From: Vulcanimicrobiota bacterium
Lineage (GTDB): Bacteria > Vulcanimicrobiota > Vulcanimicrobiia > Vulcanimicrobiales > Vulcanimicrobiaceae
Assembly (NCBI GenBank): GCA_013036105.1
Contig: JAAXCX010000004.1
Coordinates: forward strand, 62,001 to 126,000
Direction of reading: 5' to 3'
Length of the DNA stretch: 64,000 nt
This document shows positions 1-64,000 of this stretch, in pieces. Below the pieces are notes generated by a model, which saw only the letters and a program-made list of their open reading frames with translations, made no database searches and was not told the DNA's origin. The position numbers were made by a program, and so were the translations under genes. How positions within the stretch are numbered: the first letter of the stretch is position 1; every line of letters begins with the position of its first letter.

Positions 1-1195
1 TCGAGCGGGCCGAGAGACCGACGCCAAGCGCGATAAATAACGGCACGGCTTTGCCGAGCCAGCCGCTCGCAGCGGCCGCCCCGAGCCCGCGCTCCACGAT
101 TTGCGCGGCGATCCATTCGCCCGCGATAAAAAGTCCGACAAGTGCGATCGAAACGAATCCGAAGGCTGCCGCTCGGCTGAAGACGATGCTGAGGTCGACT
201 AGGCGGTGCCGCAAAATGGCGTAGGCTATCGCCAGCAGCGGTACGTCCTCGAATAAGGAGATCCAAGCAAACCAGGGTTTCGGGTTCGGATCGATCATCA
301 ACGAGAGGTTCGCGATCACCCAACTCGACTGCGACAGGACGAGCGCCCCCGCCACCCAGCGCATCTGCGCGCGGTGCTCGGCGTCGGCGCGCTGGAGGCC
401 TTCGATCGCCGCCACGAGCGTGAGTACGGAGATGACGATCCAAACGAGATTCTGAAACCAATTCGGGCTCGCCGATCCGGCTATCTCGAAAAGCTGCGTC
501 GGGGGATAGGTATCGGCGAGATAGATCCACAGCTGGACCAACGCCGCTGCCACAACGAGCGGCAGCGCGATGCGGCGGAAGATACTGCGGAACGCCGACG
601 TAAACGGTGGAAAGTACGCGACGAAAAGCAGCAGCATGTAGGTGTTCATCCAGCTCGAGGCCGCGCCGAGCAGGTTGCCCGCGAACGATAAGCCGGTCGA
701 GACGGCGACATCCGAAAACCAATAGAAGGCCATCTGCAGCGCATATCCCACCAGGAAGATCGCGAGCCAGGCCGCCACTTGCCGCGCGCCGCCGCGCCAG
801 GCCACGAGTACCCCTGTGCACGCGAAAATGATTAGGATGAACAACGCGAGCGGCCCCTCTTCGAGGGGTTTGACGCTGGCATATTCCGCCGCGACAATGC
901 GCATTTGCACGACTTTGCCGTCGCGCACCACCGGAAATGTTATCGCTTCTCCGGTGCGCCTGAACGTCGAATCAAACGCCGTGCGAGCCGACGTCCTGCT
1001 CCAGGCCGTGATATCCCCGGGGCGCAATCCGGCCCGGTCGACGGGCGAACCCGGATAGACTCGCGTGACGACCTGATCGCCGTTGTTGAGGGTGTGAAAA
1101 TCGAAACCGAACATTCCGAAGCGATAGGGATTGGCGAGATCATAGCAGCCAAGCGCAATGGCGAGGACGGCAAGCAGAATGACGGCGACCTTCAT
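1..1195 (-). CDS. PDZ-domain multi-pass membrane sensor-like protein (3' end cut by window edge)
   Basis: This reverse-strand frame stays open from the ATG at 1195 to the left edge, giving about 398 residues with no stop. It opens with a signal-anchor helix (MKVAVILLAVLAIAL). A PDZ-like segment follows at about residues 30-100, including VYPGSPVDRAGLRPGDI, then six to eight hydrophobic helices and the motif AYAILRHRLVDLSIVFSRA. The same order (anchor, PDZ, membrane block, ILRHRL-D-FVLNRA) occurs in the gene at 4854-6578, so the two are paralogues. An AAAGG ribosome site lies just upstream of the ATG. The missing C-terminus probably holds a GAF or kinase domain. The stop of the drug exporter lies 39 bases upstream on the same strand, so the two may be co-transcribed. 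No ligand can be assigned. Confidence 0.85.
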   Translation of the reverse strand, partial: MKVAVILLAVLAIALGCYDLANPYRFGMFGFDFHTLNNGDQVVTRVYPGSPVDRAGLRPGDITAWSRTSARTAFDSTFRRTGEAITFPVVRDGKVVQMRIVAAEYASVKPLEEGPLALFILIIFACTGVLVAWRGGARQVAAWLAIFLVGYALQMAFYWFSDVAVSTGLSFAGNLLGAASSWMNTYMLLLFVAYFPPFTSAFRSIFRRIALPLVVAAALVQLWIYLADTYPPTQLFEIAGSASPNWFQNLVWIVISVLTLVAAIEGLQRADAEHRAQMRWVAGALVLSQSSWVIANLSLMIDPNPKPWFAWISLFEDVPLLAIAYAILRHRLVDLSIVFSRAAAFGFVSIALVGLFIAGEWIAAQIVERGLGAAAASGWLGKAVPLFIALGVGLSARS

Positions 1196-1234
1196 AGCCG
1201 CCGTTACCTTTAGTGCAAGCCGGGGCCGGCGCCT

Positions 1235-2731
1235 TTACTCCGCGGCCATTGCTGCCGCGGCGGCGGCAGCTCGCCGCGACGGCCGCATGAAGATCACCAG
1301 CGGTGCGCAGAAAAAGAAAATGATCGCGGAGAGCCTGAAGAGATAATCGTAGGCATTCAAGGCGGACTGTTGCGCGACCAAACCCGTGAGGATCGGTATC
1401 GAGTAGCCGTGCGCGTTGGTGACGCCCGAGGCGAGTTCGCTCCACGCGACTGCAGTCTGCCGTGCCAACAGCGTCGTGAGAATCGCGATCCCGAAACTGC
1501 CGCCGAGCTGGCGGATCAGCGCCGAGACGCCGGTTGCGCCGGCAAGCTCTTCCTTAGGAACCGCCCCCAGCGTCACCGTTGTTAGCGGCACGAACATAAA
1601 GCCGAGCGCCAGCCCCTGCCAGACCCGCGGCCAAAAAACGTCCCAGTACCCGGCATCTTGCGTTAGGCCACCCATCCACCACGTCGAGATACCGAACAGC
1701 AGCATGCCGAAGATAACCATCGCGCGCGAGTCGAGAAAACGCATCAGCGCTCCGACCATCAGCATACTTACCGCCGTTGCGATCGCGCCGGGCAGCAGCG
1801 CCATTCCCGTTTGAAATGCCGTGAACCCTAGGATGGTTTGAAAGAAGAGCGGCAAGATCAAACTTGTTCCGAATAATCCAAACCCTAACACGATGCCAAT
1901 GATGTTGCCGATCGTGAATGTCCGGAATCGAAAGACTCGGATATCCACGAGCGGATACTTGTCGCGTATCGTCTTGTAGATGAACCAGGCGAGGGCGACG
2001 ATCGCGACGATCGACAACGTCCAGATCGTGCCCGAGTCAAACCAATCGTCGTGTTGCCCGCGTTCCAGCACGTACTGCAGCGATGCAAGCCCGGCCGTCA
2101 GCAACCCTAGTCCAATCCAATCGACGCCACCCTTCGGTTTTTCCAAGAAGTGCGGGTTCGGAATGAACATGAGCGTCATGAGAAACGCCGCGATGCCGAT
2201 CGGTATGTTGATATAGAAGATGAGCGGCCACGTATAGTTGTCGATAATGTATCCGCCCAGCGTAGGGCCAACCGCCGGTCCGACCATCGCGCCCAGCCCG
2301 AAGATCGCCATGGCCGCGCCGCGCTTTGCCGGCGGATAGGTTTCGAACAGGATTGCTTGCGCGGTCGGCTGCAGCGCGCCGCCGCCGAAGCCCTGGATCA
2401 CGCGATAAAAGACCAGCTGCCAAATGCTGTGCGCGGTCCCGCAGAGCAGCGACGCGATCGTGAAGATCGCCAGGCAGCCGGCATAGAAATTTTTGCGTCC
2501 GAGATACGCGGTCAGCCAGCCGTTGAGCGGCATGACGACGACGCTTGCCAGAATGTAGCCCGTCGCCACCCACGCGACTTCGTCGATCGACGCGCCCAAG
2601 TTGCCGGCGATGTCGTTGAGCGCGACGTTCACGATCGTGGCGTCGATGATTGCCATGATCAACCCGAGCATAACGGTGATCGTAATGAGCGCCACCGGTG
2701 CGTTTGCGCGCGCGCGGAACGGGTTAGACAC
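1235..2731 (-). CDS. DHA2-family MFS multidrug exporter (EmrB/QacA type)
   Basis: The 498-residue protein has the 14-helix layout of the DHA2 drug:H+ antiporters. Helix 1 carries the family signature around IMAIIDATIVNVAL. Motif A is GWLTAYLGRKNFY after helix 2, and the antiporter motif C is GLGAMVGPAVGPTLGGYI in helix 5. Proteins of this type sit in the inner membrane and export lipophilic compounds, usually with an EmrA-type periplasmic adaptor and an outer-membrane channel. Neither partner is visible next to it here. The C-terminus ends in an alanine-rich tail. Substrate is unknown. Confidence 0.93.
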   Translation of the reverse strand: MSNPFRARANAPVALITITVMLGLIMAIIDATIVNVALNDIAGNLGASIDEVAWVATGYILASVVVMPLNGWLTAYLGRKNFYAGCLAIFTIASLLCGTAHSIWQLVFYRVIQGFGGGALQPTAQAILFETYPPAKRGAAMAIFGLGAMVGPAVGPTLGGYIIDNYTWPLIFYINIPIGIAAFLMTLMFIPNPHFLEKPKGGVDWIGLGLLTAGLASLQYVLERGQHDDWFDSGTIWTLSIVAIVALAWFIYKTIRDKYPLVDIRVFRFRTFTIGNIIGIVLGFGLFGTSLILPLFFQTILGFTAFQTGMALLPGAIATAVSMLMVGALMRFLDSRAMVIFGMLLFGISTWWMGGLTQDAGYWDVFWPRVWQGLALGFMFVPLTTVTLGAVPKEELAGATGVSALIRQLGGSFGIAILTTLLARQTAVAWSELASGVTNAHGYSIPILTGLVAQQSALNAYDYLFRLSAIIFFFCAPLVIFMRPSRRAAAAAAAMAAE

Positions 2732-2767
2732 TAGGGCGCCGGCCGCCGCGTGGCATATACTGATGGC

Positions 2768-2956
2768 ATGAAGTTGCTGCTCGAGATCTTAATCGCGATA
2801 ATCCTGCACCCGGTTGCATGGATACTGGTGCTGGTCGATCTCGCCGGCCGCGACGACCTGACGACTGCCCAGAAATTCATCTGGGGTGCCTTTTCGATTA
2901 TCTGGGGCATCGGTCCAATTCTGTATATCCTGGTGGGTGGCGGCAAGCTCTGGTGA
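2768..2956 (+). CDS. Small two-helix membrane protein
   Basis: The reading frame gives about 62 residues from the ATG at 2768. A GTG at 2750 is an alternative start adding six residues. It has two hydrophobic helices, about residues 2-23 and 40-55, joined by a short polar loop containing DLAGRDDLTTAQK. A TATACT hexamer ends seven bases before the ATG and no Shine-Dalgarno is seen, so a leaderless transcript is possible. It precedes the oxidase-ZIP gene on the same strand by about 40 bases. It resembles short phospholipase_D-nuclease N-terminal-like (PLDc_N) membrane proteins in layout, but no function is claimed. Confidence 0.6.
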   Translation: MKLLLEILIAIILHPVAWILVLVDLAGRDDLTTAQKFIWGAFSIIWGIGPILYILVGGGKLW

Positions 2957-2996
2957 CGTAGGGGGCCAAAAGCCCCGCTTCCCGGAACAGTTAGGC

Positions 2997-4877
2997 GTGC
3001 CGAAGTCGATCGTCAGGCGAGGCTTATTCGCCTTCGCGCTTCTCTTGGGAGCGCTCAGCGTAGGCCCGGCCTGGGCCGATACGGACGAGACGACAGCGGG
3101 GGGCAACCCAGCCGCGATCGGCATGCAGCCCCTGCGCGGCGCCATCCCCGCCGCGACCCCTTACCCGGGCGAGTCCAAGCTGACACGCCGCGAAGACGGC
3201 ACGTTCGGAGCCGTTGCCCAATCCAGCGGCCGCACGCGCATTTTTCACCTGGTGGAGCGCGACGCTCCGTGGACGCTCCAGCCGGGACTGACCGTGATGG
3301 CCAAGACCTATAACGGCGTCGTCCCCGGCCCGACGCTGGTCGTGCATCAAGGCGATCGCGTCGTGATCGATTACCGCAACGAACAGAGCACTCCCGACAC
3401 GCTGCATCTGCACGGCATTCACGAGATTCCGGTGAGCATGGACGGCGTCGCCGGCATATCGCAGCCACCGGTGATGCAAGGCCAATCCTATCGGTACATC
3501 TTCACCGCGGATACGCCCGGAACGTTCCTCTATCACTCACACGACGACGAAGAAATGGTCAACAGCGGACTTTACGGCGCGATAGTTGTCTTGCCGGCGC
3601 ATGTCTCCGCATCGCAACGGTCGGATCGCGACGACGTCGAGGTGCTGTCGTCGTGGGCGATTCAAAGTTTAAGCGAAAACCATTTTACGATCAACGGAAA
3701 AGAGTATCCGTACACGGCGCCGATCGAGGTGCGTAAGGGCCAGCGCGTTCGCCTTCGCTGGATCAACATTTCCGGCGAAAGCATGCACACCATGCATACG
3801 CACGGGCATTATCAGCGGATCGTCGCGCGCGATGCGCAGCCGGTGACGTACCAAGATATCGAGGATACGGTTTTTTTGGGTCCCGGACAGCGCGTGGACG
3901 TCATCATCGAGGCCAATCAACTACCGGGAACGTGGCTCGTGCACTGTCACGTGATCGATCACACCGAGGACGGTTCGGGAATGCCCGATGGCTTGGTCAC
4001 CGCGATTCATTACCAGGGCACGCCGTACACCGGAGCCGCAATGAACACCGCGATGCGCGCGATGCTTCCCTCATTCGGCCGCACAAAGGGCGGACTATCC
4101 TTCGGCATGACGGTGCTCCTGGGTGCGATCGCCGGACTGACGATATTTCTCGGATTGCCGGTCGCGCGGATGCGCAACGTGTCGCCGTCGGTGATGGCGG
4201 CGCTCAATGCATTGGCGATCGGAATCCTGGTCTACCTCGTGGTGGAAATCGCCGGAAGCGCCACCGCGCCACTGGCGCAAGCGGCGCGTTTCTGGCACGG
4301 CGGCGGTGCGCCGGTGGGAGTCATTTCGCTTGCGGCCGCCTATGTCGGCGGCTTATTTGCCGGTCTTGTCGGGTTGGGTTTTGTTGCCAACAAACTCAGC
4401 AGCCGTGCCGCATCCTCGATCGATCAGCCGCTCGTGCTGGCCGCCGTCATCGCAATCGGAATCGGCGCCCATAATTTTGCCGAAGGACTAGCCATCGGCG
4501 CTTCGGCCGCAAGCGGTGCGACCGCGATTGCGATCGGCCTGATCGTCGGCTTCGCGCTGCACAACGCGACCGAAGGCTTCGGGATTGCCGCGCCGCTTTC
4601 GGGACGCGTCATTCCATCATGGCCGCAGCTCGGGTTGGCCGGGCTCGTCGCCGGCGGCCCCACGTTCTTGGGTACGGTGGTCGGCTACACGTTTCAGTCA
4701 CCGGTTCTCTCGGTGTTATTTTTGGCGACGGCGATCGGCGCGTTGGTTTTCGTGATCGGCGAAATTTGGGCCGTGCTGCGGCGTAACTTGGGGATTACGC
4801 CACTGGTGACGTCGATGCTGGCGTGCGGATTCTTGATCGCGCTGACGACGGAGTTAGTTCTCGACCTTAGCGGGTGA
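2997..4877 (+). CDS. Multicopper oxidase fused to a ZIP-family metal transporter
   Basis: The 626-residue protein joins two usually separate proteins. An N-terminal signal or anchor (about 1-27) is followed by a two-cupredoxin multicopper oxidase. Its four copper motifs are HLH at 137-139, HSH at 180-182, HTMHTH at 264-269 and HCHVIDH at 316-322, so all type 1, 2 and 3 histidine and cysteine ligands appear present. From about residue 369 comes a ZIP domain of roughly eight helices. It carries both metal-site motifs, HNFAEG at 492 and HNATEG at 522. The oxidase should lie outside the inner membrane, passing metal to the ZIP channel; iron, manganese or copper are all possible substrates. The start chosen is GTG 2997, where the signal peptide begins. 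An in-frame start 111 bases earlier would add an unlikely leader. The 3' end overlaps the convergent neighbour by 24 bases. Confidence 0.9.
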   Translation: MPKSIVRRGLFAFALLLGALSVGPAWADTDETTAGGNPAAIGMQPLRGAIPAATPYPGESKLTRREDGTFGAVAQSSGRTRIFHLVERDAPWTLQPGLTVMAKTYNGVVPGPTLVVHQGDRVVIDYRNEQSTPDTLHLHGIHEIPVSMDGVAGISQPPVMQGQSYRYIFTADTPGTFLYHSHDDEEMVNSGLYGAIVVLPAHVSASQRSDRDDVEVLSSWAIQSLSENHFTINGKEYPYTAPIEVRKGQRVRLRWINISGESMHTMHTHGHYQRIVARDAQPVTYQDIEDTVFLGPGQRVDVIIEANQLPGTWLVHCHVIDHTEDGSGMPDGLVTAIHYQGTPYTGAAMNTAMRAMLPSFGRTKGGLSFGMTVLLGAIAGLTIFLGLPVARMRNVSPSVMAALNALAIGILVYLVVEIAGSATAPLAQAARFWHGGGAPVGVISLAAAYVGGLFAGLVGLGFVANKLSSRAASSIDQPLVLAAVIAIGIGAHNFAEGLAIGASAASGATAIAIGLIVGFALHNATEGFGIAAPLSGRVIPSWPQLGLAGLVAGGPTFLGTVVGYTFQSPVLSVLFLATAIGALVFVIGEIWAVLRRNLGITPLVTSMLACGFLIALTTELVLDLSG

Positions 4878-6578
4878 CAAAGCGCCCTGCAGCCGTGCGA
4901 CTTCGCGCTCGAGTGCCGTTAGGCGAACGCCGTCGAAAGCTGCGGCAACCCCGTGCGCGACTTGCAGGAGCGCGTCGCGCTCGTCGGGAGCGTAAAATTC
5001 ACCGGTCCCCTTCGCGCCGCAGGCAAGAAAACCATCAACATGGCCGCGCGCGAATAATGGAAGCGCCAGCGACTCTGCAATAAGCGAGCCTCTGACGTGC
5101 TCGACGGGTTTATGATCGGTCCGCATCGCCACCAGAGCGGCATCGTTTTCGGGCATGCTTGCCGGAGCATCCAACTCTCCGCATGCTGAGCTCAGCACAT
5201 ATGTGCCGGTGGCTTGGTCGCGAACGTAGAGCGCGCTCCATTGCGCCTGAGTCCTAGCGCAGACCGTTTGCACCGTACGGTCGGCTATCGTTCGAAAATC
5301 CGTGATAAAAAGCACCTGCCGCGCGAAATCGCGCAGTGCCCTATCGTTTTCATGACGCTCGCGAAAAAGCCAGTCGTCGACAAAGTGTTCCGTAACGGCG
5401 TGCGCGCGCCGGATCGACATGAAGAGCAGCAGGGCGATGCCGACCTGCACCAAGGCATTTGTCGTCCGATTCTGACTCAGTATAAATCGCTCGGCTAGCC
5501 ACTCCAGCAGCGCGAACAAGGGAACGAAAACAGTTGTAAGGACCGCATAAATGGCGGCGCGGTTCAACACAAACCCAAGATCGAAAAGCCGATGGCGCAG
5601 AATAACGTATACAAATCCGACGTCGGTAATAACCAGGGTCGCAAGCCACGGGCGCGCTACGGAAACTTGCAGCGGGGCCGCCGCCAGCACGACGTCGTAG
5701 GCAATTGGCCCGAGTGATCCGACGATGAAGAAGGCGAGCAATAGCCGCAAGCGCCGGCGTTGAGCCGGATCGGGTAAGAACAAGCCGCCCACGAGACCGA
5801 GCGCCGGCAGAACCGATAGGAAAATAATGAGCGCATAACGGTATTCGACTCGCGCTTGCCCTAAGCCGAAGTTGAGCCAATCGGCGGAGAAGACATTTGC
5901 AAACCAGAAGGCCGCCAAAACAAGCGCCAGGCTCGGCAGCGCATTTGCGCAAATCCGCCGTAATTTCGTGTTTTCTAGGTTAGAAGGGTATGTGCACGCG
6001 AAACGGATCAGTGCCGCGGCCGAAACAAACGTCCCCGTAACGGAGAGCCAAATGATCACGCCGCGCGCGAGAGCCGCGTTATTGTTGGTCATCGTCGCCG
6101 ACTCGCAAACGAAGAAGAGAATGAGCGCTCGCGCCGGCGCGTTGCCCCAACTTCGGAGCGCAAGCAAAAAGGCAAGCGCGAGCTGAATGATTTCTAGGAC
6201 GAAAAGAATCACTTCGGTCGGAGGCGACGGTCTGTAGCGCGCCTGCGCCGTCAGCGTTACCGATCGGCTCTCCCCGTGATGAAGTACTCGCGCCCTGATG
6301 CGTGTGCCGGGCGCCGGGTTGAGGAAGACGAGTGCATGGGGAACGAGCGCGCGCAGGCTGTCGCCCGCGACGATACCGGCTTGCGCGGCGGGACCGCCCG
6401 GATCGACGGCGGAAACGGTGACGGAGCGTGGATCGCTGCCGAATGAATGGTCGAACGGCACGCTGACGTGAACCGACGCGATTCCCCAATCGCCGTAAGC
6501 CTTCGTCGCAAAGAAGCTGCTGTACGTGCAGTAAGCCGCAGCTAAGAGAATAAGGGCTAACGCTATGAGGCGCGCCAT
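4854..6578 (-). CDS. PDZ-membrane-GAF sensor-like protein without a kinase domain
   Basis: The 574-residue protein starts with a signal-anchor helix, then a PDZ-like region (about 35-110, with SAVDPGGPAAQAGIVAGDSL). A block of about eight membrane helices follows (about 125-390), then a GAF-like cytosolic domain (about 410-560, with LALPLFARGHVDGFLACG). The C-terminus is a short helix (ALEREVARLQGAL). No HisKA, HATPase, GGDEF or HTH segment follows the GAF domain, so the output is unknown. It may act through a partner protein. It is paralogous to the partial gene at the left edge. It is divergent from the glutathionyl-hydroquinone reductase gene, with 65 bases between starts. Confidence 0.85.
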   Translation of the reverse strand: MARLIALALILLAAAYCTYSSFFATKAYGDWGIASVHVSVPFDHSFGSDPRSVTVSAVDPGGPAAQAGIVAGDSLRALVPHALVFLNPAPGTRIRARVLHHGESRSVTLTAQARYRPSPPTEVILFVLEIIQLALAFLLALRSWGNAPARALILFFVCESATMTNNNAALARGVIIWLSVTGTFVSAAALIRFACTYPSNLENTKLRRICANALPSLALVLAAFWFANVFSADWLNFGLGQARVEYRYALIIFLSVLPALGLVGGLFLPDPAQRRRLRLLLAFFIVGSLGPIAYDVVLAAAPLQVSVARPWLATLVITDVGFVYVILRHRLFDLGFVLNRAAIYAVLTTVFVPLFALLEWLAERFILSQNRTTNALVQVGIALLLFMSIRRAHAVTEHFVDDWLFRERHENDRALRDFARQVLFITDFRTIADRTVQTVCARTQAQWSALYVRDQATGTYVLSSACGELDAPASMPENDAALVAMRTDHKPVEHVRGSLIAESLALPLFARGHVDGFLACGAKGTGEFYAPDERDALLQVAHGVAAAFDGVRLTALEREVARLQGALSPAKVEN

Positions 6579-6629
6579 GACCGTAGCATACGGCGGCCCT
6601 CCAGGTTCGCCTCCGTTACGTGCGGTAAC

Positions 6630-6642
6630 ATGTTGTCAACAT
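6630..6642. promoter_or_regulatory. Perfect 13-bp dyad at the reductase start
   Basis: ATGTTG-T-CAACAT is a perfect inverted repeat ending one base before the GTG start of the reductase. A second dyad, GTTAC-N5-GTAAC, lies just upstream. The size and symmetry suit a dimeric repressor of MarR or TetR type. That reading is inference, and no such regulator is encoded next door. Confidence 0.4.
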
Positions 6643-6643
6643 C

Positions 6644-7567
6644 GTGAGCACCATAGCCAAGGCGCAATTCCCGGACGAGCAGAGCGGCGGTGACTTTCAG
6701 CGCCAGGGCGACGCCTTCCGCGAGCCTATCGCGGGGGAAACCGGGCGCTATCATCTCTACGTCTCGTGGGCGTGTCCGTGGGCCTCGCGCGCAATCATCG
6801 CGCGTACAATCAAAGGTCTGGAGGATGCCATCTCGATGAGCGCCGTCGATCCGATTCGCGACGAGCGCGGCTGGGCGTTTCGGGAAGGCCCGGGATACTC
6901 GCGCGACCCGATCAACGGCTTTGCGTTTTTGAGTGAAGCCTATGCGGTCAGCGATCCGTCATACCGGGGACGCGTGACGGTGCCTGCGCTCTGGGACAAA
7001 CAGGCGCGGCGGATCGCCAACAACTCCGACGACGATATCATGCGCGCATTCGAAACGGAGTTCGAGGCGTTTGCAAAAGATCGCATCGACCTGTATCCGG
7101 CCGAACACCGCGACGAAATCGATGCGCTCAACGAGCTCATCTACGAAACAGTCAACAATGGCGTGTACCGCGCGGGCTTTGCGACATCGCAAGAAGCCTA
7201 CGAAAAGGCGGCATACGGCGTCTTCGATACGCTCGACCGCCTCGAAGAGCGCTTAGCGCACCGCCGCTACCTGATTGCGAAACAGCCGGTGGAAACCGAC
7301 TGGAAGCTGTTCGTGACGCTGATCCGGTTTGACGCGGTGTACTTCGGGCATTTCAAATGCAACGTCCGCCGCATCGTCGACTATCCCAACCTTTGGGGCT
7401 ATTTACGGGACCTCTATGCCATTGACGGCATTGCAGAGACGGTGAATTTCGATCACATCAAGCGCCACTACTACATGACGCATGATGAGATCAATCCAAC
7501 GCGCATCGTACCAATAGGGCCGGCCCTCGATTTTCTGACGCCCCACGGCCGGGAAAAACTTACTTAG
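6644..7567 (+). CDS. Glutathionyl-hydroquinone reductase (omega-like glutathione S-transferase, YqjG/PcpF family)
   Basis: The 307-residue protein matches the xenobiotic glutathione reductase family, which uses glutathione to remove the glutathionyl group from conjugated hydroquinones. The thioredoxin-fold N-terminus carries the catalytic cysteine in SWACPWASR (Cys44). It is followed by the family's VDPIRDERGWAF region and an all-helical C-terminal domain with LYPAEHRDEIDALNELIYETVNNGVYRAGFA-like spacing. Family length is usually 310-330, so it is complete. The start is a GTG immediately after a 13-bp dyad. The 3' end overlaps the convergent gene by 8 bases. Its presence implies a low-molecular-weight thiol, probably glutathione, in the host. 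Confidence 0.92.
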   Translation: MSTIAKAQFPDEQSGGDFQRQGDAFREPIAGETGRYHLYVSWACPWASRAIIARTIKGLEDAISMSAVDPIRDERGWAFREGPGYSRDPINGFAFLSEAYAVSDPSYRGRVTVPALWDKQARRIANNSDDDIMRAFETEFEAFAKDRIDLYPAEHRDEIDALNELIYETVNNGVYRAGFATSQEAYEKAAYGVFDTLDRLEERLAHRRYLIAKQPVETDWKLFVTLIRFDAVYFGHFKCNVRRIVDYPNLWGYLRDLYAIDGIAETVNFDHIKRHYYMTHDEINPTRIVPIGPALDFLTPHGREKLT

Positions 7568-8264
7568 CAGCCCCGAGCGTGGGAAACGTGACGTTTTGCA
7601 AGACGAGCGTGCTGGAAAAGGCGCGGTCCTTTGAGTTGGGCGCCGGCTGCCAGTTCGCGTCGATCTCGGATATCCACCAGACCGCTTGCGGTCCGTACGG
7701 TTTGAAAGAATAATCGATCGCGGCGCTCCAGCCGCCGGGGTTTTCCGCATATGTCAGCTTGCGCACCTGGAACGTCGCGCCATCGACCCAGAGCGCGCGC
7801 AGCGGATACTGATTGGGAGCGTTGAGCGGGCGCAAGAGCAAGTGATAGACGTCCGCGTCGTCGAGGCGCTCTTCGCCTGCGAGCGTGACGTCGTAATGCG
7901 CGGCGCGTACTTGCGCGATCACGGGAAGTTTGGAAGGGGCAAACGGATCGATCTGCATGCTCCCCGGATAGACCGACGAAATGTTGAAGCCAAGCGGAGA
8001 ATACGCCGGCCCTTCGCAGTTGGGACCGCGGCTCGTTTTCGGCTGCGCCAGCCCTTGATCGATCTCAACGGTCGCGCACCAGTGATCGAACGTGCGCAGC
8101 ACGACGTGCTCGCTTCCGCGAGTCACGGTACCGGCTGTATCGCGGTGCGTGATCGACGTGTCAAACGCAACGTAGGCGGGAAGCGCGCGAGCTTCCCATG
8201 CATCCTCGGCATAGAAAAAGATTTGCAGCGGGGTCAGAACGGCGGCGAGGATCGCGCCCGTCAC
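7560..8264 (-). CDS. Secreted or envelope protein of unknown function
   Basis: The 234-residue product begins with a short hydrophobic stretch (MTGAILAAVLTPLQIFF) that could be a signal peptide. It then looks like a beta-rich soluble domain (for example VYHLLLRPLNAP, LRALWVDGATFQVRKLTY). The repeated strands with a conserved-looking WVDGATFQVRKL segment resemble the LolA/LolB-like or outer-membrane lipoprotein-sorting folds, but this is only a shape argument. It follows the ATPase-like gene by six bases on the same strand, so the two form an operon. The start is a GTG. No domain is recognised with certainty. Confidence 0.7.
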   Translation of the reverse strand: MTGAILAAVLTPLQIFFYAEDAWEARALPAYVAFDTSITHRDTAGTVTRGSEHVVLRTFDHWCATVEIDQGLAQPKTSRGPNCEGPAYSPLGFNISSVYPGSMQIDPFAPSKLPVIAQVRAAHYDVTLAGEERLDDADVYHLLLRPLNAPNQYPLRALWVDGATFQVRKLTYAENPGGWSAAIDYSFKPYGPQAVWWISEIDANWQPAPNSKDRAFSSTLVLQNVTFPTLGAAK

Positions 8265-8270
8265 GCGGCG

Positions 8271-8705
8271 CTAGGAAGCGTAGCGGCGGCTGATCTCCTG
8301 CGCGTGCTGATACGTCTGCGTCGCGCGCGAATGAAACATGGCCGCTCCCGACGATTCGGGCGGCATGCGCAGAACGATGTGCGTGCCTTGCGCGCTGGCC
8401 TCGACGGTAAGCGGGACGCGCGTTCCCAATAAGATCTTGCGCCGGTATTCGTTGTGATCGACGCCGATGGCGGGCGGCCCCTGCGCATACAAATGAATGG
8501 TCGGCCCGGCCATGTCGCTTTCCACGGAAACCGCCAGCGCCCAATGCCCGCGCTCGGTCTCGGCGGCAAGCAACTCACCGAGTACCAGCTCGAGCGCGAA
8601 CAGATCCGCGTCAGGATCGTCGGCGAGTCCACGAACCTCATCAATGGCGCTGCGGCGCACTCGCGCGACCGAGAATGCGTCCGCTGAGTCGATCGACCAA
8701 TTCAT
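8271..8705 (-). CDS. Anti-sigma-type HATPase-like regulatory protein (degenerate)
   Basis: The 144-residue protein has the outline of an RsbW/SpoIIAB-like histidine-kinase-type ATPase. An N-terminal helix with SVARVRRSAIDEVRGLA is followed by a helix reading LELVLGELLAA, where the family normally has ELLxNAxxH, then beta strands ending in GTHIVLRMPP. The asparagine of the N box is replaced by alanine and no clear G1 box follows. It may therefore bind ATP poorly or act only as a binding partner. A STAS protein that such ATPases normally bind is encoded at 22631-22960, but the link is conjecture. It leads an operon with the secreted protein downstream. Confidence 0.6.
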   Translation of the reverse strand: MNWSIDSADAFSVARVRRSAIDEVRGLADDPDADLFALELVLGELLAAETERGHWALAVSVESDMAGPTIHLYAQGPPAIGVDHNEYRRKILLGTRVPLTVEASAQGTHIVLRMPPESSGAAMFHSRATQTYQHAQEISRRYAS

Positions 8706-8773
8706 TCATTGATGTTCTTCCACTATTCGGGCCTTGCCACGCCGGGCAAGCGTGTGATAGACTCCCCTTTAAC

Positions 8774-8938
8774 ATGTCGCGACATCACCAACCCTTTGTG
8801 GTTGAAGAGATTTTCTTTTTCACAGCGTTGTTGCCAATCGCTTGGCTGTTTGCGCTGCTTTTCGGACATAAGATCTTCGACCGCCTTCACCGTGGCCGCC
8901 GCTCCGGCCGCGGTCTCCTGACCCAGCCGGCTGAGTAG
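8774..8938 (+). CDS. Small single-helix membrane protein
   Basis: A 54-residue frame starts at ATG 8774. It has one strong hydrophobic helix (IFFFTALLPIAWLFALLFG, about 13-31) and a basic tail (LHRGRRSGRG), which would place the tail in the cytoplasm. A promoter-like pair, TTGCCA at 8734 and TAGACT at 8758 with an 18-base spacer, puts transcription about four bases before the ATG. This would be a nearly leaderless message. Nothing indicates its job, and it could be spurious. Confidence 0.45.
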   Translation: MSRHHQPFVVEEIFFFTALLPIAWLFALLFGHKIFDRLHRGRRSGRGLLTQPAE

Positions 8939-8951
8939 ACACCCCTCACCC

Positions 8952-8980
8952 TTGTAGGGACTTTGGGCGGGTGATATACT
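8952..8980 (+). promoter_or_regulatory. rpoB promoter (sigma70-type)
   Basis: TTGTAG (8952-8957) and TATACT (8975-8980) are separated by exactly 17 bases. The -10 matches the consensus at five of six positions and the -35 at three. Six bases after the -10 comes CTGTGCCC (8987-8994), which also follows the rpoC -10 at the same distance. The rpoB leader would be about 137 bases. Confidence 0.65.
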
Positions 8981-9016
8981 ATTCGCCTGTGCCCTGGCCG
9001 CTAGGCATATAAGAAG

Positions 9017-9061
9017 AAAGAACGAGTCACCACGAGCGGGGTGGTCGGCGTCGTTCTTTTT
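9017..9061 (+). promoter_or_regulatory. Attenuator-like hairpin in the rpoB leader
   Basis: AAAGAACGA (9017-9025) pairs perfectly with TCGTTCTTT (9051-9059), enclosing an inner stem ACCAC/GTGGT. The 3' arm runs into a short T tract. The element lies between promoter and gene. ATATAAG (9007-9013) can also pair with CTTATAT (9096-9102) nearer the start codon, giving a longer-range fold. Confidence 0.55.
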
Positions 9062-9123
9062 CGTGTGCTCGGGGCGGGCGCGATCGGCTTCCTTCCTTAT
9101 ATACCACCGAAGAGAGAGAGATA

Positions 9124-12100
9124 ATGGCGAAAGCGACGGCTCCCAAATCCCAGTCGAAGCCGCGGCGCAGCCGCCCCGAGACTGCCGAAGGGAGATCGCG
9201 GCGCACGGCCGGACAGGTCGACGGCGCTCCCGGAACCGTGCAACCCAGCACGTTCCCGATGCCGACGGGCGCCTTCACCGTCGAGCAACCCGAAGATTCT
9301 GGCCCCAAGCGCGAACGCATCAGCTTCGCCAAGATTCCGCACGTTCTGGAAGTGCCCAACCTCATCGAGCTGCAGATGGCCAGCTTCGAGTGGTTCAAGA
9401 CCGAAGGTCTGGCCGAAGCGTTCGCTTCGATTTCGCCGATTAAAGATTTCACGGGCAACCTGGTTCTCGAGTTCGGCGAGCACAGTTTGGGCGAGCCGAA
9501 GTATTCGGTGGAAGAGTGTCGCGAGCGCGACATGACCTACAGCGCGCCGCTGCGCGTCCGCGTGCGTTTGATCACGGCCGAGTCAGGCGAAATCAAAGGC
9601 ATTCCCGACCAAGAAATTTTCATGGGCGATTTCCCGCTCATGACCAATAAGGGAACGTTCATGATCAACGGCGCGGAGCGCGTGATCGTGAGCCAGCTCG
9701 TGCGTTCGCCCGGCGTCTACTACAACCAAGACGTCGATACCAACGCGCGCCCGACGTACAACGCGACGATTATCCCCAACCGGGGCGCCTGGATCGAGTT
9801 CGAAACCGACAACGGCACCAAGAACGACGAAACCGAAGGCACCATCGGCGTCCGCATCGACAAGAACCGCAAGATTTACGTCTCGACGTTCGTGCGCGCG
9901 CTTTCGCGTCCCGACCTCGGTTTCGATTGGGAGAGCGACGAAGCGATCATCAAACTGTTCGACGATTCGCCGCTCGTCCGCAACTCGATCGAAAAAGACA
10001 AAGACGTCAAGACGCGCGAAGATGCGCTCAAAGAAATTTACAAGAAGCTGCGCCCCGGCGAACCCGAGAACGCGGACAACGCCGAGAAGCTCCTCGAGTC
10101 GCTGTTCTTTGACGACAAGCGATACGACCTGGCCGGCGTGGGCCGTTACAAGCTCAACGGCAAGTTTCAGTATCGCATAGACAATCCCGATCCGGAGATG
10201 CGCGGCGAACAGCCGAGCGTCTACGTTGACGAATACAAAGACGCCGGCCTGAAGATGCCGCCGATCGAGAAGCGCAGTCTCACGCGTGAAGACATGATCG
10301 CGGTCATCCGCCGGCTCATCAAGGTCGCGACGGGGCAGATCGGCAAAGACGACATCGATCACTTGGGCAACCGCCGTATCCGTTCGGTCGGCGAACTGCT
10401 GCAGAACCAGTTCCGCGTCGGCCTGCTTCGCTTGGAGCGCGTCGTGCGCGAGCGCATGACGGTTCAGGACATCGAAACGGTCACGCCGCAGGCGTTGATC
10501 AACATTCGTCCGGTTGTCGCGGCGATTAAAGAATTTTTCGGGTCGTCGCAACTCTCGCAGTTCATGGACCAGACCAACTCGCTGGCCGAGCTCACGCACA
10601 AACGGCGCCTCTCCGCGCTTGGCCCGGGCGGCCTTTCGCGCGAGCGCGCCGGCTTCGAAGTGCGCGACGTCCATCACTCGCACTACGGCCGCATTTGCCC
10701 GATCGAAACGCCGGAAGGCCCGAACATCGGTCTGATCGGCTCGCTCGCGACGTACGGACGCGTCAACCGCTTCGGGTTCATCGAGACGCCGTACCGCGTC
10801 GCCCGCGAAGGCAACGTGACCGACGAAATCGTCTATTTGACGGCGGACCGCGAAGACGAATACATCATCGCGCAGGCGAACACGCCGCTCGACGAACGCG
10901 GCAACATCACGTCCGAATCGGTCGTCTGCCGTTACGCCGAAGAATATATTGAAGAGCCCGCATCGCGCGTTCAGCTCATGGACGTTTCGCCCAAGCAGAT
11001 CGTCTCGGTGGCAACGGCTTTGATTCCGTTCCTGGAGCACGACGACGCCAACCGCGCCTTGATGGGCGCGAACATGCAGCGCCAGGCCGTGCCGCTGCTT
11101 CAGCCGCAAGCGCCGATCGTCGGCACCGGCATGGAGTATCGCGCCGCCAAGGATTCGGGGTCGCTTATCGTCGCCGAAGAGCCGGGCGAAGTGACCGCGG
11201 TCGACTCCAAGTCGGTCGTCATCAAGAACGGCGAAGGCATCGAGAAAACGTACGACCTGCTCAAGTTCACGCGCAGCAATGCCGGCACGTGCATCAACCA
11301 GCGGCCGATCGTGCTGCCGGGCGAACGCGTGACGGTCGGCCAGATTTTGGCCGACGGCCCTTCATCGGACGACGGCGAGCTCGCTCTGGGTCAGAACGTC
11401 TTGGTCGGCTTCATGCCGTGGGAAGGCTACAACTACGAGGACGCGATCCTGATCAGCGAACGCATGGTCAAGGACGATCGCTTCACCTCGATCCACATCG
11501 AAGAGTACGAGTGCGAAGCTCGCGATACGAAACTCGGTCCCGAAGAGATCACGCGCGACATTCCCAACGTGGGTGAAGACTCACTGAAAGATCTCGACGA
11601 GCGCGGCATCGTGCGCATCGGCGCGGAAGTTCGTCCCGAGGACATTCTCGTCGGCAAGGTTACACCCAAGGGCGAGACCGAGCTGACGGCGGAAGAGCGC
11701 CTGCTGCGCGCGATCTTCGGCGAGAAATCGCGCGAAGTGCGCGACACGTCGCTCAAAGTTCCGCACGGCGAAAAAGGCAAGATCATCGACGTCAAGGTGT
11801 TCTCGCGCGAAAACGGCGACGAGCTCTCCCCGGGCGTCAATCATCTGGTGCGCGTCTACGTCGCGCAGAAACGCAAGATTCTGCAAGGCGACAAGATGGC
11901 CGGACGTCACGGCAATAAAGGCGTCATCGCTAAAGTGCTGCCCGAAGAAGACATGCCGTATCTGGAAGACGGCACGCCGGTCGACATCGTACTCAACCCG
12001 CTAGGTGTGCCTTCGCGCATGAATCTCGGGCAGATCATGGAGACGCACTTGGGATGGGCGGCGCGCATGCTCGGCATGTATGTCTCCACTCCGGTGTTCG

Positions 12101-13032
12101 ACGGCGCGCATGCCGAGGATATCACCGAATGGCTGCAAGACGCGGGCTTGCCCGAAGACGGCAAGACGTGGCTGCGCGACGGCCGCACGGGCGACCGTTT
12201 CAGCCGGCCGATCACCGTGGGCTACATTTATATGTTGAAGCTCGCGCACTTGGTCGACGACAAGATCCACGCGCGTTCGACGGGGCCGTACTCGATGATC
12301 ACCCAGCAGCCGCTGGGCGGCAAAGCGCAATTCGGCGGCCAGCGTTTCGGTGAAATGGAAGTCTGGGCGCTCGAGGCTTACGGCGCGGCGTACACGCTGC
12401 AAGAGCTGCTGACCGTCAAATCGGACGACGTCGTGGGACGCGTAAAAACGTACGAAGCGATCGTCAAGGGCGAGAACGTCATGGAGCCGGGCGTCCCCGA
12501 GTCGTTCAAGGTCCTCATCAAGGAACTGCAGTCGCTCGCGCTCGACGTCAAAGTCCTGACCGAAAACCGCGAAGAGGTCGAGATCAAGATCGCGGACGAC
12601 GACGTCGGCGAGCGCGCGCAAGAGATCGGCTTGCTCATGGGCGACGAGGATCCGCGCATGACGCAGACCGCCGCCGCTCAGCGCGAGGCCGAGGCTCAGC
12701 GCGCCACCGCGGTTCCCGGCGAAGCCGAACCCGAGCAAGAGGAAGAGGAAGAGGAAGAAATCGACGATTCCAAACCCATCGTCAGCGGTCCGGTAGGCGG
12801 CGCCATGGCGACCGCCGACGCCGACACCCAGGTGCCCGGCGCCCGCGCGATCGACGCGGCCGAGGATCTCGAGCCCGAAGCAGCCGAGCCCGTGGCCGAA
12901 GAGGAAGACGAGGAGCAGGGCTACGTCCTCGAAGAGGAAGAGGAGCCTGCCGAGGAGCCCTCGTCGCCGTTCCCGGTTGCCGAGGACGACGCCGAGCCGT
13001 TCAGGGAGCAGCAGCCCGAAGAAGAGTTCTAA
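9124..13032 (+). CDS. rpoB: RNA polymerase beta subunit
   Basis: The 1302-residue protein is a full beta subunit. The rifampicin region (about 475-515) contains [20 protein letters not shown] followed by [20 protein letters not shown]. The catalytic-core segments [24 protein letters not shown] and [20 protein letters not shown] are intact. The first 60 residues are a basic, disordered-looking tail. About 150 residues after the normal end ([20 protein letters not shown]) form a very acidic, Glu/Asp-rich tail. The gene stands alone: no rplJ or rplL precedes it and rpoC lies 10 kb downstream. It has its own promoter, a structured leader and a strong terminator hairpin directly after the stop. 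Confidence 0.99.
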
Positions 13033-13034
13033 GC

Positions 13035-13068
13035 GACAAGGGCCCCCAGGCGGGGGCCCTTGTCTATC
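13035..13068 (+). terminator. Terminator hairpin after rpoB
   Basis: GACAAGGGCCCCC (13035-13047) and GGGGGCCCTTGTC (13052-13064) form a perfect 13-bp stem with a four-base loop, two bases after the rpoB stop. The T tract is poor (TATCC), so termination may need help. The stem shows that the rpoB unit ends here. Confidence 0.75.
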
Positions 13069-13120
13069 CTGAGCGGGTCGAAGGGTTAAAAAGGGATTAA
13101 AGGCGGCTGAGGGAATCCGC

Positions 13121-13150
13121 CAGACAGGTAGGTTTCGGCCTACCTATATT
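13121..13150 (+). promoter_or_regulatory. Candidate promoter of the receptor/lipoprotein operon with a dyad filling the spacer
   Basis: CAGACA (13121-13126) and TATATT (13145-13150) lie 18 bases apart. The spacer is exactly a perfect inverted repeat, GGTAGG-N6-CCTACC (13127-13144). An operator in this position would block polymerase, or act in MerR fashion. The element sits 35 bases before the receptor start. Confidence 0.45.
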
Positions 13151-13184
13151 AGCGGCGCTATTTGCAAATCTGAAAGGGAAGCTC

Positions 13185-16100
13185 ATGAGCTCTTTTCATG
13201 GGAAGCAAAGTGCGCGGACGATTTTACATTTGTTCGCGGCACTTTTTATCACGAGTTTGTTGCTCGTACAAACATGCGCGCCGGCGTTCGCGGGAACCAC
13301 GGGGATCCTGAGCGGAACCGCTACGGACTCCGCAACGCAGGCACCATTAGCCGGCGTCCAAGTCGTCGCAGTCGCGCCGACCGGACGTTACACGGCAACA
13401 ACCAATGCCAGTGGATTCTATTCCATCACGGGTGTTTCGCCCGACACGTACTCGGTCTCGTTCAACCTCACGGGTTACGAGCCGGTATCGGTGCCCGGTC
13501 AAAACATCTTCGCTGATTTGACGACGACCGTCAGCACGACGCTGGTGAAGTCGCTGCGCACGATTGCGCACGTGACCTCGCGCAGCGCGGGCGGCGCGTT
13601 CCAGCCGAATCAGACGGTCAACACGTACAGCGTGACCCAGCATCAAGTACAAACGATTATGGGTACCGCGCTGAACCTGGCCGAATCAACCTTGATCACC
13701 TCGCTGCCGGGCGGCTCGGCCGACTCGAGCGGCTATCCGGTTATCCGCGGCGGCCGCGAAAACGAAGAGAACTTCGAATTCGAAGGCATTCCGTATACCG
13801 ACGCATTCACCAACCAATTCACGAACTCGCTGAGCGTTCCGGGCCTGGGCCTGCAGAGCGCGCAGTTGACGCCGGGAATCGGGAACGCGTCACAGGATAA
13901 CTACGGAACGGGCACGTTCAACCTGATCGCCAAGCGCGGAGCATATCCGGGGTTTGCGACGGGACAGTTTGCCCTTGGCGCGCCGGCCTTCCGGCACCAA
14001 GCCAACCTGGAATGGGGTTTCGCATCGCCCAACGGGCGGATCTCCGCCTATATGGCGCTGTCGGACAATAACCAGAACAGCGCGTTCAACACGCTCTCGG
14101 CCAACTGCGTAACCATCGGAACCTGTTTCTCGCGCCTCTATCAGTTTAAGCGTGAGTTCTTGGGCAACGTGGTCTACAAGTTCGGCAACAACAACAACCA
14201 GGCACTTCAGTTCTTTACGGACATCGCGCAGAACAACTTCTTCACCGGCTACGGCTTCGGCGGTAACAACGGTCAGTTGTTGTGCTACGCAACGTGCGAT
14301 CCGTTCACGCTGCAGCAAATGGCTGCAAACTCGGGATTTGGAGCGCCGGGCTTAACCGGAGCATCCTGCCCGACGCCGCTGAATTGCAACGGCTTCACGG
14401 TAAATCCGTCCCTGCCCATCGCGACGTTCCAAAGTGAGCTTCAGCTCTATCCGGGACAAACCGCGCTGAATCAGACGCTGGGATCGACCGGTACGATGCC
14501 GTCAACCAACTACCAACCCAACGCAGCTTTCAAGCTCGGCTACATCTGGAATATCAACAGTTCGAGCGTGTTGGAAGCCATGGCATACCATCTGGATGCC
14601 GTAACGACGTTCGATCTTGCCTTATCCGGCGGATACGCATCGTTCAACACGGCCCGCAAGCAGCTGCAAGGCGGCAGAACGAGTGGTTACAAACTCGACT
14701 TCACCAAGCAGCTCGGCGACAAGAACCTGCTCAAACTAGGCGGAGAGTATAAATACCTGGTGCCGGTCTTTGATGCACCGTCGAACACCTTCGGGTTTTT
14801 CGACTTCGCATTCGAACACGGCGAACAGTATGACTTCCTGACGCAGGCACAGTGCGCCGCGCTCGGCCTTGGCACCCCCAATGCTTGCGGGTATGTCTAC
14901 GCAAACGGCGTGACCGCTCCGTCCACGCTTCCGAAGGCGTATGAAAATACGTCGGTGGAACGCCACGACTACGCGGCCTACATCGACGACACATGGTCGC
15001 CCAACGACAAGCTGAAACTCGAAGGCGGCATCCGTTTCGACGGGGCCAGCTATGGCTATCCGAAGGCGCAAATCGACCCGTACACGTGCACCTCGGTCTT
15101 CCTGCCGACGTACTCGACTGACTCTACCGGAGCGCTGTTGACGACGCCGAGCACGAACCCGAACGCACAAACCACCTACCGGAACCCGATTACCGGCGTT
15201 GTTACGACGACGGCACTGGGCACCTGTCCGGTGGCGACATTCCCGCAGTTGACCAGCCAGTCGCGCCGTCCGCTCGTTCCGGAGCCGATCTTCGCGGCAA
15301 CGTACCGTCTGGGCGCGAACGATTCGCTTCGCGCGTCGTGGGGACGTTCGGTCAACTTCGCAACATTGGGTCTGGTCGACTTTTCCGCCAATATCAACTA
15401 CTTTGGCGGACCGAACGGCCAGTTCTTCAACATGGCGCCGCACTACAACAACATCTTCTCGCAGTCGGCGTTTCCGTTCGCTTGCGGAGCCCTGAACGAC
15501 CAGATCTGCGCGAACTATGCCGAGCAGCTCTACTGGGATAACGCCCGTGAGTTCGCCGGCGGCGTTCCGCTCATGCCGGTCCGTCCGACGGTCTTCACCA
15601 ACGCGGACTTCTCATGGGAACATCAATTCACGCGCGGACTCTTGAACGGCATTTCGTTCAAGGTGACGCCGTGGTACCGCAAGGCTCAAGATGAGACCGC
15701 TTTGGTGGCAACACCGAAGATCGTTGGCGGCGTTGTGCTGACCAATCCGATCACGGGCGCGATCATCTTCAATCCTTCGACGGCGAACAACCTCGGTAAG
15801 AACCAGGCGACCGGCGTCGAGATGCAGTTCACGAAAGAGCAAACCTACGGCCTATCGGGTCAGGTGAGCTTCACGTACCAGAACGAACTCTCGAGCGTCA
15901 TCCCCGGATCGAGCAGCGAGGACTTCTTCCCGTCGATTCCCGCGCAGTCCGTATTGCTCGGAAACATCTACCGCGTCGGATTCCTCTCGCCGTTCGTTGC
16001 GTCGTTCGACTTCTCGTATCAGACGCATAACGGATGGAGAATCTCGCCGCAAACGCAATGGAACATCGGCTACCCGATCGGTCCTGGCTTCATCACGTCG

Positions 16101-16574
16101 GCATTTGTAAACGGTCAGCCGTTTAACTTGCCGTTCACGAATGCATGCCCGGGCTGCTCTACGACGGGCACGGGACAATTCGTCGATCCGATGAATCCGG
16201 GGACGTTCTTCTCCCCGAACGTTGCGGCCAACAAAGGCATTCCGATGGGGAACGCCAACGGCGGCAAACTTTCGCATCCGTCGTCGATCACCAACCTGAC
16301 CATCGAATACAATGCTCCGAAGACGTGGACCGCCGGCGTGGAGGTCTTCAATCTCTTCGGTGCCCTGTACGGCGGACCGTCGTTAAACGGACGCTGGCAG
16401 CCGGTTGCTAACGGCATCGGCGGACCGCTCACCGGTCTCAACGCTACGGGATTCAATTTCCCGCAGTACGGAATGATCGGCAACACCGGTTCGTTGCGCT
16501 ATGGGCAGAACGCCTATATCGATACGCCCAGCGGCATCCGGAGCTTCGTATTCTACTTCCAAGTCAAGATGTAA
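13185..16574 (+). CDS. TonB-dependent-receptor-like outer-membrane protein with carboxypeptidase-regulatory-like domain
   Basis: The 1129-residue protein has a signal peptide (about 1-36, ending PAFAG). An Ig-like CarboxypepD_reg domain follows at about 38-115 (GTATDSATQAPLAGVQVVAV, ASGFYSITGVSPDTYSVSF). A plug-like region at about 130-260 contains PVIRGGRENEENFEFEGIPY, and a long beta-barrel with many aromatic strand ends runs to the C-terminal FVFYFQVKM. It should sit in the outer membrane and take up a large or scarce ligand using TonB energy. No classic TonB box was identified. A GGGA ribosome site precedes the ATG. The lipoprotein gene follows after nine bases with its own AAGGAG site, so the pair is one operon ending at a strong terminator. 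Ligand is unknown. Confidence 0.88.
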   Translation: MSSFHGKQSARTILHLFAALFITSLLLVQTCAPAFAGTTGILSGTATDSATQAPLAGVQVVAVAPTGRYTATTNASGFYSITGVSPDTYSVSFNLTGYEPVSVPGQNIFADLTTTVSTTLVKSLRTIAHVTSRSAGGAFQPNQTVNTYSVTQHQVQTIMGTALNLAESTLITSLPGGSADSSGYPVIRGGRENEENFEFEGIPYTDAFTNQFTNSLSVPGLGLQSAQLTPGIGNASQDNYGTGTFNLIAKRGAYPGFATGQFALGAPAFRHQANLEWGFASPNGRISAYMALSDNNQNSAFNTLSANCVTIGTCFSRLYQFKREFLGNVVYKFGNNNNQALQFFTDIAQNNFFTGYGFGGNNGQLLCYATCDPFTLQQMAANSGFGAPGLTGASCPTPLNCNGFTVNPSLPIATFQSELQLYPGQTALNQTLGSTGTMPSTNYQPNAAFKLGYIWNINSSSVLEAMAYHLDAVTTFDLALSGGYASFNTARKQLQGGRTSGYKLDFTKQLGDKNLLKLGGEYKYLVPVFDAPSNTFGFFDFAFEHGEQYDFLTQAQCAALGLGTPNACGYVYANGVTAPSTLPKAYENTSVERHDYAAYIDDTWSPNDKLKLEGGIRFDGASYGYPKAQIDPYTCTSVFLPTYSTDSTGALLTTPSTNPNAQTTYRNPITGVVTTTALGTCPVATFPQLTSQSRRPLVPEPIFAATYRLGANDSLRASWGRSVNFATLGLVDFSANINYFGGPNGQFFNMAPHYNNIFSQSAFPFACGALNDQICANYAEQLYWDNAREFAGGVPLMPVRPTVFTNADFSWEHQFTRGLLNGISFKVTPWYRKAQDETALVATPKIVGGVVLTNPITGAIIFNPSTANNLGKNQATGVEMQFTKEQTYGLSGQVSFTYQNELSSVIPGSSSEDFFPSIPAQSVLLGNIYRVGFLSPFVASFDFSYQTHNGWRISPQTQWNIGYPIGPGFITSAFVNGQPFNLPFTNACPGCSTTGTGQFVDPMNPGTFFSPNVAANKGIPMGNANGGKLSHPSSITNLTIEYNAPKTWTAGVEVFNLFGALYGGPSLNGRWQPVANGIGGPLTGLNATGFNFPQYGMIGNTGSLRYGQNAYIDTPSGIRSFVFYFQVKM

Positions 16575-16583
16575 GGAGCCACC

Positions 16584-17714
16584 GTGACTCACTATAAACT
16601 CATCGCGGCGGTCGTCGTCGGGGCGCTCCTTGCAGGGTGCTCCGCCAACGGCGCCGCGAGCCCGCCGGCTTCGGTAGTCAGTAACCTCGGTGCTGACGTA
16701 CTGCAGTTTGCGGTTGGTACGGCAAACATCGGGCAACTGTCCGGTGGCGTTCAGGTTCAAACGCTGGGCCTGAACACCGTGTCGACGTTCCGCCAGCCCA
16801 ACGGCTTGTCGGCAACGCTAGTCAACACACCGACCATCACGGCTCCTGCGGGCTTTGTGCCCCCGCCGTGCGGCACGGGCTGCGTTGACAACGCATCAAC
16901 TCACCAAATGAGTGGCGCACCGCAAAACGTGAACCCGGCCGTCGCTAACCCGGTTACGACGTTCGGACAAGCGGGCGGCGTCTTCTCCTACGGCATCGCG
17001 CCGGAGAATGAAGGCGCGACCGGCGCGGCGGTATTCACGCGGTACGTTCAGCCGTTCACGGGTTCGACGACGGCTTCCGCAACAAACCCGAACTACACTG
17101 GTGGACCACCGGCCTATCCGTTCTTTAAAGACGGAACGTTCGCGGCGGCATTCACCGGATACTCGCAAGGGTTTGATATGTTCAGCGCCACGCCGGTCGC
17201 GGGTGTCTATACACTCAGCGACGTCGTCGCAACGAGCAATGCGGGAACCACGACGTTCTCGGCAACCAGCACGCTCGCAAATCTGACGCCCTTGCCGGTG
17301 CTTACCACACCGACATTCGTGAAGGATGGTTTGGGAGGCGGCTCTGGAGTGGTGACCGTTCCGGTCGACGCGCGCGTCGTCGAAACGATGGTCTACTTCC
17401 AGAACGTGACGCAAGGTACGTTCTTCGCGGTCGGTCCGATCCGCGGCACCGGCCCGCAAGCGTACACGTTGCCCGACTTCCTGGGTCCCTGCGGCGGCGC
17501 CGCGGGAACGGGTTGCCAGAACAACGCAGCCACACGCACGTCCACGTTTGCAACCGGAAACTCGGTTCGCATTTACGCGGCGACGTATGACTATCCGATG
17601 TTCGAAGCATCACCGCCTGGCAATACGCAGCAGTCGCCCACCATCAACGGTGGAGCTGCAACGAGCAACCAAGCGGATATCACCACGTCGGCAACGGCCA
17701 CGATAACCTACTAA
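16584..17714 (+). CDS. Lipoprotein partner of the TonB-type receptor, unknown function
   Basis: The 376-residue product starts at GTG with an AAGGAG site five bases upstream. It has a lipoprotein signal ending in the lipobox LLAGC (Cys19). The mature part is rich in Thr, Ala, Gly, Asn and Pro and looks beta-stranded. Two similar cysteine-bearing loops occur, PPPCGTGCVDNAST near 93 and GPCGGAAGTGCQNNAAT near 305, each probably closed by a disulphide. Position directly behind the receptor suggests a surface or periplasmic ligand-binding partner, like the SusD-SusC or accessory lipoprotein arrangements, though it is not a SusD homologue by inspection. No known family is recognised. Confidence 0.8.
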   Translation: MTHYKLIAAVVVGALLAGCSANGAASPPASVVSNLGADVLQFAVGTANIGQLSGGVQVQTLGLNTVSTFRQPNGLSATLVNTPTITAPAGFVPPPCGTGCVDNASTHQMSGAPQNVNPAVANPVTTFGQAGGVFSYGIAPENEGATGAAVFTRYVQPFTGSTTASATNPNYTGGPPAYPFFKDGTFAAAFTGYSQGFDMFSATPVAGVYTLSDVVATSNAGTTTFSATSTLANLTPLPVLTTPTFVKDGLGGGSGVVTVPVDARVVETMVYFQNVTQGTFFAVGPIRGTGPQAYTLPDFLGPCGGAAGTGCQNNAATRTSTFATGNSVRIYAATYDYPMFEASPPGNTQQSPTINGGAATSNQADITTSATATITY

Positions 17715-17738
17715 CCGCTTAGCAGGCGCTAAGTAAGG

Positions 17739-17770
17739 AAGGGCCCGGAGAAATCCGGGCCCTTTTGTTT
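17739..17770 (+). terminator. Rho-independent terminator of the receptor/lipoprotein operon
   Basis: AAGGGCCCGGA (17739-17749) and TCCGGGCCCTT (17754-17764) form an 11-bp perfect stem with a GAAA tetraloop. It is followed by TTGTTTT. This is a textbook intrinsic terminator 24 bases after the lipoprotein stop. Confidence 0.93.
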
Positions 17771-17787
17771 TGGGTACAAGCAACGCA

Positions 17788-17976
17788 ATGCAAGAAACTG
17801 TGCTGGTCATCGCAGAGCCGCTCGATCTGGAGGAGCGCCGCGTCGTTCTCCCGATTCGTGTGAGCGAGCGTCCGCGCGACTATTTTGCGTCGGCGTGCTT
17901 GCTTGCTTTTATGGGATTCTTCTGGGTGCTGGTCTTTAGTCTACGGTTTTTCGTTCAGAGTCATCATCTGCGCTAG
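17788..17976 (+). CDS. Small membrane protein, one helix
   Basis: The frame gives 62 residues from ATG 17788; a TTG at 17770 overlaps the terminator and is less likely. The N-terminal half is acidic and soluble (VIAEPLDLEERRVVLPIRV). A single hydrophobic helix follows (ACLLAFMGFFWVLVFSLRFFV, about 36-56). The last codons overlap the convergent gene by four bases. No family is recognised. Confidence 0.5.
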   Translation: MQETVLVIAEPLDLEERRVVLPIRVSERPRDYFASACLLAFMGFFWVLVFSLRFFVQSHHLR

Positions 17977-18239
17977 CGCGTTTCGGCGCCGTTCTTGTCA
18001 GACGCGATTTCGCCTCGGCTATTGCGGACGCGTCGCGCCTCCGCGGTGAGCTGCTGGAGCTCTCTGACGTAAAAAGCGATCAGCCGGCGGTCAATATCGC
18101 GGCCGAGATTTTCGTGGATGATCCGCTGCAGGTCGCGCTCCATCTGTTCGAGCGGCGGCGCCGCCGGCAAACGGGAATATTCCGCAGCGAGATCCTTAAT
18201 GCTGCGCCAAACCCGATCGGGAGCGCCGGGACCTTCCAT
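17973..18239 (-). CDS. Small helical protein of unknown function
   Basis: The 88-residue product is hydrophilic and predicted mostly helical (DRVWRSIKDLAAEYSRLP, LEQMERDLQRIIHENLG, RLIAFYVRELQQLTAEARR). It has no signal peptide, cysteine or recognised motif. It overlaps the end of the convergent small membrane gene by four bases. Its codon use looks like that of its neighbours. The amphipathic helices would suit a protein-protein interaction role, which is conjecture. Confidence 0.6.
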   Translation of the reverse strand: MEGPGAPDRVWRSIKDLAAEYSRLPAAPPLEQMERDLQRIIHENLGRDIDRRLIAFYVRELQQLTAEARRVRNSRGEIASDKNGAETR

Positions 18240-18284
18240 TCAGCGTCCTTTGCCCAGGTTTGGTACAAATAAAACGTTTCGCCG

Positions 18285-18383
18285 CTAGGCGCGGCGGTTC
18301 GATTCCGCAATCCCGCCCATATACATTAAGATGGTGACCACGATGCCGATGGCGGCGACGAGCAGGACAATCGTTTCGTTCAT
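18285..18383 (-). CDS. 32-residue single-helix membrane peptide
   Basis: A short frame from ATG 18383 to TAG 18285 encodes 32 residues, beginning MNETIVLLVAAIGIVVTIL. It is one membrane helix with a short basic end (ESNRRA). It lies in the gap between two reverse-strand genes, and a weak GGGCGGC precedes the ATG. Membrane peptides of this size often stabilise larger complexes. The gene could also be a chance frame. Confidence 0.4.
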   Translation of the reverse strand: MNETIVLLVAAIGIVVTILMYMGGIAESNRRA

Positions 18384-18413
18384 GCCGCCCAAGTTAGCCG
18401 CCGGGCCCGGGCG

Positions 18414-18785
18414 TTACTGCGGCGGAAGGCTGATGCGGTACGCCGCGACCTTTCCGTCGGAATCGAAGCGCACGATGACCGGCGCCGTGCCGTGGCTGAA
18501 ATTTGCGCGGTAGGTGTATTCGTTCTTCAGTCCGTCTTCGCTGACGTAGGTTACTCCCTTGTAATCGCCCAGCTTGTGGAGCTTGTCCGAGAGCAGGCCG
18601 ACCTGCGCGCGCGTCACCTGCTTTTGGAGCGCACTGTCAAAGTTTTGCGTCACGGCGGCACTGTCGTTATTGTAGACCGCCTTCGTGACGCCGTCGGCTT
18701 GGTTTTGGGCGTTGGCAGCCGGCGAGCCGCAGCTCGCCAGCGCCGCACCGAGAATCAAGCATGCAATCGTGCGCGGTGCGCGCAT
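18414..18785 (-). CDS. Lipoprotein, DUF3887-like
   Basis: The 123-residue protein has a lipoprotein signal with lipobox ALASC (Cys19). A small alpha/beta domain follows, including NNDSAAVTQNFDSALQKQVT, VGLLSDKLHKLGDYKGVT and a strand-rich end (YRANFSHGTAPVIVRFDSDG). This order, with helices that bring a NTF2-like or cystatin-like sheet, resembles DUF3887 domains found on secreted proteins and lipoproteins. The start is one base after the stop of the coiled-coil protein gene at 18786, so both are in one operon. Confidence 0.75.
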   Translation of the reverse strand: MRAPRTIACLILGAALASCGSPAANAQNQADGVTKAVYNNDSAAVTQNFDSALQKQVTRAQVGLLSDKLHKLGDYKGVTYVSEDGLKNEYTYRANFSHGTAPVIVRFDSDGKVAAYRISLPPQ

Positions 18786-19235
18786 TTACAGCTGACCCCA
18801 CCCGTAGTTGACCATCGAGACCTGCCGGCTAGGACCGTACGTGGCGGCGGCAACTCGCGTGGCCGGCCGGCTTGCAAACCCCGTTTGCATGGCGGTCTGG
18901 CGCCGCTGCTGCACGATCACGGAGTGTTGATAGGCCACTTCACGCTTCAGATCGACGATCTCGGCCTGCGCGTTTGCGTAGGCGCTGCGCTCGCTGTTGT
19001 AAGCCGCCTGCATGTTGCTGTTCTCCGATTGCAGAGCAGCTTGCTGGCGGGCATCCTGGGCGTAACGCTCGTGAACCTTGCGGTTATGCTGGATGATTAA
19101 ATAGGTCGCCAAGCCGGCGCCTAAAAGGATATTGCGCGTGCTTGCCGCGCCGTCGGCGAGTGCGGCGGAGGGGGCCGCGGCGGCCAGCATGGCGGCCATG
19201 GTCGTTCCGGCGATCGCTTTTTTCCACATATTCAT
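18786..19235 (-). CDS. Periplasmic coiled-coil protein
   Basis: The 149-residue protein begins with a signal peptide (MNMWKKAIAGTTMAAMLAAAAPSAALA). A hydrophobic patch follows at ILLGAGLATYLIIQH. A long heptad-like helix (about 52-110, EDARQQAAL-type spacing with SENSNMQAAYNSERSAYANAQ) comes next, then a Tyr/Gly-rich tail. It precedes the DUF3887-like lipoprotein in the same operon, so both are likely envelope components. A GGAAGGGAA ribosome site is present about a dozen bases before the ATG. Function is unknown. Confidence 0.72.
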   Translation of the reverse strand: MNMWKKAIAGTTMAAMLAAAAPSAALADGAASTRNILLGAGLATYLIIQHNRKVHERYAQDARQQAALQSENSNMQAAYNSERSAYANAQAEIVDLKREVAYQHSVIVQQRRQTAMQTGFASRPATRVAAATYGPSRQVSMVNYGWGQL

Positions 19236-19305
19236 TCTGTTATTGTTCCCTTCCAGACGCAGATCACGGGCAGGCGCCCGTCAGCTGAGCGCAAATTCCT
19301 CGGCC

Positions 19306-20007
19306 GTGGTTCACACCGAAGAGCGCATTTCACTCGACGACGGCACGCAAACGACGCTGGAACGGTGGGGTGACCGCGGACCGGCGATCCTGGCGATTCA
19401 CGGTATGACCGGTTCACGGAAAGCCTGGGAGCAACTGGGCGCCCATTACGGGAGCGCAGCGCGCGTCTATGCCTACGATCAGCGCGGCCACGGTGACGGT
19501 CCGCCGGCCGGCCCGATGACGCTGCACCGCTGCCTACTCGATCTCTACAACGTCATGGCGGCGATTCCGCAAGGCGTTGATACGGTCGTCGGACATTCCT
19601 GGGGCGGCGCGATCGCCATACTCGGCGGCCGCCGTTTCGACTGCAACCGCGTCATCGCGATCGATCCGATGATCCGCCAGGGTAATGCAGGGTGGTACGA
19701 TGCGTTTTTGCGCGAGCTGAAAAAACAGAAGATTGCGAACAAAGCCATAAAAAAATTGCGCGATGAAAACCCGCCGGCGATGTGGGATTTGCGCGCCGAC
19801 CTCGAGCGGTACCCCAAACCGCTGCTGCTGGCCGTCGGCGAAGGACCGGAAAGCTTGTTTACGCTCGACGATATGAAGTTCGTGCGCGAACGCGGCGGTC
19901 CGAATGTCGCGCTGCGCGTTTTTGAAGGGCAAGGGCACAATTTGCATCGCACGGATTTCGAACGCTTCACACGCGAATTCGACACGTTCCTCGCGCGCAC
20001 GCCCTAA
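19306..20007 (+). CDS. Alpha/beta hydrolase
   Basis: The 233-residue protein is a compact alpha/beta-hydrolase. It has the oxyanion-side HGMTGSRKAWEQL, the DQRGHGDG strand turn, the nucleophile elbow GHSWGG (Ser98), a late acid region LLLAVGEGPESL and the catalytic histidine in GQGHNLHRTD (His211). The frame is open further upstream but would run through the divergent gene starting at 19235, so the GTG at 19306 is preferred. No clear Shine-Dalgarno is seen. The substrate (ester, lactone or similar) cannot be told from sequence. Confidence 0.85.
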   Translation: MVHTEERISLDDGTQTTLERWGDRGPAILAIHGMTGSRKAWEQLGAHYGSAARVYAYDQRGHGDGPPAGPMTLHRCLLDLYNVMAAIPQGVDTVVGHSWGGAIAILGGRRFDCNRVIAIDPMIRQGNAGWYDAFLRELKKQKIANKAIKKLRDENPPAMWDLRADLERYPKPLLLAVGEGPESLFTLDDMKFVRERGGPNVALRVFEGQGHNLHRTDFERFTREFDTFLARTP

Positions 20008-20010
20008 ACG

Positions 20011-21009
20011 TCACGGCGGAACGTCCAAGCCGGCGGTGCCCGGAGGGGCCGCGGGCGTCCAATCGGGAGAACACACGCGCATATAACTTGCCGCCGGCGT
20101 AGCTTGGCATGGCGGCGGAAGATCCCCGCCGGTCGGGCCGCTCGTCCCGGTATCGCGGCCGGTCTCCGTATCGAAGAGCGACCAGCTATAGCCGCCGTCA
20201 AAACTTTCGTAATAACGCGACGTCGTGGTTTGCGACCAAAAGTATTTCGGCCATTCCGCATTCGAGCACGCCGCATGGCTCGGGCAGTCTTCCCAGCGTC
20301 CGGTGACCTGCGCGGTTACTATTGCCGCCGTAACGCGATCCTGCGGCGTGCTGGAAGGTGCGGGTGTATAGCGCAGCACGATCGTGAACCCGCTCGGCGC
20401 GGTTTGCGTAGAAAGCTGGAGCTCGCGGATGCTCTGCGCCGACCCTAAACGCACGTACGTGATTTGATTGCCGCCCGCGAGCCATGGCTGCGTGGGATCG
20501 AAACGCACTTGCGCCGGATGAAGTTCGGCGGATCGATACAGATCGGAATACACGAGCGAGCCCGGATCTTGCAACGCGGTTACCGCATAGGTTCGTGCGA
20601 AGAATTCGTCGATGCCGGAGACCGGGGGGCCGTCGGCCACCGGAGCGCCGCCCGGGTTCGCATAGAGCATCCGTTGAATCCGGTGCTCCGTTTTATCGTA
20701 GGAGTAAGCCGTGAAGTGCGCGCGATTCTGCGCATCCCGGAAGAAGAAATCCACTTCATGTCCGTCGGCATTGGATGAGCCCGAGACATCGAGCGGCGGC
20801 GTAAAAATCGCCCAGGCGGAATCTTCCTCGGCTTCCAATCGATCCGCCAGCAATCCCATGGCCATTTGCGCCGAGCGGCGCTGCGCCAGTGCAGCGTTCC
20901 AGTGTAATGTCTGCGCAATCGCCGACAGCACGAAAAGTCCGATGACGGTGACCACAGCCACGGCGGCGACCGTTTCGAGCAGTGAAAAGCCGCGCTGCGA
21001 GCGGTTCAC
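20011..21009 (-). CDS. Orphan pseudopilin with prepilin N-terminal methylation site
   Basis: The 332-residue protein opens with a type IV prepilin leader, RSQRGFSLLE. This has the cleavage Gly, Phe+1 and Glu+5, followed by a hydrophobic helix (TVAAVAVVTVIGLFVLSAIAQ). The large remainder is a beta-rich domain with tryptophans and cysteines (WEDCPSHAACSNAEWPKYF) and a Pro-rich end. Such proteins are minor pilins or type II secretion pseudopilins (PulJ/GspJ-like position in the complex). No other pilus gene is nearby, so it must join a machine encoded elsewhere. It is convergent with the hydrolase and divergent from the MFS gene. Confidence 0.8.
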   Translation of the reverse strand: MNRSQRGFSLLETVAAVAVVTVIGLFVLSAIAQTLHWNAALAQRRSAQMAMGLLADRLEAEEDSAWAIFTPPLDVSGSSNADGHEVDFFFRDAQNRAHFTAYSYDKTEHRIQRMLYANPGGAPVADGPPVSGIDEFFARTYAVTALQDPGSLVYSDLYRSAELHPAQVRFDPTQPWLAGGNQITYVRLGSAQSIRELQLSTQTAPSGFTIVLRYTPAPSSTPQDRVTAAIVTAQVTGRWEDCPSHAACSNAEWPKYFWSQTTTSRYYESFDGGYSWSLFDTETGRDTGTSGPTGGDLPPPCQATPAASYMRVCSPDWTPAAPPGTAGLDVPP

Positions 21010-21050
21010 GTCTTTGAGGTGCCCGCCATTGCGCTGCCGAAGCCTTTTGC

Positions 21051-22574
21051 GTGCCGAAGCCGCCCGACAAACGAGGGACGCTCGTGCTCGCGGCCGCCAT
21101 TCTCGGCTCGGGCATGGCGCTGCTCGACGGAACGGCGGTAAACGTCATTCTGCCGCTGGTTCAGCGCGATCTTCACGCGGGCGCGCAGTTCGTTCAGTGG
21201 GTCGTCGAAGGCTATGCGCTGTTTGCATCGGCGCTGATACTCGTCGGCGGCGCCCTCGGTGACGTTTACGGGCGGCGCAAGATGTTCGTCACCGGTACGG
21301 CACTCTTCGCCGCAGCCTCCATCGGGTGCGCGATGGCGCAAACGATCGAAGAGCTGGTCATTGCGCGCTGCATACAAGGCGTCGGCGCCGCTCTGCTTGT
21401 CCCGGAGAGTTTGGCGCTCATCAGTGCGCAGTTCGATCCAAGCGCTCGCGGCAAAGCCATCGGAAGCTGGGCCGCGTTTTCCGCCATCAGCGGAGCGATC
21501 GGGCCCGTTCTCGGCGGCGTCATCGCCCAGAATTTCTCGTGGCGCTGGGTGTTCTTACTGAACTTGCCGCTCGGCGCGCTCGTCATCTTCATTTCGTCGT
21601 GCTGGATAAAAGAAAGCCGCGACGAGTCGGCCGGTCCGCATATTGACTTTGCCGGCGCTGCGTTAGCGACCGCCGGACTTGGCGGGCTCGTCTATGCGCT
21701 GATCGGGCTACAAGGTGCCTACAACACGCTCTCGCTTTCCATCGGGATCGTGGCGCTCGCGGTTCTCGCCGCCTTCGTCGTGTATGAGGGCCGCGCGCGA
21801 TCGCCGATGCTGCCGCTGCGTTTTTTTCGGTCGCGCGATTTCGCCTCCGCGAATGCGTATACGTTTTTGCTCTATGCCGGGCTGGGCGGAAGTCTATTCT
21901 TCGTACCGTTCGATCTGATCAACGTGCAGCACTACACACCTATTGAAGCCGGTGCTTCGATGCTGCCCATGACGACGATACTCTTCCTGTTCTCGCGTTT
22001 CAGCGGCGCGCTGCAGACGCGCTTCGGCGCGCGGGCCATGCTTTCGAGCGGTGCTTTCGTGGCGGCGATCGGGTTCGTTCTGTTCGCGATCGCGGGCGAG
22101 GGGAAGAGCTACTGGATGTCGTTCTTCCCGGCGTCGGTCGTTTTGGGGATCGGCGCGGCGATTTTCGTGGCTCCACTGACGGCTACGGTGATGAATTCAC
22201 TCGAAACCGCTCACGCCGGCGTTGCCTCCGGCGTCAACAACGCGATTTCGCGCGCCGCCGGGCTCATTGCGGTGGCGGCACTCGGTTTGGTGCTCAGCGC
22301 CGTCTTTTACCGGACGTACGACGCGCAAATCGGCCGCGCTCCGATTGCGGCGCAGACGCGCAAGGCCTTGACGCGCGACCGCGCGCGGCTGCTGACCGGA
22401 TACGTTCCCGCGACTATCGCGGCCGCGGACCGGCCGGTCGTGCGCGCCATCGTGGACCGTTCGTTTGTGGGCGGATTCGCGTGGGCGATGGCGGCCTCGG
22501 CCGCTCTGGCGCTGGCGGCGGCCGCGATTGCAAAATTTTCGTTCGGTCGTCTGCGGGCGGCTAGAGCTCCCTGA
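21051..22574 (+). CDS. DHA2-family MFS exporter
   Basis: The 507-residue protein has 14 predicted helices. It carries the DHA2 hallmarks GSGMALLDGTAVNVILP in helix 1, GALGDVYGRRKMFVTG (motif A) and GAIGPVLGGVI (motif C) in helix 5. The family exports drugs, dyes or metabolites against protons. A periplasmic-side insertion (about 420-465) sits between the last helices. The start is GTG 21051. A hairpin follows the stop by 26 bases. It differs clearly from the exporter at 1235-2731, so this is not a recent duplicate. Substrate is unknown. Confidence 0.93.
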   Translation: MPKPPDKRGTLVLAAAILGSGMALLDGTAVNVILPLVQRDLHAGAQFVQWVVEGYALFASALILVGGALGDVYGRRKMFVTGTALFAAASIGCAMAQTIEELVIARCIQGVGAALLVPESLALISAQFDPSARGKAIGSWAAFSAISGAIGPVLGGVIAQNFSWRWVFLLNLPLGALVIFISSCWIKESRDESAGPHIDFAGAALATAGLGGLVYALIGLQGAYNTLSLSIGIVALAVLAAFVVYEGRARSPMLPLRFFRSRDFASANAYTFLLYAGLGGSLFFVPFDLINVQHYTPIEAGASMLPMTTILFLFSRFSGALQTRFGARAMLSSGAFVAAIGFVLFAIAGEGKSYWMSFFPASVVLGIGAAIFVAPLTATVMNSLETAHAGVASGVNNAISRAAGLIAVAALGLVLSAVFYRTYDAQIGRAPIAAQTRKALTRDRARLLTGYVPATIAAADRPVVRAIVDRSFVGGFAWAMAASAALALAAAAIAKFSFGRLRAARAP

Positions 22575-22600
22575 CCCGGCGTGCAACTATGGAAGGAGCA

Positions 22601-22617
22601 CGGCTGCTTTGCAGCCG
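22601..22617 (+). other. Hairpin in the leader of the STAS gene
   Basis: CGGCTGC (22601-22607) and GCAGCCG (22611-22617) form a perfect 7-bp stem with a TTT loop. It lies between the MFS stop and the preferred STAS start. It could be a weak terminator for the MFS gene or a translational control element, as AAGGAG lies just 5' of it. Confidence 0.4.
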
Positions 22618-22630
22618 GGCGAATTTTGAC

Positions 22631-22960
22631 ATGCGGGATACTCAGACGCAGGTTGTCGTCCTAGACGGCGATTGGGACATCGCCCGGCGTGACGAGCTCG
22701 AAAAGCTCCTAAAGCCGGCCTACGACGCTCCCGGCAACCTTATCATTGACATGTACCGGGTGAACTACGCCGACAGCACGATTCTGGCGGCCCTCATCGT
22801 CCTGCGCAACCGGCGTCGCGGCAAGGGCTTGGCGCTCCCCAGCCTGGTCATCGGTTCGCGCCAGGTTCGCCGGTTGCTGAGCATCGCCGGTCTGCTCGAG
22901 GCCTTCCCGCTCTTCGAAAGCCTCGAGGCGGCCAAGGCCCGAGACTCCTTGACCCTCTAG
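22631..22960 (+). CDS. STAS-domain anti-sigma-factor antagonist
   Basis: From ATG 22631 the protein has 109 residues and one STAS domain: VVVLDGDWDIARRDELEKLL, then LIIDMYRVNYADSTILAALIVL, then a C-terminal helix (VRRLLSIAGLLEAFPLF). The ADST segment is where RsbV/SpoIIAA proteins are phosphorylated, with Ser or Thr present. An ATG at 22589 would add 14 residues that fit the fold poorly. Family members bind anti-sigma kinases; a degenerate kinase-like protein is encoded at 8271-8705. The rpoC promoter -35 overlaps the last codons of this gene. Confidence 0.85.
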   Translation: MRDTQTQVVVLDGDWDIARRDELEKLLKPAYDAPGNLIIDMYRVNYADSTILAALIVLRNRRRGKGLALPSLVIGSRQVRRLLSIAGLLEAFPLFESLEAAKARDSLTL

Positions 22961-22977
22961 GGTCCCCGCCGTATAAT
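22949..22977 (+). promoter_or_regulatory. rpoC promoter (sigma70-type, near consensus)
   Basis: TTGACC (22949-22954) and TATAAT (22972-22977) are spaced by exactly 17 bases, matching five of six and six of six consensus positions. CTGTGCCC (22984-22991) begins six bases after the -10, as at rpoB. The leader is about 107 bases and includes a GGAG site before the TTG start. Confidence 0.88.
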
Positions 22978-23091
22978 AACCGTCTGTGCCCGCCCTTGGC
23001 GGCCAGCGGCAACGGTGGGACTCCTTACGTGACCCCGTGAGATGAGCGCCCTGCGTCAGCCCGGCCAACGCGCGACGGCTCCGGAGAATCC

Positions 23092-26000
23092 TTGAACCTC
23101 ATAGACGTCAACAATTTCGACGCGATGCGCATCGGTTTAGCATCGCCCGAGCAGATTCGCGCGTGGTCTTTCGGCGAAGTCAAAAAGCCCGAGACCATTA
23201 ACTACCGCACGCTCAAGCCCGAGCGCGACGGCCTGTTCTGCGAGAAGATCTTCGGTCCCACCAAAGACTGGGAATGCCACTGCGGCAAGTACAAGCGCAT
23301 CCGTTTCAAGGGCATGATCTGCGATCGCTGTGGCGTCGAGATCACGCGCGCGAAAGTGCGCCGCGAACGCATGGGGCACATCGAATTGGCAACTCCGGTC
23401 AGCCACATCTGGTACTTCAAGGGCGTTCCCAGCCGCATCGGCATTCTGCTGGACATGTCGCCGCGCCAACTCGAAAAGGTGATCTACTTCGCCGCTTACG
23501 TCGTCATCGACGCGGGCAGCACGCCGCTGCAGAAGCGCGAGGTGCTCACGGAGCAAAAGTATCGCGAGTATCGTGAAAAATACGGGACGGCCTTCAAGGC
23601 CGGCATGGGAGCCGAGGCGATCCGCGAACTGCTGCGCGATTTGAATCTGCGCAAGCTTCAGGAAGAGCTGCGCAGTGAATTTCAAACGACGAGCGGACAG
23701 AAGCGGCTCAAGGCGATCAAGCGTCTCGAAGTCGTCGAAGCCTTCATCAACAGCGGCAACAAGCCGGAGTGGATGATCCTGTCGGCCGTTCCGGTGATCG
23801 CGCCCGAGCTGCGTCCGATGGTCCAGCTCGACGGCGGCCGATTTGCGACATCCGACTTGAACGATCTCTACCGCCGCGTGATCAACCGGAACAACCGTCT
23901 GAAGCGGCTCTTGGAACTTTCGGCGCCCGAGATCATCATCAAGAACGAAAAGCGCATGCTGCAGGAAGCGGTCGACGCGCTGATCGACAACGGCCGGCGC
24001 GGGCGTCCCGTCACCGGGCCCAACAACCGTCCGCTGAAATCGCTCTCCGACATCTTAAAAGGAAAGCAAGGCCGCTTCCGTCAGAATTTGCTCGGAAAAC
24101 GCGTCGACTACTCGGGCCGCTCGGTCATCGTCGTCGGGCCGACGCTGAAGCTGCACCAGTGCGGCTTGCCCAAAGAAATGGCGCTCGAACTCTTCAAGCC
24201 CTTCGTTATGAAGAAGCTGGTCGACCGCGGCCAAGCGCACAACATCAAGAGCGCGAAGCGCATGGTGGAACGCGTCCGCCCGGAAGTGTGGGACGTCCTC
24301 GACGAGGTCATCCGCGAACATCCGGTTCTCTTAAACCGCGCGCCCACGCTTCACCGTTTGGGCATCCAAGCTTTCGAACCGGTGCTCGTTGAAGGCAAAG
24401 CCATTCATCTGCATCCGCTCGTCTGCACGCCGTACAACGCCGACTTCGATGGCGACCAGATGGCCGTGCATTTACCGCTCTCGGCGGGCGCCCAAGCCGA
24501 AGCGCGTATTTTGATGCTCTCCTCGAACAACATCTTGTTGCCCGCCTACGGCAATCCGGTTTCCATTCCCACGCAAGATATGGTGCTCGGGCTCTACTAC
24601 CTCACGTTCCACCGCGACGAGTACGTCGGGCCGGCGAAAGCCGCGATCGCCGACGACTACGACGCCAAGGTGGAGCGAGAGGATAGCGTTTCGCGCAGCA
24701 ACGGCAAGCGTAAAAAAGGTAAGGGCGAGGAAGACGCCGCTCCGCGCATGCACTCCTTCAGCAGCCCCGACGAAGCGATCATGGCGCACGAGACGCATCA
24801 CGTCGCGCTGCAGGAGTGGATCAACGTCCGCTGGCGCGGTGAATTGATCCGCACGACGGTGGGACGCGTCATTTTCAACAACGCGTTTCCGGAGAACTGG
24901 AACCACCCGTACGCCAACAACATCTTCGATAAAAGCGCGCTCAAGAAGCTGATTACGGATTGCTACCGCAAGTACGGGAATGCCGAGACGGCAAAATTTC
25001 TGGATGCCATCAAGGACCTCGGCTTCCACTATGCCACGCAGTCTGGTACGACCGTCTCGATTACCGACATCATCTTGCCCGAAGCCAAGTACGAAATCCT
25101 GAACAAGGCGCAAGGCGAAGTCGACGAGCTCCACCGCCTATACGAACAAGGCTTCATTTCGCACGACGAGCAGTACAACAAGACGATCGACATTTGGTCG
25201 CAAGCCAGCGATGACGTCAGCGAGGCGATGCAGAGTTCGTTCAGCCCGCTCAACCCCGTTTTCATGATGGCGACTTCAGGCGCACGCGGTTCGATCGCGC
25301 AGGTTAAACAGCTGGGCGGCATGCGCGGATTGATGTCCGACCCGTCCGGCCGAATTCTCGAAATCCCGGTCAAGGCGTCGCTCAAAGAGGGCCTGACCGT
25401 CCTGGAATACTTCATCTCGACGCACGGCGCGCGTAAAGGCTTGGCGGATACCGCGCTGCGCACGGCGGACTCGGGTTACTTGACGCGCCGCCTGGTCGAC
25501 GTGGCGCAGGACGTCATCATCCGCGAAGAAGACTGCGGAACGTCCAACGGTATCGTGGTTTCCGATATCGCCGCAGGCAAGGAAATCATCGAGCCGCTCG
25601 GCGACCGCATCATCGGGCGCCGCGCCGCTGAGGACATCAAAGAGGGCCGTACGGTCTTGGCCAAGCGCGACACCGAGATCGACGAAGAGAAGGTCAAGAC
25701 GATTCTCGAAAACGGCATCAAGAGCGTCAAGATCCGCTCCGTGCTCACGTGTAAAGCGAAGTACGGCGTCTGCTCGATGTGCTACGGCCGCAACCTTGCG
25801 ACCGGCAACAAAGTCGACATCGGCGAAGCGGTGGGAATCATCGCCGCGCAATCGATCGGCGAGCCGGGCACGCAGCTGACGCTGCGCACGTTCCATACGG
25901 GTGGCGTGGCCACCGAAGACATCATTACCGGTCTGCCTCGCGTCGAGGAAATTTTCGAAGCGCGCAAACCCAAGGGCCAAGGCACGATCGCCGAACACAA

Positions 26001-26907
26001 CGGCAAAGTCAAATTCGGCGAGGAGAAGAACCGCCGCGTGGTCTTCGTCGTCGACGAGACCGGCGAGGAGCACGAGTACGACATCGGGCACGGCATGCAT
26101 TTGCTGGTGCACGAGGGCGACGCGGTCTCCATCGGCGATCAGCTCAGCGAAGGATCGCTCAACCCGCATGATATTCTGCGGGTCAAAGGCGAGACTGCGC
26201 TGCAAAACTACCTCGTGGAAGAAGTTCAGAAGGTCTATCGCTCGCAGGGCGTTGACATCAACGACAAACACATCGAGGTAATCGTGCGGTCGATGCTGCG
26301 CAAGGTAAAAGTGCGCGACGGCGGAGACACGCAGATGCTTCCGGGTCAGCTCGTCGAGCTCGCAAACTTCATCGAACAGAACGAACGGCTGGGCTCGGGC
26401 GATCAAAAAGCGACGGCAGACCCGGTCTTGCTAGGCGTGACCAAAGCATCGCTCGCCACCGAATCGTTCTTGTCCGCGGCCTCTTTCCAGGAAACGACCC
26501 GCGTTCTGACCGACGCCGCGATCAAGGGCAAACACGATCCGCTGCTCGGTTTGAAAGAGAACGTCATCATCGGAAAACTGATTCCGGCCGGCACGGGAAT
26601 GTCGCGGTACCGCAACATCAAGATCGAGCCGGAAGGTCAGGATCTCGATGACGACGGGCGTCCGCGCAATCAGTTCGAGGCCTCGGTCTACGATACGATG
26701 AGCGCCGACGACGCGGCCTTAGCCGAAGTGATGGCTGCCAGTGGCGACGGCATGCAGAAACTCGTGAGTGCCTACGACCGCACGCGCGAACCCGCGACGG
26801 TGCAGTACGAAGGCGAATACGAAGATCACACCGCTGTGCACGCGCCGCCGAAAAAGACGCAGTACGACAAGACCGGCTTCAAGGGGATCAGCCCCGAGGA
26901 TCTCTAG
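23092..26907 (+). CDS. rpoC: RNA polymerase beta' subunit
   Basis: The 1271-residue protein is a complete beta' subunit. Zinc site 1 is Cys62, Cys64, Cys77 and Cys80. The catalytic NADFDGDQ is at 449-456 and the second zinc site is Cys815, Cys887, Cys894 and Cys897. The bridge-helix and trigger-loop region has [19 protein letters not shown] and [19 protein letters not shown]. It starts with TTG after GGAG. It is transcribed from its own near-consensus promoter rather than from rpoB, which lies 10 kb upstream. There is no rpsL or rpsG after it; instead a gene of unknown function follows after six bases. Confidence 0.99.
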
Positions 26908-26913
26908 GCCGCA

Positions 26914-27537
26914 ATGAGAGGCCGCGCGGCCGTCTTCGTTCGTTACCGCAGCGGCGACGGCGCGGGGCACGTCGGCTGGGCGTTCGAGTACGAACCGCCT
27001 AAGCAGATCGACGCAGGTTCGGTTGAAAACCACTCGGGAGGCATCCATGCGGATGCCTCCCACATGGATTTTTGGAGCGAGCTGAGTTCCGACCCCGTCG
27101 CGTGCATGCGGAAGAATCAATATGACGACGTGAAGTACGTCGACGTGGATGATGCGGATCCCGTCAGCGCGTACGAGACGGTGCTCTGGATCGAGAAACA
27201 TGCTTACACGGCGATCCTGCGCAACTGTTTGGACGACGCCTACGACGTGCTGCGCGCGTACGGCGTTGCCGATCTCGAACCGCCCTCGCACGACTGGTTT
27301 CCGAAGAATTGGTTCGCGCATTTCAACGGTACGCAGCGTCCCGTGGCTGAGTTTGACTGGAACGACGGGCGTACCGAACAGGCCGGCGGAAACGGCAATC
27401 TGCCCGATCCTGACTCGCTCGAACCAAAAGCTCCCGATTGGCGCAACCCGCTGAGCGCCGTCTTTTCGTTATTTCGGCTGGAGCTCTTCCGGGATTTCTT
27501 TCGGGGACTCGTGCACCGGCGGCGGCGGCGCGGCTGA
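26914..27537 (+). CDS. Unknown protein, possible permuted papain-fold (NlpC/P60- or LRAT-like) enzyme
   Basis: The 207-residue protein lies six bases after rpoC, probably in the same transcript. A strand with GHVGWAFEY gives a candidate catalytic histidine. About 85 residues later the helix start RNCLDDAYDVLRAYG gives a candidate cysteine. This His-then-Cys order with an NC motif is typical of circularly permuted papain-like hydrolases. The end is hydrophobic, then very basic (RLELFRDFFRGLVHRRRRRG). Its last 69 bases overlap the convergent helicase gene. The fold call is inference from two motifs, and no substrate is suggested. Confidence 0.7.
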   Translation: MRGRAAVFVRYRSGDGAGHVGWAFEYEPPKQIDAGSVENHSGGIHADASHMDFWSELSSDPVACMRKNQYDDVKYVDVDDADPVSAYETVLWIEKHAYTAILRNCLDDAYDVLRAYGVADLEPPSHDWFPKNWFAHFNGTQRPVAEFDWNDGRTEQAGGNGNLPDPDSLEPKAPDWRNPLSAVFSLFRLELFRDFFRGLVHRRRRRG

Positions 27538-30500
27538 ATTGGCCCCCTGCGCGGCCTCGTGATACGCGCAGAGAAGATTCACAAGCGCCATCTGTTCGGG
27601 AGTTTTGCACGGCGATTCCAACAGGCGTGGGCTGCACACGATGACCGACGCGCACTGAGCGCGCGATATCGCTACGTTGAAACGATTCTTATCGAAGAGA
27701 AATGCTGCATCGCGCGGAAGCGTTTGCGAGCTCGACGTCGCCATGCTATAGATGACGACCGCGGCCTCTTGGCCCTGAAATTTGTCGACGGTGCCGACGC
27801 GCACCCTGGTGTGCCCGGCCGCGTCCAACAGCTCTTTGATGCGGATCCGCTGCAAGTTGTACGGCGCGACGATCAAGATGTCGTCTTGAGTGATCGGCCG
27901 CGCGGGAGCGTTTCGTATCGTTACGCTACCCTGCAGCAGGCGGCCGACCGCGCCGGCGATCCAGGCGGCTTCTTCATCGGATTTGCGGCCGTTGCCGTCA
28001 TGTTCGAGCGGTTCGAAAATCGGACCGGCAGTCGCGAAACCCGGCGCATCGATTGCGTTGCGTTCCGTCGCAGGCGCATTGTGGAGCCGGCCTTCATAGA
28101 TATTCTCCGAAATGAACCGGCTAAGCGCGGGCTGTAATCGATAGGTCGTCTCCAAGAAGACGCCGCGGTCGGGCGGGATGGTGCGGTCGCCCGCGAGCAA
28201 ATGCTCCAGAATGGAGAGGTCCGTGCCGGGCGGATGCGTGCCCTTCGTTACTTGCGGAAGTTGGAGCGGATCACCGAGCAGCACGACATTTTTTCCGGCC
28301 AACGACGCGATCATGGCGTCGGCTAGCGAGACTTGCCCGGCTTCGTCGATGAAAATGTAGTCGAACTCGCGCATGAGGCTTTCGTCGGCAAACGCATATG
28401 TCGTACCGGCGGCAAGTAAGCAGAGTTCGGACGTGAGCGCGGTGATGTCGTCTTGACTCTCCATCATCGGCCAATCGCTCAGCGGTTCGTACTTCGATCC
28501 TTCGGTTGTCGCGCTGTCCTTATGGCACCCATGGAAGCGGAACGTCCGTTCTTTTGCAACTTCCTCGACCTTGCGGAGCAAATTGTGCACCGCTTTGTGG
28601 CTCTGCGCGACGACGCCGACGCGCTTGCCGGCTTGCAGTAAGTCGACGATCGCGTACGCTCCGGCGGTCGTCTTTCCCGAGCCGGGCGGGCCTTGCACGA
28701 AAAGCGCGCCGCGGTCGAGATTGCCAATGACGCTCGATACCGAGGCCGGGGTAACGTGCTCGGGCTGTACAGCACCGCCGCTTTTGAGCGCGGGCGCGCG
28801 GGCGAGCAGCATTTGCAGAGTCGCCGGGTGGTGGGTTTGCAACGTTCCGGCGACGTACGCTTGCGCGATCCGTTCCATCGCGGCGCGTTTCTTGTGTTGC
28901 GGAATGGGCGTTCCGGGAATGAGCGCGCGGAGCGCGCGCGGTTCAATCGATTTGGTGAGTTTGATCTTCAGTTCGCGTTTTGTGCCGTCGATCGAAATAA
29001 TTTCTCCGGCGCCTTTGCGCGAATACGGATCGTAGCAGCCTTTAAACGGAAGCCGGTGCTCCTGCGGCGGAAACGTGTACGTATAGACGAGGTTGCGATC
29101 TTCGGGGCTGCGCTTGAACGGCTCGACGTCCTCGCGCAGCGTAAGGCCGCCGAGTGCCTCGTCATCATATTCTTGCAGATCTTGCGGGTTCGCGCAGCGG
29201 TCGAAATACTTCCACCATTCGGGTTTGTGTTCGCGCCTATGATATTGCAGCAGGTTGCCGAGCAGCCACCGGGCGCGCAACTCGTCGTTCCAGCCCCGCA
29301 GTTCGGCGGCGGAATCCGGCGGCGCGAGGCCGGCGAGAAATGTTTTCTCAAGGTCGGTTTGGCCGGTTTCTTCGGCCGCCTTCACTTCCGGCGCGCCGCG
29401 CCACTCGAGCGGCTTCGGCAGTTCGGAGTTGAGCTCGTCGCGCAGAATTCTTAGCCATTCCCGCAGGCGGAACGTCGAGCGGCAATCGTCTTCGTTATAA
29501 GCGCGGATGTCTTCCAGGATCGCCTCGTCGGGCTGATCGAGCCATGACTCGAACATGACGATCGACTCGTCGCCGCCTTTGACTTGAGTCTCCCGCCGCA
29601 GGCCGTAGAACGCTTCGACTTTTTTGATCGAGTAAGACGGTTGAGAGATGACCAGACCCTGCCGCACGACGGGGTAGAGATCGACGAAGACGCCTTGCCG
29701 CAAGAAGTCGTCGACCTCACGTTCCCGTGAGCCGTACCGGCCCATCAGCCGTTTGAGAACGGAAACTTCGTAGGAAGCGTAGTGGTAAACGTGCGCGTCT
29801 GGATATTCTTCGCGGCGCTGCACGACGAAATCGACGAACGATTCGAAGGCGGCGCGTTCGAGCGACGGGTCGGTTCCCCAAAAAGCGCGGTAGGTATCTT
29901 CGGCTGGCAGATAGAGGCCCCACAGGTATTCGAGGCCGCGGTCGGCCCGGTAGAGCGGGTCGCCTTCGATATCGAAGAAGATATCGCCCGGATCGGGTTT
30001 GGGAAGTTTGGCGAAGCCGCCGAGTTCGTCGCAAAGCCGGAACTTGTAGAAATGTTCGCCGGCGCCGTTCTTGCGGGAAGCGCGGTGAAGATGCTGCTGC
30101 TGCGCCTGATCTTTCAGCCGCTCGAACGTACCTGCGGTCATCTTTTGCGGCTTTTGGACCGCGGCGGCGAGTTGCGCAAGCGTGTGTATTCCGCCCATTT
30201 CGAGCTTGGCGATTTGATCGCGCCGGATGCCCGCGACCAAACTCAAGTGGTCGTCGTCGTCGCGTTGTTTTGCGCACTGCGCGTTCCACGGACAGATGAC
30301 GCAATGGGCGCACTCGACGGGGTAGATGGCGGAGCTCGCTTCAACGCTCGCTAAGAATGACTGCTTCAAGTGCCGGTAGTACGCGGCATAATCGGAGAGT
30401 CTAAAAGGCGCGTCTTCGCCGCTGCCGAGCACGATGTGTCCGAATTCTGGAATCGTGCCCTGCACCCGCTGAACGTGTTCGCTGTAGTTGCAGAGCTGAA

Positions 30501-30951
30501 CCAAAAAATACGGTTTGGGATGCAACGCGAGCTTCGTGTCGATGACTTCGTAGCTCCAGTCCCAATGTGCCGACTTCGTTTCGATGCGGCGCAAGAAATC
30601 CGCATGGCCCATAAAGGTGCCATCGAAAAATGTTGCTTGGTAAATGTAGCGGACCCCCTGCTCCATCGCGCGTACGGTCCGGGCCTCGGCTTCGCGCAAG
30701 GCGGCGATCGTGTGTTCGGCCGGGCGATCGAATATTTCGATCTCGCCCTGGAGCTCCGTCAGCCGCTGCAAGTAATGCCGCTCGTGATCTTCGCCTTTGC
30801 GCGCGATCAGCGCGGTCATCGGGTCGACTTGGGCCGGGCGCTCTTTCTGCCCGAGCGCGACCAGCCGGTCCAGCTCGGTGAGATGGCGGCATTCGAGAAA
30901 GTTGTTGAGGTCGGAAGCCGAGTAGACGGCGACGCCTTCAATGCGCTGCAT
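27469..30951 (-). CDS. TM0106-type RecB-like nuclease fused to UPF1/Dna2-type SF1 helicase
   Basis: The 1160-residue protein has three parts. Residues 1-230 are a Cas4/RecB-like PD-(D/E)XK nuclease with active-site segment EVIDTK. It has Fe-S cysteines at 21, 214, 217/220 and 226 (CAHCVICPWNAQC). Residues about 320-510 form an RNase H-like exonuclease domain (FFDIEGDPL, AYNEDDCRSTF). Residues about 740-1120 are an SF1B helicase with Walker A GPPGSGKTT near 755, Walker B IFIDEAGQ, and motif VGTVDKFQGQEAAVVIYS. Such proteins resemble Dna2 and probably process DNA ends or flaps; a defence role is possible but has no local support. The start lies 15 bases from a TGGCAC dyad. Its 3' end overlaps the gene after rpoC. 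Confidence 0.92.
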   Translation of the reverse strand: MQRIEGVAVYSASDLNNFLECRHLTELDRLVALGQKERPAQVDPMTALIARKGEDHERHYLQRLTELQGEIEIFDRPAEHTIAALREAEARTVRAMEQGVRYIYQATFFDGTFMGHADFLRRIETKSAHWDWSYEVIDTKLALHPKPYFLVQLCNYSEHVQRVQGTIPEFGHIVLGSGEDAPFRLSDYAAYYRHLKQSFLASVEASSAIYPVECAHCVICPWNAQCAKQRDDDDHLSLVAGIRRDQIAKLEMGGIHTLAQLAAAVQKPQKMTAGTFERLKDQAQQQHLHRASRKNGAGEHFYKFRLCDELGGFAKLPKPDPGDIFFDIEGDPLYRADRGLEYLWGLYLPAEDTYRAFWGTDPSLERAAFESFVDFVVQRREEYPDAHVYHYASYEVSVLKRLMGRYGSREREVDDFLRQGVFVDLYPVVRQGLVISQPSYSIKKVEAFYGLRRETQVKGGDESIVMFESWLDQPDEAILEDIRAYNEDDCRSTFRLREWLRILRDELNSELPKPLEWRGAPEVKAAEETGQTDLEKTFLAGLAPPDSAAELRGWNDELRARWLLGNLLQYHRREHKPEWWKYFDRCANPQDLQEYDDEALGGLTLREDVEPFKRSPEDRNLVYTYTFPPQEHRLPFKGCYDPYSRKGAGEIISIDGTKRELKIKLTKSIEPRALRALIPGTPIPQHKKRAAMERIAQAYVAGTLQTHHPATLQMLLARAPALKSGGAVQPEHVTPASVSSVIGNLDRGALFVQGPPGSGKTTAGAYAIVDLLQAGKRVGVVAQSHKAVHNLLRKVEEVAKERTFRFHGCHKDSATTEGSKYEPLSDWPMMESQDDITALTSELCLLAAGTTYAFADESLMREFDYIFIDEAGQVSLADAMIASLAGKNVVLLGDPLQLPQVTKGTHPPGTDLSILEHLLAGDRTIPPDRGVFLETTYRLQPALSRFISENIYEGRLHNAPATERNAIDAPGFATAGPIFEPLEHDGNGRKSDEEAAWIAGAVGRLLQGSVTIRNAPARPITQDDILIVAPYNLQRIRIKELLDAAGHTRVRVGTVDKFQGQEAAVVIYSMATSSSQTLPRDAAFLFDKNRFNVAISRAQCASVIVCSPRLLESPCKTPEQMALVNLLCAYHEAAQGANSAAPPPPVHESPKEIPEELQPK

Positions 30952-30966
30952 GCACCGAGCTTACCG

Positions 30967-30979
30967 TGGCACTGTGCCA
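30967..30979. promoter_or_regulatory. TGGCAC dyad upstream of the helicase-nuclease gene
   Basis: TGGCAC-T-GTGCCA is a perfect palindrome 15 bases upstream of the helicase start codon. Similar TGGCAC half-sites occur at 39591 and 46291. It may be an operator, but this is unproven. Confidence 0.35.
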
Positions 30980-31019
30980 TACGCCTGGCACACGGAGCTA
31001 AGGATGTGCGAAGAGAGGG

Positions 31020-31895
31020 TTAGATCGGATGCGGTTTGCGGTTGGCCAGCCGCAGGCGGCGCTGCAGCTCTTGGCTCGGCACGCGGACGCGGTCGGCTAG
31101 CCTCACGAGCCAGAGCAGCCGGATTGTCCACCATGTCATGTCGATCTCGTACCATGCCATGCCATGCCGGGCCGAGTACGGGAATGCGTGATGGTTGTTG
31201 TGCCAGCCCTCGCCGAACGACAGGATCGCGACCCACCACGAGTTCGTCGAACGATCCGTCGTTTTGTAGGTCCTGTAGCCGAACATGTGCGTCGCGCTGT
31301 TGACCAGCCACGTCGAATGATAGGCGAAGACCAGGCGTGCGAATATGGCCCACACGACGAACGGCCACCCGCCAAGCGCGAACATGAGACCGCCAAAGGC
31401 AAGCTGTATGGGAAAGTTCAGGCGGTAGAGCGCACGGTAAAAACGGTCGTTCCAGAGATCCGGGCAGTATTTTTGAAACTCCGGAATGCTGCGCGGCACG
31501 TCGGGGTTCGGCCTGAAGATCCACTCGATGTGGGCCCAGCCGAATCCGCGGCGCACGTCGTGGGGATCGCCGTTCTGATCGGCGTGCGCGTGGTGGCGGC
31601 GGTGCGTTGCCACCCACGAGATCGGATCGCCCTGCATCGCCAGCAGTCCCATGATCGCCGTTGCATACTCGACCGGTTTGACCAGCCGCACGCTGCGATG
31701 CGTGAGCGTGCGGTGATAACAAAGCGTAATTCCCAGCGCGCCGGTCGCGTATGCGACACAGGCCGCGGCGATAATCGCCGGCCACGAGAAGAACATCGGC
31801 ACGAACACTGCCAGTGCGCAAAGGTGAATGAGCAACAGGCCTATGCCGTTTGGCCAGTTTGGACGTGCGTTAACCATCTGCAGAAGCTTTCCCAT
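31020..31895 (-). CDS. Acyl-CoA/acyl-lipid delta-9-type fatty acid desaturase
   Basis: The 291-residue membrane enzyme has the three histidine boxes of the stearoyl-CoA desaturase family: HRTLTH at 61-66, HRRHH at 98-102 and HNNHH at 232-236. The usual four membrane helices surround them. It would insert a double bond into an acyl chain using a di-iron centre, oxygen and reduced ferredoxin or cytochrome b5. The FGEGWHNNHHAFPYSAR segment is characteristic. It is complete. It lies 28 bases downstream of the LuxR regulator gene on the same strand, so the regulator may be co-transcribed and control membrane fluidity. Confidence 0.95.
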   Translation of the reverse strand: MGKLLQMVNARPNWPNGIGLLLIHLCALAVFVPMFFSWPAIIAAACVAYATGALGITLCYHRTLTHRSVRLVKPVEYATAIMGLLAMQGDPISWVATHRRHHAHADQNGDPHDVRRGFGWAHIEWIFRPNPDVPRSIPEFQKYCPDLWNDRFYRALYRLNFPIQLAFGGLMFALGGWPFVVWAIFARLVFAYHSTWLVNSATHMFGYRTYKTTDRSTNSWWVAILSFGEGWHNNHHAFPYSARHGMAWYEIDMTWWTIRLLWLVRLADRVRVPSQELQRRLRLANRKPHPI

Positions 31896-31923
31896 CCAGC
31901 GTTCGCTTAAAGCGCGCCGGGGA

Positions 31924-32358
31924 TTAAACTAGACCGGCACGTATGGCGTGTACGGCGACTTGAGTGCGCGCCGTCAGGTTCATCTTCGCCAAGACGTGCG
32001 AAATATGATTCTTCACGGTCTTGTCGCTGAGTTTGAGCCGGCTGGATATTTCTTTGTTGGAAAGCCCTTCGGCGACCAAGCGAACGACTTCCAATTCGCG
32101 ATCGGACAATGTCAAAAATGCACGAACGGCGGGGCTTGGAAGCGGTTTGAGTGCGGGCTGCGACGCTTCGGGCGCCATGCGGCGCAGCGTGTCGATGGCT
32201 TCGGCAATCGTCATTCCCCGCAGCGTGGCGGCGAGCGAAGAGGCGTCCCCGAGGACGGCTATCTGTTGCTCCAAGTCGAGCAGACGGCTGAGGGTTCCGG
32301 AAATGACGGGGTCGGAGCCGGAGAAGACATCTCCGGCAGCTTCCTGAGAAACAGCCAT
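31924..32358 (-). CDS. LuxR-type HTH transcriptional regulator (no receiver domain)
   Basis: The 144-residue protein has a C-terminal LuxR helix-turn-helix (about 83-144). It includes LSDRELEVVRLVAEGLSNKE and the recognition helix region LSDKTVKNHISHVLAKM. The N-terminal 80 residues are short and helical (LSRLLDLEQQIAVLGDASSL) with no receiver phosphorylation site, so activity is probably set by partner binding or level. The gene is divergent from the BTAD regulator. A TATAGT -10 and two direct repeats lie in the shared 127-base gap. Confidence 0.9.
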   Translation of the reverse strand: MAVSQEAAGDVFSGSDPVISGTLSRLLDLEQQIAVLGDASSLAATLRGMTIAEAIDTLRRMAPEASQPALKPLPSPAVRAFLTLSDRELEVVRLVAEGLSNKEISSRLKLSDKTVKNHISHVLAKMNLTARTQVAVHAIRAGLV

Positions 32359-32400
32359 ATCCGAAGAGGGTACCCGGTCAACTTGTCCTGGGCCTTACGG

Positions 32401-32432
32401 ACTATAACAAGCTCCTTACAAAGTGCTTACAA
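32401..32432 (-). promoter_or_regulatory. SARP/OmpR-type direct-repeat operator with -10 for the LuxR gene
   Basis: On the reverse strand TTGTAAG (32432-32426) repeats after four bases as TTGTAAG (32421-32415), an 11-bp period. TATAGT (32406-32401) follows exactly eight bases after the second copy. This is the known SARP promoter geometry. The regulator encoded divergently next to it carries a BTAD domain. Confidence 0.6.
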
Positions 32433-32485
32433 GAATGCCCCTTCAGAGAGAGTCCGGCCGGGACGCTCCGTCGTAAGAGACCTCA

Positions 32486-35356
32486 ATGGGAGCCGGTCTG
32501 AAGGCTGCCGGAGTCGAGATCCGGCGCGATGCTCTCCTTGACCGGCTTGAGAAGGTCCGGCCGAAGATCCTCGCGCTCCTGGCGCCGGCCGGCTTCGGAA
32601 AATCGACCCTGGCGCGTCAGCTGCTGGCCGGCAAGACAAATGCCGCCGTCTGCGATGCGTGCGACGTATCAGGAGATCTGGAACTGGCCCGCCGGCTTAT
32701 CCCGGCATTGGCCGCCGAGAATCCGCGGCGCACGCAGACGCTCACGCAGCGCGAACTCATGATGGGCGACGCCGGCACCGCGGTTGCCGATCGCGTAAAC
32801 CTTGCCCTGGAAGCGTGGAAAGAACCGATCGAAGACTCGACGTTCATTTTTGAGAACGCCGAATATTTGGCGCGCGACGCCGCGGCGCGTGAATTTTTCA
32901 GCCGCTTGCTCGCGCAGCGTCCGCCCGGGCGCGACGTTGTCATCTGTTCGCGCGAGAATCTCCGCGTGCACTTGACGAGGTTTGCGCCGCCTCACGAAAT
33001 CTTGACGCTGCGGGCCGAAGACCTAGCGTTCGATCGATCGGAACTGAACGAGCTCTTCGGATCGTACAGCGATCGGCCCGGATTCGTTGCGCGGATCATG
33101 CAGCTTTCGCAAGGCTGGCCGATTGCCGTTTTTTTGCTCCGGCGGTTCGCGGGTGAAGGCCGGATCGACAGCTTGCTCGAGAGTTTGAACGACGTCGCGT
33201 TCGAAGAGCTGCATGACTATCTGGCCGATCAAGTTCTCGCATCGCTCGATCCCCTGCTGGTCGAAGCGCTTTTTGCGTGCGCCTGCATTCCGAACGCGCG
33301 AGTTGCGGATCTGCGGGCCGCGCTTCCCGAGGAACGCGCGGTGGCGGCCCTTGTGGATTTTGCAAAGGGGTCGCCATTCATCTCGCGTTCGGACGAGGCG
33401 TTCGTGTTACACCCGCTGCTGAGCTCGCTGTTGACGGAACGCCGGGCCGAAGAACGCTCCGATCTCTTGGCGCGCGTCGCCGGCTCACACACGCAGGCCC
33501 AACGTTATCAGCGCGCCGCCGAACTGCACTTGGCGCGCGACGATCAAGAGGCGGCGGCCGAAGTCCTGGCGCGCCACGAAGTCATTCGCGACCGCGCCCC
33601 GTCGATGGAGTACGCGCGCGTCTTGGCATCGCTCGATCACGCGCTGGTTCAACGGTACCCGCGGCTCTGGGCGGTGACGGCGATGCTGCGCATGTTCTGT
33701 ATCGATTGCGAAGAGCTGCTCGACGAAGCCGAATCGCTTTGGCGCACGCTTTCGCCCGAGGTCAGCGCGCCCGAGCGCGGCTATGTCATGCTGTTCCGCA
33801 TCATGCTCATGAGTTACATCGGCTTAATCGAGGATGCCGAAAAGATGCTCGCGGAGTTTCTTTCCGACCGCCGCAGCCCTGCGCGCAGCAAGGACTACGT
33901 CGAGGCGTACTTGGGATACGTTTTGGGCGTCATGCGTTCGCGGGTCGGCCGGCTCGAGCAAGCCGAACGCGATCTGACCATCGCGCTTCCCAAAATCGGC
34001 AGTACCGACATTGCCGGTTCCGGAGCGCTGTTGACGCTGGGCGCTGACATCGCGCGAGTGCGCGGGGAGTTCGCAGTAGCGCGGCAATTCGTCGACCGCG
34101 CGCTGGAAAGCGCACGCCGTTCAGGCCTGTGGAACTTCATTGCTTTCGACTTGGCCGAGGCATGTTTTGGGGCGTGGTTCGCCGGCGACGACGCGGCGTT
34201 CGTTCGCTACGGGATCGAACTCGACGAAGTGGTGCACCGCAACGGCATCCGGTGCTTGTCGTTTTTTGCGGCGGCTTCGCGCGGGCGCAACGGGCAGCCC
34301 GCGGACGCCGACCTATTGAAATTCGTCGCATGCGGACACATGATCGCTGCGGCCGCTTCGCACGACCGCAGAACGGCCATACGCCATGCGCGGGCCGCGG
34401 TTACCGCCGCGCAGCAGCTTCGCTCACCGTTCACGCTTTGCTTGGCGTCTTTGACGCTTGCGGTTTACGAGGACGTCAGCGCCGCAGAGCGTTTCGAAGA
34501 CGCGATTGAAGCCGCGGCGCGATGCGAATCCCCGCCGCTGCACAATGCCGTGCGGGCCGTTGCGGAAGGCCGCGCCGACTACGGGATGCTCAATCCGTTC
34601 ATGATGCGCCTTCAGCACGAACGAACTGGAGCGGCACCGTCGCTGGAAGTGCTTCTCACCGGCGGCGCGGTACGGACGGCCGGGGAAGAAGTGGCGCTCT
34701 CTGAACGCGAGTTTGCCCTGTTGGCGGCGTTGTCGATTCGCCGCGAGACTGTGCCGCGAGCCCGCCTAACCGATCTGCTTTGGCCCGAGTTGGACGAGCC
34801 CTCGGCTCGTAACGCGCTCAGCGTCTGCCTTCACCGCTTGCGGCAGCATCTCAACATCGATCAAAGCGTCGTCCGCAAGAAAGACGGTTACGCGCTGCAC
34901 GACGATGTGCGCGTCGATCTTTGGGAGATCGACCGCACCGTGACCGCGCTGCGTTCGCGTACGGCTCTGGCCGACAGCGAGCGGGCACTGCTTTCGGGCG
35001 TCTACGAACAGTTACGGCGCAAGCGGCCGGAACGGATGCTGCAGTGGGATTGGTTCGAACCGACCGAACGGCATATTCGCGAACTTCGGCTCGAGGTAGC
35101 GCACCGGCTCGCCGGCGACGCCCTCAGTCACGGACAGGTACACCGCGCGCTCGAACTGGCCGAAGAAATGATCGGCTACGATCCCTGCGACGAGGCCGGT
35201 CGCGAACTCGCCATCACGGCGCATTTGCGCCGCGGAGATCGGGCAGCCGCGATGCGCCAATACCGGCAGTACCGCGAGACACTTCTGGCCGAACTGCAAT
35301 GTGAGCCGTCCGACGAGATCAAAGAATTGGTCGGTCTTGCGCAACACACGGCGTGA
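32486..35356 (+). CDS. STAND-type ATPase regulator with C-terminal winged helix and BTAD (SARP-like) domain
   Basis: The 956-residue regulator has an N-terminal P-loop (LLAPAGFGKSTLARQL, about 32-47) and the NB-ARC/MalT-like segment with ICSRENLRVHLTRFAPPHEI. A long helical TPR-like middle follows (about 330-690). The C-terminus is an OmpR-type winged helix (about 735-800, LSEREFALLAALSIRRE and SARNALSVCLHRLRQHL), then a BTAD domain (RAAAMRQYRQYRETLLAELQ). STAND proteins switch on when a ligand binds the sensor part and ATP is bound. BTAD proteins bind direct heptamer repeats, which are present just upstream. The ligand is unknown. The amidase-like gene follows after six bases. Confidence 0.9.
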   Translation: MGAGLKAAGVEIRRDALLDRLEKVRPKILALLAPAGFGKSTLARQLLAGKTNAAVCDACDVSGDLELARRLIPALAAENPRRTQTLTQRELMMGDAGTAVADRVNLALEAWKEPIEDSTFIFENAEYLARDAAAREFFSRLLAQRPPGRDVVICSRENLRVHLTRFAPPHEILTLRAEDLAFDRSELNELFGSYSDRPGFVARIMQLSQGWPIAVFLLRRFAGEGRIDSLLESLNDVAFEELHDYLADQVLASLDPLLVEALFACACIPNARVADLRAALPEERAVAALVDFAKGSPFISRSDEAFVLHPLLSSLLTERRAEERSDLLARVAGSHTQAQRYQRAAELHLARDDQEAAAEVLARHEVIRDRAPSMEYARVLASLDHALVQRYPRLWAVTAMLRMFCIDCEELLDEAESLWRTLSPEVSAPERGYVMLFRIMLMSYIGLIEDAEKMLAEFLSDRRSPARSKDYVEAYLGYVLGVMRSRVGRLEQAERDLTIALPKIGSTDIAGSGALLTLGADIARVRGEFAVARQFVDRALESARRSGLWNFIAFDLAEACFGAWFAGDDAAFVRYGIELDEVVHRNGIRCLSFFAAASRGRNGQPADADLLKFVACGHMIAAAASHDRRTAIRHARAAVTAAQQLRSPFTLCLASLTLAVYEDVSAAERFEDAIEAAARCESPPLHNAVRAVAEGRADYGMLNPFMMRLQHERTGAAPSLEVLLTGGAVRTAGEEVALSEREFALLAALSIRRETVPRARLTDLLWPELDEPSARNALSVCLHRLRQHLNIDQSVVRKKDGYALHDDVRVDLWEIDRTVTALRSRTALADSERALLSGVYEQLRRKRPERMLQWDWFEPTERHIRELRLEVAHRLAGDALSHGQVHRALELAEEMIGYDPCDEAGRELAITAHLRRGDRAAAMRQYRQYRETLLAELQCEPSDEIKELVGLAQHTA

Positions 35357-35362
35357 CGTAAC

Positions 35363-35971
35363 GTGATCGCAATCATTCTGGCGGCGCTGGCCGCGACAGC
35401 ATCTCCCGTTCCCTCTCCTGGCGCTTCGCCGGTGCACCAATATGACGTGCTCGTTTCGGCTGGACATGAAGGCCGCCCGGAGAGCTGCCCCCATTTCCCT
35501 AAACACAAATGTAACCTTGGCGCCGCCGGCGAGCGCCAGTGGACGCCGATCGCCGCCGACGAAATAACGCGCTCGCTGCGCGCGTCCGGGCTCAGCGTCG
35601 CCCGCGAGCCGGCCGATTTCGACGGGTTCTTCGAAGTGAAGGCCGCGGTGTTTATCCATTTCGACGGAAGCGATCATCCGTGTTCCACCGGAGCTTCGAT
35701 TGGTTACCATGACCCGGGTTCGAGCGCCGCTGCAAAATTGTGGCGTGATATGTATTCGCAGTACTTCCCGTTCCGGTTCATGCGGGATAATTTTACGGTC
35801 AATTTGCGCGACTACTACGGGTTCCGTCAGGTGCACGCGGCCGATGGAGCGCTGGTTATCGAACTCGGTGAAATTTCGTGTCCCGCGCAACGGGATTGGC
35901 TTTCGGTACGGCTCAAACCGGTGTCCGATCTCGTCGCGGACTTCATCCGGCGGCTCATCGCCAAGAAGTGA
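35363..35971 (+). CDS. Secreted amidase-3-like zinc hydrolase
   Basis: The 202-residue product starts at GTG with a short signal sequence (MIAIILAALAATASPV). Its motif order resembles N-acetylmuramoyl-L-alanine amidases of the Amidase_3 fold. It has a first zinc-type histidine in VLVSAGHEGRPES, a mid-protein glutamate/histidine stretch (FFEVKAAVFIHFDGSD) and a final catalytic-type glutamate in LVIELGEISCPAQRDWL. The usual HGG is changed to HEG. It would act on peptidoglycan or a related amide in the periplasm. It lies six bases after the BTAD regulator stop. Family assignment is moderate. Confidence 0.75.
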   Translation: MIAIILAALAATASPVPSPGASPVHQYDVLVSAGHEGRPESCPHFPKHKCNLGAAGERQWTPIAADEITRSLRASGLSVAREPADFDGFFEVKAAVFIHFDGSDHPCSTGASIGYHDPGSSAAAKLWRDMYSQYFPFRFMRDNFTVNLRDYYGFRQVHAADGALVIELGEISCPAQRDWLSVRLKPVSDLVADFIRRLIAKK

Positions 35972-36001
35972 ATGCCATAATCCGCGGCTAAGAGCGCTCC
36001 T

Positions 36002-39000
36002 ATGCGCCGATTGCTTCTTGCATGTGCCTTTTTCGCCGTGTGCCTGCCGCAGATCGCCGTCGCGGCCGAACAGAAAGAGACGCCCAAGCCTTCGCCGACT
36101 CCCGGACTCTTCGACCAAATGCGTTTTCGCAGCGTTGGTCCGGCCGTTTCCGGAGGACGCCTGGGCGCGGTAGCTGGGACCGACGCAGATGCTTCGCTGT
36201 ATTACGTCGGAGCGGCCGGCGGCGGCGTTTGGCGCAGCACGAACGGCGGTCAGACATTTTCGCCCGTTTTCGATTCGCAACCCGTCGGTTCGATCGGAGC
36301 GGTGACGATCGATCCGCGCGATTCGAAGACCGTGTGGGTAGGCACGGGCGAAGGCGCGCCGCGCAATGACGTTTCGCAAGGCGACGGCGTGTACCGCAGC
36401 TCAGACGGCGGAAGAACGTGGAGCCACGTACTCGTTTTGAGCAACGCGCTGGTTGCGGCGATCCTCGTCGATCCGCGCGATTCGAACACGGTGCTGGTCG
36501 CAGTCCTGGGTGATCCCTTCGCGGATAGCGATGCGCGCGGAATGTACCGCACGTCCGACGGGGGGAAGACTTGGCAAAAGACGTTATACGTGGACGCGCG
36601 CACCGGCGCGTCGGATATTGCGGCGTCCGCCAAAGAGCCTGGCGTCGTGTATGGCGGGATGTGGCCGTACCGGCGAACCGGGTGGAGTTCGGAGAGCGGC
36701 GGAACGCAAGGCGGACTCTACAAATCTTCCGACTTTGGCGCGACTTGGCAGAAGCTGACCGGCAGGGGATTGCCCGACGGTGAAACGGGACGCATAGGCG
36801 TTGCGGTGGCGCCTTCCGATCCTCAACGCGTTTACGCGCTGATCGAATCCAAACAGGGGTTGCTTTGGCGCAGCGATGACGGCGGCGCAACCTGGAAACT
36901 GACAAGTTCGAATACGCTCATAAACGAAAGACCGTTCTACTACACGCACGTCTTCGTCGATCCAACGAATGAAGATCACCTTTGGGCGCTTTCGGTTCAC
37001 CTTGCGGCAAGCAGCGACGGCGGCAAGACGTGGAGAATCGGTGCGCGCGGTGTTCACGGCGACAATCATGCGATGTGGATATCGAAAGACGCCAAACGCA
37101 TCATCGAAGGTAATGACGGGGGCCCCTCGTTTTCCTATGATGACGGTGCGACCTGGCAGATGCCCCACAATTTGGCGATCGGACAACTCTACCACATCGG
37201 CTTCGACCGCCAGAACCCTTATCACGTCTGCGCTCCGTTGCAAGATAACGGGGTATGGTGCGCACCCAACGACGGATTGAGCGGCGGCATCAGCTCGAGT
37301 CAGTGGCAGAACATGGGCGGTGGCGACGGCGTGTGGGTCGTTCCCGATCCGTTGCGGCCCTGGATAGTGTGGCTGACCAGCGGCGGCGGCAATTTTGCCG
37401 GCGAACTCGACGTTATCAACACGCGGACCAACGAGACCCGCACCGTCTCGCCGTTTCTCCGCGATCAAAACGTCGTCGATCCGCGCGATCTGAAATACCG
37501 CTTTAACTGGGAAACCCCGATTGCGTTCGATCCGTTTGATCCGCAGACGGTCTACACGGCCGGTGACGCCGTATTTAAGACGCGTGATGCCGGCGGACAC
37601 TGGCAGGCGATCAGCGGAGACCTTACCCGCAATACGCGCAGCCACGAGGTCGTTAGCGGTGGTATCACCCTTGACGGCACGGGCGCCGAGACATCGGAGA
37701 CTATCCTTTATATAGAGCCTTCCCGCGTGAAGCGAGGGCAGCTGTGGATTGGAACCGACGACGGCTACATTCAACTCACGCAAGACGGGGGGAAAACGTG
37801 GCGCAACGTGACGCCGCCGGGCGTACGCCCCTTTGGCCGGTTTGCCAGTCTCTCGGCCTCAGTGCATAACGCCGGCGTTTTGTACGCTGCCTACGATCTT
37901 CACATGACGGGCGATCGCGCGCCGCACGTTTTTATGACCGCGGACTTCGGGCGGCACTGGCGCGATATTGCGGCAAACCTGCCGCCCGGCCAGGAAGTGC
38001 GCAGCATACGTGCCGACCCGCAGAATGCCCGGCTTGTCTACGCTGGACTCGAAAATAGCCTTTGGGCTACGTTCGACGGCGGCGCGCATTGGCGCAACAT
38101 CAATTTCAATCTGCCGCCAACGTCGGTGCGCGATATTGCCGTGCAGCCGGATCGCAACGACTTGCTACTGGCCACGCATGGCCGCAGCGTATGGATATTG
38201 GACGATCTCTCGCCGCTGCAAAACCTTCAGGCCGCGCAAAGCGCGGGTTCAGGCGTCTATCTTTTTCCATCGCGTCCAGCCATCCAATGGAACGAGCACA
38301 ACTATTTTGGGACGCGTACCGACGGCGCCGGTCCGCCATACGGAACGATCATTACCTATTACCTGAAACGGCCGGCGGCGTTTGCGCCGACTGCGGAGAT
38401 TGTGGACCCGTCCGGGCGAGTGGTGCGTCATTTTGGTTCAAAAGATCTCACCAATCAAGCCGGCTTGAATCGCTTCACCTGGGATACGAGTGAAGATGCG
38501 CCGCCCATCTGGAAATTCACGCCAACTTGGAACCAAGGCGGCGCCTTCAGTCAAGAGAGCGTGACCGTCTTGCCGGGCAGATACACCCTCGTCTTGCACG
38601 CAGGCGTCACGGTTCGCAGACCCATTATCGTGCGGCAGGACCCGCGCACGCAGTTTACCGCCGCGCAGCTACGCCAAAACTACGTTGCGATGAGTCAGGT
38701 CTTTGGCGACTTCGGACGCGTAAACGTTGCGCTGAATGTGCTCTCGACTGTCTTAAATGAAGCGCCGCTTCGTACGGCGGCGCTCAACCAGGCGCAAAAC
38801 GGGACGCTCGCGTTACGCGTGGCTGCCGCAGCGTCGCAAGCCAGACTCCTGTTGCTTTCGATTACGCAAAACCCCGTGAACGATCAGGACGATGATTTTT
38901 TCACGGACGTTTTACGCGAACGCCTGCAAACCCAAATGGGCACGTTTGGAGGGTCGGCCGGTCCGCCAACCGCCGTGCAATTGACCGAAAATGCGGCCTT

Positions 39001-39175
39001 GCACGCGTTGACCGAGCAGCGGCTTCGCGCAGTAGCCGGTTTCGAAGCGGGCGCACTGCGTGAGATCGACGCTGCACTGCGTGCCGCGAAACTGCCGCCC
39101 CTCACGACGCTCACCCAGCAGCCCAAGATCTACGATGAGGCTGTGGGCGGGCGCCGCGGGGACGACTCGCTTTAG
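36002..39175 (+). CDS. Secreted BNR/Asp-box beta-propeller protein (sortilin/VPS10-like)
   Basis: The 1057-residue protein has a signal peptide (about 1-21, ending AVAA). It is then built of repeated Asp-box hairpins such as RSTNGGQTF, RSSDGGRTW, RTSDGGKTW, KSSDFGATW, RSDDGGATW and RDAGGHW across residues 60-700. These form one or two beta-propellers of the VPS10/sortilin or xyloglucanase type. The final 300 residues include a fibronectin-like part (SVTVLPGRYTLVLHAGVTVRRP) and helical segments. Relatives are abundant secreted proteins in Acidobacteria and similar phyla with poorly known roles, possibly carbohydrate or protein binding. Its stop overlaps the next, convergent gene by four bases. 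Confidence 0.9.
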   Translation: MRRLLLACAFFAVCLPQIAVAAEQKETPKPSPTPGLFDQMRFRSVGPAVSGGRLGAVAGTDADASLYYVGAAGGGVWRSTNGGQTFSPVFDSQPVGSIGAVTIDPRDSKTVWVGTGEGAPRNDVSQGDGVYRSSDGGRTWSHVLVLSNALVAAILVDPRDSNTVLVAVLGDPFADSDARGMYRTSDGGKTWQKTLYVDARTGASDIAASAKEPGVVYGGMWPYRRTGWSSESGGTQGGLYKSSDFGATWQKLTGRGLPDGETGRIGVAVAPSDPQRVYALIESKQGLLWRSDDGGATWKLTSSNTLINERPFYYTHVFVDPTNEDHLWALSVHLAASSDGGKTWRIGARGVHGDNHAMWISKDAKRIIEGNDGGPSFSYDDGATWQMPHNLAIGQLYHIGFDRQNPYHVCAPLQDNGVWCAPNDGLSGGISSSQWQNMGGGDGVWVVPDPLRPWIVWLTSGGGNFAGELDVINTRTNETRTVSPFLRDQNVVDPRDLKYRFNWETPIAFDPFDPQTVYTAGDAVFKTRDAGGHWQAISGDLTRNTRSHEVVSGGITLDGTGAETSETILYIEPSRVKRGQLWIGTDDGYIQLTQDGGKTWRNVTPPGVRPFGRFASLSASVHNAGVLYAAYDLHMTGDRAPHVFMTADFGRHWRDIAANLPPGQEVRSIRADPQNARLVYAGLENSLWATFDGGAHWRNINFNLPPTSVRDIAVQPDRNDLLLATHGRSVWILDDLSPLQNLQAAQSAGSGVYLFPSRPAIQWNEHNYFGTRTDGAGPPYGTIITYYLKRPAAFAPTAEIVDPSGRVVRHFGSKDLTNQAGLNRFTWDTSEDAPPIWKFTPTWNQGGAFSQESVTVLPGRYTLVLHAGVTVRRPIIVRQDPRTQFTAAQLRQNYVAMSQVFGDFGRVNVALNVLSTVLNEAPLRTAALNQAQNGTLALRVAAAASQARLLLLSITQNPVNDQDDDFFTDVLRERLQTQMGTFGGSAGPPTAVQLTENAALHALTEQRLRAVAGFEAGALREIDAALRAAKLPPLTTLTQQPKIYDEAVGGRRGDDSL

Positions 39176-39534
39176 GCGACGGCCGCCGGTTGGGGCACGA
39201 GCCCCAGAGCGACGAGGCGCAGCTGAACGCCGTTGCGGGTGCGGCCGAAGAGTAGCATGAGGTCGTCGATGGAATTGCCGGCCACAAAGAGCCGCCGGAG
39301 CTCCTCGTCGTCGCTACGCTTCCACGGCTTGCCTGCGTTTGGATAGGTTTCGCGCAGGCGCGCGTAAGGGTTTTGCCGGGGCTCGAATCTCGCGGCCGCG
39401 CGCGAGGTTAGCTCAAGAGCTTCGCTCCGAAGCTCGTCGGCCGTGCGTCGGCCTTCGGGAAGTTCGCGCCATATCCGGTTGAGCATGCGTCGAGCCAATG
39501 CGTCCGCGCCGTTGTTAACAATGTCGTTGCCCAT
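39172..39534 (-). CDS. Small DNA-binding-like protein (Myb/HTH-like)
   Basis: The 120-residue protein is basic and helical. The second half reads GKPWKRSDDEELRRLFVAGN, then IDDLMLLFGRTRNGVQLRLVALGL. This is the pattern of a helix-turn-helix or SANT-like motif, where a dipeptide WK opens helix 1 and a glycine-arginine turn precedes the recognition helix. The first half (MLNRIWRELPEGRRTADELR) may dimerise. It is divergent from the first LuxR/TPR regulator gene with repeats in the gap, and could regulate that promoter. This role is inference. Confidence 0.7.
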   Translation of the reverse strand: MGNDIVNNGADALARRMLNRIWRELPEGRRTADELRSEALELTSRAAARFEPRQNPYARLRETYPNAGKPWKRSDDEELRRLFVAGNSIDDLMLLFGRTRNGVQLRLVALGLVPQPAAVA

Positions 39535-39554
39535 AATTCACCCTTTCTGTGTGA

Positions 39555-39628
39555 TGACAGCGAGCATACACTGCAAGAGTGACAGCTGTATGGCACAGTG
39601 CGCGAGCCGTACTGCAATTGCTGTATGG
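39555..39628. promoter_or_regulatory. Repeat-rich divergent promoter region upstream of the first LuxR/TPR regulator
   Basis: TGACAGC occurs at 39555 and 39580 and GCTGTATGG at 39585 and 39620. A TGGCAC half-dyad, TGGCACAGTGCGC, lies at 39591-39603. Such overlapping direct repeats suggest operator sites. The region separates the HTH-like gene from the LuxR/TPR regulator, and no clear -10/-35 pair was settled. Confidence 0.35.
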
Positions 39629-42357
39629 TTCAAACGTCCCGGGACGGATTAATATCTTTACAGAGCCTCTTCCGGGTGTGGCCGTCGTCGCGGAGGGGCT
39701 CCAAAATTTTCGTCGTAGGTCGCGGGGTGACGCGGCTGGCCGACGCTGCACGACCCGCCGGACCGGCAACGTTTTCGCCGATCGTTCGTTCACGAGTGTC
39801 GCAGCGCATCGACGCCGCCGCTGCCGGTAGAATCATCTTGATCGTCGCCCCTGCAGGATACGGAAAATCGCTGGCGCTCTCGCACTGGCTACATTCCCGG
39901 CAGCGACCCTTTCTGCGCTTCGACGTGCAAACCGAACACAATACGTTGCTTGGATTCGCGCGCGGCATTGCCGAGGCGTTCTCGGAATTCCCCGCATTGC
40001 GCAAGACGGTCGCGACGGCATTTCAAAACAGCGCGTCGGCCGCGGCGCCTGGAATTGAAATGGCGCGATGGATGGCGGCGCACCTTGAGGGATTTGACGG
40101 CATCATCGCGATCGACGATTTTCACCGCGCCAGCGAAGATATAGAAGTTTCGCGGTTTGTCGCTTCGCTGATCGCGCGGACCAAGCCGCACATCCAGTGG
40201 GTACTGGCCACCCGTTCAACATTAGATCTGCCGGTCGCGAGTTGGCTGGCCTATGGCGAAGCGCATTTTGTTATCGGCGACCGCGACTTGACGTTTCTTG
40301 ACGACGAGACGCTGGAGCTCTCCGAAAGCGGAGGGCAAGTCTTGTCCGCGCGAGCTCTTCGGGGCGTGATGGATGCGACGTCGGGTTGGCCGGTCGCATT
40401 GGGACTCGCCCTGCGAAGCGCGAGCGTATTAAACGGCGGCGCCGATCTGTCACACTCGACGCGCGAGGTGCTCTTTCAGTATTTGGCGGAGCAAGTCTAT
40501 GCCGAGCTTTCGACGGAAGAGCGCGACCTGCTGCACTTCGCCGCTTATTTGCCATCGATCGACATTAGCGTAATCGAAGTGGCCGGCTACCACACCAGCG
40601 CGCGTGTCTTGGAAGCCGTGCGCCGGAGAGCGACGTTTCTTTCGCTAGAGTCTCCCGGCAAGTACACATGCCACGACCTTTTCCGCGAATTCTTGCGCGG
40701 ACAGCTCGAACTGACCGATCCCGCCGAGGCAAAGCGCCTACAAGAAAGGGCGGCTTCAGCTTTGGAGCGCAGCGGCGATGTCGTGGCCGCGCTACGTTTA
40801 TACGCGCAGCTGCGCGCGGCCGATGTGGTTCTGCGTCTTTTGCGCGAGAATGGCTTCAGCCTCATGGATCACTCTCACGGTGATGTGGTAGAAAGCGCGT
40901 TGCGAGCCGTGCCGCCGGACTCGCGTTCCTCCGATGCCATCATCCTTGGCCTGCGCGCTCAGCGTGCCGCCGATTCTGGACACTTTGAACGCGCCGAAAT
41001 ATTGTTCAAAAGTGCGCTGGGCGCTACGAAAGATTGTGACACCGTCGCAACATTGGTCCTAAGGCTAGCTGTTATGTTGATCAATGAAGGCCGGTCCGTT
41101 GCGAGTTTGCTTGAGTCGTCTATGGATGCTCCCTCTGAAAGCCTGCGAGCCGAGATACTAAGTCTGCTTTCCGCGGATTATTCGAATCGAGGCGAAGCGG
41201 AGAAAGCAAGATGGGCCATTCTTGAAGCCGAGCGCCTGTGTCTCGCGCTCGATGACCAAGCAGTTATTGCTAAAGTTAATCTGCGAACATCCGTGGCCGG
41301 GATGAACATTGGTTGCCCGCCGGCGCAGGTAAGGCGCGCAGCGTTGACCGCGGCCGACATGGCTAATCGAGCCGGATTGCTGATGCTCGCCGGACGGGCT
41401 TACACTGCTCTGGCAACAATTACTTTGTGCCTCGATAATGATTTGGCAGAGCATGTCCACTACGCCGAGGCTGCCATGAAGCAGGCTGCTCAAAGTGGCG
41501 ATGGAGAGTGTCTTGAAACTGCGCTGCTTCAGTTGGCATGCGCGGAGACTCAGTTGGGTGATGACCGACGTCTTCAGCGGTTCCTAACAGAACTTGAAAA
41601 GACAACAAATACGCCTAGGCACGAAGGCATGTTGGAATGCCTGAGAGCCGTAGCGTTCATTTGGGACGGAGACTTCCAAAAAGCTGAGCACCTGATGTCA
41701 TTGTTCCGAAGCCGTGGTTATAGCCGCTATTATGCTTTCGACAAGGTCGTCGACATGGCTTGGCACGCGCTGTGCTGTATTGCGATCGGCGACGGTGCTA
41801 ATGGATTAGCAATTTCTCGTGAAGCTGTGGCAGCCCTTAGAAAAACGCCAATTCCGCATCTTTATGCGAAGACGCAGTGCGAGACTGCGATGGTTGTCTG
41901 CCAGATGGCACAAGTTATGGGCCGCAGACTACTTGGGCTTCGTAGTCGTAGATCAGAGCCACCAAGAACCGAAACTCACATTGCGGTTGCGCTCAGAAGG
42001 GCATTAACGATTTTAAGTGACGAGAATGCCCCGGAAAACTTTCAACGCGCGATTTCAGCGGTCGAACAGGAGCTCGCGCCATACAACTTGACTGGCGTTT
42101 CGAAAACCATCAGTGCTTGCATTGGGGCGTCTGCGGTCGCTATCCGCGCACAAAACCGGAAAGAATCGCTGCTAACGGCCGCTGAGCTAGAAATGATAAA
42201 ATTTGTCGGGCAAGGATTAACTACTAAGGAGATCGCAGCGCGCAAAGGGCGCAGTATTCACACCGTTAGGACTCTTATCCAACGTGCCATCACAAAACTG
42301 GACTGCGCGGGGCGGCAAGAGGCGGTTCAGATTTTGCGCCATCGCGGGAGTATATGA
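39625..42357 (+). CDS. MalT-type STAND regulator with LuxR HTH (first of a tandem pair)
   Basis: From ATG 39625 the protein has about 910 residues. GTG 39598 or 39727 are possible alternative starts. It has a P-loop (LIVAPAGYGKSLALSHWL, near 72-90), an ATPase segment with GIIAIDDFHRA and WVLATRSTLDLPVASW, and a winged helix followed by a TPR-like helical middle. The C-terminal LuxR helix-turn-helix reads LTAAELEMIKFVGQGLTTKE, then recognition helix SIHTVRTLIQRAITKL. In MalT the TPR part binds the inducer. It is 35-40 percent similar by eye to the next gene, so the two are tandem paralogues. Base composition falls sharply in the second half. Confidence 0.88.
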   Translation: MVQTSRDGLISLQSLFRVWPSSRRGSKIFVVGRGVTRLADAARPAGPATFSPIVRSRVSQRIDAAAAGRIILIVAPAGYGKSLALSHWLHSRQRPFLRFDVQTEHNTLLGFARGIAEAFSEFPALRKTVATAFQNSASAAAPGIEMARWMAAHLEGFDGIIAIDDFHRASEDIEVSRFVASLIARTKPHIQWVLATRSTLDLPVASWLAYGEAHFVIGDRDLTFLDDETLELSESGGQVLSARALRGVMDATSGWPVALGLALRSASVLNGGADLSHSTREVLFQYLAEQVYAELSTEERDLLHFAAYLPSIDISVIEVAGYHTSARVLEAVRRRATFLSLESPGKYTCHDLFREFLRGQLELTDPAEAKRLQERAASALERSGDVVAALRLYAQLRAADVVLRLLRENGFSLMDHSHGDVVESALRAVPPDSRSSDAIILGLRAQRAADSGHFERAEILFKSALGATKDCDTVATLVLRLAVMLINEGRSVASLLESSMDAPSESLRAEILSLLSADYSNRGEAEKARWAILEAERLCLALDDQAVIAKVNLRTSVAGMNIGCPPAQVRRAALTAADMANRAGLLMLAGRAYTALATITLCLDNDLAEHVHYAEAAMKQAAQSGDGECLETALLQLACAETQLGDDRRLQRFLTELEKTTNTPRHEGMLECLRAVAFIWDGDFQKAEHLMSLFRSRGYSRYYAFDKVVDMAWHALCCIAIGDGANGLAISREAVAALRKTPIPHLYAKTQCETAMVVCQMAQVMGRRLLGLRSRRSEPPRTETHIAVALRRALTILSDENAPENFQRAISAVEQELAPYNLTGVSKTISACIGASAVAIRAQNRKESLLTAAELEMIKFVGQGLTTKEIAARKGRSIHTVRTLIQRAITKLDCAGRQEAVQILRHRGSI

Positions 42358-42426
42358 TGGGCCCACGACGGGGCGCCTGATAGGCTCCGCAGGAGCGAAA
42401 GCCGCCCGCTCATAAGCGTGGGATGG

Positions 42427-45063
42427 ATGATTAGGCCTGTTTCGGCCGACGGGCGTGTGGACACCGGCGGTGTTTTTGAGCCGATTGTCCGACAGCGAAT
42501 TATAGATCGCGTTTCCGCTGCTGCATTTCAACCGATTGTTTTGATCGTCGCCCCGGCTGGCTACGGAAAGTCCGTGGCCGTACGGCAATACCTTGAAAGC
42601 GTCGACGCTGTCAAGGTGCGTTATGATGTGCGGTCGGAACACAGTAATCTACTGGGCTTCATGCGCGGTTTTTCTGACGCGCTTTCTGAGGTAGCTCCTG
42701 ACGCGCGCAAGACTCTGTCCGGCGCCTATGAGAAGAACCGCTCGTCGGTGTCTCCTGGTTCTGACTTGGCGATGTGGATGTACGCCCACATCAAAACGTA
42801 CACCGGCATTATTGCCATCGATGATTTTCATATCACTGAAAACGACCCTGAGGTCGCGCGCTTCTTGGTTTCGCTCATGGATAAAACAAGGGGCAGAACC
42901 CGCTGGATCCTTGCCTCGCGATCGACAACGAATCTCCCCGTAGGATCTTGGCTGGCGTATGGCCACATGGATCTGACCGTGGACGAACAGGACCTGCGCT
43001 TTACGGCGGAAGAAGCCCGGCTGGCGGCAAAATCCACGCGCGTTTCGGTGCGAGATGAAGAGCTTAACGAGATACTTTCCATGACGGATGGTTGGCCGAC
43101 TGCTTTGAGTTTTGCCCTGCGAAGCTCAACCCGGTCGGTGGACCTCCGGAATATTACGGCCACAACGCGCGAGTTGATTTATCAGTATCTTGCGGAGCAA
43201 GTTTATCGGACACTCAATTCCGATGAGCGCAATCTTCTGCACTTGTCATCATATCTAGGTGAGATTAACGCTGATATCCTTAGGCGTGCCGGCTATGATA
43301 AAGCTCGCGGAGCGATAGAATCGCTTCGACAGCGCGTGGCATTTATTTACCCTGATCGCCCGGGAACGTATAAGTGTCATGACCTCTTTAGAGACTTCTT
43401 GCAACATCAGCTGGAGCTCGAGGGGGATCAGGCCGTGGAGAGTACGCGGTTACGCGCGGCGAGAGCTCTCGAGGCGGCAGGTCGCCCGGCAGCGGCTCTT
43501 GCGCTTTACGGGCAAGCGTTAGCAACCGACGATGTTTTACGAATCCTTAGCAGCCATGGCTTCCAACTCGCAGACGAAGGCCATGCCGACGCGGTAGGTA
43601 CAGCCCTAGAAAGCTTGCCCGCCGATATTCGAGCGACGGATCCGCTTGTTCTCGGGCTGCGTGCACTAGCGGAGGGAGATCTCGGGCGGCTTGATCGAGC
43701 TGAGTCTTTGCTGCAGCGCGCCCTTTCAAAAGAATGCGGAAAAACACTTAGCGTTGAGCTGTCGCTCCGGCTTGCATTGATCCTTATTAATCAAATGCGC
43801 GACGTTGCCGAGTTGCTAGAACCGTTCAATCATGACAGTGATCTCCCAACCAGTCTTCGGGGCGAGATCGCAAGCCTTTTAGCCATTACCTATGCCTATG
43901 CGGGTAGATCGAGCGAGGCCATGGCCGCGCTCGCGCAGGCGAAACAAGCGCTGACGCATCTTGAAAGTAATTACGATCGTGCGAAAATATTGCAACGCAT
44001 CGGGGTCGCCGGTCTGCGGCTCGGCCTTCCGTTTGAGGAAACGAGGGATGCGCAAACACGTGCGGCGTCCTTGGCGTCCGAAGAAGGCATGTTCGGTTTG
44101 GCTGGTCGCGCATTTGTAGCTCTTGCCAGCATTGCTCTTTCTTACGAAGACGACCCGGCGAAAGAAGTGTGGTATTCGCAGCAAGCCGCAAACGCAGCCA
44201 TGAAAGCTGGCGACCTAGTGAACCTCCAAACTGCTTTGCTGCACCTTCTGAATGTCGAAGGAAGACGTGGAAATGTCGAGCGCATCAGGGCTTTAGAGCA
44301 GCAGATCGCCCCCATTTCAACGTCCGACTCGCGGCGCATGTCATACATAATTCCCATACGCGCTTATGTCGCCGCTTGGGAGGGCCGATTTGATGAAGCT
44401 CATCGCCTAATGGCGACAGTCGCGGGAAGCGATCGATTTTTTTCGTATGATCGCGCTGTAAACTCATCTTCGGATGCATTGTTCCTGTTGGCGCTGGGCC
44501 AGCGTGATTCGGCTATTGCAATGATAAAAACCGTTTTTTCGGAGATCGATAAAACTGACTCGAATCTACTATACGCCAGGCGACAGGTGGAGATCGCGAG
44601 GCTCCTGGTTGCTTTAGTAGAGATTTTAGCAGGCCGGAGGACTTATGCGCATCGGGCTCTGGGAAAAACCCCCGAACACGACGATGCTGTGACAAAATCA
44701 CTAAGGGAAGCAGTGTTTGCGGTGTCCAAAGCGGTGCAAGAACCAGCCCTCGAGCCCGAAATTGACGAGTCTATAGAGCAGCTTCATTCGATCGGATGCG
44801 GCGGAATAGGGCTCCTGGTGAGAAGCGCGTATGACGCCTGCAAACCGGCGCGCACGGACGTTAATGAGATTGGGTTAACGCCAGCCGAAACCGACGTACT
44901 CCAGGGGCTAGCTAGAGGCCATCGGCCTAAAGACATAGCCCGAGATTCTGGCCGTAGCGTTTACACGGTTCAGGCCCACATACAGAACATTATACGGAAG
45001 CTTGGATGTAGCGGCCGGGCCGAGGCCCTCAAAATCGCGCGGGTGAAGGGCCTAATTGCCTAA
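42427..45063 (+). CDS. MalT-type STAND regulator with LuxR HTH (second of a tandem pair)
   Basis: From ATG 42427 (GTG 42418 also possible) the protein has about 878 residues. The layout matches the preceding gene: P-loop LIVAPAGYGKSVAVRQYL near 42-60, GIIAIDDFHITENDPEV, WILASRSTTNLPVGSWLAYG, a TPR-rich middle, and a C-terminal HTH (LTPAETDVLQGLARGHRPKD, then SVYTVQAHIQNIIRKL). Composition is unusually A+T rich for this window. It lies 69 bases after its paralogue, with a small GCTCC-GCA-GGAGC hairpin between. Directly downstream are a 20-bp dyad, a short peptide frame and HD-GYP, which are likely targets or partners. Confidence 0.9.
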   Translation: MIRPVSADGRVDTGGVFEPIVRQRIIDRVSAAAFQPIVLIVAPAGYGKSVAVRQYLESVDAVKVRYDVRSEHSNLLGFMRGFSDALSEVAPDARKTLSGAYEKNRSSVSPGSDLAMWMYAHIKTYTGIIAIDDFHITENDPEVARFLVSLMDKTRGRTRWILASRSTTNLPVGSWLAYGHMDLTVDEQDLRFTAEEARLAAKSTRVSVRDEELNEILSMTDGWPTALSFALRSSTRSVDLRNITATTRELIYQYLAEQVYRTLNSDERNLLHLSSYLGEINADILRRAGYDKARGAIESLRQRVAFIYPDRPGTYKCHDLFRDFLQHQLELEGDQAVESTRLRAARALEAAGRPAAALALYGQALATDDVLRILSSHGFQLADEGHADAVGTALESLPADIRATDPLVLGLRALAEGDLGRLDRAESLLQRALSKECGKTLSVELSLRLALILINQMRDVAELLEPFNHDSDLPTSLRGEIASLLAITYAYAGRSSEAMAALAQAKQALTHLESNYDRAKILQRIGVAGLRLGLPFEETRDAQTRAASLASEEGMFGLAGRAFVALASIALSYEDDPAKEVWYSQQAANAAMKAGDLVNLQTALLHLLNVEGRRGNVERIRALEQQIAPISTSDSRRMSYIIPIRAYVAAWEGRFDEAHRLMATVAGSDRFFSYDRAVNSSSDALFLLALGQRDSAIAMIKTVFSEIDKTDSNLLYARRQVEIARLLVALVEILAGRRTYAHRALGKTPEHDDAVTKSLREAVFAVSKAVQEPALEPEIDESIEQLHSIGCGGIGLLVRSAYDACKPARTDVNEIGLTPAETDVLQGLARGHRPKDIARDSGRSVYTVQAHIQNIIRKLGCSGRAEALKIARVKGLIA

Positions 45064-45085
45064 CTCGCGTGACCGACGGAAACGA

Positions 45086-45105
45086 TCTAGTGAATTTTAA
45101 CTAGA
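45086..45105. promoter_or_regulatory. 20-bp lux-box-like inverted repeat
   Basis: TCTAGT (45086-45091) and ACTAGA (45100-45105) form perfect 6-bp arms around an 8-base A+T-rich centre. The 20-bp size is that of a LuxR-type dimer site. It lies 22 bases after the LuxR regulator stop and about 65 bases before the short peptide frame. Confidence 0.45.
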
Positions 45106-45153
45106 GACGGGGCCGCCCTGAGGCCGTTATCCTCAAACTGCACTCGTTGTTGC

Positions 45154-46236
45154 TTGAGGAGGTACTTTAATGGACTTGATTGTTGCCTTAGCTATCATCG
45201 TCGGAATCGACATTCCGCCGACCGTAGGATAAATCTCACGAAAGAAATTCCAAATCCGCTAACGCCACGGGCTAGCAGCCAGCGCACAATTTCGCTTGGA
45301 GCAAACCTTTCGCGGCTAACAAAAGCCGTGATTGAGCAGCTTCACGATCCGACTTTAGTCGGCGATTCCGGCTTGGAAAGATCGATTGAAGTGCTGCTCG
45401 ACCGGCTCTGTATGTCGGTGAACCTCTCGAAACCAGTCGGCCTGAGCAATTGGGCGGCGCGAGAGGGCGATCGGCTTGGGACCACCCGCGCCGGCGAACT
45501 TGCGTCCGCTGCCGTACATGTAGTGGCCGGCGAAGCCGCGCGCTTCGAGCTCGACCACGGACGCATGCTGGCATTCATGGAAGTGCTGCGTTCCGAAATC
45601 ATGTCGGCATTGGCCTCGAATAAAAACGGCGCGCGCGAAGAGCCGCCTGAATACTCCGAAAGCACGCGTGCTCTGCTGGCGATGTTGGGCGAACGGGACG
45701 CGGCGACGTGCTGCCATTCCCGCGCCACGGGCGAATGGGCTCGCCGGTTGTGCGCCGCGATGGCAATTCCGCCCGAGAGAGCCGAGTTGATAAAGCTCTG
45801 CGCGGTCTTGCATGACATCGGAAAGATTTCGACGCCCGAGGCCATTCTTTTTAAGCGCGGTCCCTTTACGGAAGACGAGTGGGCAATCATGCGCGACCAT
45901 TCGGCAACTGGACAGCGAGTGTTGGACCAGATACCGACCTTGGCAAAATGCGCCCTGATCGTAAGGGCACATCACGAGCGCTGGGACGGCACGGGTTACC
46001 CCGACGGCTTGGCCGGTGAAAATATTCCGTTTGAAGCGCGCGTCGTCGCCGTAGCCGACGCCTTCCACGCGATGATCAGCGAACGTCCGTACCGCAAGGC
46101 CATTCCTCCGCGTCAGGCGCTGGAAATATTAGAAGCGGGCCGCGGCACGCAGTGGGACGCTGCCGTGGTAGACGCGATGCTAGGCCTGTTCAGGAAGTCG
46201 CGCGAGCGCCAAGAGGTCCACGCTTCGAGCGCCTAG
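45154..46236 (+). CDS. HD-GYP domain c-di-GMP phosphodiesterase
   Basis: The C-terminal 190 residues form an HD-GYP domain: the HD pair and lysine in LHDIGKIS, MRDHSATGQRVL, HHERWDGTGYPDGL (the GYP motif) and VAVADAFHAMISERPYRKA. These hydrolyse cyclic di-GMP. The N-terminal 150 residues are helical (SIEVLLDRLCMSVNLSKP) and could be a dimerising sensor. The frame is open from TTG 45154, but the first 25 residues read poorly. GTG 45328 is an alternative start, and a frameshift from the strong start at 45170 is possible, so the 5' end is uncertain. A terminator follows the stop. Confidence 0.85.
   Translation: MRRYFNGLDCCLSYHRRNRHSADRRINLTKEIPNPLTPRASSQRTISLGANLSRLTKAVIEQLHDPTLVGDSGLERSIEVLLDRLCMSVNLSKPVGLSNWAAREGDRLGTTRAGELASAAVHVVAGEAARFELDHGRMLAFMEVLRSEIMSALASNKNGAREEPPEYSESTRALLAMLGERDAATCCHSRATGEWARRLCAAMAIPPERAELIKLCAVLHDIGKISTPEAILFKRGPFTEDEWAIMRDHSATGQRVLDQIPTLAKCALIVRAHHERWDGTGYPDGLAGENIPFEARVVAVADAFHAMISERPYRKAIPPRQALEILEAGRGTQWDAAVVDAMLGLFRKSRERQEVHASSA
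45170..45232 (+). CDS. Candidate 20-residue hydrophobic peptide gene
   Basis: ATG 45170 is preceded by a perfect AGGAGG (45157-45162) with seven-base spacing, the best Shine-Dalgarno in the window. The frame encodes a 20-residue peptide with a hydrophobic core (LIVALAIIVG) and an end IDIPPTVG, then TAA. It is out of frame with HD-GYP. It may be a signalling or leader peptide. Alternatively it is the true N-terminus of the HD-GYP gene separated by a one-base frameshift. Confidence 0.45.
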   Translation: MDLIVALAIIVGIDIPPTVG

Positions 46237-46259
46237 CCAAAGCCATCCGGGTTGTGGGC

Positions 46260-46290
46260 AGGGCGCACCGCGGGGTGCGCCCTTTGCTTT
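46260..46290 (+). terminator. Rho-independent terminator after HD-GYP
   Basis: AGGGCGCACC (46260-46269) and GGTGCGCCCT (46274-46283) form a perfect 10-bp stem with a four-base loop. It is followed by TTGCTTT. It lies 23 bases after the HD-GYP stop. Confidence 0.88.
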
Positions 46291-46308
46291 GTGCCAGCCA
46301 GTTGGCAC
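46291..46308. promoter_or_regulatory. GTGCCA-N6-TGGCAC inverted repeat
   Basis: GTGCCA (46291-46296) and TGGCAC (46303-46308) form 6-bp arms just after the terminator and 22 bases before the next start codon. The arms match those of the palindrome at 30967. It may be an operator for the downstream gene. Confidence 0.3.
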
Positions 46309-46330
46309 TCCGAAGCCCCATACTCGCATC

Positions 46331-46780
46331 ATGGAGTACCTGATCGGCGCGGGAGCCATTTTAGAGACCGGCGAGGCGGCCAAAGTCACGGCGGCAATGC
46401 TTCATGCCCGCGTCGACGCCATGCTGGCTCGATCGGTCAAGGCCGCGGCTGTGGACTTTGACGGAGTCTCTCCGGAGGGGTTGCGCCGGCTACTGGTCCT
46501 GATTCCCGGCTGCAATGCGGGCCTGTTCCGTTCGCGCGTGACCCATCCGCTTATCGAGCGGGGCACGTGCTCTCTAGCCGACGTGCTCTCCATGCTTGCC
46601 GCGGCGGCCCCAGCGCCCGAGGTTCATCTCTTCGCGCACTGGTTGCCCGACGGGGCAACGTGCGCCGCCTTGGCCAAGCGCGGGATCGAACTGGTCGTTC
46701 ATCCCTTGGAGAGCATTGAATCCGCGGCGGTCGTCGCCGGCCAGCGGCATACCCGCTGGAAGGCGGCCCGGGCAGCGTAG
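46331..46780 (+). CDS. Unknown soluble alpha/beta protein
   Basis: From ATG 46331 the product has 149 residues. It reads as alternating helices and strands (AAKVTAAMLHARVDAMLARS, AAAVDFDGVSPEGLRRLLVL, EVHLFAHWLPDGATCAALAKRGIELVVHP), a compact Rossmann-like pattern. It includes Cys-containing loops IPGCNAGLF and GATCAAL. There is no signal peptide. It lies just ahead of the response-regulator operon, with a 41-base gap, and may belong to it. No family is recognised. Confidence 0.6.
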   Translation: MEYLIGAGAILETGEAAKVTAAMLHARVDAMLARSVKAAAVDFDGVSPEGLRRLLVLIPGCNAGLFRSRVTHPLIERGTCSLADVLSMLAAAAPAPEVHLFAHWLPDGATCAALAKRGIELVVHPLESIESAAVVAGQRHTRWKAARAA

Positions 46781-46821
46781 TTCAGCCCCCTCTAAGGGTG
46801 AGCACCCACCATCAGTCATAC

Positions 46822-47505
46822 ATGCCCGATATGCAACCGACTCGCATCGCGGTGGTCGACGACGACCGCTTCGTCCGCGAAATGCTCGAACTCGGCCTCT
46901 CCCGCGAAGGCTTCATTGTGAAAACCGCCGCCGACGGCGTCGCAGCACTGCAGCTCGTGCGCGAGTGGGCGCCCGAAGCGATCGTTCTGGACGTCATGAT
47001 GCCGAAGATTGACGGCCTAGCGCTGCTGCCGAAGCTCCGGGAAATCACGCAGTGTCCGATCCTGATGCTGACCGCTAAAGGCGAAACCGCCGACAAAGTC
47101 GCGACGCTCGGCGCCGGCGCCGACGATTATTTGGTCAAGCCGTTTATCTTCGAAGAACTCATCGCACGCCTGCAAGCGAAACTGCGGCGGCCTCAACTGA
47201 TCGAAGAACAAGTCCTACGCTGGCACGATGTAGCGATTAACCCCGATACGCGCGAGGCGTGGCACGGCCGTGATCCGCTCGATCTCACGCAGAGGGAATT
47301 CGATTTGCTTTCAGTGTTCATGCGCGAGCCGCGGCGCGTCTTCAGCAAAGATCACTTGCTCGAACTCGTCTGGGGACACGATTTTGAAGGCGGTCCGAAT
47401 ATCGTTGAAACCTACATTTCTTACTTGCGCGCGAAAATCGACCGGCCGGATCAAGGTTCATTCTTTCGTACGGTGCGCGGCGTCGGCTACGGCCTGGCGC
47501 AATAA
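46822..47505 (+). CDS. OmpR-family response regulator
   Basis: The 227-residue regulator has a receiver domain with the acidic pair IAVVDDDRF, phosphorylation Asp57 in VLDVMMPKIDG and the Thr/Ser and Lys switch residues (LMLTAKG, LVKPF). A winged-helix DNA-binding domain follows (about 130-227, LTQREFDLLSVFMREPRRVF and NIVETYISYLRAKI). ATG 46831 or GTG 46798 could also start it. Three bases separate its stop from the sensor kinase gene, and that gene overlaps a TonB-type receptor gene, so all three are one operon. It probably controls its own receptor. Confidence 0.95.
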   Translation: MPDMQPTRIAVVDDDRFVREMLELGLSREGFIVKTAADGVAALQLVREWAPEAIVLDVMMPKIDGLALLPKLREITQCPILMLTAKGETADKVATLGAGADDYLVKPFIFEELIARLQAKLRRPQLIEEQVLRWHDVAINPDTREAWHGRDPLDLTQREFDLLSVFMREPRRVFSKDHLLELVWGHDFEGGPNIVETYISYLRAKIDRPDQGSFFRTVRGVGYGLAQ

Positions 47506-47508
47506 GCG

Positions 47509-48999
47509 ATGCGCAGCTCCCTGGCCTCCCGTCTGGCGGGTCTTTACACGCTGCTGCTCGGGATCACGGTATTTCTGGTCATCGTCGCCTCCTCGATCGC
47601 ACTGATTTATGAACTCAATGGCTTTAGCCGCGACATCATCATCGCCAAGCACGACGAAGCGCGCTACTTAGTCGATCAATACCATATGCAGGGTGTTAGT
47701 CTTACGAAGGCGGCGCCGGACGTCGCGCGCGATCTGAGCGGCATTGGTTTACAAATTGCCGTTTTCGATAAGAAGGGAAAATACTTGGCCGGCGACCGCA
47801 CGTTGCGGCCGCCCGTGCTCGCTCGCATTCTCAGCGGACGTGCCGAAATCGCGCGTCCGCCCGGCGAGTCGCGAGCGGGAGGTTTTGGACCGTTTCCGCT
47901 TCCGCTCCCGAGCGGTCGTCCGCAGATAACGATTCGTCGCGGGCTCGGTTTTGACGCTTCTCCGGGACGCCCCGATTTTCGGTATTTGATTGAGGTCGAT
48001 GGCGGATTCGTAGCGTTCATGCCATCGCCTTGGATCATCTTTGCGAACTTAGGGCCGTACTGGCTGATCATCGTTTCCATCGGCATCGTTGCGATCTTGC
48101 TCTCGTGGTTTATCGGCCGCGTCTTTTCCCGTCACGCGCTCGCGCCGCTGACCGAAGTCACGGGCTCGCTGCAGGCGCTTGCGCTGGGCGATTACACGCA
48201 GCGCAGATTTATCGCAGCCGGCGGTGACGAGATCGCGCAGTTGACCGAAGCCTACAACGATGCGGCTGCCAGCGTCGCGAGCGCGATGGACGAACGAAAA
48301 AATACCGAAGCCCGCATGCGCCAATTTGTAGCCGACGCGGGTCACGAGCTGCGCACGCCGCTGACCGTTATCGCGGGCTACATCGACGTTCTGCGCCGCG
48401 GGGCGATCGAAGAACCGAAGGTCGCCAAGCAGATCTTGGCTACGATGTCGCTTGAAAAAGAACACATGCGCGGTTTGATCGATCGCTTGATGCGATTGGC
48501 GCGCATGGATGCGGAGGCGCCGCCCGAACCGATGCCGATCGACGTGCGGGAATTCTTGCGCGACCAGTCCGATGCAGCGCGCAGGCTCGACGAACAGCGC
48601 CATATCGACTACAGCGTCGAGGGCGTCAAAGAGATTTTCGCCGATCGGGCCGAGCTGGGCGAAGCGTTTTGGAATATTCTTGAAAACGCCCTGAAATATG
48701 CGCCCGGAGCTCCGGTGCACTTGCGTGCAGCCGCCGAAGGTGAAGAAGTCGTGCTGACCGTCACCGACCAAGGGCCCGGAATGACCGAAGGCGAGCGGCT
48801 GCATGCCTTCGAGCGGTTCTATCGCGGAGACGCGCGCGGCGAGATGCCGGGCACCGGTTTAGGCCTGGCGATTGCCAAACGGGCGGTCGATCGAGCCGGA
48901 GGGACGATTCGCATCGATAGCGCGCCGGGGCATGGAACGACCGTGACTATCCGCCTTCCTCAGGTATTTCCCAAGGGTGAAGTGGTAAAAGAATCTTGA
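47509..48999 (+). CDS. Membrane sensor histidine kinase
   Basis: The 496-residue kinase has a first membrane helix (about 10-33) and a periplasmic sensor of about 140 residues with a Pro/Arg-rich loop. A second helix follows (about 178-202), then HAMP, the HisKA phospho-acceptor His279 in ADAGHELRTPLTV, and HATPase boxes N (ILENALKYAPG), G1 (VTDQGPGM), F (FERFYRG) and G2 (GTGLGLAIAKRAV). It pairs with the response regulator upstream. Its TGA overlaps the ATG of the receptor gene in the sequence TGATG, implying translational coupling. The stimulus is unknown but may be the receptor's ligand or occupancy. Confidence 0.96.
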   Translation: MRSSLASRLAGLYTLLLGITVFLVIVASSIALIYELNGFSRDIIIAKHDEARYLVDQYHMQGVSLTKAAPDVARDLSGIGLQIAVFDKKGKYLAGDRTLRPPVLARILSGRAEIARPPGESRAGGFGPFPLPLPSGRPQITIRRGLGFDASPGRPDFRYLIEVDGGFVAFMPSPWIIFANLGPYWLIIVSIGIVAILLSWFIGRVFSRHALAPLTEVTGSLQALALGDYTQRRFIAAGGDEIAQLTEAYNDAAASVASAMDERKNTEARMRQFVADAGHELRTPLTVIAGYIDVLRRGAIEEPKVAKQILATMSLEKEHMRGLIDRLMRLARMDAEAPPEPMPIDVREFLRDQSDAARRLDEQRHIDYSVEGVKEIFADRAELGEAFWNILENALKYAPGAPVHLRAAAEGEEVVLTVTDQGPGMTEGERLHAFERFYRGDARGEMPGTGLGLAIAKRAVDRAGGTIRIDSAPGHGTTVTIRLPQVFPKGEVVKES

Positions 49000-51900
49000 T
49001 GCGACGCCTCATAGCCTTTCTGTTGACCTTCACGCTCATCGCGACGTTGACGCCTGCCGCTCGCGCGCAGTCCGACACGGGCGAAATTTGGATTACGGTG
49101 CAAGATGCCGGTTCGAAGGCGCCGGTCATTTTGGCGCGCGTCTTGCTCGACGGTCCGGTGGTCACCACCGAATACACGGGCAACGACGGCAAAGTCCACT
49201 TCATCGACGTGCCCGATGGAATCTATCGCGCGCGCGTTTTCGCGCGCGGCTTTCAGGCTGTGACGTCGCAGAACTTCGAAGTGACCAACGGGCGTTCGGT
49301 TACGGTCGCGGTCGAATTGGCTCAGTCAACGGCCTCGCCCCTGCGCACGATTGCATCGGTCGTGTCCAAATCGACGGCAACAGTTTCGACGACAGCCGTC
49401 ACGGCCACTAGCGCCCAGCGTAAACTCTCCGATACACTGGCTGACGCCCTCGGCACGCTTTCGGGCGTAAACTTGACGACCTCGAGCAACGACAGCGATG
49501 CGACGCAAACCATATCGCTTGAGGGCCAGGATGCCAGTCAAACCGCACTTTCGGTCAACGGTATCCCGCTAAACGCGCCCGGCTCGGCCGGGAATGTCCG
49601 CGCGATCAATTCAGATCTGTTCACTGGGGCGAACGTTTCGTTCGGTCCGCAAACTGGTGGATTTGGCGGCGGCGGCGTCGGCTTCTCCACACTGCAGCCG
49701 ACGCTCTCATGGCAGAGCGAGTTTTCGCTCTCGGCGGGCAGCAACGGCAAAAACAATTATCTGGCGTCGGAGAGCGGCTCTATCGGGAAGCTCGGATTTG
49801 CGTTCACGCATACGTTCCGCGCCACACCAAGTCTCCTTGACGGAATGACGTTCCTCGACGCGAGCGGCTTGACATATAGCCACAACGGCGACCGCAACAG
49901 CACCGGAACGCTGCTCAACCTGCGCTATCAGTTAACTGAGGCGCAGACGCTCAGCGCGCTGTATATGCACTCGGTCAACTCAGCCAACATGGTCTGCACG
50001 CAGTTTACAGGGCCCGTGCCCTGCGGATACGGCCCGGATAATACGTTGAACACGAATTTCGATCTCTATTCGTTGACGGACAACGCGCTTATCGGAGACA
50101 CGCAAGTTGCGGCGTCATTTTACGGGACCCGCTCCACCTCGCTCAACGATATGCTGAACCGCTTCGTGGGCGGCGTCGCGGAGCCCACCGGCACGCAGTC
50201 GGCGAATTATTCCAATGGTTTTACGCTTAACGCCACACTGCCGGCGCGCGACAGGCATACGATTTCGATTACCGCCAACACCAGCAACAGCCGGAGCGCT
50301 TTTACGCCTTTGGTTGCTGCAGCAGCTCCGTATACGTTCAACGGCCAGAGCAATAGCTATTCGTCGGTCACGGTCAACGACTCCATTCGCGCGAATCCGA
50401 AACTGCGGTTCAACGATTCGATTGGGATAAGCCGTTCGAGCACCGGACCCGGCACCTTACTTTTGGGCCTCAGTACGAACTGGGCGCCGACCACGAGCGA
50501 TACCTACGCGTTCAGTTATAACATCGGCGGCAGCGGAGCGCGTCTGGGGCGTGAAGGTGTCCTTTCAGACCCCGCCCAGTTGCGCTTTGACTGCAACGGC
50601 GCCGTCGCATTCGGCAGCGCGCCCGGGGATAATGCAACCGCAAACTCATCGACGTCGGCGCGATTGAGCTACAGCCACAAGATGAACGGCGGTCTCATCA
50701 GCGCGCAAATTTATCGCCAGACGCAGAACGGCGTCGTGCTGCCGGTCGATGTGAACGGCACGGCTCTGGTGGGCAGCGGCATTTTTCCGCCGAACTATTT
50801 CGCTATCGCGCAAAACACGTACGTCAACGAGTGCGGCGTCCCCGTCGTGAGCGCCTTCGGTCCGCAAAACACATATTTCTCAACGCCCATTTCGGGCGTG
50901 CAGCGCGTCTATGAAGGCTTCCAACTCAACGGCTATTTCACGCTGGGAAGCCTCGTTATAGAACCGTTTTACGATACGCAGGTCGCGATGGCTAACAGCA
51001 GCGATCCTCGCTTCGTCAATCCGTTCGCGATCACGGTCTCGGGGGCTCAGCTCCCGAACGTGCCGCTCCATCGCGCTGGGCTGACACTGGACTACAAACC
51101 GCCGCGCTCCGCCTTCGAATGGCTGGCGAGGGCCAATTACACCGGCAGCAACAATTCGCAGAATTTGCCGGCCTATACGACGGTGGACGCCGGAATTAAT
51201 TATCACGCATCGCGCGGCGACCTCACGTTTGCCGCGAGCAACATCACCAACGCCTACGGCGGTATCTTTGCAACCTCGCAGGGCGCCGTGCCGTATGTCA
51301 CGCAAGCCGGAACGATCATCTCGACAGTGGCGCGGCCGAACCCGCCCAGGCAGTACTCGGTCACCTACACCGTGCGCTTCGGTCAAAACGTGCCGCAAAA
51401 TTCGGCGTCATCGAGTCTAGCGTCGGCCATCGGCGGAGGAGAAGGCGGAGGCCCCGGCGGTCCGGGCGGCCGCGGCGGAGCGGGCGGCGCGTTCTTCCGC
51501 CAGCTGACGCAACTTCCGCAAAGTCCGCCCTCGAATCCGTTTGCGGTCAATTCGGCGACAGCACTGTGCACTGCAGATTCGCAAAAGATCGTGCAGCCGG
51601 TTTTGACTGCGCTCAAAACGTACACGTCGCAAATCGAAGCAGCCAAGACTTCGGCAGGGTATCCGGCGACTGCGCCGCCGCCGCCGGTCATCCCGGGCGT
51701 CTCGGTACAGTATCACCCGCTGGGCACGACGTACGCGCTTTCGATCTCGACAACCAAGACGGCGCTGTTGCGACCGGTATTCACCTGCTCGACGTTCCAC
51801 ATCGCCGATCAGCAGACGGCGGACCAGCGCAAGCTCTACACCGAGCCAAACGCCGGCATATTTGCCGCGCCGACGCTGACGTTCATGCCTTCGGTCGGGC

Positions 51901-52517
51901 TCTATCTCGCGCGCACGCCACCGGCGCCGGGCGCGGAAACGTTCCGCACGTATAAGTTGCCGGCAACGCCACCGAAGATCGCGTTTGTTTACAACCCGAA
52001 GAGCCCGACATGCACGACCGCGCAGATGCGTTCGACGGCGCAAGCGGCGGTTGCGGAACTGCAAGCGCATTTTGCCAAGGGAGCAGCCGCTCCGGATTGG
52101 ACGATCACGGCGAACACGGCTAAATCCGGGACGTGGTACGCGCTCGTGCCTGAAGATATTACCTGGGTTCCCGCGCTGATCAATTGCGGACGTGTTGCAT
52201 CGGCGGCGCGCGACGATCTCACGAAACTCGGTTGGGACGGAGCGAATCCGCCGAGCTTGAGCTACTCGCCGGCGCTCGGATTATATCTGGTTACCGGCGG
52301 TTTCCAACGTCAGGGCGGCCCGAACGCCCCGAACAGTTCACCCGGACCCAATGGTCAGCGGCGCACGGGCGGCGGCGAAGGCGGCGGCGGTTTCGGCGGC
52401 GGATTCCTTGGCCCGATCTTTGGCGGTCAGCGCCGTGCGGGAGCCAGTCCGTCTCCGTCGCCCGCGCCGGCCGCATCGGCATCACCCGCACCGGCACCCA
52501 CGGCGAGCCCGCGCTAA
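48999..52517 (+). CDS. TonB-dependent-receptor-like protein with long C-terminal extension
   Basis: The 1172-residue protein has a signal peptide (about 1-24, ending ARAQ). A CarboxypepD_reg-like domain at about 28-110 contains ILARVLLDGPVVTTEYTGND. The plug (about 130-230) contains QTISLEGQDASQTALSVNGIPL, and the barrel runs to about residue 800 (QYSVTYTVRFGQ). After the barrel, about 365 extra residues begin with a Gly-rich linker (GGGEGGGPGGPGGRGGAGG). They then form a domain with four cysteines, and end in Gly- and Pro/Ala/Ser-rich repeats. The ATG overlaps the kinase stop. Where the extension lies is unclear. Ligand is unknown. Confidence 0.87.
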   Translation: MRRLIAFLLTFTLIATLTPAARAQSDTGEIWITVQDAGSKAPVILARVLLDGPVVTTEYTGNDGKVHFIDVPDGIYRARVFARGFQAVTSQNFEVTNGRSVTVAVELAQSTASPLRTIASVVSKSTATVSTTAVTATSAQRKLSDTLADALGTLSGVNLTTSSNDSDATQTISLEGQDASQTALSVNGIPLNAPGSAGNVRAINSDLFTGANVSFGPQTGGFGGGGVGFSTLQPTLSWQSEFSLSAGSNGKNNYLASESGSIGKLGFAFTHTFRATPSLLDGMTFLDASGLTYSHNGDRNSTGTLLNLRYQLTEAQTLSALYMHSVNSANMVCTQFTGPVPCGYGPDNTLNTNFDLYSLTDNALIGDTQVAASFYGTRSTSLNDMLNRFVGGVAEPTGTQSANYSNGFTLNATLPARDRHTISITANTSNSRSAFTPLVAAAAPYTFNGQSNSYSSVTVNDSIRANPKLRFNDSIGISRSSTGPGTLLLGLSTNWAPTTSDTYAFSYNIGGSGARLGREGVLSDPAQLRFDCNGAVAFGSAPGDNATANSSTSARLSYSHKMNGGLISAQIYRQTQNGVVLPVDVNGTALVGSGIFPPNYFAIAQNTYVNECGVPVVSAFGPQNTYFSTPISGVQRVYEGFQLNGYFTLGSLVIEPFYDTQVAMANSSDPRFVNPFAITVSGAQLPNVPLHRAGLTLDYKPPRSAFEWLARANYTGSNNSQNLPAYTTVDAGINYHASRGDLTFAASNITNAYGGIFATSQGAVPYVTQAGTIISTVARPNPPRQYSVTYTVRFGQNVPQNSASSSLASAIGGGEGGGPGGPGGRGGAGGAFFRQLTQLPQSPPSNPFAVNSATALCTADSQKIVQPVLTALKTYTSQIEAAKTSAGYPATAPPPPVIPGVSVQYHPLGTTYALSISTTKTALLRPVFTCSTFHIADQQTADQRKLYTEPNAGIFAAPTLTFMPSVGLYLARTPPAPGAETFRTYKLPATPPKIAFVYNPKSPTCTTAQMRSTAQAAVAELQAHFAKGAAAPDWTITANTAKSGTWYALVPEDITWVPALINCGRVASAARDDLTKLGWDGANPPSLSYSPALGLYLVTGGFQRQGGPNAPNSSPGPNGQRRTGGGEGGGGFGGGFLGPIFGGQRRAGASPSPSPAPAASASPAPAPTASPR

Positions 52518-53032
52518 CGCTCGGTTGAAGTGCCTGCGAGGCGGGCGCGATCGACCATCTCTTTCATACGCGGATGGTCGCCGGGAATCGTCGTGACCCA
52601 TTTTTCGAATTTGGGGACCGGCTGACAGACCCGAAAGAGAAAGTACCAGACGTTCATCTCGCCCATGAACTTGAATCTGCGTTTGATATCCGCGCTGAGC
52701 GCGGCATACGTTGGAAACGACTGGAGATACTTTTCGAAACCGCCGTGCGCCTTGTCAAGATCGAGCAGCGTCTGTGCGTTATGCAAAGTCGCGCGAATTT
52801 TTCGAGCGCTGTGCAAAATGCCCGGCGCGTGCAGCAGACGATCGACGTCACCCTCCGTATACGCCGCTACTTTCGCGGCATCGAACCAGTCGAACGCTTC
52901 GCGAAACGATTCCCAGCGCTGCGCAATCGAGGCCCAACTGAGGCCGGCTTGGAAGACGGCGCGCGTCATAACTTCTAAATAATCATTCAAGGCCGGGGAT
53001 TCGACCTGTCCGGGGATGGTCGAATGCGCCAC
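52514..53032 (-). CDS. DNA-3-methyladenine glycosylase I-like (Tag/HhH-GPD superfamily) protein
   Basis: The 172-residue protein aligns by eye with the Tag family: YLEVMTRAVFQAGLSWASIAQRWESFREAF matches the fQAGLSW..I..R...F..AF signature. DWFDAAKVAAYTEGDVDRLL and a helix with GILHSARKIRATLHNAQ match the next blocks. The Zn-binding Cys/His ends of true Tag are not seen. It may therefore have a different base preference or be a structural relative. It is co-transcribed with the M20 amidohydrolase, whose stop overlaps this start by one base. The 3' end overlaps the receptor gene by four bases. Confidence 0.8.
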   Translation of the reverse strand: MAHSTIPGQVESPALNDYLEVMTRAVFQAGLSWASIAQRWESFREAFDWFDAAKVAAYTEGDVDRLLHAPGILHSARKIRATLHNAQTLLDLDKAHGGFEKYLQSFPTYAALSADIKRRFKFMGEMNVWYFLFRVCQPVPKFEKWVTTIPGDHPRMKEMVDRARLAGTSTER

Positions 53033-54210
53033 TACGGTGCGTGCGCCGGCGCGTCAAAAGCGAGCGCGGTCATCATCGCAACGCCAGCCGGCAAGGCCGC
53101 TTCGTCGATATCAAACGTGCTCGAATGGTGAGGGTTCGCCGTTTCGCCATTACCGCGCGCGCCGAGCGTGTAAAAACATGCCGGCACCCGTTGGGCGAAA
53201 AACGAGAAATCTTCGGCACCCATCAACTTATCCGCGGCAAAAACACGCCCGTCGCCAAAAATGTTGCGGGCCAGAGTTTCGGCATACTGCGACTGATCGG
53301 GATCGTTGGCTGTAACGGGATAGCGCTTGAGGTACTGGTAGTCGTAAGACGCGCCGGCCGCGTCGCAGGACGCTTTGAGAATCCGTTCGATTCTCCCCGG
53401 CATTGAATCGCGCAGCGCCTCGGAAAACGCGCGTACCGTGCCAAGCATGCGGACGGTGCGCGGGATGACGTTGTGTATCGTTCCGCCGTGGATGGAACCG
53501 ATCGTTACGACCGCAGGTTCGAGCGGATCGACATTGCGGCTGACGATCTGCTGCAGCGACGTGACGAATTCGGCTGCCGTGAGAATCGGATCGATCGTGT
53601 CGTGCGGAGCTGCGCCGTGGCCACCTTTTCCGAGCACTTCGATTTCGATCGAGTCGCTCGACGCATAAAACGGGCCGCCGCGAAAACCCAGCGTACCCGT
53701 CTCGTATTTCGAACTCAAATGCAGTCCGTAGGCACGCTCAATTCCAAAGCGATCGATGATGCCTTCCTCAACCATGGCTTGCGCGCCGCCCTGACCTTCC
53801 TCCGCCGGCTGAAAGACCAGGCAAACGGTTCCCGTCAGCTCTTCGCGGCGCGCCGCGATGAGCTCGGCGGCGCCAAGCAAAATGGCGACGTGACCGTCGT
53901 GGCCGCACGCGTGCATGACGCCGTCGTTGCGCGACTTGTACGCCTGCGCATTTTCCTCGAGTATGGGCAGCGCATCCATGTCCGCGCGCAGCATGATCGT
54001 GCGCCCGCCTTTGGGTCCGCGCAAGACTCCGACCACGCCGGTCCGCGCTATGCCGCTATGCACGTCGTAGCCGAGACTCCGCAGGCGCTCGGCGATAATT
54101 CGGGCCGTGCGCTCTTCCTGGAAACCGAGCTCCGGGTGCATATGCAGGTCCCGGCGGGTGCCAACGACCTGGTCGACAAGCTTCGCGGGAACCTCGATGG
54201 TAGCGGTCAT
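53032..54210 (-). CDS. M20D-family amidohydrolase (hippurate hydrolase/aminoacylase type)
   Basis: The protein is 392 residues from ATG 54210. The frame is open to 54291 but those residues fit no homologue. It has the M20D metal motifs: RRDLHMHPELGFQEERTA, LRADMDALPI, HACGHDGHVAILLGAA with the metal-binding histidine pair, VCLVFQPAEEGQGGA with its catalytic glutamates, and a final LMGAEDFSFFAQRVPACFYTLG with the last glutamate ligand. Members cleave N-acyl amino acids or related amides in the cytoplasm. It leads an operon with the Tag-like gene. No clear Shine-Dalgarno is seen. Confidence 0.93.
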   Translation of the reverse strand: MTATIEVPAKLVDQVVGTRRDLHMHPELGFQEERTARIIAERLRSLGYDVHSGIARTGVVGVLRGPKGGRTIMLRADMDALPILEENAQAYKSRNDGVMHACGHDGHVAILLGAAELIAARREELTGTVCLVFQPAEEGQGGAQAMVEEGIIDRFGIERAYGLHLSSKYETGTLGFRGGPFYASSDSIEIEVLGKGGHGAAPHDTIDPILTAAEFVTSLQQIVSRNVDPLEPAVVTIGSIHGGTIHNVIPRTVRMLGTVRAFSEALRDSMPGRIERILKASCDAAGASYDYQYLKRYPVTANDPDQSQYAETLARNIFGDGRVFAADKLMGAEDFSFFAQRVPACFYTLGARGNGETANPHHSSTFDIDEAALPAGVAMMTALAFDAPAHAP

Positions 54211-54334
54211 GAAGAAGCTGTTCGCCCTCGGGGTGCGGCTGACCCAGGGGTCTTCCTTTTCGGCAAATCGCATGATAGGATTTGCCGGCAAGCGAACCCA
54301 TCAACCAACCCACCCGAGTAAGGAGTCCCGTTCA

Positions 54335-54649
54335 GTGTACGTCGATGAAATGTTGAACTGTGTCGACTGTGGACGTCAATTTGCGTTTACGGCCGGAGAA
54401 CAGCAGTTCTACGCCACCAAAGGTTTTCAAAATAAGCCCAACCGCTGTCCGGATTGCCGCCAGGCGCGCAAGCAAATGCGTTCGCAAAGCGGCGGCGGGA
54501 TGAGCGGCGGCGGTGGCCAGCGCAACCGCGAAATGTTCCAAGCCACGTGCAGCCAGTGCGGCGGCGTTGCCGAAGTGCCGTTCCAGCCGCGCGGCGAAAA
54601 GCCGGTATATTGCCGCGACTGCTTCGCGTCGCGTCCGAATTACCGCTAA
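54335..54649 (+). CDS. Double zinc-ribbon protein (CxxC-x17-CxxC type)
   Basis: From GTG 54335, with AAGGAG upstream, the product has 104 residues. It carries two zinc-binding motifs: CVDCGRQFAFTAGEQQFYAT with a distal CPDC, and CSQCGGVAEVPFQPRGEKPV with CRDC. A Gly/Ser/Gln-rich linker (SGGGMSGGGG) separates them. The pattern is that of small bacterial zinc-ribbon proteins of unknown role, often thought to bind nucleic acid or act in stress responses. Basic residues (RCPDCRQARKQMR) support nucleic-acid contact. A strong intrinsic terminator follows. Confidence 0.9.
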   Translation: MYVDEMLNCVDCGRQFAFTAGEQQFYATKGFQNKPNRCPDCRQARKQMRSQSGGGMSGGGGQRNREMFQATCSQCGGVAEVPFQPRGEKPVYCRDCFASRPNYR

Positions 54650-54667
54650 ATTTCGGCGGTTTGAAGA

Positions 54668-56143
54668 CTAGCCCGCCGGTACGCCGGCGGGTTTTTTCTT
54701 TGCGGGAAATGCGAGCGCGATCAGTACGCACAACGCAACGTTAACAACGAGCGCAAGGAACCCTGGATTGACGTTCCACACCGTGACGACCATATGGACG
54801 GCTGCCCAGTGCGTCAGCGAGTATCCGATAATCTCTCCGGCAAGAAGGCCGGCGCCGACCGCCCACGGCCCGACACGACGCCAGACCAGCCCGAAGATGA
54901 CGCCTGGCGCCAATTGTGTTATTCCAACGTAGTAAAACAGCAGTAGATCGACAAGTGACGCGGTGTATCGGAGCCAGATCACCAGAGCGAGAGCGGCAAT
55001 GATCAAAACGAGTACGCGCGTCGCCCAAGTGCGCTCGCGGTCGCCGGTCGCAATGTTGAATCCGTCCCCCAATACGTTTTTGGAAAAAACGCTGGCGGCG
55101 CCGAGCAGTAACGTGGAAGCGGGAAGGAGTGCCGCAAGGCAGCCGGCGGCCGCAACTATGCCAAGAACTGGTGCGGAGTAGAAACGCTGTACGACGAGCA
55201 TGAACGATTGATCGCTTGCGTGGCCCTTTAATCCCGGATGAACCATGAGTGCGGTAAAGCCGGCGAAGAAGACAAAGAGCAGAACGAGCTGATAGAGGGG
55301 CATGAAAATCATGTTACGGCGAAGTGTCTCCGCGCTCCGCGCCGAATAGATTGCCGGCGCATTGGCAGGACCCATGAAAAAACCGATCCCCGTAAGCAAA
55401 ATCGTCGTTATAAACCAGGGAATTGTGTACGAAGCGTTTGCGTGGCCTGGCGGGGGCAGTATCGTCCAGTGTGGATGGGTCTGCAATAAGCGGTCGATCA
55501 TTCCGAGCGGCGAGCCAAAAAAATGCGCTGGTAACGCGATTCCCGCAAACAGCACGGCTCCGAGCACTAGCACGTCCTTGATGACGCTGGCCCAGGCGGT
55601 GCCGCGAAGCCCTGCGGTGAAAACGAAGAGTGCCATAACAACGAAGGCAATGCTGACAGCGACGGTGCCGTTGTAGCCGCCATATCCTGCGATGCCGAGA
55701 AGAATTTGCATACCGGAAAGTTGCAGCGTCACGTATGGTACTACCAAAAAGAATTGAAGCGCGGCAACGAGGATCCCCAGCACTTTGCTGTCGTACCGAT
55801 CGATGAAGAGGTCGGCAAGGGTGAGCAGGCCTCGTTCTTTCCCGATTCGCCAAATCGGTGGTAGCAAAAAGAAACCTATACAATACGCCAGCGTACCGTA
55901 AGCCAAGATATAAAAAGCGGCGGCGCCCTTGTCGTAAGCCCAACCTGCGGCTCCCAAGAATGTGAAGCTCGTATAGATCTCGCCCGCCAGCAAAATCCAA
56001 AGCAGCAGCGCGCCGAACGAACGGCCGCCGACGATGTATTCTTGCGGATCCATTTTCAGACGACGCACGCTGGTCAGCGCGAAAAGGATCGTACCGAGGA
56101 TAACTGCCCCAACGATGGTCAGGGCGATCGTTTGGGAGCTCAA
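54668..56143 (-). CDS. Sodium:solute symporter family transporter
   Basis: The 491-residue protein has the 13-helix outline of SSS transporters (PutP, ActP, PanF kin). The start motif is EYIVGGRSFGALLLWILLAGEIYTSFTFLG, then LTLADLFIDRYDSKVLGIL, the GFFMGPANAPAIYSARSAETLRRN re-entrant region and ALLPASTLLLGAASVFSKNVL. It would import an organic acid, amino acid or vitamin with Na+ across the inner membrane; the substrate is not predictable. The DUF3311 gene overlaps its start by four bases (ATGA), a pairing also seen in other bacteria. A second pair is found at 62239-63916. Confidence 0.94.
   Translation of the reverse strand: MSSQTIALTIVGAVILGTILFALTSVRRLKMDPQEYIVGGRSFGALLLWILLAGEIYTSFTFLGAAGWAYDKGAAAFYILAYGTLAYCIGFFLLPPIWRIGKERGLLTLADLFIDRYDSKVLGILVAALQFFLVVPYVTLQLSGMQILLGIAGYGGYNGTVAVSIAFVVMALFVFTAGLRGTAWASVIKDVLVLGAVLFAGIALPAHFFGSPLGMIDRLLQTHPHWTILPPPGHANASYTIPWFITTILLTGIGFFMGPANAPAIYSARSAETLRRNMIFMPLYQLVLLFVFFAGFTALMVHPGLKGHASDQSFMLVVQRFYSAPVLGIVAAAGCLAALLPASTLLLGAASVFSKNVLGDGFNIATGDRERTWATRVLVLIIAALALVIWLRYTASLVDLLLFYYVGITQLAPGVIFGLVWRRVGPWAVGAGLLAGEIIGYSLTHWAAVHMVVTVWNVNPGFLALVVNVALCVLIALAFPAKKKPAGVPAG
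54672..54697 (+). terminator. Rho-independent terminator of the zinc-ribbon gene
   Basis: CCCGCCGG and CCGGCGGG (54672-54691) form a perfect 8-bp stem with a TACG tetraloop and a six-T tract (54692-54697). It overlaps the final codons of the convergent symporter gene. Confidence 0.93.
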
Positions 56144-56337
56144 GTACTGCGCCCGTATCGATTAGCAGCCAGCAAAAAGAGCGGCGTGACCGCTACCCAA
56201 AACACCATCCACGCCAGCAAGAACGGAAAGCCGAGAATGCGCGGCTCCTCGCGGTTGACGAAGGGAATCGCCAGCGTCAGCATGACGGGCGGAATTGCCG
56301 CAAGGGCGATTTGCGTAAAGCGCGCGGCGGGTGTCAT
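56140..56337 (-). CDS. DUF3311 small membrane protein, partner of the symporter
   Basis: The 65-residue protein has two membrane helices (about 10-24 and 36-58) separated by the DUF3311 signature FVNREEPRILGFPFLLAWMVFW. Such proteins are encoded next to SSS transporters (as with yhjC next to yhjB in Bacillus) and are thought to form part of the permease. The stop overlaps the symporter start in ATGA. The gene is divergent from the oxidoreductase gene with 29 bases between starts. Confidence 0.88.
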   Translation of the reverse strand: MTPAARFTQIALAAIPPVMLTLAIPFVNREEPRILGFPFLLAWMVFWVAVTPLFLLAANRYGRST

Positions 56338-56366
56338 CTCGGAGTTACTAGTAGTATAAGCGGCTT

Positions 56367-57950
56367 GTGAAAACCTATGACGCGATCATCGTGGGCGCCG
56401 GGCATAATGGCCTGGTCACTGCGTGTTACCTGGCGCGCGCCAAACGCAAGGTCCTGGTCCTCGAACGCCGCTATATCGTAGGCGGTGCGTGCGTTACGGA
56501 AGAGCGCACGTTCCCTGGATACAAAGTTTCGACTGCCGCCTACGTCAACAGCCTTTTTCGCCCCGAGATCATTCGCGATCTCCGGCTGCGTGATTACGGG
56601 TTTGAGCTGCTCGAGCGAAGCCCGGCTTCGTTTTCGCCCTTTCTGGACGGCCGCTACTTGATGCTCGGCTCCGATAAGCAGAGCGAACTGGGCGAAATCG
56701 CAAAGTTCAGCCGTAAAGACGCCCAACGTTACCCCGAGTATGAAAAGATGCTCGAACGCGTCGCGGCCGTCATCGAACCGACGCTCGGACAAAAACCGCC
56801 CAATGTTGTAAGACCGTCCGTTGCTGATCTCATAGGAATGGCGAAGCTCGGACGCGGCATGCAAAAACTCGGCCCGCAAATGGGTGAGGCAGTGGAAATC
56901 CTCACCGGTGCGGCGCGACCGATTCTGGACCGCTGGTTCGAATCGGAAGAACTGAAGGCGACGCTCGCCACGGACGCGATCATCGGTGCGTTCGCGCCGC
57001 CGTCGATGCCGGGCACCGCTTACGTCCTGTTTCATCATGTCATGGGCGAGACGAACGGCAAACGCGGCGTGTGGGCATACGTGCGGGGCGGCATGGGCGG
57101 CCTCACGCAAGCGTTGGCGAAAGCGGCGGCGGACCTGGGCGTCGAGATCAGAACCGAGGCTGAAGTCGCCCGGATTCTCGTTACGAATGGCGCCGTCCGC
57201 GGCGTCGCGCTTTCCAACGGCGACGAGTTTTCGGCCGCAGCGGTCGCGAGCAACGCCGATTGCAACGTCACGTTTAATAAGCTGCTCGGACGCGAACATG
57301 TACCAGCGGATTTTATCGAGGCCATCGACCGGATCAGTTACGACAGCGCGTCGGCGAAGGTCAACGTTGCGCTCGAGCACCTGCCGGACTTCACGGCCCT
57401 CCCAGGAACGCAGAGCGGTCCGCAACACCGTGGGACCGTGCACTTGTGCCCGGATCAAGATTTCATCGAGCGCGCCTACGATGATGCCAAGTACGGCGAG
57501 CCGTCGCGCGAGCCGGTCGTGGAGTGCACGATACCGTCGGCGGTCGACGACACGGTTGCGCCGCCCGGGAAACATCTCATGTCGATGTTCGTGCAATATA
57601 CACCCTACGCACCGAAGAGCGCGCCTTGGAACTCCACCACAAGGGACGCCTTCGCCGATAGGTGTTTCGATGTCGTCGAGCGGTACGCGCCCGGATTCAA
57701 GAATAGCGTTATCGACCGCCAAGTGCTTACGCCGCCGGATATCGAAAATGTCTTTGGCTTAACCGGCGGAAACATTTTTCAAGGTGCAATGACGCTCGAT
57801 CATCTCTTTATGTTCCGGCCCGCGCCGGGCTACGCCGGGTACAGGATGCCGGTTAAAGGGTTATTTCTGTGCGGGTCTGCAGCTCATCCCGGCGGCGGAG
57901 TGATGGGCGCCGCGGGTTTGAATGCCGCCAAGGAGATGCTGAAAGGATGA
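56367..57950 (+). CDS. PYROXD2-like FAD-dependent oxidoreductase (phytoene-desaturase superfamily)
   Basis: The 527-residue protein begins with an FAD/NAD-binding Rossmann motif GAGHNGLVTACYLARAKRKV. The phytoene-desaturase-type features AYVNSLFRPEIIRDLRL and a C-terminal FAD-contact LFLCGSAAHPGGGVMGAAGL follow. The combination, with the family-type segments GTVHLCP and MSMFVQYTPY, matches PYROXD2-like enzymes rather than carotenoid synthases. No carotenoid genes are nearby. The start is GTG. A TATAAG lies six bases upstream, so the message may be leaderless. The O-methyltransferase gene overlaps its end by four bases. Confidence 0.9.
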   Translation: MKTYDAIIVGAGHNGLVTACYLARAKRKVLVLERRYIVGGACVTEERTFPGYKVSTAAYVNSLFRPEIIRDLRLRDYGFELLERSPASFSPFLDGRYLMLGSDKQSELGEIAKFSRKDAQRYPEYEKMLERVAAVIEPTLGQKPPNVVRPSVADLIGMAKLGRGMQKLGPQMGEAVEILTGAARPILDRWFESEELKATLATDAIIGAFAPPSMPGTAYVLFHHVMGETNGKRGVWAYVRGGMGGLTQALAKAAADLGVEIRTEAEVARILVTNGAVRGVALSNGDEFSAAAVASNADCNVTFNKLLGREHVPADFIEAIDRISYDSASAKVNVALEHLPDFTALPGTQSGPQHRGTVHLCPDQDFIERAYDDAKYGEPSREPVVECTIPSAVDDTVAPPGKHLMSMFVQYTPYAPKSAPWNSTTRDAFADRCFDVVERYAPGFKNSVIDRQVLTPPDIENVFGLTGGNIFQGAMTLDHLFMFRPAPGYAGYRMPVKGLFLCGSAAHPGGGVMGAAGLNAAKEMLKG

Positions 57951-58603
57951 ACTCCAAATCGTTTCTCGTGCCCGACCCGATTTACGACTACATCCTGAAA
58001 ACCACGCTGCGTGAAATACCGGTTCAGCGCGAGCTGCGCGAACGCACCGCGACGATGCCGCAAGCGCGTATGCAAACCGGACCCGATCAATTGCAGTTCA
58101 TGCAGATACTGGTCCGGGCGATTCAGGCGCGCCGTTGCATCGAAGTGGGCGTCTACACGGGCGCAAGCGCGCTAGCGGTCGCCTTGGCTATTCCGGATGA
58201 CGGAACCATCGTGGCCTGCGACGTCAGCGAAGAATATACGGCAATTGCGCGAGAGTTTTGGCAGCGCGCCGGAGTCGAGCATAAAATCGATCTGCATCTG
58301 GCGCCCGGCGACGAAACGTTGAAGGGCCTGCTGCTGCAGCAAGGCGGTTACGATTTTGCCTACATCGATGCCGATAAGACCAATTACGACGCGTATTACG
58401 AACTCGTGCTGCGCCTGCTGCGCCCGGGCGGACTGATCGCGATCGATAACGTGCTGTGGGGCGGTGACGTCGCCGATCCGGCGGAAACCGATGCGGACAC
58501 CGTGGCGCTGCGAAAACTCAACGAGAAGATCGGCCGGGACGAACGCGTTGACGCGAGCCTCTTGACGATCGGCGACGGGCTCTCAATCGTCCGCAAGCGG
58601 TGA
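57947..58603 (+). CDS. SAM-dependent O-methyltransferase (class I, COMT-like)
   Basis: The 218-residue enzyme has a SAM-binding core: IEVGVYTGASALAVALAI (motif I), VACDVSEEYTAIAREFW, DFAYIDADKTNYDAYYEL with metal-binding aspartates and asparagine, and GLIAIDNVLWGGDV. These are the features of catechol/caffeoyl-CoA-type O-methyltransferases that need a divalent metal. The ATG overlaps the preceding TGA (ATGA). This suggests the two act on the same small molecule, for example a quinol or catechol product, though the substrate is not known. Confidence 0.95.
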   Translation: MNSKSFLVPDPIYDYILKTTLREIPVQRELRERTATMPQARMQTGPDQLQFMQILVRAIQARRCIEVGVYTGASALAVALAIPDDGTIVACDVSEEYTAIAREFWQRAGVEHKIDLHLAPGDETLKGLLLQQGGYDFAYIDADKTNYDAYYELVLRLLRPGGLIAIDNVLWGGDVADPAETDADTVALRKLNEKIGRDERVDASLLTIGDGLSIVRKR

Positions 58604-58604
58604 T

Positions 58605-59237
58605 ATGAGCGCCAAGTTTACGAGCGGAAGCCTCGATAAAGCCCGGCTGGATACGCTCGTCGACGCGGTATACGCGATTGCGCTGACGCTGCTGGTATTG
58701 GATTTGAAGTTGCCCGACGGGCTGAGAACCTTTGAGGTTCCGGCGCATCTGCGCGAGATGCTGCCGAAGATCGCTGTCTATGCCATCGCGTTCTCCACCG
58801 TAGCATTGCTCTGGGTTTGCCATCATTACTACTCCACGCTCGTGACCGGCACCGACTTCACGCACGTCATGCTCAATCTTTCTCCGCTCCTGCTCGTTGC
58901 GCTGGTTCCATTTACCGCTGCCGCGATGGGCACGTATCATAACTCGTCGTGGGCGGTTGCCGCGTTTACGCTCAATGTCGCGGTGATCTGTTTTTTGTAT
59001 GTTCTCAACTGGGCGCACTGCAGAAGGCGGCTGGTTCCGGCGCAGGTTGATCGCCGGTTGCTCGATACGATGTCCGCGAATGCATGGTATTCGCTCGCGG
59101 GCGAAATCTTGGCGACCGCCTTGGCCTTCGTCGTGCCGGTTCTCGGCATCGCCGTGGCGGCCGTCATGGTACCCGCGGGGTTTGCCGCGATGGCGCGGCT
59201 GGAGCCACGCATTATGGAAGCCGTGAAGGAGCGTTAG
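58605..59237 (+). CDS. TMEM175-like potassium channel (DUF1211)
   Basis: The 210-residue protein has six predicted helices. The TMEM175 signature appears in helix 1 as RLDTLVDAVYAIALTLLVLDLKLP, where other members have F-S-D-A. It includes the helix-6 ending GFAAMARLEPRI. Bacterial members are K+-selective channels in the inner membrane. It starts one base after the methyltransferase stop and probably shares its transcript. The 3' end overlaps the convergent GT39 gene by four bases. Confidence 0.85.
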   Translation: MSAKFTSGSLDKARLDTLVDAVYAIALTLLVLDLKLPDGLRTFEVPAHLREMLPKIAVYAIAFSTVALLWVCHHYYSTLVTGTDFTHVMLNLSPLLLVALVPFTAAAMGTYHNSSWAVAAFTLNVAVICFLYVLNWAHCRRRLVPAQVDRRLLDTMSANAWYSLAGEILATALAFVVPVLGIAVAAVMVPAGFAAMARLEPRIMEAVKER

Positions 59238-60769
59238 GCGCCGTACCAGCGAAGCCGCGGCCACAGCTCTTTCAGCGGCGCGATAGGCTGCGTGCACAGA
59301 AAGATCGGCGTGGGCCCGTCGATCGCCCACCGCAACGGATCGACGAACGTACCGGCCAAAACAACGCGCCGGAAAAGAACGCGCAGCAGATCGGCTTGCG
59401 ACGCGCCGATAGCCAGCACCGAGCTTCCGTCGTAACCGCCGGTGCCCCAAAGATAGTATTGATTCTGCGCGCTGATCGGCTGCGGAAGTCCGTACTGCGG
59501 GCCATAGAATTCGATAGCCGCCGCGCCCGCATACGTGTCGGAGAATATCGCGGTACGCCTTCGCCGCTCCGGCGGAAGCTGGTTGTACACGTCTGCGACG
59601 CGGCGCGCGAGCCCCTGCCATCCGAATTCGTCGGCGAAGAGAGGCTGTACCAGGCGCGCCGGTTCCTGGTTGCGCCCCGTGACGCCCAGAAGTCTTGAAT
59701 AACCGATCAAACCTTGCGCCGAAAGTACCGGGATGGTAAACGGGGCGAGCAGCACCGCCGAGACGAGCACCATGGTGGCCGCGATCGCGCGCCAACCCGG
59801 GCGCGCACTCCAAGCGCGTTCTAGCGCGACCCATCCTGCGCAGATCAGCGGTGTATAAATCCCCGCGATATAGTAACCTTTTCCGTTGAGCAACACGGCC
59901 GCGGCCAGCAGCAGCGCAAACGCAATCGCGATGAATTGATACGAACGAAATCGCGGAGCGAACCAAAGCGCGGCCGCTCCCGCCAGCCATACCGGAATGG
60001 CGACCGGATTAAAAAACAGCAGCTGCTCCAAGAAGAAGGCGCCCGAGTTGACGAGAGGCTGCCGGAATTCGAACTGCATGCCGGAATGAAAAGCGTGCCG
60101 TCCCAACACGTCGCCGCGCAGAACCGCGACCATCGGAAAACCGTGCACAGCCTGCCACCACATGTTGGGCGCAAGAAGGACGACCGTCCCAAGGGCTGCC
60201 ATCGCAAACGCACGCGTGCGCAGTACTGCTCGCTCCGGAGTGAGCAGCAGTCCGGCGAGCACAGCCGCGGCGAGCAGAAACATCGAGTACTTTCCGTAAA
60301 GCCCAAACGTCACCGTGGCAGCAATGGCTATCCACCAGCGCGCATCGCGCGAGCGCACCAAACGCATGGTGGCGTAGACGGCCAGCGCCCACGTCATCGG
60401 CTCGTAGGACGTCGTCGTGAGCGTGGCGCCGAGAAAAAGATATGCCGGTGTCAGTGCAACGGTCAGTCCGGCAAGGCGCTGCGACCAGGCTCGTCCGCCG
60501 AGTTCGGCGGCGATCGCGCAGGCAAGATACGCGGTGACCCCCGCCGCGATCGCTACCGTTAAGCGCAGCGCGACGAGTTCGTAGTGCGCGGGCGCGGCCA
60601 GCCACGAGACAAGCGCCGTAAGCGGAGGCATGTCCACATAGCCTAACGCCAAACGTTTCGCGCAGGCGATAAAGTAGAGTTCGTCGCGATAGTAACCGTA
60701 ACGCCAGGAAACCGCGAGATGGATCGCGGCCGTCAGGATTCCGAGCGCCGAAGCGAATCGTTTATCCAA
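59234..60769 (-). CDS. GT39-family (PMT/ArnT-like) membrane glycosyltransferase
   Basis: The 511-residue protein has about eleven membrane helices. The first external loop carries the acidic pair of the catalytic site in YGYYRDELYFIACAKRL, followed by YVDMPPLTALVSWL, both typical of GT-C enzymes such as ArnT and PMT relatives. The GKYSMFLLAAAVLAGLLL and NPVAIPVWLAGAAALWF helices follow. The C-terminal part is a soluble periplasmic domain (about 390-511). It would transfer a sugar from a lipid-phosphate carrier to a protein or lipid at the outer face of the inner membrane. Confidence 0.92.
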   Translation of the reverse strand: MDKRFASALGILTAAIHLAVSWRYGYYRDELYFIACAKRLALGYVDMPPLTALVSWLAAPAHYELVALRLTVAIAAGVTAYLACAIAAELGGRAWSQRLAGLTVALTPAYLFLGATLTTTSYEPMTWALAVYATMRLVRSRDARWWIAIAATVTFGLYGKYSMFLLAAAVLAGLLLTPERAVLRTRAFAMAALGTVVLLAPNMWWQAVHGFPMVAVLRGDVLGRHAFHSGMQFEFRQPLVNSGAFFLEQLLFFNPVAIPVWLAGAAALWFAPRFRSYQFIAIAFALLLAAAVLLNGKGYYIAGIYTPLICAGWVALERAWSARPGWRAIAATMVLVSAVLLAPFTIPVLSAQGLIGYSRLLGVTGRNQEPARLVQPLFADEFGWQGLARRVADVYNQLPPERRRRTAIFSDTYAGAAAIEFYGPQYGLPQPISAQNQYYLWGTGGYDGSSVLAIGASQADLLRVLFRRVVLAGTFVDPLRWAIDGPTPIFLCTQPIAPLKELWPRLRWYGA

Positions 60770-60775
60770 CTGAAG

Positions 60776-61786
60776 TCATGCGGCGTCCAGACGAGGCGGA
60801 ATTGCCGAGGCGACAAAACTGAGCAGCAGCGAAAAAAGTCCCGCGTAAAAAATCGTTCCGGCCGCGAAGAGGGGGTCCCACCACGTGCCGCCCATGAATG
60901 CAACCGTGAAAACACACAAAACGGCAGCATAGATCGCCGGAACCGCAAAGGCAAAAAATCCGAACCAGCCGCGCGAGGTGAAATATGCCGGAGCGCGGGC
61001 GAGAATTATATCTCCCGCTAACCCTGCCGCGACGCTGGCCAGGAAAACGGAGACTGCGTCGAGCCATCCCAGCGAATGAGTAATCGCTATCAGCCCGTTG
61101 CCGAGGACGAACAGTATGGTGAGCGCTCCGGGCTGCAACCGGAGGTTGCGCACCAGGTAAAAGGCCGCGCCCATCATGAGCAAGCTTTGAAGAACGACGG
61201 CGATGAGCGAGCCGCCCTGCTGATAGAAATGAATGGTCATCAACGTCAACGCGTTTGCGTCAAGTTCGTGCGGCACAACGACCCCGAGCGCTCGCGCGGC
61301 ATCGACGCGAAAGAAGACTTGTGTACCCCAATGCATCAGTTCGAGGATAGCCGCCGAGGAGATGATCGCGGGCAATTGCTGCACGAGGGTGATTGGGCGC
61401 GGTGTGTTGGAGACCGCGGAACGGATGGGCCCCGAGATGATGAGCAACACGCCGGCGCCGATGACTTGGTGCGTCGGACTCAAGAGCGCGTCGAACCCCG
61501 CTTCGAAACCAAAGAACACGTGATTGATCATGTCGGCGATTCCGCCGAGCAAGAACACGAGCACGCCCAGCGCCGACCATGAATATGCCGGTCCGAGCTC
61601 TACGGCCAGGCTTTCGTTGCGGCGGCGCGCGGCCGCGTAGCGTGCGCCGACCAAATACAGCAAGAGAAGAAGGCCGGAATAGAGCAGCGCGTGCGCCCAC
61701 GTAAAAAACGTGTCGACGTCGTGACGAATGTGCCATCCGGCATCGGTGTATAGGCCGGCGATAGTCCAGTATCCGGCCAGGGCCAT
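60776..61786 (-). CDS. Polytopic membrane protein of unknown function
   Basis: From ATG 61786 the product has 336 residues and about nine hydrophobic helices. The frame is open to 61930 but would cross the divergent lipoprotein start at 61852. TTG 61807 is an alternative start. Recognisable features are an N-terminal segment DAGWHIRHDVDTFFTWAHAL, a GGIADMINHVFFGFEAGFDALLSPTHQVIGAG stretch with several histidines that could bind metal or haem, and a later THSLGWLD. The gene precedes GT39 by six bases on the same strand, so they form an operon. No family is recognised. Confidence 0.75.
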   Translation of the reverse strand: MALAGYWTIAGLYTDAGWHIRHDVDTFFTWAHALLYSGLLLLLYLVGARYAAARRRNESLAVELGPAYSWSALGVLVFLLGGIADMINHVFFGFEAGFDALLSPTHQVIGAGVLLIISGPIRSAVSNTPRPITLVQQLPAIISSAAILELMHWGTQVFFRVDAARALGVVVPHELDANALTLMTIHFYQQGGSLIAVVLQSLLMMGAAFYLVRNLRLQPGALTILFVLGNGLIAITHSLGWLDAVSVFLASVAAGLAGDIILARAPAYFTSRGWFGFFAFAVPAIYAAVLCVFTVAFMGGTWWDPLFAAGTIFYAGLFSLLLSFVASAIPPRLDAA

Positions 61787-61851
61787 CGCCCAGTCGAACC
61801 GCCTCAAGAGTCCAGGGTTCGCAAGGCTATCATTCGAACCTGCGCAGCTCG

Positions 61852-62277
61852 ATGCGCGCACAATCAATCGCGTTTGCGGCCGCGCTCGCCGTGTTGGCGG
61901 CGTGCGGATCGCATCCTGAAGCCGGCGCACAAAACGCCGTCACCATAGGCGTCGTCGCGCCCTGGCCCGCCACCGTATACGTGCGCCAAAACGATCCGCC
62001 GCGCATCCTTGCCGCACAGTTCTCCTCGTCGGTGATTCAGATCGGCCAATGGTGGTCGGGGAAAGTTGCGACCACCAGCAACGTTGCGGTTGTAGAATTG
62101 CGGTCGCCGTCGTTCTCATTTATATTGCACCGGACGGCCTTCGGCCAGTTTTCCTTCCGGACCAGGGCGTTGGCCGTGCCTTCAATCTACCGCCGCGGAT
62201 TCACCGCAGCTCTTATCGCTCGCGGCGCGGGCGGCGGGTTAACCGATGCGCGCAGCGCCGAGCTCGTTTTTCGATAG
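61852..62277 (+). CDS. Lipoprotein of unknown function
   Basis: The 141-residue product has a lipoprotein signal with lipobox VLAAC (Cys18). The mature part has beta-strand alternation (VAVVELRSPSFSFILHRTAFGQFSFR) like an immunoglobulin-like fold, which is weak evidence. It has the pattern of a small adhesin or sensor lipoprotein. It is divergent from the polytopic membrane protein, 66 bases between starts, and its 3' end overlaps the convergent symporter gene by 39 bases. Role unknown. Confidence 0.7.
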   Translation: MRAQSIAFAAALAVLAACGSHPEAGAQNAVTIGVVAPWPATVYVRQNDPPRILAAQFSSSVIQIGQWWSGKVATTSNVAVVELRSPSFSFILHRTAFGQFSFRTRALAVPSIYRRGFTAALIARGAGGGLTDARSAELVFR

Positions 62278-63729
62278 CCGGAAGAGCAGCGTAGCGATCG
62301 CCGCGACGGCGAGATTGACCAGCAGCGCGTAAAACGCGATGTATCCGGGCACTGTGGCGCCGGCGTGCAGCGGAAAGATCGTCGTCGCAAACCTGGTTGA
62401 CTGTGCCATCCAGGTCGCGGTGACAAGTCCGGCGGCCCAGCCGGCAAGCAACGCGTTCCGGTGAAACCACGTCGTGTACAGCCCGATGATGACGGCGGGG
62501 AAAATCTGGACGATCCACGAGCCGCCCAGCAACTGAAATTCGATCGCGTACAGTGGCTTTATGGTGAGCGCGATCGCGAGTCCGCCCGCGAGCACCAGCA
62601 GCGCGATGATGCGCGCAGTGCGCGTTTCCACGGCCGGGCGCGCCAAGCGCTTTTGAAACGTCTGCAGGATGTTGCTGGCAAACAAATTCGCGGCGCCTAT
62701 TGCCATGATCGCCGCGGGAACGAGCGCGCCGATAACGATCGCAGCGAACGCGACTCCGGCAAACCAATTCGGGAAGAAGCGCGCGAAGAGGTCGGGGATA
62801 GCAAAATTTGGATCGCTCACGTGAATGTGCGCCGCGAGCGCGCAGTAGCCGAGCAGCGCGATCAACGTCAGCAAGATGCTGTAGAGCGGCAGCAGCGCGC
62901 AGTTGCGCCGGATAACGTCGGCGCTGCGCGCGCTGAGCACGCTTGTGATCGAGTGCGGATAGATGAAGAGCGCGAGCGCCGAACCGAGCGCGAGGGACGA
63001 GTAGGCAAAATACAGCGGCGGCGTCAGGATGGTCGAACCGGGCTTGGCTTTTGCCGCGAGCGCGGTCTGTGCCGCGCTGAAGACGTGCGCCCAGCCGCCC
63101 AGATGCTGCGGGATGATGATGATAGCCGCAATGACCGTAACGTAGATCAGCGTGTCTTTGACGAACGCGATCATCGCCGGCGCGCGCAAGCCGCTGGTAA
63201 ACGTATAGGCGGCAAGTAGGACAAAAGCGACGACGAGCATCGTTACCGCCGACCCGTGAGTCGGAGCGATACCGGAGCGTTCCAGAACGACCTGTACGCC
63301 GATGAGCTGCAGCGCGATGTACGGCATCGTGGCGACGACGCCGGTAAGGGCAACGGCGAGTTCGAGCGGCCGGCTCCCGAAACGATCGTGGACGAAATCC
63401 GCGGTCGTCACGTAGCCGCGCGCTTTAGCGACGGTCCAAAAACGAGCCATGACCAGAAACGCCAACGGATACGCGATGGTCGTGTACGGCACCGCGAAAA
63501 AAGCGATTGCGCCGGATCCAAAAGCGAAGGCCGGCACGGCGATGAACGTGTATGCCGTATACAGGTCGCCGCCCAAAAGAAACCACGTAACGATCGTCCC
63601 GAAGCGCCGTCCACCGAGCGCCCACTCTTCGAGCGACCTGAGATCTCTTCGACCCCAGCGTGCCGCTAAGAAGCCGAGCACGGCGACGCCAAAGACGAGC
63701 GCCACGAAGATCGCCGAGCCGCTAGTCAC
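62239..63729 (-). CDS. Sodium:solute symporter family transporter (second copy)
   Basis: The 496-residue protein has the SSS layout: EWALGGRRFGTIVTWFLLGGDLYTAYTF, TTADFVHDRFGSRPLELAVAL, a central ALGSALALFIYPHSITSVLSARS, and GALVPAAIMAIGAANLFASNIL. It resembles the symporter at 54668-56143 across its whole length but is clearly diverged, so it is probably an old paralogue with another substrate. The DUF3311 gene overlaps its start. The last codons overlap the convergent lipoprotein gene. Confidence 0.94.
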   Translation of the reverse strand: MTSGSAIFVALVFGVAVLGFLAARWGRRDLRSLEEWALGGRRFGTIVTWFLLGGDLYTAYTFIAVPAFAFGSGAIAFFAVPYTTIAYPLAFLVMARFWTVAKARGYVTTADFVHDRFGSRPLELAVALTGVVATMPYIALQLIGVQVVLERSGIAPTHGSAVTMLVVAFVLLAAYTFTSGLRAPAMIAFVKDTLIYVTVIAAIIIIPQHLGGWAHVFSAAQTALAAKAKPGSTILTPPLYFAYSSLALGSALALFIYPHSITSVLSARSADVIRRNCALLPLYSILLTLIALLGYCALAAHIHVSDPNFAIPDLFARFFPNWFAGVAFAAIVIGALVPAAIMAIGAANLFASNILQTFQKRLARPAVETRTARIIALLVLAGGLAIALTIKPLYAIEFQLLGGSWIVQIFPAVIIGLYTTWFHRNALLAGWAAGLVTATWMAQSTRFATTIFPLHAGATVPGYIAFYALLVNLAVAAIATLLFRLSKNELGAARIG

Positions 63730-63916
63730 GTTCGCGATCCCGCGTTGCGGTGTAGACGATCCAAACGATGAATGCGGAAAGCACGATCCAAAGAATCTGA
63801 TACCAGTAGAAGAACGGAAAACCGAAGAGCGCCGGGGATGAACGCGCGTAGAGCGGCGGGATCAGCGTCGCCGCGAACGGTACGAGAAGCAGCCAGTACC
63901 ACCGACGGTGTTTCAT
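63722..63916 (-). CDS. DUF3311 small membrane protein, partner of the second symporter
   Basis: The 64-residue product has two membrane helices and the DUF3311 core PPLYARSSPALFGFPFFYWYQILWI. It overlaps the symporter start by eight bases. It follows another reverse-strand gene whose TAG ends two bases upstream of this ATG, so at least three genes lie in one operon. Confidence 0.88.
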   Translation of the reverse strand: MKHRRWYWLLLVPFAATLIPPLYARSSPALFGFPFFYWYQILWIVLSAFIVWIVYTATRDRERD

Positions 63917-63917
63917 G

Positions 63918-64000
63918 CTATTTTAGCGACACGGTCCGTTCGGCCCAGATATCCGTGAGCGAAAACTTCCCCAGCCATTGCGAAATGGCCATCCCGCCGA
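63918..64000 (-). CDS. C-terminal fragment of a gene cut by the right edge
   Basis: On the reverse strand an open frame enters from the right edge and stops at TAG 63918-63920. It gives at least 27 residues ending in QWLGKFSLTDIWAERTVSLK. Tight spacing to the DUF3311 gene supports a real operon gene. The protein cannot be identified from this fragment. Confidence 0.5.
   Translation of the reverse strand, partial: GGMAISQWLGKFSLTDIWAERTVSLK

Follow-up and report, generated by a model that had tools for sequence, protein, structure and literature searches.

A multicopper oxidase-ZIP fusion protein of the Eremiobacteria with a predicted DtxR/IdeR-type operator at its gene start, and its probable role in iron uptake

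In the window, by which we mean the whole stretch of 64,000 nucleotides that was analysed, a single open reading frame encodes in succession a signal peptide, a two-domain multicopper oxidase (MCO), a short methionine-containing linker and a ZIP transporter domain of eight predicted helices (Table 1). That the two halves form a real fusion in one open frame is confirmed: the first-pass annotation of this DNA, which had read the frame as a complete four-motif MCO continued without a break into a ZIP domain, is borne out by the open frame itself, by Pfam matches to both halves and by the conservation of the ligands, and the frame is likewise without stop or frameshift in 64 further genomes, except for one TAG in G124. 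The GTG start codon of the gene falls within a predicted operator, and most near relatives have no alternative start codon 5' of the signal peptide. Cleavage of the signal peptide is expected, by inspection, after AWA; the hydropathy peak comprises residues 9–27. The linker contains two to six methionines in all 53 unique fusion proteins. Modelling of seven sequences with AlphaFold2 gave a mean pLDDT of only 43, and therefore only the helix pattern of the model was used. Just 5' of the fusion lies a hydrophobic ORF of 62 amino acids (window positions 2768–2956, + strand), which is 85–89% identical in most relatives of the same genus; in G087 it is located elsewhere, and it is probably an unrelated neighbour.

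Table 1. Features of the fusion locus in the window, and loci in other genomes that are discussed in the text
Feature	Position	Strand	Basis
MCO-ZIP fusion gene, 626 aa, GTG start	2997..4877	+	open frame; 64 further genomes have orthologues with 46–94% identity across both halves
Predicted DtxR/IdeR-type operator TTAGGCGTGCCGAA	2991..3004	.	11/12 positions of TTAGGC-NN-GCCTAA; overlaps GTG start
Weaker second box copy TCAGGCGAGGCTTA	3013..3026	.	9/12 positions; 22 bp downstream of first
Sec-type signal peptide, residues 1–27	2997..3077	+	KSIVRR charged n-region, hydrophobic core, AWA/DTDE; by inspection
Cupredoxin domain 1, residues 77–200	3225..3596	+	Pfam Cu-oxidase_3; ligand conservation
Cupredoxin domain 2, residues 225–343, T1 copper site	3669..4025	+	Pfam Cu-oxidase_2; ligand conservation
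Met-containing juxtamembrane linker, residues 344–368, including AAMNTAMRAMLPSF	4026..4100	+	linker table
ZIP domain, 8 predicted helices, residues 369–625	4101..4871	+	Pfam Zip; BbZIP 8ght/7z6m alignment; hydropathy, loop charges, low-confidence model
CxxCH protein loci (other genomes)	L101 3354+, L104 3550+, L105 882+, L145 5440-6513 (-), L113-L142		
Box-bearing Nramp loci (other genomes)	L184-L186, L188, L194		

The profile search that the first-pass annotation had proposed gave matches to Cu-oxidase_3 (112.7 bits, residues 93–200) and Cu-oxidase_2 (84.1 bits, residues 228–329) in the oxidase half and a match to Zip, barely over the cut-off, in the C-terminal half. Domain 1 of the oxidase carries the trinuclear-copper motifs HLHG (137–140) and HSH (180–182) and has no T1 copper; the motifs of domain 2 are H264-x-x-H267-x-H269 and H316-C317-H318-x3-H322. 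The copper ligands of all four motifs (H137/H139, H180/H182, H264/H267/H269 and H316-C317-H318/H322) are invariant in the 53 unique fusion proteins, H316 excepted, which is kept in 52 of them and is a glutamine in the other (H316Q). The likely axial position of the T1 site is mostly Met, with Leu, His, Gly or Arg in other fusion proteins. With two cupredoxin domains and four copper motifs the oxidase half is a two-domain MCO, and two-domain MCOs (2zwn and 3g5w) are also its closest solved relatives; scores for the CueO/CopA families stay below the family cut-offs (copper_res_A, 126 bits versus 479; CueO, 60 versus 525). Two-domain MCOs are homotrimers with the trinuclear site built between the subunits, and the oxidase half of the fusion would, as its ligand layout requires by analogy, be trimeric as well. 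A close relative of the oxidase half is found in the one-contig genome G118 (L084, 5821–7146), where a single predicted C-terminal anchor helix replaces the ZIP domain and the box described below is missing.

The ZIP half scores 35.5 bits with Pfam Zip (residues 474–584; cut-off 35.1), which is marginal, and 33.0 bits, under the cut-off, in the six-frame search; the assignment therefore rests also on motifs, topology and conservation. The motifs are HNFAEG (492–497) in TM4, HNATEG (522–527) in TM5 and E589 in TM7, and residues H492, N493, E496, H522, N523, E526 and E589 are invariant in the 53 unique fusion proteins. Hydropathy, loop charges and the helices of the low-confidence model agree with a prediction of eight helices and an outer N terminus. 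The idea put forward earlier that the oxidase works at the outer face of the ZIP channel holds up, given the Pfam domains, the ligand conservation, and the hydropathy and loop charges. BbZIP from Bordetella bronchiseptica (8ght/7z6m), with which the sequence match is weak and yet in register across the metal motifs, has the eight helices that are predicted for the fusion. The HNxxEG motif of TM4 (HNLPEG in BbZIP) and an acidic side chain at position E276 are common to the two; BbZIP differs in having no oxidase domain and in its TM5 motif QDVPEG (QDxxEG), where the fusion has HNxxEG. BbZIP forms dimers (PMC9873690), in contrast to the trimers of the two-domain MCOs. The metal specificity is not readable from the ZIP sequence. 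No other ZIP was found in the window genome in a six-frame search, nor was a standalone ZIP found in any of 26 class members that lack the fusion; in the genomes checked a ZIP therefore occurs solely joined to the oxidase.

Of the 149 genomes of the phylum that were searched, 65 have both halves in one gene, and these 65 belong without exception to three families (f1, f2 and f3) of one class. The fusion is old within this class, the Eremiobacteria, and class-wide. It should be noted that the count is of genomes with one place covering both halves, that several more are severed by contig ends, and that G124 is included despite its in-frame TAG. An origin of the fusion by faulty assembly was rejected because the same fusion occurs in the 64 further genomes; a ZIP half preceded by a different sequence at a contig end (L012, 1–564) was left out as a possible assembly chimera or recombination. 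Outside the phylum, coverage consisted of one scan of genome contigs and a plasmid search. A fused oxidase-ZIP protein was unfamiliar to the first-pass annotation. The fusion is not confined to the window, being shared by 65 genomes; no published description of an MCO-ZIP fusion was found in open-access articles, where an archaeal pair of adjacent genes was found.

The operator at the gene start recurs with the fusion. TTAGGC-NN-GCCTAA stands at the fusion start with a score of 10 or more out of 12 matching positions in 40 of 42 distinct f1/f2 loci, usually as the top site of the locus, and a second copy 22–23 bp away is recurrent in many relatives. All 12 of the f3 loci have a dtxR-family gene ahead of the fusion on the same strand, with the box lying 5' of that dtxR gene. 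By chance a random 400-bp stretch reaches a score of 10 in approximately 1% of trials and of 11 in less than 0.1%. The box is very rare genome-wide: allowing at most one mismatch, there are two sites in the window genome, one at the fusion start and one at C3:110593, the latter being regarded as a chance match inside a long ORF that reads as leucyl-tRNA synthetase. The class box agrees with the published IdeR/DtxR half-site consensus TTAGGNNNNCCTAA (PMC8464063), and from its sequence the predicted box would be bound by a regulator of the DtxR/IdeR type.

IdeR boxes at repressed genes overlap the promoter or the transcription start, and some IdeR/MntR sites act as activators (PMC10317159, PMC11275975). 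If the box at the fusion were such an activation site, the protein might remove or oxidize excess iron, with outward flow or detoxification instead of uptake. We consider this very improbable, even though ferroxidases frequently have a protective effect: the box touches or overlaps the start codon, a position from which IdeR boxes repress, and an identical site is found in the identical position at genes for Nramp, an importer family.

The regulators themselves bear on the identity of the metal. All 12 fusion-linked regulators of f3 have Met10 and Cys102 and thus iron-type ligands. It is these sulphur ligands that separate iron-type from manganese-type members of the family (PMC10317159). Three g5 genomes contain, in addition to an M10/C102-type regulator, a separate D10/E102 regulator of the MntR type beside an Nramp gene. 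The single DtxR-type regulator of the window genome is E10/C102, intermediate between the iron and the manganese ligand sets, and in its best PDB match, 8pvt, the residues are acidic there too.

The chief rival to iron is manganese. Mn(II) can be sensed by regulators of the DtxR family, and the fusion could be an importer of manganese, or of both manganese and iron, with an oxidase that shields the site or determines the oxidation state of the manganese. For example, the repressor DR2539 of Deinococcus has been described as dual Mn/Fe (PMC3327659), the regulators next to MCO-ZIP gene pairs of Deinococcus QL22 and Rubrobacter are, judged by eye, acidic at positions 10 and 102 as in manganese-type members, E10 of the window-genome regulator and the acidic residues of 8pvt fit in, and Mn is a frequent substrate of Nramp, the box-bearing gene product that alternates with the fusion. 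However, Met10 and Cys102 in 12 out of 12 linked f3 regulators, the separate MntR-type regulator kept beside Nramp in the g5 genomes, and the presence of bfd-bacterioferritin genes and a TonB receptor under the same box in G125 all argue against manganese, which we therefore rate as unlikely.

The other genes under the box point in the direction of iron. The box regulon is tiny, as the perfect TTAGGNNNNCCTAA sites compiled for 27 relatives show: in G016, G017, G018, G027, G093 and G042 the genome's sole perfect site belongs to the fusion or to its operon, in G029, G038 and G055 perfect sites are at the fusion and at a gene for a CxxCH protein, and in G118, which is without ZIP, there is one at the CxxCH protein only. 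This exported protein of approximately 370 amino acids has a signal peptide and one CxxCH, and in 25 of 30 loci the box is at its start. Its gene is next to the fusion in G087, where the two diverge, and in G073, where they share a strand; in G124 the neighbourhood is looser; a box-bearing copy was not found in the window genome. The layout is similar to that of Cyc2 (PMC8406198), and since no Pfam or NCBIfam model matches the family, "Cyc2-like" is used here as a working label only. A search of plasmids with the protein as query gave no match. A CxxCH protein of 596 amino acids is encoded beside an MCO of approximately 500 amino acids in L144 (2180–5388; G000:C8), an arrangement that apparently recurs in many genomes of the class.

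An Nramp gene with the box at its start is found in G033, G077, G081 and G098, all of which lack the fusion, and in G097, which has it. It is as if Nramp and the fusion replaced each other within one regulon. This alternation is visible at the box only: by presence or absence there is no anticorrelation, Nramp being carried by 132 of 148 genomes. In G125, which also lacks the fusion, a TonB-dependent receptor has one perfect box in front of it and the bfd-bacterioferritin genes have another (L190, 2016–5334); here the short frame MIVCICNALRE...CGTCVPEIEGM, followed by a ferritin-family gene, is taken by its motif to be a bacterioferritin-associated ferredoxin. Nramp, the TonB receptor and bfd-bacterioferritin as remaining box targets point to iron. 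FeoB is absent from all genomes of f1–f3 and is found in 27 outgroup genomes that lack the fusion. This pattern is consistent with an iron-uptake role of the fusion and not independent support for it, because the two groups are clades and the pattern may go back to one event in a shared ancestor. It also counts against this role that the class has importers of the Nramp family as well.

Couplings of an MCO to a ZIP are known from other organisms as separate genes. The ammonia-oxidizing archaeon Nitrososphaera viennensis has a two-domain MCO (MCO1) and an adjacent ZIP (PERM_b; NVIE_000600/000590), which are mildly raised under copper limitation and for which joint copper uptake has been proposed (PMC7785015). 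The likeness to the fusion lies in the pairing of a two-domain MCO with a ZIP and in the proposed function in metal uptake; the differences are that there are two genes and that the proposed metal is copper rather than iron. On plasmids of Deinococcus, Rubrobacter, Bacillaceae and haloarchaea an MCO gene is followed by a ZIP gene, unlike in the single-chain fusion. Two of the pairs that were examined adjoin a DtxR-family regulator, and in Deinococcus QL22 two perfect TTAGGNNNNCCTAA boxes are in front. In the oxidases of the plasmid pairs the T1 Cys is in domain 1 (YHCH), whereas it is in domain 2 in the fusion, which makes them members of another two-domain class. The MCO-ZIP pairing therefore appears to have originated with more than one class of oxidase. 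Other plasmid matches, such as L048 (2960–4828), combine a two-domain MCO with a DUF4396 membrane domain in one fusion and are located next to copC/copD.

A plasmid-encoded protein of Deinococcus sp. KNUC1210 (WP_239052023.1; L043, 5944–7755) is likewise a single chain made of a ZIP and a two-domain MCO whose T1 site is in domain 2, but here the order is reversed and the MCO follows the ZIP. As a ZIP has both its ends outside, either order places the oxidase outside. No box was found at this reverse-order fusion, whose neighbours are copper and heavy-metal P-type ATPases. These neighbours, together with the methionines of the linker and the copper uptake proposed for the N. viennensis pair on the basis of its mild increase at copper limitation, would fit a fusion whose oxidase converts Cu(I) to Cu(II) for import by the ZIP, or which lowers the toxicity of periplasmic copper. 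For the Eremiobacteria we regard a copper function as improbable, because the fusion is associated with a DtxR-type box and iron-linked co-targets, not with copper regulators, and because the ORF clusters common to the fusion loci, when read by eye, contain no copper-resistance genes. Copper detoxification, offered as an alternative in the first-pass annotation, is thus disfavoured relative to iron acquisition by the box, the iron-type regulators and the box targets.

In yeast, with which the first-pass annotation drew its comparison, the multicopper oxidase Fet3 is coupled to the iron-handling permease Ftr1 at the outer face of the membrane. There, two proteins are involved, the oxidase has three domains, and the permease is of the FTR1 type, which is unrelated to ZIP; in a Pfam scan of the fusion protein no FTR1 match was found, its permease half being a ZIP.

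Taken with these data, the fusion is in our view an iron-regulated metal importer of the inner membrane, contained in one chain, whose oxidase acts on the metal at the mouth of the ZIP; we put the probability of this reading at roughly 0.6. Iron uptake is the role best supported by the regulation, and because the DNA switch at the gene resembles an iron switch the fusion is probably a self-contained iron-uptake machine. That iron is the substrate, that it moves inward and that the two halves are coupled is what we infer. When iron is scarce, a repressor of the DtxR/IdeR type would come off its TTAGGC-NN-GCCTAA box at the gene start, allowing expression of the fusion. The signal peptide would export the chain, so that the oxidase would be periplasmic and the ZIP, its N terminus facing outward, would cross the inner membrane. 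Iron would cross the outer membrane, in relatives possibly via the co-regulated haem CxxCH (Cyc2-like) protein, meet the oxidase at the ZIP mouth and then enter through the ZIP. The oxidase would turn over metal with O2, most simply as a ferroxidase or else as a guard by which Cu(I) or surplus Fe(II) is cleared next to the channel.

The normal substrates of ZIPs are divalent ions, and a ferroxidase ahead of a divalent-ion transporter is paradoxical. There may be several ways round: the ZIP could accept the oxidized ion, the oxidase could protect the mouth from Cu(I) or from Fenton chemistry, or it could draw electrons from the haem protein. A more specific form of the importer can be proposed only tentatively. 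It would be a class-wide, single-chain, oxidase-gated iron importer in which the attached multicopper ferroxidase oxidizes Fe(II) at the ZIP mouth and the ZIP takes up the product or owes its selectivity to the oxidase; together with the outer-membrane haem-porin it would form a two-gene system under an IdeR-type box in bacteria without FeoB.

Adjacent MCO and ZIP genes were known before; for the two in a single chain no description was found in the literature searched, and the predicted DtxR/IdeR-type operator at the gene is added here. The coupling of an oxidase to a permease for iron, which in yeast requires two proteins, is apparently found in bacteria in one chain and with an unrelated permease. 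Three items that are unconnected in the literature searched are thereby joined, namely the fused MCO and ZIP, an IdeR-type regulon of Eremiobacterota with very few members, and a haem protein that is Cyc2-like. The reason for which a ZIP might require an oxidase at its mouth can now be tested directly, and the finding suggests a route of iron uptake for a mostly uncultured class that lacks FeoB.
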